A model generated the notes under the pieces. The model was not told where the DNA came from. It did no database searches and saw only the letters and a list, made by a program, of their open reading frames with translations. A DNA stretch of 64,000 nucleotides. It comes from Desulfonatronospira thiodismutans ASO3-1 (GTDB lineage Bacteria; Desulfobacterota; Desulfovibrionia; Desulfovibrionales; Desulfonatronovibrionaceae). The stretch covers positions 186,001 through 250,000 of the forward strand of contig NZ_ACJN02000004.1 in assembly GCF_000174435.1 (NCBI RefSeq). The letters run 5' to 3'. This document shows positions 1-64,000 of this stretch, one piece after another (the stretch's first letter is position 1; each line of letters starts with the position of its first letter). Both the position numbers and the translations under genes were made by a program.

Positions 1-2867
1 ACTATCTGGGTCCGGACGACGTCCAGGCCCACGATATACTTTTGTGCATCCAGACCAATTCCAAGGTCCAGGACAGCTCCAGGATGCGCTTTGACACAGA
101 CCAGCTCTACTACAAATCAGTGGAGGAGATGGAGAAGGAATTCTCCCACTGCCCCCAGGCCCTGGAAAACGTCCAGGAGATAATCAAGCGCTGCAACCTG
201 GAAATAGAAACGGACACCTTTCATTTCCCCCGGTACACTCCATCCAGGGAAAACACCCTGGACGAAGAATTCATAAGCCTTTCCAGGGAAGGACTCCAGC
301 AAAGATTCCAGGAACTGCCCTACAGCGTAGACCAAAAACATTACCGGGAGCGCCTGGAGGAAGAACTGGAGATAATCTGCTCCATGGGTTTTCCCGGTTA
401 TTTTCTCATTGTCCAGGACTTCATCAACTGGGCCAAGTCTCAGGGCATACCAGTAGGTCCCGGACGGGGTTCTGCCGCAGGCAGTCTTGTGGCCTATGCC
501 CTGCGTATCACCAACCTGGACCCCATCCGATACAATCTGCTGTTCGAGCGCTTCCTGAACAAGGAACGGGCCAGCATGCCGGATATTGACGTGGATTTCT
601 GCTACGATCAGCGCGAAAAGGTAATCCGCTACGTGGCGGAAAAGTACGGCCGGGACAGCGTGGCCCAGATCACCACCTTCGGGACCATGAAGGCCCGGGC
701 CGTGGTCCGGGACGTGGGCCGGGCCCTGGGCATGAAGCTGTCTTTGACGGACAAGATAGCCAAACTCATTCCTGAAGAACTCAAGATGACCATTGACAAA
801 GCCATGCAGCAGGAGCCCGACCTGCGCAAAATGGTGGACGAAGATGAAGACGTGGCCAGACTAATGGATATCTGCCGCCGCCTGGAAGGCATGGTGCGCC
901 ACGCCTCCACCCACGCCGCAGGCATCGTCATCTCCGACAGGGCCATGCAGGAGCATCTGCCCCTTTACCGCGGAAAAAAAGACGAAGTGGTCACCCAGTT
1001 CGACATGAAGAGGGTGGAAAAAGTAGGGCTCATCAAGTTTGATTTTCTGGGTCTCAAGACCCTTACCGTACTCAAGGACACCCTGGCCATGGCCTCCAGA
1101 AACGGCCAGGAAACCCCGGACCTGGACAGCCTGCCCCTGGAGGACCCGGAAACCTTCAAGCTCCTGGGCCGGGGGCTCACCGACGGGGTATTCCAGCTGG
1201 AAAGCTCTGGAATGCGCAATGTCCTGGTGGACTTAAAGCCCACCTGCTTTGAAGACATCATCGCCCTTCTGGCCCTTTACCGTCCAGGGCCCCTGGAAAG
1301 CGGCATGGTCACGGACTTCATCAAGCGCAAGCACGGCCTGGTCCCTGTTGAATACCCCCACCCGGAACTGGAACCGGTACTAAAGGAAACCTACGGGGTT
1401 ATCCTGTACCAGGAACAGGTCATGAAAATCGCCCAGGTCCTGGCCGGGTATTCCCTGGGGGACGGCGATATCCTGCGCCGGGCCATGGGCAAGAAGGAAG
1501 CCTCGGTCATGGCCAGGCAGAGAAGCAAATTTTTGCAGGGTGCCAAAGAACATGGGGTCAAACAGGAGACAGCGGAATATATTTTCGACCTGGTGGAAAA
1601 ATTCGCCGGATACGGCTTCAACAAATCCCACAGTGCGGCTTACGCCCTGATTTCCTATCAGACCGCCTACCTCAAGGCCCATTTTCCCAGCGAATTCATG
1701 GCCGCGCTCATCACCTCCGAGGTAAACAACACAGACAAGGTCATAGCCCATGTCAACGCCTGCAGGGATATGGAAATCACCGTACTGCCCCCCTGCATCA
1801 ATTCCAGCCTGAACGAGTTCAGCGTGGAGAACAACCAGGTGCGCTTCGGGCTCTCGGGCATAAAAAACGTAGGCAGAAGCGCCATAGAGGCCATCATCCG
1901 GGAGAGAAAAAAGAACGGCCCCTTTGAAAACCTCCTGGATTTCTGCGAAAGAGTAGGTTCGCGCAAGGCGGGCAAACGGGTCCTGGAAATGCTCATCAAA
2001 AGCGGGGCCATGGACACTCTGGGCTGCTCCCGCCGGGCTCTTCTGGACGGGATGGACATGGTTGCGGCCAGGGCTCAGAGATCAGCCAAAAACAAGGTCA
2101 AGGGACAGCTGTCCATGCTCAGCCTCCTGGGGGAGGAAACCTGCCAGGTCAAGGGCCTGGGTCTGGATTGTCCCGAGAATGAGCTGGAAGAATTCCAGGA
2201 GGACGAAAAGCTCAAGCTGGAAAAAGAGGCCCTGGGCTTTTACCTGAGCGGGCACCCCCTGCTGCCCTTCAGGCGCGATATTCAGCGCCTGAAGCTGAGT
2301 ACCATCCAGGAATGCCTGGAACTAAGACCCGGCACCCAGGTGGAACTTCCTGTAATCATAGTAGGCAAAAAAGAACACGTCAGCAAAAAGGGAGACAAGA
2401 TGGCCTTCTGCCAGATAGAGGACCTGACTGGAACCGCTGAAGTCACCATATTCGGGGATCTTTATTCCACCTGCAGGGAAGTGGTTCAAAGCGAACAGCC
2501 CCTGCTTTTAAAGGCCAGGATAAGCAGTTATCAGGGGAGCGGCGGTTCTTCCGGAGAAGAAGACAGCGAGACCCCAAGACAGGTTAAATTTACAGCCGAA
2601 AGCATCTCCTATCTGAGTCAGGCCATAGACAGCGGGGATCAGCCGGTGGAAATAGAAGCAGACCTTCAGGGCGTGCCCGGGGATCAATGGATCAAGGACC
2701 TGAAAAACCTTCTGGCCCGATACCCGGGACGCATCCCGGTATGCCTGAACCTGCGCCTGGAAGACCATACACGCTGCAGGCTCATGCTGGGCCCCAACTA
2801 CTGCGTAACCCCCGGCCAGGAGTTCTGGTCCCGGCTGGAAAAGCTGGGAGACATCTGCAGGCATTAG
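1..2867 (+). CDS. dnaE: DNA polymerase III alpha subunit, 5'-truncated
   Basis: Replicative DNA polymerase catalytic subunit of the holoenzyme. The reading frame is open from base 3, so the N-terminal PHP domain and the first part of the protein lie outside the window; about 954 residues remain. Visible are the palm segment with VGPGRGSAAGSLVAY, the catalytic aspartates in MPDIDVDF, fingers-region motifs such as LALYRPGPLESGM and GYGFNKSHSAAYA, and a C-terminal OB-fold segment (VGKKEHVSKKGDKMAF). The first ATG inside the window is not the start. A sensor kinase follows 30 bp downstream on the same strand; no terminator is visible between them. Confidence 0.97.
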   Translation, partial: YLGPDDVQAHDILLCIQTNSKVQDSSRMRFDTDQLYYKSVEEMEKEFSHCPQALENVQEIIKRCNLEIETDTFHFPRYTPSRENTLDEEFISLSREGLQQRFQELPYSVDQKHYRERLEEELEIICSMGFPGYFLIVQDFINWAKSQGIPVGPGRGSAAGSLVAYALRITNLDPIRYNLLFERFLNKERASMPDIDVDFCYDQREKVIRYVAEKYGRDSVAQITTFGTMKARAVVRDVGRALGMKLSLTDKIAKLIPEELKMTIDKAMQQEPDLRKMVDEDEDVARLMDICRRLEGMVRHASTHAAGIVISDRAMQEHLPLYRGKKDEVVTQFDMKRVEKVGLIKFDFLGLKTLTVLKDTLAMASRNGQETPDLDSLPLEDPETFKLLGRGLTDGVFQLESSGMRNVLVDLKPTCFEDIIALLALYRPGPLESGMVTDFIKRKHGLVPVEYPHPELEPVLKETYGVILYQEQVMKIAQVLAGYSLGDGDILRRAMGKKEASVMARQRSKFLQGAKEHGVKQETAEYIFDLVEKFAGYGFNKSHSAAYALISYQTAYLKAHFPSEFMAALITSEVNNTDKVIAHVNACRDMEITVLPPCINSSLNEFSVENNQVRFGLSGIKNVGRSAIEAIIRERKKNGPFENLLDFCERVGSRKAGKRVLEMLIKSGAMDTLGCSRRALLDGMDMVAARAQRSAKNKVKGQLSMLSLLGEETCQVKGLGLDCPENELEEFQEDEKLKLEKEALGFYLSGHPLLPFRRDIQRLKLSTIQECLELRPGTQVELPVIIVGKKEHVSKKGDKMAFCQIEDLTGTAEVTIFGDLYSTCREVVQSEQPLLLKARISSYQGSGGSSGEEDSETPRQVKFTAESISYLSQAIDSGDQPVEIEADLQGVPGDQWIKDLKNLLARYPGRIPVCLNLRLEDHTRCRLMLGPNYCVTPGQEFWSRLEKLGDICRH

Positions 2868-2897
2868 TGCCGGGCACAGCTGAACGAGGAGGATATT

Positions 2898-5800
2898 TTG
2901 GAGTTCTTGAAAGAAGCAGATTCAGAAGGCCGGTTATGGCAGTTTACCTTTGATGCAGTTCCAGATCTCATCGCCATACTGGACGCCGGGCACAATGTGG
3001 TCAGGATTAACCGATCCATGGCTGACGCCCTGGGAGTTGAGCCCTGGCAGGCCCAGGGCCGCAAATGCTATGAACTGGTTCACGGCATGAGCCGGCCCCC
3101 GGATTTCTGCCCCCACGCGAAATTGCTCTGCAGCGGAAATGCAGAGCAGGCGGAATCCTGGATTGACAATCTAAACGGACATTTCCATGTCAGCACCAAT
3201 CCCCTGCATGACAGTACAGGCCGCCTCAGGGGCTGCGTGCACATAGCCAGGGACATATCCCATCACAAAAAAATACAGGAGGAACTGCAGGACAGAACCG
3301 AGCGTATGCAGGCGGTTATGAACAGCATGGACAGCCTGGTTTACGTTGCGGATATGCAGACCCACGAGATCCTTTTTATAAATGATTACGGCCGGAAGAA
3401 CCTGGGATACGTAACCGGCATGAAATGCTGGGAAATAATGCAGAAAGGCGCTTCCGGGCCATGTCCGGACTGCGGCAACCACCTGCTCCTGGATGGACAG
3501 GGCAGGCCCACAGGTACGCGTGTCCGGGAACATTACAACTCCGGCGAAGACAGGTGGTATATCCTGCGGGATAAAGCCATCCCCTGGAAAGACGGCCGCC
3601 TGGTGCGCCTGCAGATAGCCACGGACATCACCCAGGAAAAAAAAGACCGGGAAAAACAGGAGAGATTCAAGGCCGCTCTGGACAGCAGTGCAGACAGCTT
3701 TTTCATCATCGACTGCGAAAGCATGAAATTTCTGGACGTCAATCTCATGGCCTGCCAGTCACTGGGCTACTCCCGGGAAGAACTACTGAACATGGGTCCC
3801 CACGACCTCAAGCCTGAATTCACATTTCAGGATATGCAGGAGATCTGTGACTCAGTCAACGAGGACAGAGAACAGGCAGGGTTGATAAAGACTCTACACC
3901 GGACTAAAGACGGCCGGGATTTTCCTGTTGAAGTAAGCCTCAGGACCTTCAGGCAGAGAGAAAGGGATCTGATTATAGCCGTGGCCAGGGACATCACCGA
4001 ATTCAAGAAGGCAGAAGACGCCCTGAGGTATCGCATGAAGATGCACAGGCTTCTGGTGGATATGTCCATGGTCTTTCTTACCGCACCCATAGATTACCTG
4101 GAAAAGGCAGTAAGTGAAGCGCTTATGCAGGTAGCCAGGTTTACCAGGACCGACCGGACCTACGTTTTCGCCTATGACTTCCACAACCAGACCATGACTA
4201 ACACCCATGAATGGTGCGCCGCAGGAGTCGATCCCCAGCAGCACAGGCTGCAGAATGTTCCCTTTGATATGGCCTGGGAACCCGTGAGGCTGCACAGTCA
4301 GGGCAGTCCGTATTACATTGGGGATATTGAGGAAATGCCTGACTGGGATCCCTTGAAAACCCATCTGCAAAAGCAGGACACTAAGGCGCTGCTTAGCGTG
4401 CCCCTGAAAGATCATTTTCACTGCTACGGGTTCCTGGGTGTGGACTGCGTCCGGGAAACCAGGGAATGGACCCGGGCTGAGATAGACCTGTTCGTGCTCC
4501 TGGCCGAGCTTCTGGTCAATGCCAGGCACAGAAAAAGCCGCGAAGAGGAGCTGAATCAGGCCAGGCTGCAGGCTGAACATGCCACCCGGGCTAAAAGCGA
4601 GTTTCTGGCCAATATGAGCCACGAGATACGCACCCCCCTGAACGGAGTCATCGGCATGAGCGGGCTCCTCCTGGACACGGAACTGGACTCCCAGCAGCGA
4701 AGCTTTGCCGAAACATTAAAAACAAGCGCCCAGACCCTGCTCAACCTGATAAATGACATCCTGGATCTTTCCAAAATAGAGGCTGACAGGCTGCAACTGG
4801 AAACCAAGGGCTTTAACCTGGAAACAACAGTAAAAGACAGCGCCGGCATACTCAATTACCAGGCCATGGAAAAAGGTCTGAAGCTCGGTTATGTCATCCA
4901 TCCAGGAGTACATCACTGTCTGCTGGGCGATGAAGGACGTCTGAGCCAGGTTCTGGTCAACCTCCTGGGCAATGCCATCAAGTTTACCTCCCAGGGACAG
5001 GTTGATCTGGAGGTGTCCCCGGTTCAGGAAGAAGCAGACCATGTCCGCCTGCTTTTTGAGGTGCACGACACCGGCATAGGCATCCCTGAGGAAAAGCAGG
5101 ACCAGCTTTTTACCCCCTTTCATCAGTTAAACACCTCGGTAACCCGCAGTTTTGGAGGTACCGGGCTGGGGCTGGCCATCTGCAAAAGCCTGGTGCAGAT
5201 GATGGGTGGAGAAATAGGAGTGAAAAGTTCCAAGGGCCGGGGATCGACCTTCTGGTTTACCGCAGGCTTTGAAAAGGACCCTGCACCCCTTGATAAGGAA
5301 GCACAGGAAAAAATTTCTGATCCGGGGCAGGCGTCTTGCAGACCGCACCTGGACAGCCGCATACTCATAGTTGAGGACAACCCCACCAACCAGATGGTTG
5401 CCCGGGCCGTACTGAAAAAACTGGGCCTTACGAACTCGACAGTGGCCAACAACGGCAGGGAGGCCCTGGACATCCTGGCCCGGGAAAACTTTGACCTGGT
5501 GCTCATGGACTGCCGCATGCCGGAAATGGACGGATTTGAGGCCACCCGGCGCATACGCGAAGGAAAAAATAGCGTGCAGAATCCACAGGTGCCCATAGTG
5601 GCCATGACCGCCCATGCCATGAAAGGAGACAGGGAAAAATGCATCCAGGCCGGGATGAGCGACTACCTTTCCAAGCCGGTACAGCCCCAGGAACTGGAAG
5701 AAATTATCAACAGGCAACTCCGCCCTGCACAAGGCGGCTTAAAAAACGCCCGGCAAGAAGACACTCCCGGCCTGGATGCTTCATCTGTGCATGACCAGGG

Positions 5801-6137
5801 ACATTTTGTGGAGGCTGAACTTGCAGAAAGGGTCATGCATGATGAGGAACTGCTGCAGGAAATCCTGCAGCAGTTCATCCAAGAGGCCCCTAAACGCATG
5901 CAGAACCTTGAAAAAAGCCTGCACAGTAAAAACCCTGAACAGGCCAGAAGTTATGCCCACGCCCTCAAGGGTATTTCGGCCAATATATCAGCCAGAAACC
6001 TGAGTGAAAAAGCCTGGGCCATGGAAAAGGCCGCAGGTGCAGAAGACATGGAAGAAATGCACAGACTGCTGCCGGAAATGGAAAGAGAACTGGAAAACCT
6101 TATTACAGTGCTTAAAGAGCGTATCACTCAGAGTTAG
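2898..6137 (+). CDS. PAS/GAF hybrid sensor histidine kinase with REC and HPt
   Basis: A 1079-residue signalling protein. Domains in order: three PAS domains (about 10-125, 135-245, 253-370), a GAF-like domain (about 385-545), HisKA with phospho-acceptor His575 in NMSHEIRTP, HATPase_c (about 675-790, with DTGIGIP and GGTGLGLAI), a receiver domain with phospho-acceptor Asp871 in LVLMDCRMPEMDG, and an HPt domain with His1021 in SYAHALKG. It therefore holds a whole His-Asp-His relay, and its final response regulator is elsewhere. The first two PAS domains carry extra cysteines (PPDFCPHAKLLC and GPCPDCG), a possible metal or redox site. The start is TTG at 2898 behind a GAGGAGG ribosome binding site. 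No membrane segment is visible, so it is probably cytoplasmic. The signal is unknown. Confidence 0.93.
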   Translation: MEFLKEADSEGRLWQFTFDAVPDLIAILDAGHNVVRINRSMADALGVEPWQAQGRKCYELVHGMSRPPDFCPHAKLLCSGNAEQAESWIDNLNGHFHVSTNPLHDSTGRLRGCVHIARDISHHKKIQEELQDRTERMQAVMNSMDSLVYVADMQTHEILFINDYGRKNLGYVTGMKCWEIMQKGASGPCPDCGNHLLLDGQGRPTGTRVREHYNSGEDRWYILRDKAIPWKDGRLVRLQIATDITQEKKDREKQERFKAALDSSADSFFIIDCESMKFLDVNLMACQSLGYSREELLNMGPHDLKPEFTFQDMQEICDSVNEDREQAGLIKTLHRTKDGRDFPVEVSLRTFRQRERDLIIAVARDITEFKKAEDALRYRMKMHRLLVDMSMVFLTAPIDYLEKAVSEALMQVARFTRTDRTYVFAYDFHNQTMTNTHEWCAAGVDPQQHRLQNVPFDMAWEPVRLHSQGSPYYIGDIEEMPDWDPLKTHLQKQDTKALLSVPLKDHFHCYGFLGVDCVRETREWTRAEIDLFVLLAELLVNARHRKSREEELNQARLQAEHATRAKSEFLANMSHEIRTPLNGVIGMSGLLLDTELDSQQRSFAETLKTSAQTLLNLINDILDLSKIEADRLQLETKGFNLETTVKDSAGILNYQAMEKGLKLGYVIHPGVHHCLLGDEGRLSQVLVNLLGNAIKFTSQGQVDLEVSPVQEEADHVRLLFEVHDTGIGIPEEKQDQLFTPFHQLNTSVTRSFGGTGLGLAICKSLVQMMGGEIGVKSSKGRGSTFWFTAGFEKDPAPLDKEAQEKISDPGQASCRPHLDSRILIVEDNPTNQMVARAVLKKLGLTNSTVANNGREALDILARENFDLVLMDCRMPEMDGFEATRRIREGKNSVQNPQVPIVAMTAHAMKGDREKCIQAGMSDYLSKPVQPQELEEIINRQLRPAQGGLKNARQEDTPGLDASSVHDQGHFVEAELAERVMHDEELLQEILQQFIQEAPKRMQNLEKSLHSKNPEQARSYAHALKGISANISARNLSEKAWAMEKAAGAEDMEEMHRLLPEMERELENLITVLKERITQS

Positions 6138-6159
6138 ACTGTGTCCCGGAAAATGTTAC

Positions 6160-6190
6160 TTGACAGAAAATATTGCAGCTGCATTATTCT
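6160..6190 (+). promoter_or_regulatory. possible promoter for the ABC-F gene
   Basis: TTGACA at 6160-6165 is a perfect -35 match. The best -10, TATTCT at 6185-6190, is 19 bp away, longer than ideal; ATTATT at 6183 gives a 17-bp spacer but a poorer match. Transcription would start only a few bases before the ATG at 6203, so the mRNA would have almost no leader. This is inference. Confidence 0.25.
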
Positions 6191-6202
6191 GCTTTCCCGG
6201 TC

Positions 6203-8158
6203 ATGAAAATAACCGCCAACAATATATCCAGAAGTTACAGCGGCCAGGAACTCTTCAGCAGGGTCTCTTTTGAGCTGGAACCCGGCAGACGTCTGGCAGT
6301 GACCGGTCCCAACGGCTGCGGCAAGTCCACCCTTCTAAGCATGCTGGCCGGGTTGACCCACCCTGACAGCGGAAGCATAAACCGTCCCCAGGGCCTGAGA
6401 ACCGGATTTGTGGCCCAGGACCTGGATGATTCCGACCTAAAGATCCCCCTGCTGGAGTTTGTGCTCAGTGTTTTGCCTGACTGGAGCCAGTTCTGGAGGC
6501 AGTGGAAAAAAGCCGTGGCTGAAGACGACAGACAGGGCCTGGAAAAACTCTCCCGTAGACAGGCCGAGATGGAGCAATCCTGCGGATACAACCCCGAGTA
6601 CAGGGCTGAAAAGATCCTCACCGGGCTTGGCTTTGAAAAGTCCAGGTTCCACCTGCCCTTAGAGCATTTCTCCGGAGGCTGGAGAGAGCGGGCCAGGCTT
6701 TCCAGGGTCCTTTTGCAGGGAGCCGATCTTCTCATCCTGGACGAACCTACCAACCATCTGGACATGGAAGCTGTGCTGTGGCTGGAGAACTACCTGCTGG
6801 ATTTTTCCGGCATACTGGTACTGGTGGCCCATGACCGTTTTTTCCTGGACCGGGTGGCTACGCATGTTCTGCACCTGGGTTTTGACAGGCCCTATTTCCG
6901 CCCCGGCAACTACTCCTCTTTTGAGAAATGGCACCAGGAAACTCAGATTCTGCGGGAAAAGGAAAGAGAAAAGATATCCAGTGAGATAAAACATCTCAAA
7001 AGCTTTGTGGACCGTTTCCGCTACAAGGCCTCCAAGGCCAGGCAGGCCCAGGCCAGGCTGGCCAGGATGGACAGCCTGGAATCCAGGAAAAAGGAACTGC
7101 AGTCAGACAGAGCCGGCAAGCGCCTGAATTTCTCCTGGCCTGCCCCGGCCAGAGCCAGCCGGGTGGCTGTTACCTGTTCCGAGCTTTTCTTCAGGCATCC
7201 TCAAGGCCCTGAACTTTTAAACAATGTAAACTTTCAACTCTTTGACGGCCACAAAATCGCCCTCATGGGACAAAACGGCAGCGGAAAGTCCACCCTGTTC
7301 AAGCTCATAACCGGCCGGGCTGCCCCCGACTCCGGAACTATAAAACTTGGACACAACACCAGGCCGGCCTATTTCACCCAGCACCAGACCGAGACCCTGG
7401 CAGCTGAAAATACGGTCCTGGCAGAGATCAAAAGGCTTTCATCCCGGGATCTAACCGAGGAGGAAGTCCGCTCCGTGCTGGGGCTCTTTCTTCTGGACGA
7501 AACCTTCTGGGACAGAAAAGTACAAAGCTTAAGCGGCGGTGAAAAATCCAGGCTTATCCTTTCCTCCCTGTTTCTCACCCGGGCCAACCTTTTGTTGCTG
7601 GACGAGCCCACCAACCACCTGGACATGGAAAGCCGCGAGGCGCTTATAGCCGCCCTGCAAGATTTCCCGGGGGCAGTTTTCATGATCGCCCACGACCGTT
7701 TTCTGCTTTCCCGGGTAGCCGGTGAAGTGTGGACCTTAGAAAACGGACACACTGTGGAACACGGCATGGGCTTTGACGAGTATTACCAGAGAGTTGTCCT
7801 GAAGGACCAGACCGGCCCTGAGCTTTCCCGGGAAACCGGGCCCGGCGGTTCAGGCAGAAACAACAGCCCGCACAAAGAGAAAAAAAGACAGGAAGCAAGC
7901 CTTCGAAACCGGATTTACCGGGAACTTCAGCCCCTTAAAAAAGAATACTCTGAAAAGGAACACAGCCTGGAGCAGTCTCTGCTGCGCCAGGAAGAACTGG
8001 AAAATGCCATGTCTCTGCCCGAGACCTGCCAGGATCCAGACAGGATCAGAGAATTAAGCAGGGAGTACCGGGAGGTATGCGCCCAAAACGACAGTCTTAT
8101 GCACCGCCTGGAGGAACTGGAACAGCAGATAACACAGCTGGAAGCCGCAAAACCGTGA
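6203..8158 (+). CDS. ABC-F family ATPase (Uup/YheS-like)
   Basis: A soluble protein of 651 residues with two ABC ATPase domains and no membrane domain. The ABC-F family acts on ribosomes, by resetting translation or protecting against antibiotics. Domain 1 has Walker A GPNGCGKSTLL, signature SGGWRERARL and LLILDEPTNHLD. Domain 2 has GQNGSGKSTLF, LSGGEKSRL and LLLLDEPTNHLD. Between them lies a charged helical linker typical of ABC-F proteins, and the last 90 residues are a predicted coiled coil. The start ATG at 6203 is chosen because the conserved N terminus (MKITANNISRSY) begins there; no good ribosome binding site precedes it. The exact subfamily is not resolved. Confidence 0.92.
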   Translation: MKITANNISRSYSGQELFSRVSFELEPGRRLAVTGPNGCGKSTLLSMLAGLTHPDSGSINRPQGLRTGFVAQDLDDSDLKIPLLEFVLSVLPDWSQFWRQWKKAVAEDDRQGLEKLSRRQAEMEQSCGYNPEYRAEKILTGLGFEKSRFHLPLEHFSGGWRERARLSRVLLQGADLLILDEPTNHLDMEAVLWLENYLLDFSGILVLVAHDRFFLDRVATHVLHLGFDRPYFRPGNYSSFEKWHQETQILREKEREKISSEIKHLKSFVDRFRYKASKARQAQARLARMDSLESRKKELQSDRAGKRLNFSWPAPARASRVAVTCSELFFRHPQGPELLNNVNFQLFDGHKIALMGQNGSGKSTLFKLITGRAAPDSGTIKLGHNTRPAYFTQHQTETLAAENTVLAEIKRLSSRDLTEEEVRSVLGLFLLDETFWDRKVQSLSGGEKSRLILSSLFLTRANLLLLDEPTNHLDMESREALIAALQDFPGAVFMIAHDRFLLSRVAGEVWTLENGHTVEHGMGFDEYYQRVVLKDQTGPELSRETGPGGSGRNNSPHKEKKRQEASLRNRIYRELQPLKKEYSEKEHSLEQSLLRQEELENAMSLPETCQDPDRIRELSREYREVCAQNDSLMHRLEELEQQITQLEAAKP

Positions 8159-8340
8159 TCCTGGGGCGCAACTCATCTGGATGCCCCGCAGGTCCCAGAA
8201 AAATACCAGGATTGTACAGCCCTGAAATTCAATCCAGGGTTGCATTCAATACTTAACCGTACTACAATAGTAAATAATTCAGCAAGGTATTGTCACTACA
8301 GGAAAAGTTTAAGTTTGTTCAAAGGAGAGCGCCTCTCCTG

Positions 8341-8517
8341 GTAACCATTCAGGGGGTCCTCGGTGTTGATTACTGGCACAAGGCCTGGGGACTGTCCCTC
8401 GCTGTGTAGGTCTGTGCAGGATCACGGAATTTTGCGCTTGTAATTTTGGTGATCGTGAAGGCAAGGTGTCGCGGGGACTGTCCCCAGGCCGATTCCGGCA
8501 CCCCCCTGAATGGTTAC
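8341..8517. mobile_element. family B MITE-like element, copy B1
   Basis: A 177-bp non-coding element. The left end GTAACCATTCAGGGGG is repeated inverted at the right end (8501-8517). The flanks are CTCTCCTG (8333-8340) and CTTTCCTG (8518-8525), an 8-bp target duplication with one mismatch. Inside are inverted GGGGACTGTCCC-type arms (about 8388-8398 and 8473-8484), so the RNA or single strand could fold along most of its length. It encodes nothing recognisable. Confidence 0.8.
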
Positions 8518-8548
8518 CTTTCCTGGATGACTGAAACTGTAAGACTCA

Positions 8549-8625
8549 GTATCTGTTCAGCGCTTTAACTTCATGATCTTCATGCCCTTCATGGTAAGTA
8601 TCTGCGCTTTTAAGGAAAGAAAAGT
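8549..8625. repeat. decayed family A repeat end, copy A4
   Basis: GTATCTGTTCAGCGCTTT at 8549-8566 matches the terminal repeat of the family A elements. A second, internally shortened left end (GTATCTGCGCTTTTAAGG) lies at about 8597. No opposite-facing terminus is visible, so this is a fragment or a rearranged copy. Confidence 0.55.
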
Positions 8626-8812
8626 TTTCCTTTAGGACTATTTTTTCAGGATTTTTGACAACAACCATTTTTGTTCGAGGCACCAGGCCGCCTCCAGCAA
8701 TCCAGGAAGCCTTAATCCCCCTGAATGCAGGCTTTGAACCGGCTGCTTGCGCGCTTATCCGCGATTAATTCACCGGTAATTTTAATCCCGACAATATACA
8801 GCAGGAGCTGCA

Positions 8813-11800
8813 ATGCCCCAGGAACTTCACGATACTCAAAACCAGAATACCCAGGAAAAATCCCCCGGCACCCCCGGGCTGTATGTTGCTGTTGGTGCCT
8901 CTGCAGGAGGCCTGGAGGCCATTGAGGCCTTTTTTGCCGACATGAGTTCCAGCAGCGGCCTGGCCTTCATCGTCATCCAGCACCTCTCCCCGGATTACAA
9001 AAGCCTCATGAAGGAGATCCTGTCCAAGAAGACCAGCATGCACGTGCACAGGATAGAAGAAGGCATGGAAGTGCTTCCGGACAACATCTACCTCATTCCC
9101 CCCAAGAAAAATTTGACTATTTTCCACGGCCGGCTCTTTTTAAGCGAACAGGAGCACACCAAGGGCCTCATAAACCTGCCCATAGACATTTTTCTGCGCT
9201 CCCTGGCCGAAGACCAGGGTGAAAAGGCGGTTTCCATCATCCTGTCCGGTTCCGGAAGCGACGGCATGCGCGGAGTAAGAGCCATAAAAGAGCATGGCGG
9301 CATGGTCATGGTCCAGAGCGAAGACTCGGCAAAGTTCGACAGCATGCCCAGGTCGGCAATTTCCACGGGACTGGTGGATTTTGTGCTGCCCCCTGAGGAG
9401 ATGCCCGGACAGCTCGTTTCGTATGCCAAACACCCTTACGTGGCCAAGGCCGAGAAAAGCGACCGGGTCATCAGCGATGATGACGCCATGACCAAGATAT
9501 TCGCCATCTTGAGGGACAAGTACAAGGTGGATTTCACCCACTACAAGCCAAGCACCCTTACCAGGCGTATCCAGAGACGCATGACCATAAACCATATCTC
9601 GGATATACACGATTATGTCTCCTACATGCAGAGCTATCCCAACGAAGCCGCCACCCTGTTCAGGGAGTTTCTCATAGGGGTGACCCGGTTTTTCAGAGAC
9701 CGGGAGGCTTTTGAAGCCCTCAAGGACAACTGGCTCCAGGAAGTTTTGTCAACCAGGCAAAATAACGAGATGAGATTCTGGATTCCAGGATGCTCTACCG
9801 GGGAAGAGGCGTATACCCTGGCCATTCTGGCCAGGGAGTGCATGGAGCAGACAGGCAGAATGCGCGACATAAAGATATTTGCCACGGATATCGACCGCAA
9901 TGCCCTGCAGGTGGCCGGAGCCGGCAGTTATCCCGAGAGTATCGCTGCAGACGTGCCCCCGGACCTGCTGGCCAAGTATTTCTACAAAAAGAAGGACAGT
10001 TTCCAGATAGCCCGCAACATCCGGGAAATGGTTGTTTTCGCCCAGCACAACCTGATTAAGGATCCACCCTTTACCAATATTGATCTAATAAGCTGCCGCA
10101 ACCTCCTTATCTACCTGCAGACGGATTTGCAGCGCAAGGTTCTGGAATTTTTCAACTTTTCCTTAAACATGCGGGGTATACTCTTTCTTGGCACCAGCGA
10201 AACCACCGGGGAAATGGGGGACTACTTCGAGAGCCTGGACCACAAGCACAAGATTTACCGCACCAGGGGCAGAGTCAAGAACACCCTGGGCGCGAGGGAG
10301 ACTCTTAGAAGCTCTGATAATGTGTACCACATGAACAGGGAAAGAAATGCCCTGCCCGGCAGGAACCTGCGCGGCCGGGAGGATCTTATTCTGGAGCGTT
10401 TCCTGAATGTCCTGGAGGAAGAGCACATCCATCTCGCTGTCATTGTCAATGATCACATGGAAGTGCTGCATGTCATCGGCAACAGTGAAGGCTATTTCAA
10501 ACTGCCTTCGGGAAAGCAGTCCATGGATATTTCCAAAATGGCCGCCAATGACCTGGCCATACCCATTTCCACCGGCATCCAGAAGGTACTGCGCCAGAAT
10601 GAACCCCTGCACTTCTCCAATATCCGGGTTCGCTACCAGGGCGATCACAGGATGGTGGACATGCGCATCAAGCCCCTGCCCCAGAAAAAGGGACAGGATC
10701 CCCTTGTGGCTGTATTTCTGGACGAATCAAAAAAGCAGCAGGACAAGCTCGCCTGTCAGGATGTCGATCAAACCTACGACATCTCCCGGGAGGCAGAACA
10801 GCGCATCCACGACCTGGAGCAGGAACTGCAGTTCACCAGGGAAAATCTGCAGGCCACCATTGAGGAGCTTGAAACAGCCAACGAGGAACTGCAGGCCACC
10901 AACGAGGAACTTCTGGCCAGCAACGAAGAACTGCAGTCCACAAATGAAGAACTGCAGTCCACCAACCAGGAGCTGTATTCGGTCAACTCCGAATACCAGA
11001 ACAAGATCATAGAGCTTACCGAACTGCACAACGACGTGGACAACCTCCTGAGCGCCACCCAGATCGGCAAACTCCTGCTGGACGAAAACATGGAAATCCG
11101 GCGCTTTTCCCCCAAGGTGACCAATATATTCAAGCTCCTGGACAGCGATGTGGGCCGGCCCATTTCTCATATCGCCCACTACCTGCAGGGCCTGGACCCC
11201 ATCGAGGTCATTGAAAACGTGCATAAAAGCGGGGAAATGAGTGAAAAAGAGGCCCGGACCAGGGAGGGACGCTGGTACCTTATGCGGGTGGTCCCCTATG
11301 AAGTAGCTCCGGAGGTATTTTCCGGAACAGTCACATCTTTTGTGGATATTACCAGGATCAAAGAAACCGAGGCGGCCCTCAAAACCAAGGAGGCCCTCCT
11401 GGAGCAGACCCAGAGGCTGTCCAGAGTGGGCGGATGGGAAATGGACGCGGCCACAGGCAGCATCACCTGGACCGACGAGGTCTACAATATCTACGGGGTA
11501 TCAAAGGATTACAACCCAAGCGATGTGGAAAAGGACATGCAGTTCTATACACCTGAAGGCAGGGACCGCCTGCAGGAGGCTTTCAAACTCGCCCTGGAGC
11601 GGGGCATTCCCTATGACCTGGAACTGCCCTTTACCAAAGCCGACGGCACCAGGATCTGGGTTCGCACATCGGGATTGCCTGAGAAAAAAGATGGTAAAGT
11701 CGTGCGGATCCTGGGCAATATCATGGACATCACCCAGATGAAGGAAATCCAGCAGGCCCTGCGGGAAAGCGAAAAATACTACCGCAATCTTTTCAGCCAG

Positions 11801-12199
11801 ATGCCTAATGCCTTTGCCCTGCACGAAATCGTCCTGGACCATGATGAACAGCCCTGCGACTACACTTTTCTGGAAGTAAATCCCGCCTTTGAAGAGATGA
11901 CCGGATTAAAGGCCAGAGACATCCTGGGCAGAAGGGTCCTGGAAGTCCTGCCGGAGACCGAGGAGTCCTGGATACAGCGCTACGCACGTGTAGCTCTGGG
12001 CGGACCCCCTGAGGATATCCAGGACTACAGCCTGGAACTTCAGAAATACTTCAAGGTCCGGGTCTTTTCACCGGAATACAAAAAATTCGCAGTAATTTTC
12101 GATGAAATAAGAGATACCTCTGATATAAGCCGGGCCCTCAGGGACTGCGAAGAAAAGCTGAAAAAACTGCAGGAAAATTCATCTCCTGGAGGTAAATGA
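8813..12199 (+). CDS. CheB-CheR-PAS fusion signalling protein
   Basis: A 1128-residue fusion. Residues 20-205 are a CheB methylesterase domain with the full triad visible: Ser30 in GASAGG, His57 in IQHLSP and Asp150 in GSGSDGM. Residues 230-480 are a CheR methyltransferase with the SAM motif PGCSTGEEAYT and SCRNLLIYL. Residues 655-745 form a long heptad coiled coil (repeats of EELQxTNEEL). Three PAS domains follow (about 740-850, 860-975, 985-1100). There is no CheB receiver domain and no kinase domain. The following kinase gene overlaps by 4 bp, so the two proteins are probably co-translated and work together. The substrate need not be a chemoreceptor. Start ATG at 8813 behind AGGAG. Confidence 0.93.
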   Translation: MPQELHDTQNQNTQEKSPGTPGLYVAVGASAGGLEAIEAFFADMSSSSGLAFIVIQHLSPDYKSLMKEILSKKTSMHVHRIEEGMEVLPDNIYLIPPKKNLTIFHGRLFLSEQEHTKGLINLPIDIFLRSLAEDQGEKAVSIILSGSGSDGMRGVRAIKEHGGMVMVQSEDSAKFDSMPRSAISTGLVDFVLPPEEMPGQLVSYAKHPYVAKAEKSDRVISDDDAMTKIFAILRDKYKVDFTHYKPSTLTRRIQRRMTINHISDIHDYVSYMQSYPNEAATLFREFLIGVTRFFRDREAFEALKDNWLQEVLSTRQNNEMRFWIPGCSTGEEAYTLAILARECMEQTGRMRDIKIFATDIDRNALQVAGAGSYPESIAADVPPDLLAKYFYKKKDSFQIARNIREMVVFAQHNLIKDPPFTNIDLISCRNLLIYLQTDLQRKVLEFFNFSLNMRGILFLGTSETTGEMGDYFESLDHKHKIYRTRGRVKNTLGARETLRSSDNVYHMNRERNALPGRNLRGREDLILERFLNVLEEEHIHLAVIVNDHMEVLHVIGNSEGYFKLPSGKQSMDISKMAANDLAIPISTGIQKVLRQNEPLHFSNIRVRYQGDHRMVDMRIKPLPQKKGQDPLVAVFLDESKKQQDKLACQDVDQTYDISREAEQRIHDLEQELQFTRENLQATIEELETANEELQATNEELLASNEELQSTNEELQSTNQELYSVNSEYQNKIIELTELHNDVDNLLSATQIGKLLLDENMEIRRFSPKVTNIFKLLDSDVGRPISHIAHYLQGLDPIEVIENVHKSGEMSEKEARTREGRWYLMRVVPYEVAPEVFSGTVTSFVDITRIKETEAALKTKEALLEQTQRLSRVGGWEMDAATGSITWTDEVYNIYGVSKDYNPSDVEKDMQFYTPEGRDRLQEAFKLALERGIPYDLELPFTKADGTRIWVRTSGLPEKKDGKVVRILGNIMDITQMKEIQQALRESEKYYRNLFSQMPNAFALHEIVLDHDEQPCDYTFLEVNPAFEEMTGLKARDILGRRVLEVLPETEESWIQRYARVALGGPPEDIQDYSLELQKYFKVRVFSPEYKKFAVIFDEIRDTSDISRALRDCEEKLKKLQENSSPGGK

Positions 12200-13509
12200 T
12201 CTTGGATAATTCAGACGGGCCGCACAAGGATCCCCTGCGCAGAAAGGCCGAGGAACAGCTGCAGGACAACCCCCCGGATATAGACGAGGCTGGTCTGCCC
12301 CCGGAGAAAATCCGGAACATGCTGCACGATCTGCGGGTGCATCAGCTGGAGCTGGAAATGCAGAATGAAGAACTTCGAAGCACCCAGCTGGAACTGCAGA
12401 CTGCCAGAGACAAGTTCGTACGCCTGTACAATCAGGCCCCGGTGGGATACCTGAGCTTAGACAAGCACGGCCTCATCCGGCAATTCAACCAGACCTTTAT
12501 GGACATGACCGGTTTTACAGAAACCGAGATAAACGGCGTTCCACTGGCCGACCTGATGGACCACACAGGCCGGGAGACCTTTCTGGCCCGCTACAGGGCT
12601 TTATTCAAAGATCCCCGGAATAAAAACATGGAAGTCAATCTTCGCACCCCCAGCAGAAAATACCTGCCCGTTAGACTTGCCGGTCGTATAGAAGAACATG
12701 ACCTGCAGGGGGATGGTAAAGATCAGGATCGTTATCTCTTGCTCATTGTAAGCGATATAACCGAACAAAAGCAGGCCAGGGAAGAAATTCAGCGAAAAAA
12801 AGAGCAGCTTGAAAAGACCCTTGCAGAGAAAGACCGCTTTTTTTCCATACTGGCCCATGATCTCAAATCTCCCTTATCCGGTTTCCTCAGCTCCACCAGA
12901 ATCATGGCGGAAGATATCAACAGCTTCAGCCTGGCCGAATTACAGAATGTTTCCGCCAACATGCAAAGATCTGCGGAAAACCTTTACAGCCTGCTGGAAA
13001 ACCTTTTGACCTGGGCCAGAATGCAGAAAGGCGACACAGACTTTGAACCGGATGTTATAAACCTTCATGACCTGGTCAGGCAAAACATGGAACTGTCCAG
13101 GTCCGTTTTCCAGCACAAGGAGATCATCTTCGAATCCAGGATATCCCCGGAACTGCAGATTTATGCAGACTCCAACATGATAGGTACAGTGCTTAGAAAT
13201 CTGCTGTCCAACGCCGGAAAATATACACATGACAAGGGACGGGTCGTAGCCGGGGCAGAGAAAAAAAACGGCGGCATCACTGTGTACATCCAGGACTCCG
13301 GCTCAGGCATGGATCAAAAAACCCTGCAGGGCCTTTTTCAGATGAACAGCAAGGCCACCCAGCCCGGGACCCGCGGGGAATCCGGGACCGGGCTTGGACT
13401 TTTGCTGTGCCGGGAAATGATTCACCGGCACCAGGGTGAAATATGGGCCAGGAGTGCACCCGGCAAAGGAACCACGTTTTTTTTCACCCTGCCGGGTCAT
13501 GAAACCTGA
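12196..13509 (+). CDS. PAS-domain sensor histidine kinase
   Basis: A 437-residue kinase: an N-terminal helical region (about 35-75), a PAS domain (75-190), HisKA with His221 in FFSILAHDLKSPLSGF, and HATPase_c with NLLSNAGKYT, DSGSGM and GTGLGLLL. No transmembrane segment is visible. It starts at an ATGA overlap with the stop of the CheB-CheR-PAS gene. The N-terminal EELRSTQLELQ segment resembles the coiled coil of that partner, so the two may contact each other; this is inference. No receiver or response regulator gene lies next to it. Confidence 0.92.
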   Translation: MILDNSDGPHKDPLRRKAEEQLQDNPPDIDEAGLPPEKIRNMLHDLRVHQLELEMQNEELRSTQLELQTARDKFVRLYNQAPVGYLSLDKHGLIRQFNQTFMDMTGFTETEINGVPLADLMDHTGRETFLARYRALFKDPRNKNMEVNLRTPSRKYLPVRLAGRIEEHDLQGDGKDQDRYLLLIVSDITEQKQAREEIQRKKEQLEKTLAEKDRFFSILAHDLKSPLSGFLSSTRIMAEDINSFSLAELQNVSANMQRSAENLYSLLENLLTWARMQKGDTDFEPDVINLHDLVRQNMELSRSVFQHKEIIFESRISPELQIYADSNMIGTVLRNLLSNAGKYTHDKGRVVAGAEKKNGGITVYIQDSGSGMDQKTLQGLFQMNSKATQPGTRGESGTGLGLLLCREMIHRHQGEIWARSAPGKGTTFFFTLPGHET

Positions 13510-14056
13510 TATTCATCTTTTTGTCTCTTTGGGTCCAGACAAAAAAACCAGTACTGCAGCAAAACTTTGCCTGCAGCCCAGATGATCTGTTTTCAGCAAA
13601 AAAACATTTAACCATGAAGGACATGGAGATCATCAGCAGCTGCAAAACGGTTATGGAACAAGCAGGCTCACATGCTGAAAACTTTCTTGTGAGTTTTTGC
13701 ACGAATGTCTTGACAGATCAAGCCAGGAATGCTCTTTATGGAAACAGCTTATTGCTGCCTTGGTGGGACTGTCCCTTGACAGCCATTTGATGCAGGAAAG
13801 GTGACCATTCAGGGGGTTCCGCGGTGATGATTGCTTGCACCAGGCCGATTGAGGCATCCCCTGAATGGTTACCAGAAAACTCCCGGAGGTGATAAAAAGC
13901 GTACAGTTTGTGAAAGTTTATGCCCAGTGCCTTAGTTATGCTCAGCACACAGGCATACCTCCGTCTGCCTTGCTTTGATGGCTTTTCAGGGGACTTGGGA
14001 GCTTGAAACAGAGCTGATTGCTGCCAACATTGTTTTTTAAAGGAGGTGCGTATTTT
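13510..14056. other. 547-bp intergenic region before the redox operon
   Basis: No credible gene. It contains the family B copy B2 (13801-13872) and a lone GGGACTGTCCC-like motif near 13766. TTGACA occurs at 13710 and 13776, but neither has a good -10 partner. The strong AGGAGGTG ribosome binding site at 14041-14048 belongs to the next gene. Confidence 0.65.
13801..13872. mobile_element. family B MITE-like element, short copy B2
   Basis: A 72-bp copy with termini GTGACCATTCAGGGGG and inverted CCCCTGAATGGTTAC. It keeps both ends but has lost most of the interior seen in B1 and B3. Flanks are CAGGAAAG (13793-13800) and CAGAAAAC (13873-13880), 6 of 8 matching, consistent with an old duplication. 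It lies 185 bp upstream of the HmcB-like gene. Confidence 0.7.
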
Positions 14057-15127
14057 ATGAACCGGAGAAAATTTTTAGGTGCCATGGGTGTCGCCGGTTT
14101 AGGCGTGGCAGGGGCCGGAAAGGTCCTGGCCGCGGATGATGGTGTCACAGGTGCCGCGGTCAAGGACGTCGAAGGCTTACCGGACAGCTATGCAGTCCTT
14201 TTCGATGTCACCCGGTGCATCGGCTGCAGGCAGTGTGAAGATGCCTGCAATTATGAACAGAGACTGCCGGAACCTGATGCAGAATTTCATGATACTCAGG
14301 TCTTTGAGGAAACCCGCAGGACGGACTGGAAAACCTACACAGTGGTCAACCAGTACGACGATAAGCCCCCGGGAGCCGGGGATCTTTACCGCAAAATCCA
14401 GTGCATGCACTGCCTGGAACCGGCCTGCGCTCATTCCTGCTTTGTCAAGGCATTTGCCAAGCGCCCGGACGGGGCTGTTACATACGACCCCAAGGTCTGT
14501 GTCGGCTGCCGGTACTGCATGATGGCCTGCCCCTTCAATATTCCGGCATATGAGTACCACATAGCCCTTGATCCCCTGGTGACCAAGTGCACTTTCTGCG
14601 AACACCGGCTCAAGGAAGACAGAGAGCCTGCCTGTGTGGAGATCTGTCCCACCAGGGCCATGTATTTCAGCACCCGCGAGGAGGTACTCAAGGAAGCCCG
14701 CAAAAGAATAGTCAACAACCCCGACAAGTACCAGTCGCATATCTACGGGGAACACGAAATGGGCGGCACCAACTGGATCTACATATCCGGTGAACCCTTT
14801 GAAGACGTCGGAATGCGCATGGACCTCGGAAACAAAGCCGCTGGAGAATATACCTCAGGTGCTCTGGGCGGTGTCCCTCTCATTGCTTCATTCTGGCCGG
14901 TTCTTCTGGTGGGTGCCTACGCCATATCCAAACGCAGAGAAAAGGTAGCCAAGGAAGAAAGGGACAGTTTTGTCTCCCAGGTTATTGCCGAGGCAGGACC
15001 CGAAGCCGGTCGAAGACTGGCGGAAAGACTTTCCAGATCCGAAACCCTGGACAAGGCCGCCATCGAGGAGGAAGTAAAAAAGGCTTTGAATGAGGCCGCT
15101 GCCAAAACCGAGAGGGAGGATCATTAA
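14057..15127 (+). CDS. Hmc/Nhc-type periplasmic ferredoxin subunit (HmcB-like)
   Basis: A 356-residue iron-sulfur electron-transfer protein. It starts with a Tat signal (MNRRKFLGAMG, then a hydrophobic stretch to about residue 25). Four cysteine clusters that could bind four [4Fe-4S] centres follow: CIGCRQCEDAC, CMHCLEPACAHSC, CVGCRYCMMAC and CTFCEH ending in CVEIC. A single hydrophobic segment near residue 275-293 should anchor it in the membrane, followed by a charged tail. This build matches HmcB, NhcB and HybA. It is the first gene of the operon; in known Hmc and Nhc complexes a multihaem cytochrome gene comes before it, and none is here. The start at 14057 follows AGGAGGTG. Confidence 0.88.
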   Translation: MNRRKFLGAMGVAGLGVAGAGKVLAADDGVTGAAVKDVEGLPDSYAVLFDVTRCIGCRQCEDACNYEQRLPEPDAEFHDTQVFEETRRTDWKTYTVVNQYDDKPPGAGDLYRKIQCMHCLEPACAHSCFVKAFAKRPDGAVTYDPKVCVGCRYCMMACPFNIPAYEYHIALDPLVTKCTFCEHRLKEDREPACVEICPTRAMYFSTREEVLKEARKRIVNNPDKYQSHIYGEHEMGGTNWIYISGEPFEDVGMRMDLGNKAAGEYTSGALGGVPLIASFWPVLLVGAYAISKRREKVAKEERDSFVSQVIAEAGPEAGRRLAERLSRSETLDKAAIEEEVKKALNEAAAKTEREDH

Positions 15128-15129
15128 TC

Positions 15130-16308
15130 ATGAGTACCCAACACCACCCTGATACTGGCCAGTCATCCTGGTTCACCCCCTTTAATGTAATAGCCGGGCT
15201 GATCGTCCTCGTGGGTATCTATCTGACCTATCTGCGGTTCACTGGAGGACTGGCTGCGGTCACCAATCTGGATGATTACTATCCCTGGGGAATCTGGATC
15301 AGTTTTGACCTGCTCTGCGGAGTGGCTCTGGCCGCCGGCGGATATACAACAGCTGCGGCCTGTTATATATTTGGAATCAAAAAATACCACGCAGCTGTCA
15401 GGCCTGCAGTGCTCACTGCATTTCTTGGCTATGCCCTTGTGGTCTTTGCCCTGCATTACGACGTCGGACAGCCCTGGAGGCTTGCTTATCCGATTTTCGT
15501 GCAGCAGGGAACGACCTCGGTGCTGTTTGAAGTAGGTCTGTGCGTCTTCTTATATCTGACAGTCCTTTTCCTGGAATGGCTGCCGGCCCCCCTGGAATGG
15601 CTGAGGCTCAAAAGAGTCAGAAATATTGTGATCAAGCTCACCCTGGTACTGACAATCTTCGGAGTCATTCTCTCCACTATGCACCAGTCTTCCCTGGGCG
15701 CTCTGTACCTGATTCTGCCAAGCAAGATGCACCCCTTGTGGTATTCATCACATCTGCCCATCTACTTCTTTGTATCCAGCATGTTTGCAGGTCTCTCAAT
15801 GGTCATTTTTGAAAGCACCCTGTCGCATCGCTATTACCACAACAAGATGGACAAGGAGCACCTGGAGGGTACCCCCCATGTGACTTTCGGATTTGCCAAG
15901 GCTGCAGCCTGGATCATGGCCGGATACTTTTTCATCAAGCTCTTCGGCGTGGTCCTCAATGACAACTGGAGCTACCTGCCCACATTCTACGGCTTCATGT
16001 TCAGCCTGGAAATGCTCGGCTTCGTTGCCCTGCCTGCCTTTCTGTACGCCAAAGGGGTCCGGGACAAAAATGTCAGGCTCATTAAATGGACCGCTGTGGT
16101 GGCTGTCTTCGGAATCATCTTCAACCGGTTCAATGTTTCCCTGGTGGCCTACAACTATCACCTGCCCTCAGAACTGAAGTACTTTCCCGCTCTGGCGGAA
16201 ATCGGTGTAACCATATTCGTGGTTACCGTGGGACTGATTCTGTTCAAGTTCATCTCCACAAGGATGCCCATCTTTTACGAGCATCCGGAGTTCAAGGGCT
16301 CTCACTAA
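15130..16308 (+). CDS. NrfD/HmcC-family integral membrane subunit
   Basis: A 392-residue polytopic protein with about ten hydrophobic segments, of the NrfD/PsrC family (HmcC, NhcC, HybB). These subunits pass electrons between a periplasmic ferredoxin subunit and the quinone pool. The length matches HmcC. It begins two bases after the stop of the HmcB-like gene, with GAGGGAGG upstream, so it is translationally linked to its partner. Visible landmarks are YYPWGIWISFDLLCGVALAAGG near the N terminus and repeated aromatic-rich helices. Confidence 0.9.
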   Translation: MSTQHHPDTGQSSWFTPFNVIAGLIVLVGIYLTYLRFTGGLAAVTNLDDYYPWGIWISFDLLCGVALAAGGYTTAAACYIFGIKKYHAAVRPAVLTAFLGYALVVFALHYDVGQPWRLAYPIFVQQGTTSVLFEVGLCVFLYLTVLFLEWLPAPLEWLRLKRVRNIVIKLTLVLTIFGVILSTMHQSSLGALYLILPSKMHPLWYSSHLPIYFFVSSMFAGLSMVIFESTLSHRYYHNKMDKEHLEGTPHVTFGFAKAAAWIMAGYFFIKLFGVVLNDNWSYLPTFYGFMFSLEMLGFVALPAFLYAKGVRDKNVRLIKWTAVVAVFGIIFNRFNVSLVAYNYHLPSELKYFPALAEIGVTIFVVTVGLILFKFISTRMPIFYEHPEFKGSH

Positions 16309-16350
16309 AAAAAACGCCCTGACTTAAGGGCTATCAAACTGGGAGGAACC

Positions 16351-16476
16351 ATGGAATTCTATACAATGCTTGAATTTGATATATTCACCAAGAACTGGGC
16401 TTATATCTTTATGGGTGTTGCAGTGGTCACCATGCTTGGTTGGTGGCTGTTTTTAACCGGCAAGGATGAAGATTAG
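16351..16476 (+). CDS. small HmcD-like membrane protein
   Basis: A 41-residue protein with one transmembrane helix (about residues 17-37, AYIFMGVAVVTMLGWWLFL) and a charged end (TGKDED). The start at 16351 has a GGGAGG ribosome binding site 5-10 bases upstream. Its size, position after the NrfD-like gene and single helix fit HmcD/NhcD, the tiny subunit of Hmc-type complexes. Sequence alone cannot prove that identity. Confidence 0.75.
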   Translation: MEFYTMLEFDIFTKNWAYIFMGVAVVTMLGWWLFLTGKDED

Positions 16477-16550
16477 TGTCCCTTAGGCAGCGGATCAAAA
16501 CGCGGCCTATTCCTGGGATCTGCATAAGACTTCAAAACAGGAGAAAAGAT

Positions 16551-16907
16551 ATGAAACCAATAAAAATTGCCGGACTGGGCGTGATCCTGGTTCTTTTGTC
16601 GGTGTCTCTTGCTTACGCTGATGGCCGGCCAGACCCCATTGTAGGCATTGAAGGAGATCTGTCCCACGTCATAAGCAGTGCCATGTGGTTCGTCCAAAAC
16701 ATGGTCCTGTTCGGAATCGGGGCTGCAATCTACCTTGCTCCAACAATCATCGCCATGATAAGAAGCCACAACAAGCTGCCCCAGATAGCCGCTTTGAATG
16801 TTTTTCTGGGAATTATTGTTGTGGGCTGGATAGGGGCGCTGATATGGAGCTTCACCGGTAATGTCCACCCCCAGAACTTCCTGGACCGCTTCGGCAGTAC
16901 AGCCTGA
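16551..16907 (+). CDS. small membrane protein, superinfection-immunity family-like
   Basis: A 118-residue protein with an N-terminal signal peptide or helix (LGVILVLLSVSLAYA) and two further hydrophobic segments. The block YLAPTIIAMIRSH, then NVFLGIIVVGWIGALIWSFTG, has the shape of the family named for the phage T4 superinfection immunity protein, which is widespread in bacterial chromosomes with unknown roles. It lies 74 bp after the HmcD-like gene and ends just before a strong terminator, so it is probably the last gene of the redox operon. It takes the place where hmcE would stand but is not NarI-like. Start ATG at 16551 behind AGGAG. Confidence 0.72.
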   Translation: MKPIKIAGLGVILVLLSVSLAYADGRPDPIVGIEGDLSHVISSAMWFVQNMVLFGIGAAIYLAPTIIAMIRSHNKLPQIAALNVFLGIIVVGWIGALIWSFTGNVHPQNFLDRFGSTA

Positions 16908-16944
16908 TAAAAAAAGACAAAACAACGTAAAAAAATAAAAAAAA

Positions 16945-16972
16945 GGCCGGGCGGATGATGCCCGGCCTTTTT
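16945..16972 (+). terminator. Rho-independent terminator of the redox operon
   Basis: Perfect 8-bp stem GGCCGGGC / GCCCGGCC with a 7-base loop, followed by TTTTTC and preceded by an A run. It can also serve the convergent FemAB-like gene whose stop is at 16996. Confidence 0.92.
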
Positions 16973-16995
16973 CTTTCTGAAAAAAACTACTGCTT

Positions 16996-18063
16996 TTAAC
17001 CCCGGACCAGGTTGTCCGTATTGATAAAGGCCTGGTATTTCTCCTCGTCAATGGGAAAATCCCAGGATCCGCTGCGCATTTCCAGCCTGCCGCCGAATCC
17101 GCTCTTGAACCGGTAAAGACCGTAAAATGGATGATCCGGGTCAGCACCCGGTGAGACAGCCCCCATGTCGTATCTCAGGCACCCGCGCAGCCTGGACTGT
17201 CGCATGGCCTCCCAGTGTACAGCATAGGATCCCATGAGGTGCCTCCTGGTATTGGAGGAAGCCCCATACAGAAAATGCGCGGTCTGCCCGGATATGGCCA
17301 CTATTCCCCCGGCCAGCAGCTCCTGGTCGCAGGCGGCTAGAAGAAAAAGCACCTCGGAGTTGCAGGGGTCGAATATATGCGCGTTGAAAATGGCTGAAAA
17401 GTGTTCATATGCGCACGTGGCAAATCCGTTTCGCGCAGCAGTCTGCAGGTACAGATCATAAAAGGCAGGCAAATGCTCCATGGAACCGGTCTGCACCTCC
17501 ACACCCCTGCGGCCTGCCAGGCCGATGTTGTACCTGGTCTTGGATTTCATACGGCCCAGGATGTCCTTTTCCGCCGGATCAAGGTCCACTACCAGGGTGC
17601 TGGCCACGGTCATATCCATTGATGATTTTCTAAGATTCCAGGACTCTGTTCCCATGTTCATGCGCATTTCCCTAAGCCTGGGCTCAGGAAAGCCGTACCA
17701 GTGGCCCTGCTGCATCTCCCGGGCGTACTGGGACTCCCAGGGCAGATCATACCTTATAAATGCCGTATCCGGTCCCAGGTGATGCATGAGTTCATAGGAC
17801 AGGGATTCCAGAAAAGGGCCGTATTCTTCCTTGGGCGGTAAAAACTCAGGTCCCTGGGGAACCAGAGCTGACTTCATCTCCGGACCATACCTCTGCAGAA
17901 GCACCAGCACATCCCCGGCGGGAGAAAAAAGGTCCGGCTGGATGTCGAAAGCCATTACCCGGCATCCCAGTCTGGATTTAACCCTGGCCCAGTAAAGGGT
18001 CTGGAAAAGTATGTCCGTGGGTAGAAGCTCTTGAGGCTCTTTGGGCTTGAGCTGTAAATCCAT
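16996..18063 (-). CDS. FemAB-like GNAT-fold acyltransferase
   Basis: A 355-residue protein resembling the FemA/FemB/FemX family, built from two GNAT-like halves. In Gram-positives such enzymes add amino acids to peptidoglycan using aminoacyl-tRNA; relatives in Gram-negatives have varied or unknown substrates. Visible are the SKTRYNIGLAGRRGVEV segment (about residues 183-198) and the second half with AHFLYGASSNTRRHLMGSYAVHWEAM and LRYDMGAVSPG, both typical of the family. There is no signal peptide. It lies 25 bp downstream of the LysR gene on the same strand, so it may be co-transcribed with it or regulated by it. Substrate unknown. Confidence 0.8.
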   Translation of the reverse strand: MDLQLKPKEPQELLPTDILFQTLYWARVKSRLGCRVMAFDIQPDLFSPAGDVLVLLQRYGPEMKSALVPQGPEFLPPKEEYGPFLESLSYELMHHLGPDTAFIRYDLPWESQYAREMQQGHWYGFPEPRLREMRMNMGTESWNLRKSSMDMTVASTLVVDLDPAEKDILGRMKSKTRYNIGLAGRRGVEVQTGSMEHLPAFYDLYLQTAARNGFATCAYEHFSAIFNAHIFDPCNSEVLFLLAACDQELLAGGIVAISGQTAHFLYGASSNTRRHLMGSYAVHWEAMRQSRLRGCLRYDMGAVSPGADPDHPFYGLYRFKSGFGGRLEMRSGSWDFPIDEEKYQAFINTDNLVRG

Positions 18064-18088
18064 AAAAAAACCTTTGCAGATTCCTGGG

Positions 18089-18997
18089 TTAACTACCTGC
18101 GTTGTGGCTCAGTTGGCTGAGAATATGCTGCATAAGCATTGATGCACAGAGATAAAGAGTGCGCCTTCTGTGCTTGATGAGATAAAACCTCCTGCGTATA
18201 TTCAAGTCGGATACTTCCAGTCTTGCCAGTTGACCGGAGCTTAGAAATTCATCCACCGCCAGCCTGGATGTTACACCTGCTCCAAGGCCCGAGAGAACGC
18301 AGCGCACCATGGCTTCAGTAGATTGCACCAGTGCTTTTGCCGGCAGAGAGCTTATATCCATTTTGTGTTTATGCAGTGCTTCTTCCATGGCCTGCCGGGT
18401 CCCTGAGCCCTTCTCACGCATCACCCAGGGAAGATCCGGTAACTGCTGCGGTGTAATAACCTGCGGATACTTAGAGGCAATATCCGGCGCTGCAACCACC
18501 ATGAGCTCGTCGGTGAAAAGCAGGTGATTCTCCAAGTCTAAGTGCTCAGCATAACCTCCCACAAGGCCGAAATCAAGTCTGCCCTCGAGTACGTCATGGC
18601 TTATCTTGATGGAGTCTGCAGTGCGCAGGTCTACGCATACGTCGGAGTAAATCCGCCTGAAAGAGGAAAGCACCCCCGGCAGAAGGTAGTTGGCCGGTAT
18701 GGTACTGCCCCCCATGATGACCATGCCGGAAACCTGGCTGGTCAGTTCCTGTATATTGGACCTGGCTTCATCCAGAATTCTGAACATATCCTGAACTGCC
18801 TGGTAAAGTATCTCGCCTGCCTGAGTGGGAATTACCTTTCTGCCGATGCGGTCGAAAAGAGAAACCCGCAGATCCTGCTCCAGGCTGATGATATGGGTGC
18901 TTATAGTTGGCTGGGACAAAAAGAGATCCCTGGCTGCCAGGGAAAAACTCTGCAGTTCGTAGACTCTAACAAAGGCCTGCAATTTTCTGAATTCCAT
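18089..18997 (-). CDS. LysR-family transcriptional regulator
   Basis: A 302-residue regulator. The N-terminal winged helix-turn-helix is clear (FSLAARDLFLSQPTISTHIISLEQDL), followed by the periplasmic-binding-like effector domain from about residue 90. Its start resembles LysR proteins linked with selenium metabolism in sulfate reducers, but I see no selenium gene nearby, so that link is weak. It precedes the FemAB-like gene and lies downstream of the rplQ terminator. Confidence 0.9.
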   Translation of the reverse strand: MEFRKLQAFVRVYELQSFSLAARDLFLSQPTISTHIISLEQDLRVSLFDRIGRKVIPTQAGEILYQAVQDMFRILDEARSNIQELTSQVSGMVIMGGSTIPANYLLPGVLSSFRRIYSDVCVDLRTADSIKISHDVLEGRLDFGLVGGYAEHLDLENHLLFTDELMVVAAPDIASKYPQVITPQQLPDLPWVMREKGSGTRQAMEEALHKHKMDISSLPAKALVQSTEAMVRCVLSGLGAGVTSRLAVDEFLSSGQLARLEVSDLNIRRRFYLIKHRRRTLYLCASMLMQHILSQLSHNAGS

Positions 18998-19060
18998 GAA
19001 AGGAGCCTGTATTCACAATGCAAACAAACCATATTGCGCAAACCTATACTGACTGTCCAA

Positions 19061-19089
19061 AAAAAAGGGTCATGAACTGACCCTTTTTT
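19061..19089 (-). terminator. Rho-independent terminator after rplQ
   Basis: Inverted repeat AAAAAAGGGTCA (19061-19072) and TGACCCTTTTTT (19078-19089) with a 5-base loop. On the minus strand it starts 9 bases after the rplQ stop and ends in a U run, closing the alpha operon and the whole super-cluster. Confidence 0.9.
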
Positions 19090-19098
19090 GCCTGCAAT

Positions 19099-19746
19099 TT
19101 ATTTTTTTTGTTCTGGATCTTCCCCTGGATCATCATGGGGCCTGGACTCTTCTGACTTATCTTCCTGAGACTGCTCATCTGCCTCTCTATCTGCTGCAGT
19201 GGAGTCTTCAGCCTCGGGAAATTGAGCTTCCGGCTCAACCTGCTTTTGGTCTTCGGGCGTAATAGAAGAGTCTTTTTCAGGCACAGGCTCAGAAGCTGCT
19301 GGTCCGGCAGGTGCTGCTGCAGGTGCACCTTTAGTCTGTGCTTTGTCTTTGGGGAGTCCGGCTTTTGTGACCTCAGGACCCTCGGAAGTCTTATAGGTGA
19401 ATTCGATTAGTGCCAGAGATGCGCTGTCCCCCACCCGGGGCTTTGCATATTTGACCACACGGGTATAGCCGCCGCTGTGCTTTTCAAACCTGGGTGCGAT
19501 TTCGTCAAACAGCCTCTTGACCAGCTTATGGTTGCCCAGCACCTTGTACGCCTGCCTTTTGGCGCTCAGATCTCCCCGCAGAGCCAGGGTTACCAGACGA
19601 TCCGCCACTCTGGACAGCTCCTTGGCCTTGGGCAGTGTAGTCTTGATCTTTTCATGGGTTACCAGCGATTTGGCCATGTTTCTGAACATGGCCTTGCGAT
19701 GCTCCCAGTTTCTGCTCAGGGATCTTCCGGATTTTCTATGCCTCAT
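19099..19746 (-). CDS. rplQ: 50S ribosomal protein L17 with long C-terminal extension
   Basis: The first about 117 residues are an ordinary L17 ([31 protein letters not shown]). Residues 118-215 are an extra, low-complexity tail rich in Ala, Pro, Glu, Asp, Gln and Lys, strongly acidic at its end ([19 protein letters not shown]). Most L17 proteins stop near 120-130 residues. L17 lies near the polypeptide exit tunnel. The gene overlaps rpoA by 11 bp. No frameshift is needed to read the tail, and the terminator lies right after its stop, so it is a true part of the gene. Confidence 0.95.
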
Positions 19747-20779
19747 CGTCTTCTTTCCTTTTAAGCCATTCCTGGTATTTTTGATCGAAGTTGTCTATCT
19801 GGGTGTTGAAATCGTAGCCCATCTGCTCAATTACGCGCCGGATATCTTCGAGAGATTTGCGCCCGAAGTTCTTTGTCCTCAACAGATCATTTTCTGACTG
19901 CTGAATTAGTTCTCCAACAAGACGTATGCCGGCGTTTCGCAGGCAGTTGCCTGCCCGGACAGGCAGTTCAAGTTCCTCTATGGTCTTGAACAGCTTGGGA
20001 TCAAGGCCTTCATCCGAGTTGGTATCTATGACATTTATATCCGTCTGGCTCTCATCGAAATTGATAAAAACAGACAGTTGATCTTTTAGAATCTTGGCAC
20101 TGTAGGCAAGGGCGTCTTCTGGCAGTACAGATCCGTCGGTGTGTATCTCCAGAATCAGCTTGTCATAGTTGGTCATCTGTCCTACCCTGGCCTGTTCTAC
20201 AGTGTATGAGACCTTGCGGATGGGGGAAAAGGTGGCGTCCATGGGTATAAGCCCGATTTCCTCATCAAGGTCCTCATGCTGTTCCGAGGGTACATACCCT
20301 TTGCCCATACGCACCTCTATGTTGATCACCAGGTCGATGTCCTGAGAAAGGGTCGCTATGTGCTGATCCGGGTTGAGTACCGCTATGTTCTGGTTGGTCT
20401 GTATAGCTTTTGCCGTGACCTGACCTTTTTCGTTGGCCACCAGCTTCAGCTTCTGGGGTTCATCCCTGCTCATCTTGAAGCGCACCTGCTTCAGGTTCAA
20501 AACTATATCAGTGACATCCTCCACCACACCCGTGATGGTGGCGAATTCATGCGGTGCGTTGTCTATCTTGATGGCGACAATGGCTGCTCCCTGCAGAGAT
20601 GAAAGAAGTATCCTGCGCAGAGCATTGCCGAAAGTATTGCCGAAGCCTCTTTCCAGGGGTTCGCAGGAGAACTTCCCGTACTGTTCTGTAGACTTTTCAT
20701 CCCGTTGAACCTGATCCGGCTTAACTAAGCTGGACCAGTTCCTGGTATTGATGAGCTTGTCATTAGTCTGAATTATCAT
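19736..20779 (-). CDS. rpoA: RNA polymerase alpha subunit
   Basis: 347 residues, a normal length. The N-terminal dimerisation domain (to about 235) contains [16 protein letters not shown]. The C-terminal domain, which binds UP elements and activators, contains [22 protein letters not shown] and the helix-hairpin-helix around [14 protein letters not shown]. It lies 67 bp after rpsD and overlaps rplQ by 11 bp. Confidence 0.98.
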
Positions 20780-20846
20780 TGCAGCCCCTGTGCTCGAACT
20801 ATTGGAAATTCAGGCCGCATTGCGGTCCGAATCCTGTATAACATGT

Positions 20847-21473
20847 TTATTTTGAATAGAGCTCTACTATAAGCTGTTCATTAATGGGGAAGGTGATATC
20901 TTCCCTTGCCGGCAGGGTCTTTACTGTTCCCTTGAACTCCTGGTCGTTGATTTCCAGCCAGTCCGGTGAACCTCTGCGGGCCAGGACATCCCTTGCGTCC
21001 TGAATGACAGGCATTTTCCTGCTCTTTTCGATTACCCCGATGACGTCTCCTTCTTTCAGAAGAATTGAAGGGACATTCACCCTCGTGCCGTTTATGTGAA
21101 AGTGGCCATGCCTCACCAGCTGCCTGGCCTGGGACCTGGAGTTGGCAAAGCCCATGCGGTATACGACATTGTCCAGCCTTCTCTCCAGCATCACCAGCAG
21201 GTTGGTGCCTGTAGCGCCTTTTCTGGAGTCGGCGATTTCAAAATATCTCTTGAACTGGCCTTCCAGAAGGCCGTACATGCGGCGTACCTTCTGCTTTTCA
21301 CGAAGCTGCAGAGCGTAGTCGCTGGACTTTTTCCTGGCCCTGCCATGTTCTCCCGGGGGGTACGCGCGACGTTCATAAGCGCACTTGTCTGTATAGCACC
21401 TGTCGCCTTTGAGCAGGAGCTTGGTGCCTTCCCTGCGGCACAACCTGCACTTGGAATCTGTATACCTGGCCAA
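20847..21473 (-). CDS. rpsD: 30S ribosomal protein S4
   Basis: 208 residues. The N terminus holds a cysteine cluster (CRLC near residue 9, CYTDKC near 27) typical of zinc-binding S4, followed by the S4 RNA-binding domain ([26 protein letters not shown]). S4 nucleates 16S rRNA folding and in many bacteria represses the alpha operon. The gene lies 17 bp after rpsK. Confidence 0.98.
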
Positions 21474-21490
21474 CTCTTAAAACCTCCTGA

Positions 21491-21880
21491 TTATACTCGA
21501 CGCCTTTTGGGTGGGCGGCATCCATTATGTGGTATGGGGGTAATATCTCGAATATACGTAACCTTGAAGCCCGATGTGTTGATGGCCCGCATGGCGGACT
21601 CTCGCCCCGCTCCGGGACCCTTGACCAGTATCCCCACGGTACGCATGCCGTTTTCATGGGCGAGCCTGGCAGCAGTTTCCGCAGCTTTTTGTGAAGCAAA
21701 GGGGGTACCCTTTCTGGAACCCTTGAAGCCCACCATCCCTGAACTGGACCAGGAAACTACGTTGCCGGTCTGATCAGTTATAGTTACCGTAGTATTATTG
21801 AATGAGGCATTGATATGAACAATCCCCGTAGGTATGTTCTTTTTCTCTTTTCTCTTTTTTGTTTTCCTGGGCTTTGCCAT
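21491..21880 (-). CDS. rpsK: 30S ribosomal protein S11
   Basis: 129 residues, full length. It has the conserved platform motifs HINASFNNT and [13 protein letters not shown] and the C-terminal [12 protein letters not shown]. It is 14 bp downstream of rpsM in the alpha operon order rpsM-rpsK-rpsD-rpoA-rplQ. Confidence 0.98.
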
Positions 21881-21894
21881 CTACAAGTCTCCGG

Positions 21895-22263
21895 TTATTT
21901 CTTTTTCTTTATAGTGGTTTTCTTGGGGCCCTTACGAATGCGTGCATTGGTATGGGTACGCTGACCGCGTACGGGCATGGATCGGCGATGTCTGAGGCCT
22001 CGGTAGCACCCGATATCCATGAGACGTTTGATATCAGCGCTTTTTTCCCTTCTCAGGTCACCTTCGACTTTGTAATTATTTTCCAGTTCACCGCGGATTA
22101 CGTTGACTTCATCAGAAGTCAGCTCCTCGGTCTTTCTGGTCCAGTCCACCCCTGAAGCATCAAGAATCTTCAGGGCAGTAGTCCGGCCTATCCCATAGAT
22201 ATAGGTCAGCGAAATACCGATTTTTTTTCTTTTGGGCAAATCCACCCCTGCTATACGAGCCAT
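21895..22263 (-). CDS. rpsM: 30S ribosomal protein S13
   Basis: 122 residues from the ATG at 22263 ([24 protein letters not shown]). An upstream in-frame extension to 22359 is rejected because it would overlap rpmJ and lacks conservation. The helix-two-turn-helix segment and basic tail ([17 protein letters not shown]) are present. S13 contacts the large subunit and the P-site tRNA. Confidence 0.98.
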
Positions 22264-22276
22264 TTTTCCCCCGCTT

Positions 22277-22390
22277 CTATCCTTGTCTTTGTTTGTGACG
22301 TGGGTTGCTGCACAAAATCCTGAGGACCCGCTTGCGTCTGACCACTTTACACCTGGCACACATCTTTTTGACAGATGGTCTGACTTTCAT
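22277..22390 (-). CDS. rpmJ: 50S ribosomal protein L36
   Basis: A 37-residue protein starting [20 protein letters not shown] and ending [11 protein letters not shown]. The cysteines of CARC and the later Cys and His form the zinc site of the usual L36. It is 13 bp upstream of rpsM and 15 bp after map. infA, often found between map and rpmJ, is absent. Confidence 0.97.
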
Positions 22391-22405
22391 TGTATTACTC
22401 CCCGA

Positions 22406-23176
22406 CTAATTATCCAAGGTGCTTAGTATCTCCGGGCCATCCTTGGTTATGGCCACGGTATGCTCAAAATGAGCCGCTAAACTTCTGTCCGCTGTCCTGG
22501 CGGTCCAATTGTCCGGCATGATTTCCACCTGTTCCGAGCCCAGTGAAAACATGGGTTCTATGGCCAGCACCATACCTTTCTTCAAAGGCACTCCAAGCAT
22601 TCTCGAAGGTACAAAATTGGGCAGTTCAGGTTTTTCATGCAGGCTTGCCCCTATTCCATGGCCGACAAATCTTTTGATTATGGAACAGGCGTTTTTTTTT
22701 GCATGCATTTCAATGGCAGCGGAAATATCATACAGATCGTTGCCTGCACGGGCCTGCTGAATACCTTTGTACAGGGCATCCATAGTGACCTGCATGAGCC
22801 TGCCTGCTTCACTGCTTATATCCCCTACAGCGAAAGTCCTCGCGGAATCACCGAAAAAACCCCGGTATTGAACTCCCATGTCAATACTCAGGATATCACC
22901 AGATTTAAGTTCATCAAGTGTCGGGAATCCATGTACTATCACATCGTTGAGCGAGCAGCAAAGAGTGTATGGAAATCCCTGATATCCCTTGAAAGCTGGC
23001 TTTACCTGGTATTGAGCACACAGTTCGTTGGCCCTTTCCTCCAGATCCATGGTTGTAATTCCAGGCCTGATGCGGGATTCGATATCATCAAGGATTCGGG
23101 CTACTATCTGATTGGCTTCTCTTAAAAGTGATATTTCATGGTCATTTTTCAGAAAAATGCCTCGAAATTTTTTCAA
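22406..23176 (-). CDS. map: type I methionine aminopeptidase
   Basis: Removes the initiator methionine from new proteins. 256 residues from a TTG at 23176 (LKKFRGIFLKND), two bases after the secY stop, with a GGAAGG ribosome binding site inside the end of secY. The longer in-frame reading to 23356 runs over secY and is rejected. Metal ligands are visible: the aspartates in SIDMG and FFGDSART, the histidine of VGHGIG, and the glutamates in LAIEPMF and HFEHTVAI. The tight spacing means translational coupling to secY. Confidence 0.95.
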   Translation of the reverse strand: MKKFRGIFLKNDHEISLLREANQIVARILDDIESRIRPGITTMDLEERANELCAQYQVKPAFKGYQGFPYTLCCSLNDVIVHGFPTLDELKSGDILSIDMGVQYRGFFGDSARTFAVGDISSEAGRLMQVTMDALYKGIQQARAGNDLYDISAAIEMHAKKNACSIIKRFVGHGIGASLHEKPELPNFVPSRMLGVPLKKGMVLAIEPMFSLGSEQVEIMPDNWTARTADRSLAAHFEHTVAITKDGPEILSTLDN

Positions 23177-23178
23177 TC

Positions 23179-24492
23179 CTAGCGCCTTCCCTTGATCCTG
23201 GTTTTGGTCATAAGCCCTTCGTAATGCCTGGATATAAGATGCGATTGAAACTGGGACATGGTGTCCATGGCCACTACTACCACAATCAGCAGGGCTGTAC
23301 CTCCATAGTAAAATGGTACGTTGAATTCCCTGATCATGAATACAGGCAGAACGCATACCAGTGAAAGATATATGGACCCGCTGAATGTCAGTCTGGACAG
23401 TACAGCATCAATGTATTCCTTGGTTCTGAGTCCCGGTCTGATTCCAGGGATGAATCCTCCCTGTTTCTTCAGGTTTTCTGCAATATCCTTGGGATCGAAG
23501 ATGATCGCGGTATAGAAAAAGCAGAAGAATATTATCAGCGCAACAAAAATCAGGTTGTATACCAGAGATTCAGGCTGAAGATGATTGGCTACAGCTTCTA
23601 AAAAACCTGCCTGGGAAAAACTGGCGATAGTTGCCGGAAACATCAGGATGGAGGAAGCAAAAATTGCCGGGATGACTCCTGATGTATTCAACTTCAAGGG
23701 CAGGTGACTGGTCTGTCCTCCATACATCTTCCTTCCCATCATGCGCTTGGCGTAATGAATGGGCAACCGGCGCTGTCCCCTTTCTACGAAGACTATAAAG
23801 AGCAGAACTCCAACAACAATGGCCAGGACAAAAATTCCCATGAACAAAGTCAGTTCACCTGCGGTGAAGAGCTGGTATACATTGGCCAGGGCCCCTGGAA
23901 AGCCGGCTACGATACCTGCAAATATAATCAGTGATATTCCGTTGCCAAGACCTCTTGCAGTTATGCGCTCTCCCAGCCACATGATAAATATGGTTCCTGC
24001 GGTAAGCGTAAAAACTGTTGTCAGCCTGAAGGCCCAGCCACCCTCTATAACTACCGAAGCGCCGTCAGGACTGGTCATCTGTTCCAGGCCGACTGATATG
24101 CCCATCCCCTGAACCAGGGTAATCATCACTGTCCCGTACCTGGTCCACTGGGTGATCTTTTTTCTGCCTGCTTCACCCTCGTCTTTTTTCCATCTGGACA
24201 GCGTAGGACTTACGACTGTAAGTAGCTGCATGATGATCGATGCAGATATATAGGGCATTATGCCCAGGGCGAAGATGGAAAAATTCTTCAGCCCGCCACC
24301 GGCGAACATGTCAAAGAGTCCGAAAAGTGTATGCTCTGCACCGGCGAAAAATTCAGACAAAGCCTGTCCGTCAATTCCGGGCAGAGGCACGTGAACACCT
24401 ATGCGGTACACTCCCAGTATAAAAAAGGTAAAAAGGACCTTGTTGCGCAGGTCCTTTAATCCTGATCCTCCAGTAGATGCTGGCTGTTTCAA
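23179..24492 (-). CDS. secY: preprotein translocase subunit SecY
   Basis: 437 residues with about ten hydrophobic helices, forming the protein-conducting channel with SecE (encoded at 50044-50283) and SecG. Landmarks are VHVPLPGIDGQAL in the plug region, NGISLIIFAGIV, and the cytosolic loop IPGIRPGLRTKEYIDAVLSR. It stands at its usual place in the spc operon, 4 bp after rplO. Confidence 0.98.
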   Translation of the reverse strand: MKQPASTGGSGLKDLRNKVLFTFFILGVYRIGVHVPLPGIDGQALSEFFAGAEHTLFGLFDMFAGGGLKNFSIFALGIMPYISASIIMQLLTVVSPTLSRWKKDEGEAGRKKITQWTRYGTVMITLVQGMGISVGLEQMTSPDGASVVIEGGWAFRLTTVFTLTAGTIFIMWLGERITARGLGNGISLIIFAGIVAGFPGALANVYQLFTAGELTLFMGIFVLAIVVGVLLFIVFVERGQRRLPIHYAKRMMGRKMYGGQTSHLPLKLNTSGVIPAIFASSILMFPATIASFSQAGFLEAVANHLQPESLVYNLIFVALIIFFCFFYTAIIFDPKDIAENLKKQGGFIPGIRPGLRTKEYIDAVLSRLTFSGSIYLSLVCVLPVFMIREFNVPFYYGGTALLIVVVVAMDTMSQFQSHLISRHYEGLMTKTRIKGRR

Positions 24493-24496
24493 GCTG

Positions 24497-24943
24497 TTAT
24501 CCTTCCAGGGATTTTACCTGCCCACCGGCATTTACTATTTTTTCTGCTGCTGTTTTGCTGAACTTGTGGGCGGTAACTTGTGCTGCAAAGTTTATTTCTC
24601 CATCGCCCAGAATTTTTACCGGGTAGTTCTTTCGAGCAAGTTTTTTGCTGTATATGTCTTCCAAGTTAATTTCTGAAGTACTGGGAAAATGATCAGCAAG
24701 CTGCTTGAGATTAACTGAGCAGTACTCCTGACGGAACCTGTTCTTAAAACCTCTTTTGGGCAGTCTCCTGGACAAAGGCATCTGCCCGCCTTCGAAATGA
24801 GCGGGTATACTTGCGCCTGCCCGGCACTTCTGTCCCTTGTGTCCTTTGCCGCTGGTCTTTCCCTTTCCGCTGGAATTGCCCCGTCCAAGGCGCTTGGGGG
24901 CTTTCTGATCTTCAGGAAAGGGGTAAATTTCATGCAGGTTCAT
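24497..24943 (-). CDS. rplO: 50S ribosomal protein L15
   Basis: 148 residues with the glycine- and basic-rich N terminus (RLGRGNSSGKGKTSGKGHKGQKCRAG is within residues 18-43) and a globular C-terminal half. Its ATG shares one base with the rpmD stop codon, showing coupling. A late-assembling protein of the large subunit. Confidence 0.98.
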   Translation of the reverse strand: MNLHEIYPFPEDQKAPKRLGRGNSSGKGKTSGKGHKGQKCRAGASIPAHFEGGQMPLSRRLPKRGFKNRFRQEYCSVNLKQLADHFPSTSEINLEDIYSKKLARKNYPVKILGDGEINFAAQVTAHKFSKTAAEKIVNAGGQVKSLEG

Positions 24944-25110
24944 TATTTAATTACCTCGACAAAGCTTTGCACATGTTTAATCATGCCCTTGATACTCGGA
25001 TTGTCCTGTACTTCCAGCACCTGATTGGGCCGCTTGAACCCAAGGGCCTGCAGGGTTCTTCTCTGTACCGGCTTCATCCCGATAAAACTTCTCTTCAGCT
25101 TGATCTTCAT
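24943..25110 (-). CDS. rpmD: 50S ribosomal protein L30
   Basis: 55 residues from the ATG at 25110 (MKIKLKRSFIGMKPVQRRTL), which has GGAGAG six bases upstream; the in-frame codon at 25125 is too close to that site. Ends by overlapping the rplO start by one base. Confidence 0.97.
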   Translation of the reverse strand: MKIKLKRSFIGMKPVQRRTLQALGFKRPNQVLEVQDNPSIKGMIKHVQSFVEVIK

Positions 25111-25141
25111 TCTTTTCTCTCCCAAAAAGCCCGTAAGGGCC

Positions 25142-25636
25142 CTACCTTACACTTGCATACTCCACACTCTGTCCGCGCAGGCCTGACACATGTTCAGGGC
25201 TGGTCATCTGACTGAGCCCTTCCACGGTAGCCTTGACCACGTTATGCGGGTTGTTGGTGCCAATGGCCTTTGTAAGTATGTTTTTGACTCCAGCGGCTTC
25301 CATGGCGGCTCTCACTGGACCGCCGGCAATTATCCCGGTACCTTCGCTGGCCGGCTTGAGCAGGACCCTGGCCGCACCGTACCGGCCGGTGACCTGAAAG
25401 GGTATTGTTGATCCGCTCAAAACCATTCTGACCATGGACTTCTTGGCCTTTTCCGTGGCCTTTCTAATGGCTTCGGGTACCTGATTGGCTTTACCCAGGC
25501 CGTAGCCTACAGTTCCCTGTCCATCGCCCACTACAACTAAGGCACTGAACCTGAACCTGCGTCCGCCCTTGACCACCTTGGCCACACGGTTCAGATAGAC
25601 TATCTTTTCTATGAGTTCCAAATCGTTTTGCTGCAT
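25142..25636 (-). CDS. rpsE: 30S ribosomal protein S5
   Basis: 164 residues from the ATG at 25636 ([25 protein letters not shown]), preceded by AAGGGGA. The upstream in-frame start overlaps rplR and is rejected. S5 helps decoding fidelity; the double-stranded RNA-binding half ([19 protein letters not shown]) and the C-terminal [16 protein letters not shown] segment are intact. Confidence 0.97.
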
Positions 25637-25649
25637 GAAATCGTTCCCC

Positions 25650-26000
25650 TTAGAACTTGAGGCCGCCAGCACGTGCTGCGTCAGCCAGAGCTTTTATCCT
25701 TCCGTGATAATAATAGCCGTTGCGATCGAAAACTACAGTTGATATATTTTTGCTGGTTGCCTGTTCCGCCAGCTTGCTTCCAACGCTCTGGGCTGCAGTG
25801 GCATTCAGGCCTGAATGCTCATCAAGGTTGTGAGTGGAACATGCAGCCAGTGTACGCGCATCTGCATCGTCTACAATCTGGGCATAAATGTGTTTGTTGG
25901 ATCTGAAAACCACAAGCCTCGGCTTTTCTGCAGTGCCCCTGATTTTTTTGCGTATACGGTATTTGCGCTTGATGCGTCTTTGATTTTTGGACAGCTTCAT
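25650..26000 (-). CDS. rplR: 50S ribosomal protein L18
   Basis: 116 residues, the standard bacterial length. Binds 5S rRNA. The basic N terminus and the [18 protein letters not shown] and [20 protein letters not shown] blocks are conserved. It lies 11 bp after rplF and 13 bp before rpsE. Confidence 0.98.
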
Positions 26001-26011
26001 GTGTCTACCCG

Positions 26012-26548
26012 CTATTTTTTACCGGACTTGCCGGCTTTTTGTTTCACTTCTTCGTTTTCGTACCTGATCCCCTTGCCCTTATAAGGTTCCGGGGGTCTGA
26101 CGCGTCTTATCTTAGCCGCTGTCTCTCCTACAAGCTGCTTATCAATACCTGACAGTGTAATCCTGTTTTTCTCTACACTGCCCTCGACTCCCCCGGGAAG
26201 TTCAATGTGTACAGGATGCGAATACCCGACGTTCAGCACCAGGGTATTACCCTGCAGATCAACCTTGTAACCTACTCCTATGACGTCCAGGGACTTTTTG
26301 AAGCCCTGATGCACTCCCTGGACAGCATTGTTGATCAGCGTCCTCCTAAGTCCCCACTGCTCCCTGGCCTTGATGCTGTCATCGGCCTTTTGTACCTGCA
26401 GTGTCTGTCCCTCGATATTGATGCTGATCCTGGGGTCAAGATCTACACTGAGCTGACCTTTGGGGCCCTTGACATCAATCATAGAAGAATGTTGTGTAAT
26501 CTCGACGCCCTGTGGTATTTTAATGGGCTCTATTCCTATTCTTGACAT
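26012..26548 (-). CDS. rplF: 50S ribosomal protein L6
   Basis: 178 residues made of two related halves, with the C-terminal [19 protein letters not shown] block that contacts 23S rRNA near the factor-binding site. It is preceded by an unusually long 204-bp gap after rpsH. Confidence 0.98.
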
Positions 26549-26752
26549 GATTACCTTTCCTACCGGAATTTGACTGTATAAATTCTACAAGCAGGTTCTT
26601 TTGCTGATTTATTCAGTTTGAATATGGAGTTAACCGGACCTTTGACTGCTTATCTGCTAATAACATTCCGGATTGAGTTCTATAAATCTGTCCCGTGAGT
26701 CCGGGTACTGCAAGCAGTGCCGTGCCGGCTGATTTTGCTGGACTGATCGGGC
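26549..26752 (-). other. 204-bp gap between rpsH and rplF
   Basis: In most genomes these two spc-operon genes nearly touch. Here the gap holds no open reading frame of note. It has small inverted segments (for example around 26703-26733) but no U-tailed terminator and no clear promoter, so its role is open. Confidence 0.5.
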
Positions 26753-27133
26753 TTACCATACCTCGCAGATAAGCTCTCCGCCGACATTTTGTTTCCGGGC
26801 CTCCATACCGTCCATTACCCCCCGTGAGGTGGACACTATGCAGATTCCAAGCCCGTTTCTCACTAAGGGTATCTCTGCAGCCTGTGAATACACTTTGCGT
26901 CCCGGTTTGCTTATCTTGTTCAGTCCCTTGATCACAGGCCTGCTGCCGTAATATTTAAGCCTTACCTGGATGGTTCTGCCATCAGATTTGAAATCCTGGA
27001 TAAAGCCCTTATCTGCCATGATCTCAAGAATTGCTTTTTTGGCCTTGCTTGATGGCATCTTTACTTCTCGATGCAGTGCTGTATGAGCATTTCTTATGCG
27101 GGTCAGCATATCTGCAATGGGGTCAACGGACAT
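26753..27133 (-). CDS. rpsH: 30S ribosomal protein S8
   Basis: 126 residues from the ATG at 27133 (MSVDPIADMLTRIRNAHTAL), with GGAG five bases upstream. Ends with the conserved STSRGVMDGMEARKQNVGGE. S8 binds 16S rRNA helix 21 and in E. coli represses the spc operon. Confidence 0.97.
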   Translation of the reverse strand: MSVDPIADMLTRIRNAHTALHREVKMPSSKAKKAILEIMADKGFIQDFKSDGRTIQVRLKYYGSRPVIKGLNKISKPGRKVYSQAAEIPLVRNGLGICIVSTSRGVMDGMEARKQNVGGELICEVW

Positions 27134-27151
27134 GATTGCTCCTCTCTCCAT

Positions 27152-27337
27152 CTACCAGCTTGATTTTCTGACGCCTGGCAGCTCTCCTGCCAGGGACATG
27201 TTTCTGAAACATATGCGGCAGATCCCGAAATGCCGCATATAAGCACGGGCTCTACCGCAAAGGGGACAGCGGTTATAGCGTCTGGAGGAAAACTTGGTCT
27301 TCCTGTGCGCTTTTACCATCAGAGCTTTCCTTGTCAA
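27152..27337 (-). CDS. rpsN: 30S ribosomal protein S14, zinc-binding type
   Basis: 61 residues, the short S14 form. CPLC and CRIC pairs (within residues 24-43) form a zinc site, in contrast to the about 100-residue zinc-free form of enteric bacteria. 12 bp after rplE and 18 bp before rpsH. Confidence 0.97.
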
Positions 27338-27349
27338 AACCAGCCCTCC

Positions 27350-27889
27350 TTATTTTTTAAAAGGCATACCAAGCAGGGTCAGCAGAGACTTGCCTTCCTT
27401 GTCGGTATTAGCTGAAGTTACCACAGTAATGTTCATACCCTTGTTCCGGTCCACCTTATCCAGATTGATTTCCGGAAAAATGGTATGTTCCTTTATTCCC
27501 AGGGTGTAGTTGCCACGTCCATCCATGCCTCTGTCAGGAAGGCCGCGGAAATCGCGCACCCTGGGCAGTGCGATGTTCAGCAGCTTATCCAGAAAGGCCC
27601 ACATGCGGGCGCGTCTTAGTGTCACTGTACATCCAACAGGCATGCCTTCCCTGAGCTTGAAGGCGGCAATGGATTTTTTGGCCCTGGTAACAACGGCCTT
27701 TTGCCCGGCAATCCTGGAGAGCTCTTCCACAGCGTCCTGGATAAGCTTGTTGTTCTGGCTGCCTTCTCCAAGCCCCATGTTCAGTGTGACTTTCTTTACA
27801 CTGGGAATCTGCATTGGCGACTTGTAGTTGAACTCTTTGTGCAGCTTGGGGCTTATTTCATCTTTAAAGTACTTTTCCAGCCTGAGCAT
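27350..27889 (-). CDS. rplE: 50S ribosomal protein L5
   Basis: 179 residues. Two ATGs stand in tandem; the second (27889) is five bases from GGAG and fits better than the first (27892). Binds 5S rRNA and touches the P-site tRNA. Conserved blocks [14 protein letters not shown] and [23 protein letters not shown] are present. Confidence 0.96.
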
Positions 27890-27897
27890 CATAACTC

Positions 27898-28218
27898 CTA
27901 AAAATTCTCGTCACATTTTTTACAGAAACGAACTTTTTCACCGTCACCGGTCAGTCTAAAGGCCGGTTTGGTGGGATTGGCACAAGCGTCGCAGACCACT
28001 CTTACGTTAGATATATGCACTGGAGCCTCGGCGTCCTTGATGCCTCCCTGTTCCTGCTTGTACGGATTGGGCTTGACGTGCTTCTTTATCTTGTTCAGGC
28101 CCTCTACAAGCACCTTGCCCTTATTGTGATATATCTTGAGCACCTTGCCTATCTTGGTCTTATCCTTGCCGGATATGATCATTACCTTGTCGTTCTGCTT
28201 GATCTTCGTCTTGTTCAT
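27898..28218 (-). CDS. rplX: 50S ribosomal protein L24
   Basis: 106 residues from the ATG at 28218 ([22 protein letters not shown]), right after the rplN stop. The KOW motif is at the N terminus. The C-terminal CDAC and CKKC pairs suggest a small zinc ribbon. Assembly initiator of the large subunit. Confidence 0.96.
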
Positions 28219-28219
28219 T

Positions 28220-28588
28220 TTACAAAACCTCTGGCGCAAGAGAAACAATCTTCATGAAATTTCTGCCGCGCAGCTCCCTGGCCACAGGCCCGAATATCCG
28301 GGTCCCGATGGGCTCCATATTCTTGTTGAGCAGAACTGCTGAATTATTGTCAAAACGGATGTGCGAGCCGTCGTTACGCCCGACTTCCTTCTTGGTCCGG
28401 ACAACCACGGCCTTGTAAATATCACCCTTTTTGACTTTGGCTCTGGGCATGGCGTCCTTGACCGACACAACTACTATATCACCTATGGATGCATACCTGC
28501 GCTTGCTGCCGCCCAGCACTTTTATGCAGGCCACGCTTTTTGCGCCTGAATTGTCGGCTACATCCAGTTTGGTCTGGACTTGAATCAT
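28220..28588 (-). CDS. rplN: 50S ribosomal protein L14
   Basis: 122 residues, full length, with [19 protein letters not shown] at the start and [13 protein letters not shown] near the end. It sits at the subunit interface. A 130-bp gap separates it from rpsQ upstream, so the spc operon may begin here. Confidence 0.98.
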
Positions 28589-28718
28589 TTTCTTCCACCT
28601 TATGTCTCGTTATTTATAAAGCAGCAGGTACATTGACTCAAAGTATCATCTGCCATGCAATTTTTTAATAACCGCTGGGCTGTCTTATCCCTTTGAGTAT
28701 GACCTCCGGTTTTGCCTG
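28589..28718 (-). other. gap between rpsQ and rplN, possible spc leader
   Basis: The junction between the S10 and spc operons. A long-range inverted repeat (ACTCAAAG near 28638 and CTTTGAGT near 28692) brackets an A/T-rich run. No Rho-independent terminator or convincing promoter is seen. Confidence 0.4.
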
Positions 28719-28988
28719 CTATACTGATCTTTCCAGAACTTTGTTCAGGTGCCATTTTTTTCTGGCACTCAATGGACGGTGCTCAATGATCTGAACCTTG
28801 TCTCCGATCTTGGAATCATTTTCCGGGTCATGCGCCATGAACTTTTTTCTTCTGCGTATGTATTTCTTGAGCAGTGGATGCTTGATGAGGGTCTCTACAC
28901 GGACGACAATAGTCTTGTCGTTTTTATCGCTTATTACAAACCCCACCATCCTGCGCTTGCTTCCGGAGGCTTTGGTTTTACTTGTCAT
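28719..28988 (-). CDS. rpsQ: 30S ribosomal protein S17
   Basis: 89 residues, OB-fold protein of the 16S 5' domain. Contains [19 protein letters not shown] and [18 protein letters not shown]. Its ATG lies inside rpmC, an 11-bp overlap, so the two are coupled. Confidence 0.97.
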
Positions 28989-29184
28989 GGGCTTTTCCTG
29001 CCTCTTTTTCCCTGAGAATTGTTAGTATCCTGGCAATATTTTTGCGAACCTGAGAAAGTCTCTGGGTGTTCTCAAGCTGTCCGGTGGAGTGCTGAAACCT
29101 CAAATTGAAAAGCTCCTGCCTGAACCCGCCGAGCTGCTCCTGCATGTCCGCCCTGGATAGTTTGCGAATTTCCTCTGGCTTCAT
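28978..29184 (-). CDS. rpmC: 50S ribosomal protein L29
   Basis: 68 residues from the ATG at 29184 ([20 protein letters not shown]). A GTG at 29196 is possible but sits on the GGAG ribosome binding site, so the ATG is preferred. L29 lies by the exit tunnel; the [21 protein letters not shown] block is typical. Confidence 0.95.
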
Positions 29185-29189
29185 AACTT

Positions 29190-29603
29190 CTACCACTCCT
29201 TCTCAACTATTACGGTCTTTACAGGCAGCTTGTAGGAAGCACGGCGCAGGGCTTCTCTGGCCAGTTCAGTGTTGGCTACACCGCGCAGCTCGTAGAGTAT
29301 CCTGCCCGGTTTGACAGGAGCACACCAGCCGATGGGAGATCCCTTGCCCTTGCCTTGCCTGGTTTCAGCAGGCTTGGCCGTAATGGGTTTATCCGGAAAG
29401 ATGCGGATAAACACTTTTCCGCCGCGTTTGATATGTCTCATCATGGCTATACGGGCGGATTCTATCTGCTGATTGGTGATCTTTCCTGATTCAACAGCCT
29501 TGAGACCTATCTCGCCGAAGTTGACGTTGGTTCCCCTGGAGGCCTTTCCCTTGATCTTTCCCTTCTGCCTCTTTCTGAACCTGACTTTTTTGGGACTGAG
29601 CAT
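29190..29603 (-). CDS. rplP: 50S ribosomal protein L16
   Basis: 137 residues. Near the A site and needed for 23S rRNA assembly. Contains [15 protein letters not shown], the [21 protein letters not shown] block and GRILYEL. It starts two bases after the rpsC stop. Confidence 0.98.
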
Positions 29604-29605
29604 GA

Positions 29606-30241
29606 CTATCTAACCTCGTTTAGTATATCGCCCTTGTATATCCATACTTTGACGCCGATTATTCCGTAAGTGGTCCTGGCCTGGGCAAAGCCATAGTCAA
29701 TATCAGCTCTTAATGTATGCAATGGAACTCTGCCTTCTCTTAGCCATTCCGTTCTTGCGATTTCCGCCCCTCCCAGACGTCCTGCACAGGAAATCTTTAT
29801 TCCCTGGGCTCCAAATTTCTGGGCCAGGCTTACAGACCTTTTCATGGCTCTTCTGAAGGCAACTCTTCGTTCCAGCTGTAAAGCGATATTTTCTGCCACC
29901 AGTTGCGCATCGGTTTCTGGCCTTCTGACTTCGTTGACCTCTATGGAAAATTCGTTCTGGAATTTTTTCTTGAGATCGCTTCGCAGGTTTTCAATTTCTG
30001 CACCCTTACGACCTATGACTATGCCCGGTCTGGATGTGTATATAATAATCCTGACCTTGTCGGCCGCCCGCTCCAGCTCGATTCTGGATATGCCTGCATG
30101 ATAAAGCTTTGACTTCAGATAATTGCGCAGCTTTCTGTCTTCTATGATAAATTCCGGATAGCTGGTTTTGCTGTACCATCTGGATAACCAGTTCTTATTA
30201 TAGCCGACTCTGAACCCATAAGGATGTACCTTTTGACCCAA
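29606..30241 (-). CDS. rpsC: 30S ribosomal protein S3
   Basis: 211 residues with the N-terminal type II KH domain ([19 protein letters not shown]) and the C-terminal S3 domain ([20 protein letters not shown]). Part of the mRNA entry channel. 12 bp after rplV. Confidence 0.98.
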
Positions 30242-30253
30242 GACAACTCCCTC

Positions 30254-30586
30254 CTATAACTCTTCAACTATTACTGTAATATGGCTTGTTCTCTTCAGGA
30301 TACGGTTTGCCCTGCCCATGGCTCTGGGCTGTATCCTCTTGAGTGTGGGGCCTTCATCTACGCGGACCTGCTTTACATATAGATTATCTAAATCCAGGCT
30401 GTAGTTCTGCTCCGCATTGGCCAGGGCCGAGTCGAGCACCTTCTTTAAAAGCCTAGCAGCCTTTTTGGGGGTAAAGTTCAGAATGTTTACGGCATCCTCT
30501 ACAGGAAGTCCGCGAACATTGTCCCCTACCAGGCGGGCTTTTTGAGGTGAAATCCTGATATATCTGGCTATTGCTCTGGTTTCCAT
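30254..30586 (-). CDS. rplV: 50S ribosomal protein L22
   Basis: 110 residues. Exit-tunnel protein with a long hairpin ([20 protein letters not shown] is within it); that hairpin is where macrolide-resistance changes fall in other species, and it looks ordinary here. 17 bp after rpsS. Confidence 0.98.
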
Positions 30587-30603
30587 CTTGTACCTGCTAC
30601 CCG

Positions 30604-30888
30604 TTATTTGCGTTTGGCCTTGCTTTTGCGATCTGCTGCGTGACTGTAGAATGTCCTGGTGGGAGCGAATTCACCCATCTTGTGCCCCACCATGTTTTCG
30701 GTGGCGAATACGGGGATGAATTTTTTCCCGTTGTGTACAGCAAAGGTAAGTCCAACCATCTCCGGGGTGATGGTGGATCTTCTGGACCAGGTCTTTATGA
30801 CCTTCTTGTCCCTAGTCTCCTTGGCTTTTTCCACCTTTTTCAGCAGGTGATCATCCACAAAAGGACCTTTTTTAATTGATCTGGGCAT
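30604..30888 (-). CDS. rpsS: 30S ribosomal protein S19
   Basis: 94 residues. Head protein next to S13. Starts [15 protein letters not shown] and contains [19 protein letters not shown] and [13 protein letters not shown], all typical. 11 bp after rplB. Confidence 0.98.
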
Positions 30889-30899
30889 GATCTCTCCTG

Positions 30900-31727
30900 T
30901 TATTTCTTACGCTTGTTCACGATCAGTTTATCTGAGGGCTTGTTCTTGCGCCTGGTCTTATATCCCTTGGTAGGCCAGCCCCAGGGTGATACCGGATGCC
31001 TTCCGCCGGAACTTCTTCCTTCTCCGCCGCCCAGAGGATGATCAACGGGGTTCATGGCCACACCCCTTACGCTGGGCCTTTTGCCCCGCCACCTGTTGCG
31101 GCCGGCCTTGCCGATGGAGATATTTTCATGCTCCACATTGCCTACCTGACCGATGCTTGCCGTATTTGCAGCCAGCACCTTGCGCACTTCTCCGGAAGGC
31201 AGTTTGATAAGGGCGTACTTGTGTTCCTTGGCCACTAACTGGGCATATGTTCCTGCCGATCTGGCCATCTGGCCTCCCCGTCCCGGAGTAAGCTCAATAT
31301 TGTGAATTATTGTGCCTACAGGAATCTGGGACATGGGCATGGCATTTCCTGGCTGGATATCCACCCCTTCACCTGCCTGAACCCAGGCTCCGGTCTTAAG
31401 TCCTGCCGGAGCGAGAATATAGCGCTTTTCACCGTCCCGGTATGACAGAAGTGCAATGCGGGCGCTTCGGTTTGGATCATATTCTATGGACACCACTCTG
31501 GCCGGGACATTGAACTTATTGCGCTTGAAATCGATAATCCTGTATTTGCGCTTGGTCCCGCCACCGCGTCTCCTGGACGTGATACGCCCGTAATTGTTGC
31601 GTCCGCTTTTTTTGGTCAGGCCTTCCAGAAGGGACTTTTCAGGCTCCACTCTATTTATTCCCTCAAAGCTGGAAACAGTCTGAAATCTTCTACCCGGTGA
31701 GGTCGGCTTTAACTTTTTGATGGCCAT
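30900..31727 (-). CDS. rplB: 50S ribosomal protein L2
   Basis: 275 residues. The conserved peptidyl-transferase-centre segment ([30 protein letters not shown] lies within residues 219-250) with its essential histidines is intact. Begins 4 bp after rplW. Confidence 0.99.
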
Positions 31728-31731
31728 CTGA

Positions 31732-32022
31732 CTATACCCCTTCGAAAAATTCTATCTTGTCGCCTGCGGCCAGGGTGATAAAGGCCTTTTTGTAACCCGG
31801 AATCTTGCCGCTGACCCGGCCGAACCTCTTTCGCTGCAGAGGCTGCCGGCGGATAATATTGACCTTGTCCACCTTGACGTTGAATATGCTTTCAACTGCG
31901 TTCTTGACCTGAAACTTGTTGGCCCCGGGATGGACCGCAAAGACCACCTTGTTCTGAACTTCCTTGAGATCGTTGGATTTTTCAGAAACCATAGGGCGTA
32001 TGAGTACCTGGGTGCTGTGCAT
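31732..32022 (-). CDS. rplW: 50S ribosomal protein L23
   Basis: 96 residues. Exit-tunnel protein that docks trigger factor and SRP. Contains [12 protein letters not shown] and [17 protein letters not shown]. Two bases from rplD, so translation is coupled. Confidence 0.98.
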
Positions 32023-32024
32023 TT

Positions 32025-32645
32025 TTAGCCCAACCTTTCCTGCAGTTTTTCCACTGCCTGTTTGTCCATTACCAGTTCCTGGTGTTTAAGGACTTCATAA
32101 ACATTGATGCTGTCCTGGGTTATAACCTCGACACCGGGAACGTTTCTGGCCGAAAGCTCAAGATTATTACTCTTTTCTGCGGTAACAATCAAGGGTTTTT
32201 TCAAACCGAGATTATTTTTTATGCTGACGAAGTCCTTTGTCCTGATACGGCTTAAGTCCAGATTATCCAAAATCTGCAGCTTGTCCTGAGCGTACTTGGT
32301 GCTTAGCGCCATCTTCAGGGCCAGCCTGCGGACCTTCTTGTTCAGCTTTATGGAATAATCCCTTGCTTTCGGACCGTGTATTACAGCGCCTCCCCGCCAC
32401 AGGGGAGAGCGCCCAGTCCCGGCCCTTGCCCTTCCGGTGCCTTTCTGTCTCCAGGGTTTGCGCCCTCCACCGGATATCAGTGCCCTGTTCTTGACTCCGA
32501 CAGTGCCCGAGCGGACCGCTGCGCGGTGAGCCCGGACAGCCTGGTGCATCAGTTCGGGCTTGACGCTCACGGAAAAAACATTTTCCTGGAGGTCGATTTC
32601 ACCCACTTCCTGGTTATCTTGTGAATATACTTTGGCACTTAGCAT
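32025..32645 (-). CDS. rplD: 50S ribosomal protein L4
   Basis: 206 residues. The extended tunnel loop is visible (KPWRQKGTGRARAGTGRSPLW is within residues 63-84). In E. coli L4 also represses the S10 operon. 9 bp after rplC. Confidence 0.98.
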   Translation of the reverse strand: MLSAKVYSQDNQEVGEIDLQENVFSVSVKPELMHQAVRAHRAAVRSGTVGVKNRALISGGGRKPWRQKGTGRARAGTGRSPLWRGGAVIHGPKARDYSIKLNKKVRRLALKMALSTKYAQDKLQILDNLDLSRIRTKDFVSIKNNLGLKKPLIVTAEKSNNLELSARNVPGVEVITQDSINVYEVLKHQELVMDKQAVEKLQERLG

Positions 32646-32654
32646 GAAAACCTC

Positions 32655-33287
32655 TTAATCCTGCTTGTGAAGAACGACGTACCCATTTCTGGGTCCGGGA
32701 ACCTGGCCCTTGACCAGTATCACATTGTCCTGTGTTCGAACTGAAATTATCTCGGCGTTTTTGTAGGAAACCGTCTTGTTGCCCATTCGGCCGGGCATCT
32801 TCTTGCCCTTGAACACCTTGCCTGGGTCAGCGCATTGTCCTATCGCACCGGGAGACCTGTGCACCTTTTCGTGGCCATGTGTCCTGGGCAGACCTCGGAA
32901 ATTCCAGCGCTTCATGACTCCGGCAAAGCCTTTTCCCTTGGAGGTCCCTGTCAGCTTGATCCTGTCCCCGGGCTTGAATATTTCCACGTTTAGTTCCTGT
33001 CCTGGTTCAAATTCTTCCACGTTTTCCGGACTGAACTCGGTAAGCTTTCGGAAAAAGCCTTTCCCGGCTTTGGCCTGGTGGCCCCTGACCGGCTTGTTCA
33101 GCTTGTGTCCGGGCATGGAATCATAACCTATCTGTATCGCGGAATAACCGTCCTTATCCTGGTCTTTTTTCTGGATCACGGGACATGGGCCTGCCTGAAT
33201 CACAGTCACCGGTATAAACTTGCCGTCGTCGCTGAAAACACTGGTCATGCCCAGTTTTTTACCTATTAATCCGATTGTGTGTTTCAT
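32655..33287 (-). CDS. rplC: 50S ribosomal protein L3
   Basis: 210 residues. Starts [18 protein letters not shown] and carries the long central extension reaching toward the peptidyl-transferase centre ([21 protein letters not shown] is the conserved core). 8 bp after rpsJ. Confidence 0.98.
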
Positions 33288-33295
33288 TTTTTCAC

Positions 33296-33613
33296 CTACA
33301 GCTTTATCTCGACATCAACGCCTGCTGGAAGATTGAGCTTGCCCAGGGCATCAACTGTCTGTTGTGTGGGCTCCATGATGTCCAGCAAACGTTTATGCAC
33401 TCTCATTTCGAATTGTTCCCTGGACTTCTTGTCCACATGCACCGAGCGGTTCACCGTGTATTTGTGAATCCTGGTGGGCAGAGGAATGGGTCCGGCTACA
33501 CCTGCCCCGGTATTTTTGGCGGAATCGACTATCTCCACAACCGCCTTGTCCAGGATGCGGTTGTCATATGCCCTTAGTTTGATTCTGATTCTGTCGCTGT
33601 TCATGGTTGCCAT
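33296..33613 (-). CDS. rpsJ: 30S ribosomal protein S10
   Basis: 105 residues from the ATG at 33613 ([17 protein letters not shown]), which has GGAG seven bases upstream, inside the end of tuf. Only 4 bp separate it from tuf, and there is no S10-type leader, so the S10 operon here runs on from the str operon. S10 (NusE) also works in antitermination with NusG and NusB. Confidence 0.97.
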
Positions 33614-33617
33614 TTTT

Positions 33618-34811
33618 TTACTCCACGATTTCCGAGACCACGCCTGCGCCAACGGTGCGGCCGCCCTCGCGGATGGCGAACCTCAGGCCCGGATCCATGG
33701 CTATCGGTACTATAAGCTCAACATCAAAGGTCGTATTATCCCCGGGCATGACCATCTCAACTCCGTCCGGCAATGTCACCACACCGGTCACATCAGTGGT
33801 CCGGAAATAAAACTGCGGACGGTATCCGGAAAAAAACGGGGTATGACGACCACCCTCTTCCTTGTTCAATATATACACCTCAGCCTTGAAACGACGGTGA
33901 GGCTTGATGGACTTGGGCGCTGCCAGAACCTGACCACGCTCAACATCATCTCGCTTGATGCCGCGCAGTAGAACTCCTACGTTGTCGCCAGCCTGACCCT
34001 GGTCCAGTACCTTGCGAAACATCTCCACACCAGTGCAGACAGTCTTGCGGGTCTCGTTTATGCCCACTATCTCCACCTCGTCGCCAACCTTGATGATGCC
34101 GCGCTCAACACGGCCGGTGACAACTGTACCCCGGCCGGATATGGAAAACACGTCCTCTATGGGCATAAGATAAGGCTTGTCAATGTCTCGCTGCGGCTCA
34201 GGAATGAAATCATCGCAGGCCTGCACTATCTCCCAGATGCTCTTGGCATCCTCGGATTCAGAGTCCTCAGTCTCCAGGGCCTTCAGGGCACTGCCGCGCA
34301 CAACGGGAACATCGTCTCCGGGAAAATCATACTTGCTTAAAAGCTCGCGAACCTCCAGCTCCACCAGCTCCAGAAGCTCGGGATCATCAACCAGATCCAC
34401 CTTGTTCAGGTAAACAACTAAACTTGGAACTCCAACCTGGCGGGCCAGAAGTATATGCTCACGGGTCTGGGGCATGGGACCGTCAGTTGCCGCCACAACC
34501 AGAACCGCTCCATCCATCTGGGCAGCACCAGTAATCATGTTCTTGATATAGTCAGCGTGACCGGGACAATCCACGTGAGCATAATGACGATTGGGTGTCT
34601 CGTACTCCACGTGGGCAGTTGCTATGGTAATGCCGCGCTCCTTCTCCTCAGGAGCCTTGTCTATCTGGTCAAACGCCACAAACTGACCACTGCCCTTCAT
34701 GCTCAATACCTTGGTAATGGCTGCTGTCAACGTGGTCTTGCCATGGTCAATATGGCCTATGGTACCTATATTAACGTGCGGCTTCTTGCGGTCAAACTTA
34801 GACTTTCCCAT
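33618..34811 (-). CDS. tuf: elongation factor Tu, copy 1 (str operon)
   Basis: 397 residues. Carries aminoacyl-tRNA to the ribosome. G motifs [18 protein letters not shown] and NKVD are intact. The protein differs from copy 2 (50549-51742) at about 11 positions, for example Met/Leu in KVLS(M/L)KGSG and the ETEDSESED / ETDDPDSED stretch. The upstream AAGGGGAG site overlaps the fusA stop. 12 bp after fusA and 4 bp before rpsJ. Confidence 0.99.
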
Positions 34812-34823
34812 CTCTTACTCCCC

Positions 34824-36896
34824 TTACTTGATTTTCAAAATTTCGTCGGCCAGGCTGGAAGGAACCTTGTCATAGTGGTCGAACTGCATGGTATAGGTTG
34901 CCCTGCCCTGCGAATTGGAGCGCAGGTCCGTGGCATAACCGAACATATTGTTCAGGGGCACATAGGCCTTGATTATCTGGGTGCCCATCCTGGGCTCCAT
35001 CCCCAGAACCTTGCCCCTCCTGCCGTTGAGATCGCTCATTACATCTCCCATGTACTCTTCCGGTGTGAGCGCCTCCACATACATGATGGGCTCAAGAATT
35101 ATCGGCTCTGCTTTGTTGCAGGCCTCCTTGAAAGCCATGGAACCTGCAATATAAAAAGCCTGCTCGGATGAATCCACATCATGGTACGAACCAAAGACTA
35201 AGTTGACCTTTATGTCCACCATGGGATAACCGGCTGCCACTCCGCTTTTCATGGCGTCCTGGATCCCCCTGTCTACTGCGGGTATATATTCCTTGGGAAT
35301 CACCCCGCCCACAATGGAGTTGACGAATTCGTAGCCCTGGCCGGTTTCTGCAGGCTCCACCTCCAGTACAACGTGGCCGTACTGACCGCGCCCTCCGGTC
35401 TGTTTGACATACCTGGTGTCCTGCTTGATTTTCTTGGTGATGGTCTCTCGGTATGAAACCCTGGGCTTGCCCACGTTGGCGTCCACTCCGAATTCCCGCG
35501 TAAGCCTGTCCACGATAATATCCAGGTGCAGTTCCCCCATGCCGGCGATCAGTGTCTGTCCGCTCTCTTCGTCGGTGTTCACCCTGAAGGACGGGTCCTC
35601 TTTGGACAGTTTCTGCAGGGCATTACTCAGGGAGTTCTGGTCATTCTTGGTCTTGGGCTCTATGGCTATCTCAATGACCGGATCGGGAAATTCTATGGAT
35701 TCCAGGAGCACAGGGCGCTCCGGTGTGCACAGGGTCTCCCCTGTGGCCGTGTATTTAAGGCCCACTGCGGCAACTATATCGCCTGCATAGGCGGATTTGA
35801 TCTCTTCGCGCTTGTTGGAGTGCATCTTCAAAAGCCGGCCGATGCGTTCCTTTTTTCCGGTGGCGGCATTTATTACACTCATACCGCTCTCAATTTTGCC
35901 GGAGTAAATCCTGAGAAAAGAAAGATGGCCGACATATGGATCTGATGTAAGCTTAAAAGCCAGGGCACTGAAAGGATCGTCATCATTTGGAGGACAGATT
36001 ATGGTCTCTTCTGTACTGGGATCTACTCCCTGAATGGGAGGTATATCCACCGGCGAAGGCATAAAGCTTACCACTGCATCCAGAAGAGGCTGGACACCCT
36101 TGTTCTTGAATGCCGATCCGCACAGCACCGGGCATATACTCAAAGAGATTGCGGCCTTGCGCACCCCGCCCATGATCTCCTCTGAGGTCAGCTCTTCGCC
36201 GGAGAGGTACTTGTCCAGCAGGGCTTCCTCCTCTTCGGCAATGGACTCCACTAAGTGATGACGCCATTTCTGGGCTTCCTCCTGGTATTCCTCGGGTATG
36301 TCTATATAATCGAACTTCTTGCCCAAGGACTGGTCATCAAAGATGTAGGCCTTGCCGTATACCAGGTCTATAAGCCCCCTGAAATTCTCCTCGGAACCGA
36401 TGGGTATCTGAAGGGGCACGGGCTTGGCCTTGAGCCGGTCGCGGATCATATCCACAACCCTGAAAAAATCCGCTCCTGTCCTGTCCATCTTGTTTACGAA
36501 GGCCATTCTGGGGACATGATACTTGTCAGCCTGCCTCCAGACCGTCTCACTCTGGGGCTCCACTCCGCCGACGGCACAGAAAACAGCCACACAGCCGTCC
36601 AGAACCCTGAGAGAGCGTTCCACCTCGACAGTGAAGTCCACATGGCCCGGGGTGTCGATAATATTGATCCTGTGATCCTTCCAGAAACAGGTGGTGGAAG
36701 CCGAAGTGATGGTGATGCCGCGTTCCTGCTCCTGCTCCATCCAGTCCATTACCGCCTGTCCATCATGCACCTCCCCAAGACGATGCGATACACCTGTATA
36801 GTAGAGTATACGCTCGGTGGTAGTTGTCTTGCCCGCGTCTATGTGGGCCATGATGCCAATGTTTCGCTGCTTGTCTATGGGTACGAGCCGTGACAC
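34824..36896 (-). CDS. fusA: elongation factor G
   Basis: 690 residues from the GTG at 36896 ([25 protein letters not shown]). The open frame goes on upstream to 36959, but that part runs through a terminator hairpin and is not conserved. Translocase GTPase with [24 protein letters not shown] and NKMDR, then domains II-V. It is preceded by a 161-bp region with two hairpins after rpsG. Confidence 0.96.
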
Positions 36897-36934
36897 TGAT
36901 GATCTCTCTTTAGTGTTAAACCAGATACAAAAAA

Positions 36935-36956
36935 CCTGGGTATAATCACACCCAGG
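36935..36956 (-). terminator. terminator-like hairpin between rpsG and fusA
   Basis: On the minus strand: CCTGGGT, an 8-base loop, ACCCAGG, then TTTTTTG, ending about 30 bases before the fusA GTG. It has all parts of a Rho-independent terminator yet lies within the str operon, so it probably attenuates fusA-tuf-S10 transcription rather than ending the unit. Confidence 0.75.
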
Positions 36957-37001
36957 CATGATTGGTGTTTAGGGTTATCCAGCCTGACCAGCCTCCTGAA
37001 C

Positions 37002-37035
37002 TTTATCTGATCATGGCGTGCACTGATCAGATAAA
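37002..37035 (-). promoter_or_regulatory. 12-bp perfect inverted repeat after rpsG
   Basis: TTTATCTGATCA (37002-37013) and TGATCAGATAAA (37024-37035) with a 10-base loop, lying 22 bp after the rpsG stop. No U run follows. It could be an mRNA-stabilising hairpin or a protein-binding site. Confidence 0.5.
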
Positions 37036-37057
37036 AGCTTCTCACCTGCCGGCGCAA

Positions 37058-37528
37058 TTACCAGCGATAGTGAGCAAAGGCCTTGTTGGCTTCGGCCATG
37101 CGATGCGTGTCTTCCTTCTTCTTTATTGCGCCCCCGCGATTGTTGTAGGCATCAAGCAGTTCCGAGGACAGCTTGCGGTCCATTCCCTTTTCCCCCCGGT
37201 TGCGGGCATAAAGTACCAGCCACCGGATGGCCAGGGCTTCCTGCCTGCTGGGCCTTACTTCCATGGGAACCTGGTAGGTTGCGCCGCCTACACGCCTGGA
37301 CTTGACCTCCATATGCGGCTTGACGTTTTCCACTACCTGATTGAATGCCTTGAGAGGCTCTTCGCTGGTCTTTTCTCCCAGCTCTTCAATGGCTTTGTAC
37401 AGCAGGTTTTCTGCTATGCTTTTCTTGCCGTCCACCATGAGGCGGTTGACAAACTTGCTTACCATCCGGCTGTGATATACCGGATCAGGCAGCACTGCTC
37501 TTTTAGGTATGGGACCTTTGCGTGGCAT
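37058..37528 (-). CDS. rpsG: 30S ribosomal protein S7
   Basis: 156 residues from the ATG at 37528 ([16 protein letters not shown]), preceded by AGGGAGAG. Head assembly protein; the [19 protein letters not shown] and [20 protein letters not shown] regions are conserved. In E. coli S7 represses the str operon. 24 bp after rpsL. Confidence 0.98.
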
Positions 37529-37552
37529 TATTTTCTCTCCCTTGCGCAAAAG

Positions 37553-37924
37553 CTATTTTGGTCTTTTGGTGCCGTACTTGGACCTGCTTTTTCTGCGGTC
37601 CCGAACACCGGATGTATCCAGGGTGCCCCTGATAATGGAATATCTGACACCCGGCAGGTCCTTGACACGCCCGCCCCTGATCATGACCACGGAGTGCTCC
37701 TGCAGGTTGTGTCCTTCTCCGGGTATATAGGAAGTAACCTCGATTCCGTTTGTGAGGCGGACCCTGGCAACCTTGCGCAATGCTGAGTTGGGCTTTTTGG
37801 GTGTAGTGGTGTAAACGCGGACACAGACACCCCGCTTCTGGGGACACTCCTGAAGCGCGGCCCTTTTTTTGCGCTTCACCACCTGGTCCCTGGACCTTCT
37901 TACCAATTGATTTATGGTAGGCAT
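37553..37924 (-). CDS. rpsL: 30S ribosomal protein S12
   Basis: 123 residues from the ATG at 37924 ([14 protein letters not shown]), behind GGAGGAAAT. Decoding-centre protein; the [18 protein letters not shown] and [12 protein letters not shown] loops have the residues of streptomycin-sensitive S12. First gene of the str operon, with a 371-bp region upstream to rpoC. Confidence 0.98.
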
Positions 37925-38295
37925 ATTTCCTCCGAATAATTCTGCTGGCTCAAACCCGCTGTAGTTAATTGATCTGTTGGTCTGTGTCAAGCAAAATATG
38001 TAACTGACTTATAATTATTGTATCTGTTTAGCGCTTTTAAGGAAAGCAGGGGACAGGCACTCCGGGACCCACTTGAGCATCATTTTGTGCTTAAAATATC
38101 TCATTTTTTGGGACAAGTGGGTCCCGGAAGAGCCAGTCCCCATGCCACATGCAAAGCGCTAAACAGATACTAATTATTGAACATAGCCGGGCATCTGTAA
38201 AATCCAGCCTTTACAGCTTTCTTTGCAGCCCTGGCTTTTTCTGCCCGCCTGCTCATATAAGCGTAACCCCCTGCCATCTGCCCTGTGTAACTGCA
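37925..38295 (-). other. 371-bp region between rpoC and rpsL
   Basis: It holds the complete family A element A1 (38020-38170), which splits the region. On the rpsL side a TTGACA (minus strand, 37990-37985) may be a -35 box for the str operon, though no strong -10 follows. The rpoC side (38171-38295) shows no U-tailed terminator. Confidence 0.6.
38020..38170. mobile_element. family A MITE-like element, copy A1
   Basis: A 151-bp element with perfect 18-bp inverted ends, GTATCTGTTTAGCGCTTT at 38020-38037 and its complement at 38153-38170. It is flanked by a perfect 8-bp direct duplication TAATTATT (38012-38019 and 38171-38178; the next base G also matches the left terminal G). A second inner inverted repeat TCCGGGACCCACTTG (38061-38075 and 38114-38128) makes the whole element able to fold into one long hairpin. 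It encodes nothing. Confidence 0.88.
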
Positions 38296-42456
<4,161 letters not shown>

Positions 42457-42528
42457 AATCCTGCCCTCTTATATGTAAAAAAGTGTTGTCTTTATTCTTG
42501 TCTGCTCTGCTCGGCGTCTGCGCGGCAT

Positions 42529-45500
42529 CTATTTCCTGGACTTCTTTTTTTCATCCAGCAGCAGATCCACGTCCAGCCCCAGGGCCATAAGTTCCTTAAT
42601 AAGTACGTTGAAGGACTCCGGCATTGCCGATTCCAGAAAATTGTTGCCCTTGACGATTTTCTCGTACATATTCACCCGTCCGGCAACATCGTCGGACTTC
42701 ACGGTGAGGAACTCCTGCAGAAGATAGGAAGCTCCGTAGGCCTCGATGGCCCACACCTCCATCTCGCCCAGACGCTGACCGCCGAACTGGGCTTTACCGC
42801 CAAGGGGCTGCTGGGTGACCAGGGAATACGGCCCAGTGGATCTGGCATGGATTTTCTCATCAACTAAGTGATGCAGCTTGAGCATATACATGTTGCCCAC
42901 TGTTATCCTGTTGTGAAAAGCATCCCCGGTACGTCCGTCGTACAGCACGGCCTTGCCGTCATCGCTCAGGCCTGCTTTCTTGAGCCAGGGCCAGATCTCT
43001 TCTTCCTTTGCCCCGTCGAATACCGGGGTCTTGGTAAGAATCCCGGGCTCCAGCTCCCGTACAGCCCTGACGAAACTTTCATCATCCATTTCTGCGGCCA
43101 GCCTGCTTATCTCAGGAGAGTTGAATATATCGTCCACTTCCTTTCTAAGGACCCCGACATCTACACCCTGCTCAAGCATCCTGCCCAGCTGCCTTCCCAG
43201 TTCCCGGGCCGCCCAGCCCAGGTGGGTCTCCATTATCTGGCCGATGTTCATCCGGGAGGGCACCCCCAGGGGACTAAGGACTATGTCAATGGGTGTTCCG
43301 TCATCAAAAAAGGGCATGTCCTCTTCAGGCAGAATGCAGGACACAACTCCCTTGTTGCCGTGCCTGCCGGCCATTTTATCGCCCACGTTGAGCTTTCTTT
43401 TGACCGCTACGTAGACCTTGACCATTTTGGTGACGCCGGGAGGCAGGTCGTCCCCCTCCACTACCTTGTCCCTCTTCTGAGAATAGACGTTCTGGATGAA
43501 TTTGAGCTGTTCTTCGTAAAGCTTAATCAGGTGCTCGATGGCCTCGTTCACTTCCTTGCTGGCAAATGATCCGGCAAGTTTTTTCAGAGGGATCCTGTCC
43601 AGGTCTTCTCTTTGCAGGGTGCTGTTGGCCTCTGCCAGGACCTGTCCCTTCTTGCGGCCCATGATGGTCTGGGCCAGCCTCTTTCCGGAAACCACTTCCC
43701 AGATCCTGTCCCTGGTTTGGGCGGTGAGGCCCTGGACATGCTTTTCCTCGCTCTGGGCAAGCCTGTCCAGCTCTCTGTCCTCGATTATCCTGGTACGCTC
43801 ATCCTTTTCGCCTGAGCGCCTGTTGAAGACCTTTATATCTATAACCGTACCCTCGATCCCGGGCGGAACCTTGAGGGAGGTGTTCTTGACGTCCCTGGCC
43901 TTGTCTCCGAATATGGCCCTGAGCAGACGCTCTTCCGGGGTAAGCTGGGTCTCCCCTTTGGGGGTGATTTTGCCCACCAGGATATCATCCTGCTGTATCT
44001 TGGCCCCGATCATGATGATCCCGCTGTCATCCAGGTACTTGAGCATGTCTTCGCCCACGTTGGGTATATCCCTGGTAATCTCCTCGGGTCCCAGCTTGGT
44101 ATCCCTGGCAATGACTTCAAACTCCTCTATGTGTACAGAAGAGAATACGTCATCCTTGACCATGCGCTCGGAAATGAGAATGGAGTCCTCAAAGTTGTAT
44201 CCACACCAGGGCATGAAGGCCACGGAAAGATTTTTGCCCAGGGCCAGTTCGCCGTCTACGATGCTGGGCCCGTCCGCCAGAACATCCCCGGCCTTGAACC
44301 TTTGATCGGGCAGCACCCTGGGCCTCTGGCCGAAGCAGCTGTTCTGGTTGGACTTGTGGTATTTCTGCAGATCATAGCAAACAGTGTCCTGGGAAGACTT
44401 GTCCGGGGGTTCATCATAGCTGACTATGACCTTATTGGCATCCACATAACGCACGATGCCGTCAGCCCTGGCAATCTCGCAACTGCCCGAATCCCTGGCC
44501 ACCAGTCCCTCCATTCCTGTTCCCACCAGTGGACGTTCCGGCTTTAAAAGAGGCACGGCCTGGCGCTGCATGTTGGAGCCCATCAGTGCCCTGTTGGCGT
44601 CATCATGCTCCAGGAAAGGTATCAGGGCCGAAGAAATGGACACGATCTGGGTGGGAGAAACATCCATCAGGGTAACCTCGTCCCGGGGCATGAGATTGAG
44701 TTCGCCGTGTATACGCGAAGTAATCAGTTCCGAGGTGAATCTGCCCTCCTCATCCACGGGTGCATTGGCCTGGGCAATGACTTCGTCTGCTTCCTTGGAT
44801 GCATCCAGGTATTTGACCTCATTGGTCACCATGCCGTCCTTTACAATGCGGTAAGGTGTTTCAATGAAGCCGAAGTCATTGACCTGGGCATGAGTGGTAA
44901 GGGATACGATCAGTCCAATATTGGGGCCTTCTGGTGTCTCAATGGGGCAGATGCGGCCATAGTGGCTGGGATGTACGTCGCGCACCTCGAAACCGGCCCT
45001 TTCCCGGGTCAGACCGCCCGGTCCCAGGGCTGAAAGCCTGCGCTTATGAGTCACCTCGGACAGCGGGTTGGTCTGATCCATAAACTGCGAAAGCTGCGAA
45101 GTGCCGAAAAACTCCTTGAGCACAGCTGTCACCGGCTTGGGATTAATAAGATCGTGGGGCATGAGAGTGGCTACTTCCTGCAGGCTCATACGCTCCTTCA
45201 CCGCTCTTTCCATGCGCACCAGTCCGATGCGGTACTGGTTTTCAACCAGTTCTCCCACCGGGCGTACCCTTCTGTTGCCCAGATGATCTATATCATCTGC
45301 AGGACCGTGAGAGTCCTTGAGCTTTATCAGGTGCTTCACCACCCTCAAAATATCCTCGTTGGAAAGGGTCCTGTAATCCGTGGGCAGATTGAGCCCCAGT
45401 CTGGCATTGAGTTTGTATCTCCCCACAGGGGAAAGATCGTAATAGTCCGAATTGCGAAACAGGTTGTCAAAAAAGCTGGATGCAATTTCAGGTGTGGGAG

Positions 45501-46620
45501 GAGAACTGGGACGAAGCCTTTTGTATATTTCCACCTGAGCTTCGAGTTGATCCTGTGTCTTGTCAAGCTTCAGGGTATCCCGCAGGGAGGATGAAACATC
45601 CTGACCCCCTGTGTAGAGGATTTCAACATCCTCGATACCCGACGCAAAGATTTTGTCCACGACGTCCTGTTCCAGCGCATCCCCCACCTCTGCCAGGACT
45701 TCCCCTGTTTCAGGGTGTACCAGGTCGTGGGCCACAAACTGCTTGGGCAGGATCCCTGGATCGATCTCCATATGTTCCTTGGCCTTGGCCATCTGCCTCC
45801 AGACTCTCTTGGTCACGGGGCGACCGGCCCTTACAAGGACATTGCCCTCACTGTCCAGGATGTCCTTGTAGGCTATCTCTTTCCTGAAATGCGAGGACCT
45901 GACTTTGCGATAGACTTTCTGGTCCTTGAATTTCAGCTGCTCACGGTCATAGAAGTAGTTCAGGATGTCCTCCTCGCTCATGCCCAGGGCCTTGAGCAGG
46001 ATGGTCACATACATTTTGCGGCGTCGGTCTATGCGCACGTATAAAATATCCTTGGGATCGAACTCAAAATCCAGCCATGAACCGCGCATGGGGATGATTC
46101 TGGAACTGTACAGGACCTTGCGGCTGGTATGCGTCTTGCCGGAGTCATGCTCGAAGATTATCCCCGGGGACCTCTGCAGCTGATTTACAATTATCCGCTC
46201 TGTACCGTTTATTATAAAAGTGCCCTTCTCCGTCATCAAAGGCAGGGTCCCGAAATAGATATCCTGCTCCTTGATATCGCGGACTGTGCGATTACCGCTT
46301 TCATCATCCACATCGTAGACTATGAGCCTGACCTTGATACGAATAGGGGCCTCATAGGTCAATCCTTTGGAGAGACACTCGGCCACGTCGTACTTGGGCT
46401 GATTGATTTCATAGCTTACATACTCCAGAGTGGCGGATTTGTTGAAATCCTCAATGGGAAAAACAGATCGAAACACCGCCTCCAGACCCTGGTCCTGGCG
46501 GTTCATGGGATCTGCTTCCTCCTGCAGGAAATTCATATAAGAATCCAGCTGGAGCTTTAAAAGATGCGGAACATCCAACCCGTATTCAATTTGACCAAAG
46601 TTCTTGGTAAATAGTCCCAT
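42529..46620 (-). CDS. rpoB: RNA polymerase beta subunit
   Basis: 1363 residues. The rifampicin-pocket segment ([32 protein letters not shown] lies within residues 509-540) has the residues of sensitive enzymes. The C-terminal [23 protein letters not shown]-type block is present with Ile in place of the usual Leu (VWAIEAYGA). Preceded by a 480-bp region from rplL. Confidence 0.99.
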
Positions 46621-46646
46621 TTTCTCCTCGCAGAATTGATTAAATC

Positions 46647-46798
46647 GTATCTGTTCAGCGCTTTATCATGTGGCAGGGAGACTGGCTCTTCCGGGACCCA
46701 CTTGTCCTGGAAATCGAGTCATTTTGAGCACAAAATGAAGCTCAAGTAGATCCCGGAGCGCCTGTCCTCTGCTTTCCTTAGCAGCGCTAAACAGATAC
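46647..46798. mobile_element. family A MITE-like element, copy A2
   Basis: 152 bp, with ends GTATCTGTTCAGCGCTTT and inverted AGCGCTAAACAGATAC. It lies in the opposite orientation to A1: its plus strand matches the complement of A1 through the GACTGGCTCTTCCGGGACCC core. Flanks ATTAAATC (46639-46646) and ATTAGATC (46799-46806) are an 8-bp duplication with one mismatch. Located just upstream of rpoB. Confidence 0.87.
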
Positions 46799-47000
46799 AT
46801 TAGATCCTGTCCGACTTGTATCACCACAGCTGGACAGGGACAAATGCCCGGTTAAAAATCCTTGTAAACCGCATAAGACCTTTCTTTAACATGTATTAAA
46901 GGAAGGGCTTATACAATTTATCGATGTGAAAATATTTATGTAGCTGCCCTCTTTGGCAGGTGCTTATATCAGCCAGACAGCTGCTCATAAGAACTGTTCC

Positions 47001-47059
47001 CAGAAAATAAAAGAATTCAGAGGACACAGTTATCCATTTGGTGCTGTGCCCTCTGAATT
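47001..47059 (-). terminator. rplL-rpoB attenuator or RNA-processing hairpin
   Basis: On the minus strand a 16-bp stem pairs 47059-47044 with 47029-47014 with only one G-U pair, and is followed by CTTTTATTTTCTG. E. coli has a partial terminator and an RNase III site at the same place, which lower rpoBC output relative to L7/L12. The same role is inferred here. Confidence 0.72.
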
Positions 47060-47100
47060 AAACTTACGGTGCTGCGGCCCCTGAGGGCTGCAGGCTGTTT

Positions 47101-47493
47101 TTATTTAACTTCAACAGTTGCGCCGGCTTCTTCCAGTTGTTTCTTTGCTTCTGCTGCATCATCCTTGGACACGGCCTCTTTAATGGGGGAGGGCAGTTCG
47201 TCAACCTTTGCCTTGGCTTCCTTGAGTCCAAGGTTTGTAAGGGCCCTGACAGCCTTGATCACTCCAATCTTGTTGGACCCTACATCCTTGAGAACTACGT
47301 CGAATTCTGTCTGCTCTTCCTCTTCCGCTGCGGCCTCGCCTCCACCGGCTGCCGGGGCGGCGGCCATGGCGGCCACGGGAGCTGCAGCAGACACGCCGAA
47401 CTTGTCTTCAAGCTCTTTAATGAACTCCGAGAGCTCCAGAACGGTCATATTGGAAATAAAATCGATCACTTGTTCCTTGGTAATATCAGACAT
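47101..47493 (-). CDS. rplL: 50S ribosomal protein L7/L12
   Basis: 130 residues: an N-terminal dimerisation domain, an Ala/Gly-rich hinge (about 36-58), and the C-terminal factor-binding domain with [27 protein letters not shown] within residues 74-100. Present as multimers on the stalk. 36 bp after rplJ. Confidence 0.99.
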
Positions 47494-47529
47494 TGATTCC
47501 TCCTGAAAAGTTTTTTGCTTTGGCTCGTC

Positions 47530-48054
47530 TTAACTGGTTTCCTTCTGTTCTTTTATTGCCTCAAGTGCATTCATCATATTGCGAATGAGATTGGCGAACA
47601 GGGAAACAAAATTGGTAGGCACCGCGTTCATTGTCCCCAGCATTTTGCCCAGCAGCTCTTCACGGCTGGGAAGTTCTGAAAGCTCCTTCATGGAGTCTGC
47701 TTCCAGGTACCTGCCCTCCAGGCTGGCAAAGCGGGTTTTGAACTTCTTGCTCTTTTTTTCAAAATCAACCAGGACCTTGGCCGCTGTCACCGGATCGTCA
47801 TAGCCGAAGGCTATGGCGCAGCAGTCCTTGAACCTGTCTTTAACATCAGCATGAGGGGTCTCTTCAAAAGCTATCCTGGCCAAGGTGTTTTTCACCACCC
47901 TGAACTCTATGTTTTTGTCCCTCAAGGTACGGCGAAGCTGGGTCATTTCTTCGACCTTCATGCCCTGAAAGTCGGTGACCACGGCTATGACCGCCTTGTT
48001 TGCCTGCTGATGCAGATCCTGAATGATTTTGCCCTTGTCGTCTCTGTGCAGCAC
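47530..48054 (-). CDS. rplJ: 50S ribosomal protein L10
   Basis: 174 residues from a GTG at 48054, six bases after AGAGAGGT. Stalk base protein that binds L12 dimers through its C-terminal helix. Its mRNA leader carries an L10-binding fold, so the protein should repress its own operon. Confidence 0.96.
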   Translation of the reverse strand: MLHRDDKGKIIQDLHQQANKAVIAVVTDFQGMKVEEMTQLRRTLRDKNIEFRVVKNTLARIAFEETPHADVKDRFKDCCAIAFGYDDPVTAAKVLVDFEKKSKKFKTRFASLEGRYLEADSMKELSELPSREELLGKMLGTMNAVPTNFVSLFANLIRNMMNALEAIKEQKETS

Positions 48055-48140
48055 TTTATCACCTCTCTTTATACTATAGTATAAGAGCCAAAGCTGTCTC
48101 GACAGGAAATTAAGGGCTGCTGCCCGCCTGTTGTCTCTGA
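48055..48140 (-). ncRNA. ribosomal protein L10 leader (autoregulatory mRNA element)
   Basis: The minus-strand leader contains CTTAATTTCCTGTCGAGAC (48114-48096), matching the kink-turn-like core CUUAAU..CCUGCCGAG of known L10 leaders. Downstream, CTCTTATACTATAGTATAAAGAG forms a hairpin whose 3' arm runs into the AGAGAGGT ribosome binding site of rplJ. Binding of L10(L12)4 to the first element would be expected to favour the second. The hairpin is seen; the switching is inferred. Confidence 0.75.
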
Positions 48141-48169
48141 CTCTCTAAAATATGTCGTGCTGAAAAAAG

Positions 48170-48874
48170 TTATTTCAGCAGGCCTCTGAGACTGGTTGAG
48201 TCAACCTTCACCCCAGGCCCCATTGTTGTGGACAGGGCCAGTCCTCTGAAATAAGTGCCCTTGGCAGTTGCGGGCTTGAGTTTTTGCAGGGTTTCCACCA
48301 GGGCCTTCAGATTGTCTCTGATCTTGTCCGGGCCGAAAGACACTTTGCCCAGCGGAGCATGAATGATGCCTGTACGGTCGACCTTGAAGTCTACCTTGCC
48401 CGCTTTGAGCTCTTTGATGGTATTGGCCAGGTCAAAGGTTACCGTGCCTGTCTTGGCGTTGGGCATAAGTCCTCTGGGGCCCAGCACCCTGCCGATCTTG
48501 CCCACCTGGGCCATCATGTCCGGCGTAGCCACTGCCTTGTCAAATTCCAGCCAGCCGCCCCTGATTTTTTCCACCAGCTCTTCTCCGCCGGCAGCATCAG
48601 CACCGGCTTCAAGGGCTTCATTTTCCTTTTCACCCTTGCAGAAAGCAACCACGCGTACATCCTTGCCCAGGCCGTGGGGCAGGCTGCATGCTCCACGAAC
48701 CATCTGGTCTGCATGCTTGGGGTTTACGCCGAGCCTGACCGCTACGTCCACAGTCTCGTCAAATCTGGCAAAGGAAGCCTCAATGGCCATGCGCACAGCA
48801 TCGTCCACAGGAAGCCTCTCGGTGGTATCAACATTCTTTCTGGATTCAATATATCTTTTTCCGCGTTTTGGCAT
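48170..48874 (-). CDS. rplA: 50S ribosomal protein L1
   Basis: 234 residues. Stalk protein with conserved [16 protein letters not shown] and [18 protein letters not shown]. In E. coli L1 represses the rplK-rplA unit. 20 bp after rplK. Confidence 0.98.
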
Positions 48875-48894
48875 AGCCTCTATCCCCTTGGAAG

Positions 48895-49320
48895 TTACTT
48901 TTCTACTTCAATGCCCATGCTTTTTGCAGTACCAACAATGGTTTTCCTGGCGGCTTTCATATCACTGGCAGTAAGATCAGGCATCTTGACCCTGGCTATC
49001 TCGTCCACCTGATCCTGGGTTACTTTACCCACTTTTACCTTTTTAGCCTCTCCAGTCCCCTTGTCCAGCTTTGCCGCCTTCTTGAGCAGCACCGGAGCCG
49101 GGGGGGTCTTGGTGATGAATGTGAAAGACCTGTCCTGGTACACGGTTATGACCACAGGAATTATCATTCCTTTGTCTTCCTGGGTCTTGGCGTTGAACGC
49201 CTTACAGAATTCCATGATATTTACGCCGTGCTGTCCCAGAGCCGGTCCAACCGGAGGTGATGGATTCGCTGCTCCACCAGGAATCTGCAATTTGATTTTC
49301 GCCTTTACTTTTTTGGCCAT
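48895..49320 (-). CDS. rplK: 50S ribosomal protein L11
   Basis: 141 residues: N-terminal domain with [30 protein letters not shown] (residues 14-43) and C-terminal 23S-binding domain. GTPase-centre protein. 19 bp after nusG. Confidence 0.98.
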
Positions 49321-49339
49321 TTAAATCCTACCTCTTTTG

Positions 49340-49885
49340 TCAGCTTTTGGATACCTGTACAAAATCCAGCTCAACCGGAGTCTGTCTGCCGAATATGGAC
49401 ACAGAAACCTTGAGTTTTCCTTTGTCGTAATTTACATCTTCTACCACGCCGTTGAAGTTGGCGAAGGGACCATCGACAACCCTGATCTCGTCGCCCCGGG
49501 CAAAGTGAAACTTGGGTCTCGGCTGCTCTTTTCTGGACTGCACAGTGGACAGGATTTTATCCGCCTCTGCATCCGTAATGGGAGAAGGCTTGTTTTTGCT
49601 GCCGATAAACCCGGTGACTTTGGGAATGGATTGAATAAGATGCCAGGATTCGTCGTTGAAGACCATCTTTACCAGCACATACCCGGGAAAAAACTTGCGG
49701 GTTGAGGTCTTTTTCTGGCCCTTTACCAGTTCCACGACCTGCTCAGTGGGAACCACGATTTCTTCAATGAGCCCCTTGTCCTGGCCGGTGCGCATCATTT
49801 CTTTGATGGTACGCTCCACCCGCTGTTCATAGCCGGAATAGGTATGTATGATATACCATCTGGGTTTTTGAGCTGTTTCTTCCAT
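49340..49885 (-). CDS. nusG: transcription antitermination factor NusG
   Basis: 181 residues from the ATG at 49885 (MEETAQKPRWYIIHTYSGYEQR); longer in-frame starts to 49933 have no conserved residues. The N-terminal NGN domain binds RNA polymerase, and the C-terminal KOW domain (FARGDEIRVVDGPFANFNGVVEDV within 124-147) contacts Rho or S10. No clear ribosome binding site is seen at the chosen start. Confidence 0.95.
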   Translation of the reverse strand: MEETAQKPRWYIIHTYSGYEQRVERTIKEMMRTGQDKGLIEEIVVPTEQVVELVKGQKKTSTRKFFPGYVLVKMVFNDESWHLIQSIPKVTGFIGSKNKPSPITDAEADKILSTVQSRKEQPRPKFHFARGDEIRVVDGPFANFNGVVEDVNYDKGKLKVSVSIFGRQTPVELDFVQVSKS

Positions 49886-50043
49886 AAAATTGATTACCAG
49901 CCTGCTGATATTGTCCCTCTTGCACAGCAGCATTATTTTGACTGCTGAATCTTTACTTCCGGGAACTGTAAATAAATGATAAGTGTCGGGCCTGTGAATT
50001 GTCCTGGCGGTGTTTGATGGCCGCAGCAGGTGATTGGACAGCG

Positions 50044-50283
50044 TTATGGAAGAATGAGCGCTACCAGTCTGGAAAATATAAAATCCGCAATCCCCAGATA
50101 TATGGACACGATAATAACCAAGGCAACAACTGCCAGAGCTGTACTCAAAGTCTCCTTGCGGGTGGGCCAGGTGACTTTTTTCAGTTCTCCCTTGACCTCT
50201 TCCAGGTACTCTTTGGTGTGCTCATACTTGGCTTGGAGATTTCCTTGCGGCTCTGTTGTTTCTTTTTTCTTTTTTTTGGTCAT
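50044..50283 (-). CDS. secE: preprotein translocase subunit SecE
   Basis: 79 residues: a lysine-rich N terminus, the conserved amphipathic block KGELKKVTWPTRKETLST and one transmembrane helix. Partner of SecY. Lies 21 bp after the tRNA-Trp gene and 158 bp before nusG. Confidence 0.97.
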   Translation of the reverse strand: MTKKKKKETTEPQGNLQAKYEHTKEYLEEVKGELKKVTWPTRKETLSTALAVVALVIIVSIYLGIADFIFSRLVALILP

Positions 50284-50304
50284 CCGGTATCACTCAATGA
50301 GTTG

Positions 50305-50381
50305 TGGCAGGCCAGGAGGGACTCGAACCCCCAGCCCTCGGATTTGGAGTCCGATGCTCTGCCAATTCGAGCTACTGGCCT
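50305..50381 (-). tRNA. tRNA-Trp (CCA anticodon)
   Basis: 77 bases with an encoded 3' CCA. Acceptor stem AGGCCAG/CTGGCCT, anticodon stem TCGGA/TCCGA with loop CTCCAAA (anticodon CCA), and T arm GGGTTCGAGTCCC. Located between rpmG and secE, an arrangement seen in many bacteria. Confidence 0.97.
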
Positions 50382-50394
50382 GCATTATATTAAG

Positions 50395-50544
50395 CTACTT
50401 GCTTTCCTTGTGCGGCAGGTGTTTGCCGCAGAACGCGCAGAACTTTTTCAACTCCAGCTTGGAGGTTGTGTTCTTTTTGTTTTTGCAGGTAGCATAATTC
50501 CTTCGCTTGCACCCGCTGCATGAAAGCAGGATATTTACACGCAT
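50395..50544 (-). CDS. rpmG: 50S ribosomal protein L33
   Basis: 49 residues (MRVNILLSCSGCKRRNYAT...). Cysteine pairs CSGC and CAFC show the zinc-binding form. Start at 50544, four bases after tuf copy 2; ends at 50395, 13 bp before tRNA-Trp. Confidence 0.96.
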   Translation of the reverse strand: MRVNILLSCSGCKRRNYATCKNKKNTTSKLELKKFCAFCGKHLPHKESK

Positions 50545-50548
50545 ATCT

Positions 50549-51742
50549 TTACTCCACGATTTCCGAGACCACGCCTGCGCCCACGGTGCGTCCGCCCTCG
50601 CGGATGGCGAACCTCAGGCCCGGATCCATGGCTATCGGAACTATCAGATCCACATCAAAAGTCGTGTTGTCCCCGGGCATGACCATCTCCACTCCGTCCG
50701 GCAATGTCACTACACCGGTCACATCAGTGGTCCGGAAATAAAACTGCGGACGGTATCCGGAAAAAAACGGGGTATGACGACCACCCTCTTCCTTGTTCAA
50801 TATATACACCTCAGCCTTGAAACGACGGTGAGGCTTGATGGACTTGGGCGCTGCCAGAACCTGACCACGCTCAACATCATCACGCTTGATACCACGCAGA
50901 AGCACCCCAACGTTATCACCGGCCTGACCCTGATCCAGTACCTTGCGAAACATCTCCACACCAGTGCAGACAGTCTTGCGGGTATCAGTCATTCCGACTA
51001 TCTCCACCTCGTCGCCAACCTTGATGATGCCGCGCTCAACTCGGCCGGTAACAACTGTACCCCGACCGGATATGGAAAACACGTCCTCAATGGGCATAAG
51101 AAATGGCTTGTCAATGTCGCGCTTGGGCTCAGGAATAAAGTCATCGCAGGCCTGCACTATCTCCCAGATGCTCTTGGCATCCTCGGAGTCCGGATCATCA
51201 GTCTCCAGGGCCTTCAAGGCACTGCCGCGAACCACCGGAACATCATCACCGGGAAAATCATACTTGCTTAAAAGCTCGCGAACCTCCAGCTCCACCAGCT
51301 CCAGAAGCTCGGGATCATCAACCAGATCCACCTTGTTCAGATAAACAACTAAACTGGGCACTCCCACCTGGCGGGCCAGCAAAATATGCTCACGAGTCTG
51401 GGGCATGGGTCCGTCCGTAGCTGCCACAACCAGAACAGCTCCATCCATCTGAGCCGCACCAGTGATCATGTTCTTGATATAGTCAGCGTGACCGGGACAA
51501 TCCACATGGGCATAGTGACGATTGGGCGTCTCATACTCCACGTGAGCGGTTGCAATGGTAATGCCGCGCTCCTTCTCCTCAGGAGCCTTGTCTATCTTGT
51601 CAAACGCCACAAACTGACCACTGCCCTTCAAGCTAAGCACTTTGGTAATAGCTGCGGTCAATGTGGTCTTGCCATGGTCAATATGGCCTATGGTACCTAT
51701 ATTAACGTGCGGCTTCTTGCGGTCAAACTTAGACTTTCCCAT
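50549..51742 (-). CDS. tuf: elongation factor Tu, copy 2
   Basis: 397 residues, all GTPase motifs intact, differing from copy 1 at about 11 residues. The 24 bases upstream of its ATG are identical to those upstream of copy 1, where they include the end of fusA. This points to duplication or gene conversion from the str locus. It follows the four-tRNA cluster, as tufB does in E. coli. Confidence 0.99.
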
Positions 51743-52093
51743 CTCTTACTCCCCTTACTTGATTTTTAGTATTTTGCAGAGCGGTTGTAACCTTATAAAC
51801 CATCAGCCTGTAAAACAGACAGCCTGTGCTTGACGTCTGAAACACCCGGCAGATTGAGCCCGGATACAGCCTTTACCGTAACTGACGGAGAGCCTGTGGA
51901 AAATCTGCAGACCGACTGCTGATTTTCACGGCTTTCTTAACCGTCTTTATATCTGTTCAGCACTTCATGCAAAGCAGGGGGCAGCCCCGATATCACATTC
52001 ATAGCGCTGACAGATACCTGTCTTTTAAATTTTGTTGCGCCTCTGGGACATCTGTCAGCAAAAAAGCCGGAAGACAGAAATTTGCTGCTGGGA
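51743..52093 (-). other. 351-bp region between tRNA-Thr(GGT) and tuf
   Basis: Contains the short family A copy A3 (51949-52017) and, next to tuf, a 24-bp stretch shared with the fusA-tuf junction. No gene and no clear terminator; tuf is probably transcribed with the tRNAs. Confidence 0.6.
51949..52017. mobile_element. family A MITE-like element, short copy A3
   Basis: 69 bp, ends ATATCTGTTCAGCACTT and inverted AGCGCTGACAGATAC; the inner part is deleted relative to A1 and A2. Flanks CCGTCTTT (51941-51948) and CTGTCTTT (52018-52025) are an 8-bp duplication with one mismatch. Confidence 0.78.
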
Positions 52094-52169
<76 letters not shown>

Positions 52170-52191
52170 CTGTATATGACATGCACACAAG

Positions 52192-52268
52192 TGGAGCGGG
52201 AAACGGGACTCGAACCCGCAACCCTCAGCTTGGAAGGCTGATGCTCTAGCCAATTGAGCTATTCCCGC
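52192..52268 (-). tRNA. tRNA-Gly (TCC anticodon)
   Basis: 77 bases with encoded CCA. Acceptor GCGGGAA/TTCCCGC, anticodon stem TCAGC/GCTGA with loop CTTCCAA. Equivalent of E. coli glyT. Confidence 0.96.
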
Positions 52269-52380
52269 CAGTCTTGTAGTCCAGCAACAGGTCTGTCCTG
52301 TCTCCTACAATAAAAAGGCCCGATTCAGTTGACTCCCGGCACAGTCCGGGCGTATATTTAAATCTGATCTTTTGTTTAAG

Positions 52381-52466
52381 TGGTGGAGGGAGGAGGATTC
52401 GAACCTCCGAAGGCTTACGCCGACAGATTTACAGTCTGTTCCCTTTGGCCACTTGGGTATCCCTCC
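52381..52466 (-). tRNA. tRNA-Tyr (GTA anticodon)
   Basis: 86 bases with encoded CCA and a long variable arm, as in bacterial tRNA-Tyr. Acceptor GGAGGGA/TCCCTCC, anticodon stem ACAGA/TCTGT with loop CTGTAAA. Equivalent of tyrU. Confidence 0.97.
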
Positions 52467-52469
52467 GTG

Positions 52470-52545
52470 TGGAGCTGGCGATGGGACTTGAACCCGCAAC
52501 CTGCTGATTACAAGTCAGCTGCTCTACCAATTGAGCTACGCCAGC
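52470..52545 (-). tRNA. tRNA-Thr (TGT anticodon)
   Basis: 76 bases with encoded CCA. Acceptor GCTGGCG/CGCCAGC, anticodon stem GCTGA/TCAGC with loop CTTGTAA. First gene of the cluster, three bases before tRNA-Tyr. Confidence 0.97.
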
Positions 52546-52559
52546 CGCTTAAGAAATGA

Positions 52560-52588
52560 AACATATAATCTTGCTTGTTAAAATGCAA
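52560..52588 (-). promoter_or_regulatory. possible promoter of the tRNA-tuf operon
   Basis: Minus strand TTGCAT (52588-52583), a 17-bp spacer, then TATGTT (52565-52560), 15 bp before the first tRNA. The position fits; both boxes are imperfect. The rest of the gap to 52744 holds a T/A-rich run and a short degenerate copy of the 8-bp AATCCC repeat. Confidence 0.4.
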
Positions 52589-52694
52589 CCCTTTTATCTT
52601 AATTTTTTAATTTTTTTTCCAAAGCCTTTTTCAAAAGGCACCAAACGCGGCTTGAGCCGCACAATCCACCGGGAAAATCTTGACCTCTGATTTT

Positions 52695-52735
52695 GAATCC
52701 CCAAATCCCCCAATCCCTCAAATCCCCAAATTACA
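52695..52735. repeat. degenerate 8-bp AATCCC tandem repeat
   Basis: About five imperfect units of the pattern NAATCCCN, the same unit as the longer array at 60896-61015. One unit is shifted by an inserted base. Confidence 0.7.
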
Positions 52736-52744
52736 TCCCAATAC

Positions 52745-53641
52745 TTAAAACTTGTGCGAAGTGGACACCGCCTCCAGGCTGTCTTTGGCCGCCTTGTCCA
52801 CTTTAGCGGCCAGCCGGGCATGAGCATCTTTTGCCGGGGATGGTTTGCTGCTCAAAACCACGGGCGTGCCCTTTTCAGCAGCATCGATGCTGGCCGGGTC
52901 AAGGGGAATAGAGCCAAGAAAATCAATTCCGTACCTCGTCGCCAGCGCCCTGCCTCCTCCGGCCTTGAACAGGGCGATGTCTTTGCTGCAGTGTGGGCAG
53001 ACCATGCCGCTCATGTTTTCCACCAGGCCCAGGATATTGGCTTTGGCGTACTGCAGAAAGTTGACCGCCTTGCGCACATCCGCCAGGGACACTTCCTGGG
53101 GCGTGGTGACCACAATGCACAGGGCGTCGGGAATGGTCTTGAGAACCGTCATGGGCTCATCGCCGGTTCCCGGAGGCGAGTCAACCACCAGGTAGTCCAG
53201 ATCTCCCCACCGCACATTGGAGATAAACTGCCTGATAGCGGACGTCTTCATGGGGCCCTTCCAGAGTATGGCCTGGTCTGGGTCCTTCAGAAGAGATTCC
53301 ATGGACATCACCGATAGACGCTCATTGTATCTTTTGGGCTCTATAAGGCTTTGATTGCCCACCTCAAGAAGTCCGGTGATTCCAAGGAGGCGGGGCACGC
53401 TTGGACCATGAATATCCACATCAAGAAGCCCGGTCCTGTTGCCTTCAGCGGCCAGTGCAGCTGCCAGATTGACCGCTACAGAACTCTTGCCCACCCCGCC
53501 TTTGCCGCTCATAATAAAAATCTTGTACCTGATCCTGGAAAGAACGGAACTTAAGAGCTCTTCCTGTGATCTGCTCTGGCGGGAATCTGCACTGTGCCCG
53601 GCCTCGCCCGGGTTACAACCTTGTCTGCCCTCCTGGATCAT
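52745..53641 (-). CDS. Mrp/ApbC-type P-loop ATPase (Fe-S carrier family)
   Basis: 298 residues. Deviant Walker A SGKGGVGKSSVAVN, Walker B-like YLVVDSPPGTGDE, and a CPHC pair in the MVCPHCSKDIALF segment that in this family holds a bridging [4Fe-4S] cluster. Such proteins act as scaffolds or carriers in cluster assembly. The N-terminal 35 residues lack the usual MIP18/DUF59 domain. Start at 53641 behind AGGAG. Next to pcm on the same strand with a 52-bp gap. Confidence 0.92.
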   Translation of the reverse strand: MIQEGRQGCNPGEAGHSADSRQSRSQEELLSSVLSRIRYKIFIMSGKGGVGKSSVAVNLAAALAAEGNRTGLLDVDIHGPSVPRLLGITGLLEVGNQSLIEPKRYNERLSVMSMESLLKDPDQAILWKGPMKTSAIRQFISNVRWGDLDYLVVDSPPGTGDEPMTVLKTIPDALCIVVTTPQEVSLADVRKAVNFLQYAKANILGLVENMSGMVCPHCSKDIALFKAGGGRALATRYGIDFLGSIPLDPASIDAAEKGTPVVLSSKPSPAKDAHARLAAKVDKAAKDSLEAVSTSHKF

Positions 53642-53693
53642 ATCCGCCGACTCCTGAAATTATGCATTTTTCTGCAACATCCTTATTTCCCGC

Positions 53694-54338
53694 CTACCAG
53701 CCGAACTTGCCCACCAGGTCTACAAAGGCCACACTGCCCATATTTTCCCTTTTTATTTCCCCCCTGTCTTTAATAACACGCAGCAACTGCTGGTGCCTCT
53801 TGCTTTCACCCACCGGTATGACCAGTATTCCGGGATCATCAAGCTGTTCCATCAAAGGGGCGGGCACCTCAGGCCCTCCTGCGGTCACCAGGATACGGTC
53901 GAAAGGGGCCTGTTCGGGCCATCCTGCTGTCCCGTCATCCAGCTTGGTTTTCACATATAAATATTTCAGCTGGTTGAAACGCTGTCTGGCTGCCTGATAA
54001 AGGGCCTTGATCCTTTCCACAGTATAGACATCTGCTCCCATCTCCGCAAGGACTGCAGCCTGGTAGCCCGATCCGGTGCCGATTTCCAGCACCTTCATTC
54101 CCGGCTTCACCTCGAGCATGGCGCTCATCATGGCCACCACGTAGGGCTGGGATATAGTCTGCCCATGGCCGATGGGCAGGGGATGGTCCGCATATGCCTG
54201 CGCCTGCAGGGCCTCGTCCACAAACATATGCCTGGGAACCCTGCGCATGGCCCGCAGCACTTCTTCATCCTTGATTCCACGGGCCTCTATCTGTTCCCGG
54301 ACCATCTTTTCCCGGACTCTTTTAGGATCAACGCTCAA
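53694..54338 (-). CDS. pcm: protein-L-isoaspartate O-methyltransferase
   Basis: 214 residues. Repairs isoaspartyl damage using SAM. Motif [20 protein letters not shown] and the substrate loop [15 protein letters not shown] are intact. The frame allows a TTG at 54338 (no clear ribosome binding site) or an ATG at 54305 ([11 protein letters not shown]); I give the longer one. The element B3 lies only 29 bp upstream, so its 5' region has been remodelled. Confidence 0.93.
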
Positions 54339-54367
54339 TTTCTACACCACCGGACAGCAGTTTAATC

Positions 54368-54540
54368 GTAACCATTCAGGGGGCAGAGACCGGCCAGGGG
54401 GACAGTCCCCGCGACACTTTTACTGCCAATATGAAAAGTACAGACGCAAAATTTTGTGAAGCTTCATAATCATAACTTAGCGGGGGCAGTCCCCTGGCCT
54501 TGTGCCATCAGCCACCAACGAGGTCCCCCTGAATGGTTAC
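54368..54540. mobile_element. family B MITE-like element, copy B3
   Basis: 173 bp with ends GTAACCATTCAGGGGG and inverted CCCCCTGAATGGTTAC. Flanks GTTTAATC (54360-54367) and GATTAATC (54541-54548) form an 8-bp duplication with one mismatch. Inner arms GGGGGACAGTCCCC and GGGGGCAGTCCCC lie near each end, around an A/T-rich centre. Inserted between pcm and its likely promoter. Confidence 0.85.
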
Positions 54541-54732
54541 GATTAATCAGTTTCGCACTACCTGCAACCAGAAAACCGCGGGAACCAGGTCTGTCTTCAT
54601 AAAAAGTTTTTCAACCTCTGTCCATTTATAATTTCTGGATACCTGGCAGGCAGATGCGTGTCCCCTGAAACAACCGCCTGAAACAACTGATTCATACGGT
54701 TCAAGAGGACTGTCCCAGGCCCGAGAGATTGT

Positions 54733-54762
54733 TTGACTATCGCACGGGGCAAAGGTAATGAT
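54733..54762 (+). promoter_or_regulatory. possible promoter of the CBS-domain gene
   Basis: TTGACT (5 of 6) and AATGAT (4 of 6) with an 18-bp spacer; the mRNA leader would be about 60 bases. Inferred from pattern only. Confidence 0.3.
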
Positions 54763-54831
54763 ATTTCCGGGAAAAGGCAAAGTGACCTCGAGGATAAACG
54801 GCTGCAAAATAAAGAGTCAAGGCAGGAATTT

Positions 54832-55272
54832 ATGCTTACTGTAAAGGATCTCATGACCCGGGACATTTTTACTCTGCAGGCAACGGACAACCTGGCCCTG
54901 GCCAGGTCTCTCATGGACCTGGCGCGCATCAGGCATATACCCATTGTGGATCATGACATGTGTTTTACAGGTCTGATCACCCACCGTGATATACTTTCAG
55001 CCACTGTTTCCAAACTGGCAGGAGTGGACTCTCAGACCCAGGAAGAGCTGGATATGGGTATTCCGGTTCAGGAAATCATGAACACCAGGGTCAAGACCAT
55101 TCACCCCGATGACAACCTCAGGGATGCCGCAAGCTTGCTCCTGGAGCACAAGTACGGCTGCCTGCCGGTGGTGATGGATGATAAACTGGTGGGTATCCTC
55201 ACTGAGGCAGACTTCCTGAGCCTGACCATAAGCCTCATGGACGCCCTGGGCGAGGATCATGAGCTGCCCTGA
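54832..55272 (+). CDS. two-CBS-domain protein
   Basis: 146 residues made of two CBS motifs (about 1-62 and 78-140), beginning MLTVKDLMTRDIFTLQATDN. CBS pairs bind adenosine nucleotides and act as energy or ligand sensors. No other domain is present, so it may work in trans. The start at 54832 follows AGGA and is preferred to the upstream in-frame ATG at 54733, which lies in the promoter region. Convergent with wrbA. Confidence 0.92.
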   Translation: MLTVKDLMTRDIFTLQATDNLALARSLMDLARIRHIPIVDHDMCFTGLITHRDILSATVSKLAGVDSQTQEELDMGIPVQEIMNTRVKTIHPDDNLRDAASLLLEHKYGCLPVVMDDKLVGILTEADFLSLTISLMDALGEDHELP

Positions 55273-55299
55273 AATCAGCCCGGGCATGCCGGGAAAGGA

Positions 55300-55908
55300 T
55301 CAGGCCAGCCTGGCCGCAATGCCGGCTACATGCCCGCCCTGAAACATGGCTGCGTCCAGTTCGTTTTGACTGGGCATCCGCGAACCATCGCTGTCTGCGA
55401 TAGTAGATGCTCCGTAAGGTGATCCGCCGGTGACTTCCTGAGTGCCCATCTGCCCCTGGAAGGTATACGGCAGTCCAACCACAACCATGCCGTGATGCAG
55501 AAGGGTAGTGTGAAAACTGAGCAGGGTGGACTCCTGCCCGCCATGCTGAGTGGCGCTGCTGGTGAAAACACTTCCAGCCTTGCCCACCAGAGCACCCCTG
55601 GCCCACAGACTCCCGGTACCGTCCAGAAACTGGCGCATCTGCCCGCACATATTTCCAAATCGAGTGGGCGTCCCGAATATGATGCCCTGGGCTTCTTCCA
55701 GCTCCTCCACCGTACATACCGGTATATCCTGCATCTCTTTTGCGGCTTCGAGGGCTCCCATTTTTTCCAGGATGTCGCTGCTCAAGGTTTCAGGCACCCT
55801 TCTAAGATCAACCCGGGCTCCGGCAACCCTGGATGCCCCCTGGGCCGCGGCCCGGGCCATAGCCAGAACATGGCCGTACATGGAATAAAAAACAACTTTT
55901 ATAATCAT
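55300..55908 (-). CDS. wrbA: WrbA-type NAD(P)H:quinone oxidoreductase
   Basis: 202 residues. Flavodoxin-like fold binding FMN; reduces quinones by two electrons. Family motifs seen: [12 protein letters not shown] (phosphate loop), [33 protein letters not shown] and GGSPYGAST. Its ATG overlaps the stop of the coiled-coil gene by 4 bp, so it is the third gene of the parA operon. Confidence 0.95.
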
Positions 55909-57323
55909 TTCTTTTCACCTTTTTTAAATCCCAGGGATGCGAGTATCTTTTCCCATACGCCCGGGTTGTGCCTTGGCTGCTGCAGATAATTAAGCCCCAT
56001 CCATACGCCGTGAGAAGCCGCCATCTGAAAATCTTTTCTGGCTGCAAATTCCTTGCCCTGCTTCAGCAGCACCACTCCGCGATTGTGATAGGCTTCGCCG
56101 AAATCTGGCTTTAGATTGACTGCTGTGCTGAAATCGTTCAGGGATTCCTGCATCCTGTATTCGTCCATGTTGGCAAGACCCCGGTCATTGTGCAGTTCGG
56201 CCCGCTCCGGGTCTTTTTCAATGGCTGCTGTCAAAAACTCTATGGCCTGCTGCGGCGCAACGTAGCTTACCCCGTTCCACAATTTGTCAGCTTTGTTTCT
56301 CCAGTCGTTTGCAGACATTTTCCCTCCGCTTTCCTCTTGTATACTTTTATCCTCGCCTATCTTGTTCATCTTCTCAACCTTGTCCAGAAGTTCCTTTTTT
56401 TCGCCTTCAAGGCCTTTGTTATGCTGCTCCAGGCGCGAAATCTTTTCCTGCAGCTCCACTGCATTCTCTTTCAGGGACTGCACTTCCTCGGTCAGTTTGC
56501 CTTTTTCTCCGGCCTCCTGCTCCAATCTCTTTTCTTTTTCCTGCAGCTTCTCTTCCAGTTCTTTTTGGATCCGGGCGTTACTGTCAACCTCTGACTTGAG
56601 TTCCAGCAACTGCTGATCCTTGTCTTTTATTTCCTGATCCAGGATTTCATCTCTGGCTTTGAGCTTTTCTTCCAGTTCTTTCCGGGCCTGGGCATTACTG
56701 TCAACCTCAGACTTAAGCTCCTGTATCTGCTGATCCTTGTCCTTTATTGCCTGCTCCAGGTCTTTATCTCTGGCTCTTAGTTTCTCTTCCAGCTCTTCCC
56801 GGGCCTGAATGTTTCTGTCCAGTTCTGCCTTCAGCTCCTTTTCCCTGTTCTGGTGCTGGGACAAAAGCATGACTTTGCTGGACAGATCGTCTTCCAGTCC
56901 TTCCTTCTGAGAGCGGAGCTGTTCCAGCTCATTGTCTTTTTCCTTCTTGTCCTGCAAGGCCTGGTCAAGCCGGGCCTGGATATAAAAGTAGTCCCGCTCC
57001 AGACGCTCCATCTCCTGCACAAGATTCTGCATGCGCTCCATGATCTGGGCTTTGGTTTCCTTAGAGCCGGGCATTTTTTTGGGATCATACCCTTCTGCCA
57101 AAGCCTCGTCCTGAGAATCTTCGCTTTGATCCTGCCGGGACTTTTTTTCTTCCTGTTCTTCTTTGCTTAAAGGAACACTCTCTCCCTGGGAGATGCCGAT
57201 CTCTCTTTTCAGACTGCTTTCCACCTGGTCACTCAAGAGACTTTTCAGTGCCTGTCCGCTTTCATTCTGAAACCTTTTTTTCTTACTCTGTCTGTTCTGC
57301 TTGCTTTGCTTCTGCTTGGCCAT
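55905..57323 (-). CDS. coiled-coil and TPR protein, putative ParA partner
   Basis: 472 residues, not a family I can name. The N terminus (1-20) is very basic and could bind DNA or ParA. Residues 95-320 are a long coiled coil. Within it, 168-284 are three tandem 39-residue repeats (each starting like [15 protein letters not shown]). Residues 338-440 hold TPR-like helices ([42 protein letters not shown] lies in 376-417). No signal peptide or membrane segment. It follows parA by 66 bp and overlaps wrbA. Basic tail plus coiled coil resembles adaptors that stimulate ParA-type ATPases; this is inference. Confidence 0.85.
56472..56822 (-). repeat. three tandem 117-bp coding repeats
   Basis: The DNA for residues 168-284 of the coiled-coil protein consists of three 117-bp units. 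The first two are most alike (39-residue units ending [12 protein letters not shown] and [12 protein letters not shown]) and the third has diverged. The copy number could change by recombination. Confidence 0.8.
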
Positions 57324-57389
57324 AACACTTCCTTGGAGTAGGTTGATCCTGTCTTTTATTTTTATCTGACTGTGGCAAAAGCCCTGGCT

Positions 57390-58190
57390 TTAATGCTTTT
57401 GCATCTGATCCAGCCTGGCCACCATTTCCCGGGCAAAGGCCATATAATCCAGGCATCCTGCTGACCTTGGCTCCATATCACACACGCACCTGTTGCTCAG
57501 ATTGGCCTTGTTGATGGCTGTATTCCTCCGGACAACACTTTTGAAAAGCAGGTCCTGAAAATATTGCTCAATGGCTTCGCGTACGGTTTTGCCTGCTGTA
57601 GTCCGCCCGTCGAACATGGTAATCAGGGCACCCAGCAGTCGGATGCCGGAGTTGCTGTCCTCCCGGATGGCCTCCATGGCCTGCATGAGATGTCCCACGC
57701 CCTGCAGGGCATATACTGATTCACCTTCTATGGGAAGTATGTAATAGTCGGAAGCGGCAATGGCGTTGGTTATAAGGGCTCCTTCTATCTGCGGGGGGCA
57801 GTCCACAAGGATATAATCGTGTTTGCGGCCCGTTTCTGCAAGCTCTGCAAGCCTGTTTTTCAGGCCGAAAATGCGCTTGGCGGAGTTGGCAGGCAGCCCT
57901 GCCACAAGGGAGTAGGTATTCAGGTTGGCCGGGATGAGGTCAACATTGTAAGGGGTGTGCACCAGGCACTTTTCAGTGGCAAGATCCCGGTCAGCCAGAA
58001 GGTTGCCCACGGAATATTCGTGTTCAAATGGATTGCTGCGGCTCAGGGTCAAGGTGGAGTTGCCCTGCGGGTCGAGGTCGACAACCAGCACTTTGTATCC
58101 CTGCAGAACAAGGATATGGGCCGTATTGACCACGCTGGTGGTCTTTCCTACGCCCCCTTTGTAGTTGGAAAAGGAAATCACCCTGCTCAT
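57390..58190 (-). CDS. ParA/MinD-superfamily ATPase without ParB
   Basis: 266 residues. Deviant Walker A NYKGGVGKTTSVVN, Walker A' VLVVDLDPQGNSTL, Walker B YILVDCPPQIEG. These ATPases form DNA-bound gradients that position cargo such as chromosomes, plasmids, chemoreceptor arrays or carboxysomes. No ParB and no parS-like repeats are near. The next gene is a coiled-coil/TPR protein instead, so this is an orphan ParA with its own adaptor. It is not clearly plasmid-like, since its neighbours are housekeeping genes. Confidence 0.93.
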   Translation of the reverse strand: MSRVISFSNYKGGVGKTTSVVNTAHILVLQGYKVLVVDLDPQGNSTLTLSRSNPFEHEYSVGNLLADRDLATEKCLVHTPYNVDLIPANLNTYSLVAGLPANSAKRIFGLKNRLAELAETGRKHDYILVDCPPQIEGALITNAIAASDYYILPIEGESVYALQGVGHLMQAMEAIREDSNSGIRLLGALITMFDGRTTAGKTVREAIEQYFQDLLFKSVVRRNTAINKANLSNRCVCDMEPRSAGCLDYMAFAREMVARLDQMQKH

Positions 58191-58365
58191 AGATTATTAA
58201 CCGGCACGTAAGGGCAGGCCTGCTGAACAAACCCGGCTACAGAATTTTTAAAAGTAAATTAGTCCATACATAAGCGCAACCTGCCTGTTTAGTCAATGCC
58301 TGACAGGGTGGAAACATAGGAAATATAGCTGCAAAAAGCAAAAACGCGCAGGACTGGAAACACTT

Positions 58366-58387
58366 CCTTTTTGCAGATGCCTCTTGA
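58366..58387. repeat. family D repeat arm, copy 1
   Basis: CCTTTTTGCAGATGCCTCTT plus GA matches 20 of 22 bases at 62729-62750. A shorter inverted TGCAAAAAG lies upstream near 58331. It lies 31 bp before the start of the NlpC/P60 gene. Confidence 0.5.
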
Positions 58388-58418
58388 CACTGACTGTAAA
58401 ATCGGAAAAAAATCCAGC

Positions 58419-59174
58419 ATGCTGAAACAGCTTCCTGGTATTCTCAACCTGCTGCTGATATTTGTCCTGCTTTGCGCCTGCGCGCCGAGGGAACCTGCAC
58501 CGGATCATCCTCCACCGAAAAAAAAGCTGGACAGTATGCAGTACAGCATCCAGGCCGGAGCGTTTTCTGTTCTGGACAATGCTGTATCCCTTATGGAAAA
58601 CCTGAAGCAGCAGGGTCTGGAAGCCTATTACTTTAAGGACGAAGACGGTCTGTATAAAGTCCGTGTGGGCAATTTTTCAGACTTCCAGCAGGCAGGACAA
58701 AAGGCCCAGGACCTCAGGAGACAGGGTGTATTGCAGGAATACTTTGTTGTGGATCCACAAAGCTATCCTTCAGCCCGGGCAGTTGAAAAAGGCACCGACT
58801 ACGTCCGCAGCCGGCTGGTGGAGACAGCCCGGGAGTTCATCGGTGTGCCTTACAAGTGGGGAGGGTCGTCCCCGGATTCCGGGTTTGACTGCAGCGGACT
58901 GACCATGGTGGTTTACCGCCACAACGGCCTGGATCTTCCCAGGGTGGCAGCCAGGCAGTACCAGGCAGGCACCCCTGTACCCCGGGACTCCCTGCAAAAG
59001 GGAGACCTGATATTCTTCGACACCCGGGACAAGGGCAAGGTGACCCATGTTGGCATCTATATCGGTAACGGCCGATTCATTCACGCCCCTTCCAGCGGGC
59101 GCGACGTCACCAGGGCCAGCCTTTCTTCTCCCTATTTCCGCAACCGTTACCTGGGAGCCAGGTCTTATCTATAG
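58419..59174 (+). CDS. SPOR and NlpC/P60 domain lipoprotein
   Basis: 251 residues from the ATG at 58419 (MLKQLPGILNLLLIFVLLCACAP). Signal peptide with lipobox LLCAC, so it should be a lipoprotein. A SPOR domain (about residues 40-110) binds denuded septal glycan. The C-terminal NlpC/P60 peptidase has the catalytic Cys in FDCSGLTMVVY and His in THVGIYIGNG. Likely a cell-wall endopeptidase acting at division sites. An in-frame start at 58371 is possible but would lengthen the signal peptide. Divergent from parA. Confidence 0.92.
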   Translation: MLKQLPGILNLLLIFVLLCACAPREPAPDHPPPKKKLDSMQYSIQAGAFSVLDNAVSLMENLKQQGLEAYYFKDEDGLYKVRVGNFSDFQQAGQKAQDLRRQGVLQEYFVVDPQSYPSARAVEKGTDYVRSRLVETAREFIGVPYKWGGSSPDSGFDCSGLTMVVYRHNGLDLPRVAARQYQAGTPVPRDSLQKGDLIFFDTRDKGKVTHVGIYIGNGRFIHAPSSGRDVTRASLSSPYFRNRYLGARSYL

Positions 59175-59207
59175 AGCAACTGACTGCCCTCTTTAGGCTT
59201 ACTCCTG

Positions 59208-59262
59208 AAACCCTGCCTGCCCCCTTAAGCAACGCTGAAAGCGTTCCTGTGGAGCAGGGTTT
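59208..59262 (+). repeat. nested hairpin after the NlpC/P60 gene
   Basis: Outer stem AAACCCTGC (59208-59216) / GCAGGGTTT (59254-59262), inner stem AACGCT (59231-59236) / AGCGTT (59240-59245). It lies 33 bp after the stop codon. No U run follows, so a termination role is uncertain. Confidence 0.45.
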
Positions 59263-59288
59263 AAGTGGGGTCATAAAAAACAAGAAAT

Positions 59289-59375
59289 AGTTATCAGTTA
59301 ATAGTTAATTGCTGAAGAACAAAAGCCAAAATTAACTGACTTACCCCATTAACAATTAACAAATAACAGATAACT
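59289..59375. repeat. A/T-rich imperfect inverted repeat (family C)
   Basis: AGTTATCAGTTAATAGTTAATT at 59289-59310 and its near complement at 59354-59375; over 23 bases 20 match. Single copy in this window. It could be a small palindromic repeat or a remnant of a mobile element. Confidence 0.6.
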
Positions 59376-59424
59376 GGGATGCGGGCAAAGCCTGCCTTAG
59401 TGTAATAAAAGGCAATACATTTTC

Positions 59425-60873
59425 ATGTCCCCTCACAATCTTCATCATCCATTTTCAGGCTCCCATGCCCCGTGCAGCCCTGCCGCCCACAGCCTTTCCA
59501 GCCTTCCTGACCATCCGGAAATAGCCGCGGCCTTAGATGTAATACGCATCATGAAAACTCTGGGCTTCACTGCTCTCATGGTTGGCGGAGCAGTCCGGGA
59601 CATTCTCCTTGAACGCCCGGTCAGGGACGTGGACCTGGCCTCGGATATGCCTTTAGAGAGCCTGCGTAAACATTTCAGGGCCTTTGAGACAGGCAGGAGC
59701 CGCCTTTTTCATACCCTGTGCATAGTCCATCAGGGGCAGCATCTGGAAACCACTCTTTTCAGAACAAAACATTCTCTGCCCGCTGAAAGACCAGACCAGG
59801 AAGATACAAAGCACAGCCTGTTTTTACAGGACGCCCGGCACCGGGATTTCACCATAAACGCCATGGCCCTGGATGAACAGCTGGACCTGCTGGATCCCTT
59901 CCACGGCAAAAAGGATCTGGACCGGGGACTGATCCGGGCGGTGGAAAATCCCCGGGAACGTATAACCGAAGACCCCCTGCGCATGCTCAGGGCGGCTCGC
60001 CTTGCCTGTGAACTGGATTTTGAAATAGAGGAGAAAACAGCTCTGAGCATATCCGGGTTGGCCCGGGATATATCCGACGTGGCCCCGGAAAGGCTGGGGC
60101 GGGAAATACTGAAAATGGCCTCCCTGAGCGGACCGCGGTTCGCAAGAGGCATCAGGCTCCTGGACCGGCTGGGGCTGCTGCCGGTCGTGCTGCCCGAGGT
60201 TGACGCCCTCAAGGGACTCTACCATGACCCCAGGCATCATCCGGAAGGTGATGTATTCATACACACACTAAGAGCCATCCAGTGCAATGACCTTGCTCAT
60301 GACTCCCTGAATATGGCTTTGCTGGCCCATGACCTGGGCAAGACGGACATTGCCGCCCGGCACCCCGGCACGGGCTTCTACCGCGGTCATGACCGCGCCG
60401 CGGAATATATAATCCGGCAAATGGGCCAAAGGCTGAGGCTTCCAGGGAGGATAACCAGGGCCATGCAGGCAGTGGCTGCTAACCACATGCGCATGCATGG
60501 TCTTGATGAAATGCGGCCATCGAAAATCCTGGAGATGGTTGAGCACCCCCACTGGGCCCTTCTGGCCAGGGCCTCCGTCTGCGATCATGCAGCCCGGGGG
60601 AAAGAGCACGGGAAGTTACAGCAGAAAAAAATTGCGCTTGCCCTGAAAAAAATCAGGCCCTTGCTGAATGAAGCCACCGGGAAAACCAGGCCGGTTATAA
60701 CCGGCAACCAGGTCATGCAGGCCGCCGGGATCCCCCCGGGGCCCATGGTGGGAAGGATTATCCGGGAAACCACAGCCTGGGCCAGGGACAACGGTATACA
60801 GGATCAAAACCTGATACTTGATTACGCCAGAAATCTGGCCCAGGAACTACAAAAGGAAAACACCCGCTCCTGA
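59425..60873 (+). CDS. class II tRNA nucleotidyltransferase / poly(A) polymerase with HD domain
   Basis: 482 residues. Catalytic head VGGAVRDILLERPVRDVDLASD with its two aspartates (about residues 53-74), HRDFTINAMALD, and the EDPLRMLRAARL nucleotide-selection region. An HD domain follows (LLAHDLGKTDIAARH; FYRGHDRAAEY). The HD domain and general build favour a CCA-adding or repair enzyme over PcnB, but the two are hard to tell apart by eye. The first 35 residues are not conserved, and the ribosome binding site at 59425 is weak. Confidence 0.85.
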   Translation: MSPHNLHHPFSGSHAPCSPAAHSLSSLPDHPEIAAALDVIRIMKTLGFTALMVGGAVRDILLERPVRDVDLASDMPLESLRKHFRAFETGRSRLFHTLCIVHQGQHLETTLFRTKHSLPAERPDQEDTKHSLFLQDARHRDFTINAMALDEQLDLLDPFHGKKDLDRGLIRAVENPRERITEDPLRMLRAARLACELDFEIEEKTALSISGLARDISDVAPERLGREILKMASLSGPRFARGIRLLDRLGLLPVVLPEVDALKGLYHDPRHHPEGDVFIHTLRAIQCNDLAHDSLNMALLAHDLGKTDIAARHPGTGFYRGHDRAAEYIIRQMGQRLRLPGRITRAMQAVAANHMRMHGLDEMRPSKILEMVEHPHWALLARASVCDHAARGKEHGKLQQKKIALALKKIRPLLNEATGKTRPVITGNQVMQAAGIPPGPMVGRIIRETTAWARDNGIQDQNLILDYARNLAQELQKENTRS

Positions 60874-60895
60874 AAGACTCAAACCCAACACCCCA

Positions 60896-61015
60896 GAATC
60901 CCTGAATCCCCAAATCCCCTAATCCCCAAATCCCCAAATCCCTAAATCCCTGAATCCCTAAATCCCTGAATCCCCAAATCCCCAAATACCTAAATCCCTG
61001 AATCCCTGAATCTCA
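60896..61015. repeat. 8-bp tandem repeat, 15 units
   Basis: Fifteen consecutive 8-bp units of the form (G/A/T)AATCCC(C/T), the last two slightly changed, between the convergent ends of the nucleotidyltransferase and UbiB-like genes. The same unit occurs at 52695-52735. On the minus strand it gives an open frame reading GFRDLGIW repeatedly; that frame has no start signals and is not a gene. Confidence 0.9.
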
Positions 61016-61029
61016 GTAAAAGTAAATCG

Positions 61030-62682
61030 TCACCTTTTCCTGGAACGTACCATGGCCATAACTAACCTGAGACTCAGGAAAACAGCGATGATGTAGCCCA
61101 CTACCCCGAGAGCGGGATAACCCCACAGCCTGGGTCCCGTGTCCGCCATTATGATCATGCCAGAGCCCAGAAACAGGGCCCCGGTGACAATACCCACCAC
61201 CAGCCGGTTGACCACTCTTTCCAGTGTGGACTGCAGTCCCTCCAGGTTCTGGTGCTGAAAGCGTATGGCCAGTTCCCCCCGGTCCAGCTTGCTGATGATA
61301 TCCATGGTCTGACGCGGCAGCTCATACTGAAATCTCATCAGGTATCTGATATTTTTCTGCAGGCCCTTCAAAAGATTGGATGGACTGAACCGGTTTTTGC
61401 TCATCCTGCGGACCATGGGCTCTGCTTCCTTGATAACGTCTAAATCCGGGTAGAGCATCCTGGCTGTCCCCTCGGCAGTAACCAGGGCCTTGATCATTAT
61501 GGACAGATCCGTGGTCAGTATCCTGCCGTGATTTCTAAGCAAAGTGGTCAGCTCCATGAGCAGCTGGCCCAGGTTTACCTCTTTTAAAGGCAGCCGGGTG
61601 AAATGGCTGACCACCTCCAGGACCTCGTTTTGAAGCATGCCCCGGTTTACATTTTCCCGGCCGGTGGTAAAGGAAATAAGTATTTCCGTTACCTCCTCGA
61701 CGTCATTGTCCACCACCGCGCCTATGAGGTCTATGAGCTCGTAGCGCACCTTGTTGGTAAGACGGCCCACCATGCCCCAGTCCAGGAGAATCATATTCTC
61801 ATCCTCGTCTATGAGGATATTTCCCGGATGGGGATCGGCATGGAAAAAACCCTGCTCCAGGACCTGGCGGATGGAGAAATTAAGCCCCCTCTTGGCCAGG
61901 CTGGCCCTGTTCTTGAGTTCACTGACCCTGACGTCTTTCATCTTGCTGCCACGGGACAGCTCCATGGTTATGACCAGTTCTCCGCAAAGTTCGGGATACA
62001 CTTCCGGTATCAGAATCTTTTCCTCGGGCAGGGTGTGTGTGCGTACCACCTGCATGTTGCGCATTTCCTGGGCGAAATTGAGTTCCTGAAGCATGAGCTT
62101 CCTGATACGCTGTACCAGTTGAGGAAGGTTGTATACCTTGAAGGACTCCATACGCCCGTCCAGGCGGATGGCTATCCTTTCCAGTATGTCCATATCGCTT
62201 TTGATGGTTTCAGCGATATCCGGACGCTGAATTTTCAGGGCTACTTCCTGGTTGCTGCCCTTGAGCCACGCCTTGTGCACCTGGGCCAGTGAAGCTGCTG
62301 CAATGGGGGTCTCCTCGATTTCGGAAAATATATCTTCCAGGGGCTGAGCAAAATTATCCTGCAGGACTTTTCTAATCTCGGAAAACTCTTCAGCCGGCAC
62401 GTCATCCTGCAGTTTGCGCAACTCCTCCAGAAGTTCCCTGGGTAGCAGGTCAGCACGCTGGGAAAGAATCTGGCCGCATTTTATAAAGGTCGGCCCCAGT
62501 TCTTCCAGCACCATGCGCATACGCTCCCACCTGGTAAGATGCATGGTATGCACCCTGATCTTTTCCAGGTATTTGCGTCCAGGAACATCTAAGCGGTCCA
62601 CCACGTCGTCAAACCCGTATTTGACCAGGGTGGTTACTATTTCCCGGAAGCGCCCCAGGTGGGCTATAGCTCGTATATCCAT
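61030..62682 (-). CDS. UbiB/ADCK-family atypical kinase-like protein
   Basis: 550 residues. Family KxGQ motif (FIKCGQILSQRADLLP, about residues 70-85), A-rich loop (AAASLAQVHKA), and catalytic-type ADPHPGNILIDEDENMILLDWG. Two C-terminal transmembrane helices (about 500-545). The family supports ubiquinone or other isoprenoid lipid metabolism as an ATPase. In sulfate reducers, which use menaquinone, its substrate is not settled. Follows the phasin-like gene on the same strand. Confidence 0.93.
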   Translation of the reverse strand: MDIRAIAHLGRFREIVTTLVKYGFDDVVDRLDVPGRKYLEKIRVHTMHLTRWERMRMVLEELGPTFIKCGQILSQRADLLPRELLEELRKLQDDVPAEEFSEIRKVLQDNFAQPLEDIFSEIEETPIAAASLAQVHKAWLKGSNQEVALKIQRPDIAETIKSDMDILERIAIRLDGRMESFKVYNLPQLVQRIRKLMLQELNFAQEMRNMQVVRTHTLPEEKILIPEVYPELCGELVITMELSRGSKMKDVRVSELKNRASLAKRGLNFSIRQVLEQGFFHADPHPGNILIDEDENMILLDWGMVGRLTNKVRYELIDLIGAVVDNDVEEVTEILISFTTGRENVNRGMLQNEVLEVVSHFTRLPLKEVNLGQLLMELTTLLRNHGRILTTDLSIMIKALVTAEGTARMLYPDLDVIKEAEPMVRRMSKNRFSPSNLLKGLQKNIRYLMRFQYELPRQTMDIISKLDRGELAIRFQHQNLEGLQSTLERVVNRLVVGIVTGALFLGSGMIIMADTGPRLWGYPALGVVGYIIAVFLSLRLVMAMVRSRKR

Positions 62683-62705
62683 TCAGTTTACCCCATATTA
62701 AGGAT

Positions 62706-62743
62706 GCACCTGCAAAAAGTGTAGACTGCCTTTTTGCAGGTGC
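62706..62743. repeat. 14-bp perfect inverted repeat (family D, copy 2)
   Basis: GCACCTGCAAAAAG (62706-62719) and CTTTTTGCAGGTGC (62730-62743), loop of 10, between the phasin-like and UbiB-like genes. The right arm with 7 extra bases is shared with 58366-58387. No U run after the stem on the minus strand. Confidence 0.7.
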
Positions 62744-62827
62744 GTCTTGAAGGGAACAGGATTTTATATGGTCCAGCCTCTGCCCGGCATTTCCCGTTAA
62801 AAAACTGCCCAGGCAGCAAAAACAGGG

Positions 62828-63160
62828 CTATTCCTTCTTTTCCGCCTGCATTTTCAGGCTTTCCAGCGCGGACACCCTGTCTTCCAGGCTGGATACTCTG
62901 GCCTCCAGGTCCTGAACTTCTTCGCGTCCAGCCAGTTCCAGCCTTTCACGTCCAGTCTTGACCGTGTTCAACAGCCACTCCTGGACTTCCGACTGCTGAT
63001 TTTCGCTCTTCTGAATAAATTCCCGGACCAGACTCTCTCCTTCCTCGGCGGAAATCTTTCCCTTTTCCACCATCTGGTTGACCTTCTTTTCCAGTTCTTC
63101 TGCTGTCACCACCACCAGCCCAAGACCGGTAAGAACCCCTTTTTTAAATACATCCAGCAT
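62828..63160 (-). CDS. phasin-family-like small coiled-coil protein
   Basis: 110 residues from the ATG at 63160 (MLDVFKKGVLTGLGLVVVTAEELEKKVNQM), with GGAG upstream. An amphipathic N-terminal part is followed by a heptad coiled coil at the C terminus (VQDLEARVSSLEDRVSALESL). It resembles PhaF/PhaI-type granule-associated proteins, which are often found next to UbiB-family genes. No polyhydroxyalkanoate synthase is in the window, so a granule role is not shown. Confidence 0.78.
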   Translation of the reverse strand: MLDVFKKGVLTGLGLVVVTAEELEKKVNQMVEKGKISAEEGESLVREFIQKSENQQSEVQEWLLNTVKTGRERLELAGREEVQDLEARVSSLEDRVSALESLKMQAEKKE

Positions 63161-63180
63161 AATTTTTTCTCCTTTTTTTG

Positions 63181-64000
63181 CTAAATTTCCGGGCATTCCG
63201 ACAGAGACTTTTCGATCTCGTCGTCGGAAAAGGCCTGATCCTTGAGTTCACCCTTGAGATAAGCATCATAGGATCCCAGGTCCAGCAACCCATGGCCGGA
63301 ATAAAGAAAAACTACCACCTGGCCTGGATCAGCCTCTTTTGCCGCATCAATGGCGGCTTTGATGGCATGCGCCGTTTCCGGGGCGGGCAAAAACCCTTCA
63401 GTCTGCATAAACAGCCTGGCTGCGTCAAAAACTTCGTTTTGAAAATATGCCCTGGCCTCCAGAAGCCCCAGCTTGGCCGCGTGGGACACTATGGGCGCCT
63501 CACCGTGGTATCTTAAGCCCCCGGAGTGAATGGGCGGCGGGAAATACCCATGCCCCAGGGTATACATCTTGATAAGCGGAGTCTGCCTGGCCATGTCCCC
63601 GTAATCATAAGCAAATCTGCCCTTGGTCAGAGTGGGGCAGGCCTGCGGCTCCACGGCCATGAACCGGATCTTTTGACCCTCGAGCTTTTCCGGCATGTAC
63701 GGCAGGACCAGACCACCAAAGTTGCTGCCCCCTCCAACGCAGCCAATGAGTACATCCGGGGTTTCGCCTGCAATCTCAAGCTGTTTCTTGACTTCCAGCC
63801 CGGTTATGGTCTGATGATGGATAACATGGTTCAAAACACTGCCCAGGGCGTACTTGGTGTCATTATTCTGTGCCGCATCTTCCACGGCCTCGGAAATGGC
63901 CAGCCCCAGGCTGCCCCCGGAATTGGGATCCTGTTCCAATACTTTACGGCCCACACTTGTATGCCTGGAGGGCGAAGGGAAAACTTCACCCCCGTAGGCC
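63181..64000 (-). CDS. TrpB2-type tryptophan synthase beta-like protein, 5'-truncated
   Basis: The C-terminal 272 residues; the frame is open to the window end ([15 protein letters not shown] before VGRKVLEQD). PLP-phosphate-binding loop [11 protein letters not shown] and the [23 protein letters not shown] segment fit the TrpB2 group, whose members often stand alone without trpA. Condensation of indole with serine is the likely reaction. It lies 20 bp upstream of the phasin-like gene. Confidence 0.9.

What the first reader, a model, noticed from the sequence alone, without database searches (positions are those of the whole stretch)
8341..8517. Family B: a second set of MITE-like elements with GTAA ends and 8-bp duplications
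Three copies (8341-8517, 13801-13872, 54368-54540) share ends GTAACCATTCAGGGG. Flanking octamers match 7/8, 6/8 and 7/8. The 5'-GTAA tips and 8-bp duplications are also traits of IS66-family elements, so a link to an IS66-like transposase is possible, but the inner end sequence is not one I recognise.
Basis: partly seen in the sequence, partly recalled or inferred. Interest (0 to 1): 0.6.

Follow-up and report, generated by a model that had tools for sequence, protein, structure and literature searches.

The report
IS66-type miniature transposons in Desulfonatronospira
The window holds three of roughly a hundred or more copies of a small non-coding jumping-gene remnant whose ends and 8-base target duplications match a known transposon group (IS66 family, ISBst12-type), although no helper transposase with those ends was found in this genome; it is a sound but fairly ordinary find.

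Summary
Three elements at 8341-8517, 13801-13872 and 54368-54540 share inverted ends GTAACCATTCAGGGG and lie between imperfect 8-bp repeats. The window's genome (4.1 Mb; placed in Desulfonatronospira through a same-genus record) holds 211 exact copies of a 14-base end and none of the reversed control. Of 83 elements resolved in this genome, 45 have perfect 8-bp target duplications and 60 match at 7 or 8 of 8. Pooled over 92 elements, flank identity is 80% at offset 8 and 25-33% elsewhere. A sister genome keeps the empty site of the second element, with one octamer.

The ends match autonomous IS66-family elements of the ISBst12 type (single tnpC, no tnpA/tnpB). Eleven such elements measured here have perfect 8-bp duplications and GTAAC-type ends (one GTTAC); ISGst1 is GTAACTATTCAG, 11 of 12 bases identical to the family-B tip. 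A TnpC element with that end occurs in the same order. The IS66 elements resident in this genome have other ends (GTAAGCGTCC; GTGTACTTTC), so no parent was found.

Best reading: an orphan, non-autonomous MITE family once moved by an ISBst12-type TnpC. New member of a known kind. Whether the palindromic cassettes inside do anything is open.

The parts
8341..8517 (+). Family-B MITE copy 1, 177 bp, no coding capacity; terminal inverted repeats 8341-8356 / 8502-8517, inner palindrome GGGACTGTCCC at 8388-8398 and 8474-8484
8333..8340 (.). left target-site octamer CTCTCCTG of copy 1 (partner CTTTCCTG at 8518-8525, 7/8)
8518..8525 (.). right target-site octamer CTTTCCTG of copy 1
13801..13872 (+). 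Family-B MITE copy 2, 72 bp short form lacking the inner hairpin; left tip GTGACC (one mismatch)
   Evidence: empty site in G004
13793..13800 (.). left target-site octamer CAGGAAAG of copy 2 (partner CAGAAAAC, 6/8; single CAGGATAT in G004)
13873..13880 (.). right target-site octamer CAGAAAAC of copy 2
54368..54540 (-). Family-B MITE copy 3, 173 bp, inserted in the opposite orientation relative to copy 1 (73% identical to copy 1 when reverse-complemented)
54360..54367 (.). left target-site octamer GTTTAATC of copy 3 (partner GATTAATC, 7/8)
54541..54548 (.). right target-site octamer GATTAATC of copy 3

Best explanation
These are non-autonomous MITEs of the IS66 family, most likely of the ISBst12 (solo-tnpC) subgroup. 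An IS66-type TnpC transposase supplied in trans recognised the GTAACCATTCAGG ends and inserted the element with an 8-bp staggered cut, giving 8-bp duplications. Shown: the ends, the 8-bp duplications, the copy number, an empty site, nested insertions, and that autonomous ISBst12-type elements have nearly the same ends and the same duplication length. Inferred: that an ISBst12-type TnpC moved them, that the source is now absent from (or undetected in) this genome, and the chemistry (excision or copying) of the movement.
For: 211 exact 14-bp ends in the genome, 0 in control. 83 elements resolved in this genome, 45 with a perfect 8-bp duplication; offset-8 specificity. Empty site in a sister genome; nested insertion L052:12394-12730 with duplication GCTGAATG. 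Largely intergenic sites: 14 of 79 empty sites fall in an ORF of 150 aa or more against 49% of random positions in the same flanks. End match: ISGst1 GTAACTATTCAG (duplication AAAAGAAC), Paraburkholderia GTAACTATTCAG (GCCGCCGC), Anoxybacillus GTAACTATTCAG / GTATCCATTCAG (CTAACGAC), Leptolyngbya and Segatella GTAACTACTCAG, Deinococcus GTAACTGCTCAG, all perfect 8-bp duplications. In the same bacterial order, an IS66 TnpC gene lies between GTAACTATTCAG and GTAACTATTCAC ends, 1,727 bp. The MITE tip scores 15.6 bits on a profile of 13 such elements; 0.05% of random GTAA-starting 12-mers do as well; the resident IS66 type A tip scores 4.8. MITE ends themselves vary C/T at position 6, and the longer forms have a GTAACTCTTCAG right end. 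PMC12898284 reports ISDge4 (ISBst12 group) transposing with ends GTGACTACTCAGCA/GTAACTGCTCAGCA and an 8-bp direct repeat.
Against: No autonomous element with GTAACCATTCAGG ends was found. The IS66 model search of the own genome found only type A (ends GTAAGCGTCC) and type B (ends GTGTACTTTC), and none with these ends in six further genomes of the genus. The interior shows no similarity to any IS66 element examined. The end match rests on about 12 bp. The Desulfovibrionales TnpC element L267 lacks a preserved duplication (4/8) and its gene is split. Bases 13-16 of the MITE tip (GGGG) are not shared as a block by the relatives measured.
Confidence: 0.84

Rival explanations
1. The MITEs are moved by one of the IS66 elements that live in the same genome now (type A, nine near-identical copies), through cross-recognition of partly similar ends.
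For: Type A also begins GTAA and makes perfect 8-bp duplications; it is present in nine copies, so was probably active recently; it shares several positions (GTAA-C-T-CA) with the MITE tip.
Against: Outside GTAA the tips differ (GTAAGCGTCCAT against GTAACCATTCAG; profile score 4.8 against 15.6). The sister genome G004 is also full of these MITEs (171 exact ends) but has no type A hit, though it is a fragmented MAG in which repeated elements can be missing.
Confidence: 0.08
2. The parent belongs to a different DDE family whose ends happen to begin GTAAC and which also makes 8-bp duplications.
For: No parent was found; several IS families make 8-bp duplications (general knowledge).
Against: The agreement extends over 11 of 12 bases with a group that has the same duplication length; other families with 8-bp duplications have other tips (general knowledge of IS families).
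Confidence: 0.06
3. They are not transposed at all but are REP/terminator-like palindromic repeats spread by recombination.
For: Strong hairpins (z -6.5 and -5.8), intergenic positions, palindromic interiors.
Against: Precise 8-bp duplications specific to offset 8 and an empty site with one octamer are the mark of transposition.
Confidence: 0.02

Closest known systems
ISBst12 subgroup of the IS66 family (ISGst1, ISDge4 and relatives)
   Same: Tips GTAAC(T)(A/G)(T/C)(T/C)CAG, 8-bp target duplications (PMC12898284)
   Different: Those are about 1.45-1.8 kb and code for TnpC; the MITEs are 59-620 bp without a transposase, have C at position 6 of the tip and a GGGG extension, and an unrelated interior
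Classic IS66 unit, resident type A in this genome
   Same: GTAA tip, 8-bp duplication
   Different: Inner tip GTAAGCGTCC; carries a transposase gene; 2.48 kb
IS66-like TnpC + DruA transposon of Desulfonatronospira sp. CSSed11_143 (L178/L241)
   Same: Same genus; tip GTAACTTCTCA; perfect 8-bp duplication CAAAAACA
   Different: 2.6 kb with two genes; tip differs at the inner bases; inserted inside another small element with GTAACAGTTTAGCCC ends
Bacterial MITEs such as MITEPsy1 (PMC3189936) and MITEAba12 (PMC6382973)
   Same: Short, non-autonomous, inverted ends, target duplications, helper transposase in trans
   Different: MITEPsy1 has other ends and a 4-bp duplication and is tentatively tied to IS5; MITEAba12 was seen only as an abstract and was not compared

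Membership tests
MITE (non-autonomous DNA transposon) | short, no transposase gene | tested here: met
   59-620 bp in 92 resolved elements; the window copies lie between the predicted genes
MITE (non-autonomous DNA transposon) | terminal inverted repeats in many copies | tested here: met
   about 16 well conserved bp at each end; 211 exact 14-mers
MITE (non-autonomous DNA transposon) | target-site duplication of fixed length and empty sites | tested here: met
   8 bp; empty site
MITE (non-autonomous DNA transposon) | an autonomous partner sharing the ends | tested here: inconclusive
   none with identical ends; near-identical ends on ISBst12-type elements in other genomes
IS66 family | tip GTAA and 8-bp target duplication | tested here: met
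IS66 family | encodes TnpC (DDE_Tnp_IS66) | tested here: not met
   the MITEs are too short to code for it, so they are filed only as IS66-related non-autonomous elements
IS66 family, ISBst12 subgroup | subgroup-type inner tip (GTAACTATTCAG and variants) | tested here: met
   11/12 to ISGst1 and others; profile score 15.6
IS66 family, ISBst12 subgroup | mobilised by a solo TnpC | not testable with these tools
   needs a transposition assay
Resident IS66 elements as parent | resident IS66 element with the same ends | tested here: not met
   types A and B have other ends

The most novel reading that the evidence does not exclude
The family is a modular carrier: fixed ISBst12-type ends around an interior in which different palindromic cassettes (GGGGACTGTCCC-bounded hairpins, GCGGCAAAGCCGC/GCAACGAAGTTGC arrays, or, in another family of the order, CGTCATTGCGAG and CACCGCAGAGACGC repeats) are exchanged or accumulated, so that the MITEs spread other repeat families or regulatory hairpins through the genome.
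Probability: 0.2. Interest if true: 0.5.

Novelty: new member of a known kind. Interest (0 to 1): 0.3.

Why it matters
It adds a high-copy MITE family to a group for which the literature search here found none (IS66/ISBst12 type). It is an example of MITEs living apart from a recognisable parent. It also gives a tip motif by which short intergenic repeats in other genomes can be assigned to the ISBst12 subgroup. The modular palindromic interior is the part worth further study.

Tried and rejected
Parent among resident IS66 elements: rejected, ends differ. Parent as a TnpC+DruA transposon like L178: own genome has no close homologue of that TnpC; tips differ. Parent among other DruA-carrying transposons of the genome (C1:1003757, C2:390871, C1:47373 groups): no GTAACCATTCAG ends found on them. 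Large elements (up to 9 kb) with these ends and exact duplications in the stretches fetched: none, apart from artefact pairings across repeated loci on contig C1. Class and phylum scans for the 15- or 14-base end: essentially confined to the genus, plus two genomes of one other family of the order and single hits of the kind chance gives. TnpC relatives and MITE-like pairs in viral contigs: none. Literature on IS66-derived MITEs: nothing found in the library held; of the main IS66 papers, Han 2001 is not held and Gourbeyre 2010 was not attempted. Interior homology with IS66 elements: none beyond chance-level hits.

Full report
Observation. The three elements and their octamers are in the window as described. 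They are not chance: the genome in which the window lies (G000, 4.107 Mb in 5 contigs; window = C4:186001-250000) holds 107 forward and 104 reverse exact TAACCATTCAGGGG and none of the reversed control. A same-genus genome (G004) has 171 exact copies of the 15-base end; other members of the genus have 0-8. G004 corresponds to a record titled Desulfonatronospira sp. CSSed11_143 (same position and an identical 539-aa TnpC), which places the window in Desulfonatronospira, Desulfovibrionales; the species was not established.

Anatomy. 92 distinct elements with mutually nearest ends were resolved, 83 of them from the window's genome and the rest from relatives. Lengths fall into classes: 59-76 bp, 90-91 bp, 154-202 bp (the main class, mostly 172-179), and 248-618 bp. 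At offset 8 the flanks agree at 79.5% of positions, with 46 perfect octamers; at offsets 4-7 and 9-12 agreement is 25-33%. 65 pairs agree at 7 or 8 of 8, against a mean of 0.9 and a maximum of 6 in 1000 shuffles of the right flanks. The first 15 bases are highly conserved; the main variation is at position 6 (C 172, T 12), position 7 (A 164, C 20) and position 12 (G 172, A 10). Longer elements have unequal ends: GTAACCATTCAGGGGGTGCCAGCAATC on one side and GTAAC(T/C)CTTCAGGGGGGAGATATGCC on the other. Nested copies occur (L052:12394-12730). The empty site of the window's second copy is present in G004: TTTGATG-CAGGATAT-TCCGGGG, against TTTGATG-CAGGAAAG-[element]-CAGAAAAC-TCCCGGAG in the window. 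Most copies lie between genes (14 of 79 in an ORF of 150 aa or more against 49% of random positions in the same flanks). The ends and interior fold into strong hairpins.

Which transposase? The own genome's IS66 elements are type A (nine copies, ends GTAAGCGTCCATTTAA / GTAAGCGTCCAAACGG, 8-bp duplications) and type B (five copies plus a broken one, with DruA as an extra gene, ends GTGTACTTTCGGC / GTGTCTTTCCGGC, 8-bp duplication AAAAAACC in L047); neither has the family-B end. In relatives, G004 carries a divergent TnpC + DruA transposon with ends GTAACTTCTCAATAGTTCTGGG and the perfect duplication CAAAAACA. A TnpC element in another family of the order (G049, locus L267) is bounded by GTAACTATTCAG and GTAACTATTCAC, 1,727 bp, though with a split gene and no preserved duplication.

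Using the L267 TnpC as query, 155 plasmid records hold relatives. Fifteen loci from the top of that list and eight from further down were opened and their ends determined from inverted repeat plus duplication. Thirteen gave perfect 8-bp duplications: ISGst1 GTAACTATTCAG (AAAAGAAC), Anoxybacillus GTAACTATTCAG / GTATCCATTCAG (CTAACGAC), Paraburkholderia GTAACTATTCAG (GCCGCCGC), Leptolyngbya GTAACTACTCAG (ATCAGCGG), Planococcus GTAACTACTTAG (TTGAAAAG), Segatella GTAACTACTCAG (GAAGCGTT), Bradyrhizobium GTAACTGCCCAG (CCGAACCG), Deinococcus wulumuqiensis GTAACTGCTCAG (GCCGCTTG), Chlorohelix GTAACAAATCAG / GTAACAGTTCAG (GAATCATT), Acaryochloris GTTACTGCCCAG (CTTCATTC), Octadecabacter GTAACTCCCAAG (TGTTTTTA), and the more distant ISKpn15 GTAAGTATTCAC / GTATCTATTCAC (GGCTGCAT) and ISH10 GTACGTGTTTAG / GTACGTGTTTAC (CCGATCTA). 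For the others no duplication was recovered; Oceanisphaera still has GTAACTATTCAG at both ends. ISDge4, described as an ISBst12-group element, transposed with ends GTGACTACTCAGCA and GTAACTGCTCAGCA and an 8-bp direct repeat (PMC12898284). Against a profile of the 13 measured elements the family-B tip scores 15.6 bits, reached by 0.05% of random GTAA-starting 12-mers; the resident type A tip scores 4.8. Family-B ends are therefore ISBst12-type IS66 ends. The step from 'same ends' to 'moved by such a TnpC' is inference from the general rule that a transposase recognises its own tips.

Absence of a parent. The Pfam IS66 model, which found L267 at 153 bits, finds only types A and B in the own genome, one divergent element in G004 and one in G005, and nothing in the other genomes of the genus; no larger element with family-B ends and an exact duplication exists in the stretches fetched, except pairings across repeated loci at the start of contig C1. 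Contigs C2-C5 were sampled, not read throughout. So the MITEs look orphaned here, but a parent elsewhere, in an unsampled stretch or in unsequenced strains cannot be excluded.

Distribution. Exact ends are confined to the genus and two genomes of one other family of the order (G054, G059); other hits in 348 class genomes and 395 phylum genomes are single and of the kind expected by chance. The G054 element (583 bp, octamers 7/8) has the same ends but a different interior made of other repeats. G054 also has an IS66-like gene in two truncated contigs whose shared sequence stops at an end reading GTATGAGTTTAGCCC.

Verdict. Real, mobile in the recent past, IS66-related; a new, high-copy member of a known kind. 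What the interior palindromes do is not known.

Noticed in passing
L178 315-2936 (G004:C430; also L241, L242): IS66-like transposon with a divergent TnpC (539 aa) and a DruA (PF14236) gene, ends GTAACTTCTCAATAGTTCTGGG, perfect 8-bp duplication CAAAAACA, inserted inside another small element with GTAACAGTTTAGCCC ends; a TnpC reported as 100% identical is in a Desulfonatronovibrio MAG.
   Followed up: partly
G000 C1:1184500-1190500 (L047) and five other places: IS66 type B elements carry a DruA gene next to tnpC; DruA genes also accompany other transposon-like repeats in this genome (15 DruA matches in all).
   Followed up: partly
G000 C1:1177900-1180700 (L170 5420-8230) and the 297-618 bp MITEs: Arrays of very short palindromes (GCGGCAAAGCCGC, GCAACGAAGTTGC, GAAGCCTTCAGGCTTC, CACGCCCCTGGCGTG), in places apparently nested inside one another.
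   Followed up: no
window 13765-13775: A free-standing GGGACTGTCCC palindrome next to MITE copy 2; the same palindrome bounds the inner hairpin of copies 1 and 3. Four in the window against 0.05 expected. In the G004 ortholog it reads GGGACTGTACC.
   Followed up: partly
G000 C1:2245-2814, C1:6349-6930, C3:1101315-1101932: The same long MITE with duplication GAGCTGCG in three places, as expected of an insertion that predates duplication of its surroundings.
   Followed up: no
L179 63-645 (G054): A 583-bp element of another bacterial family with family-B ends but filled with CGTCATTGCGAG- and CACCGCAGAGACGC-type repeats.
   Followed up: partly
window 50305-52545: tRNA genes Trp, Thr, Gly, Tyr, Thr a few kb beyond rpoB/rpoC (38296-46620).
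   Followed up: no
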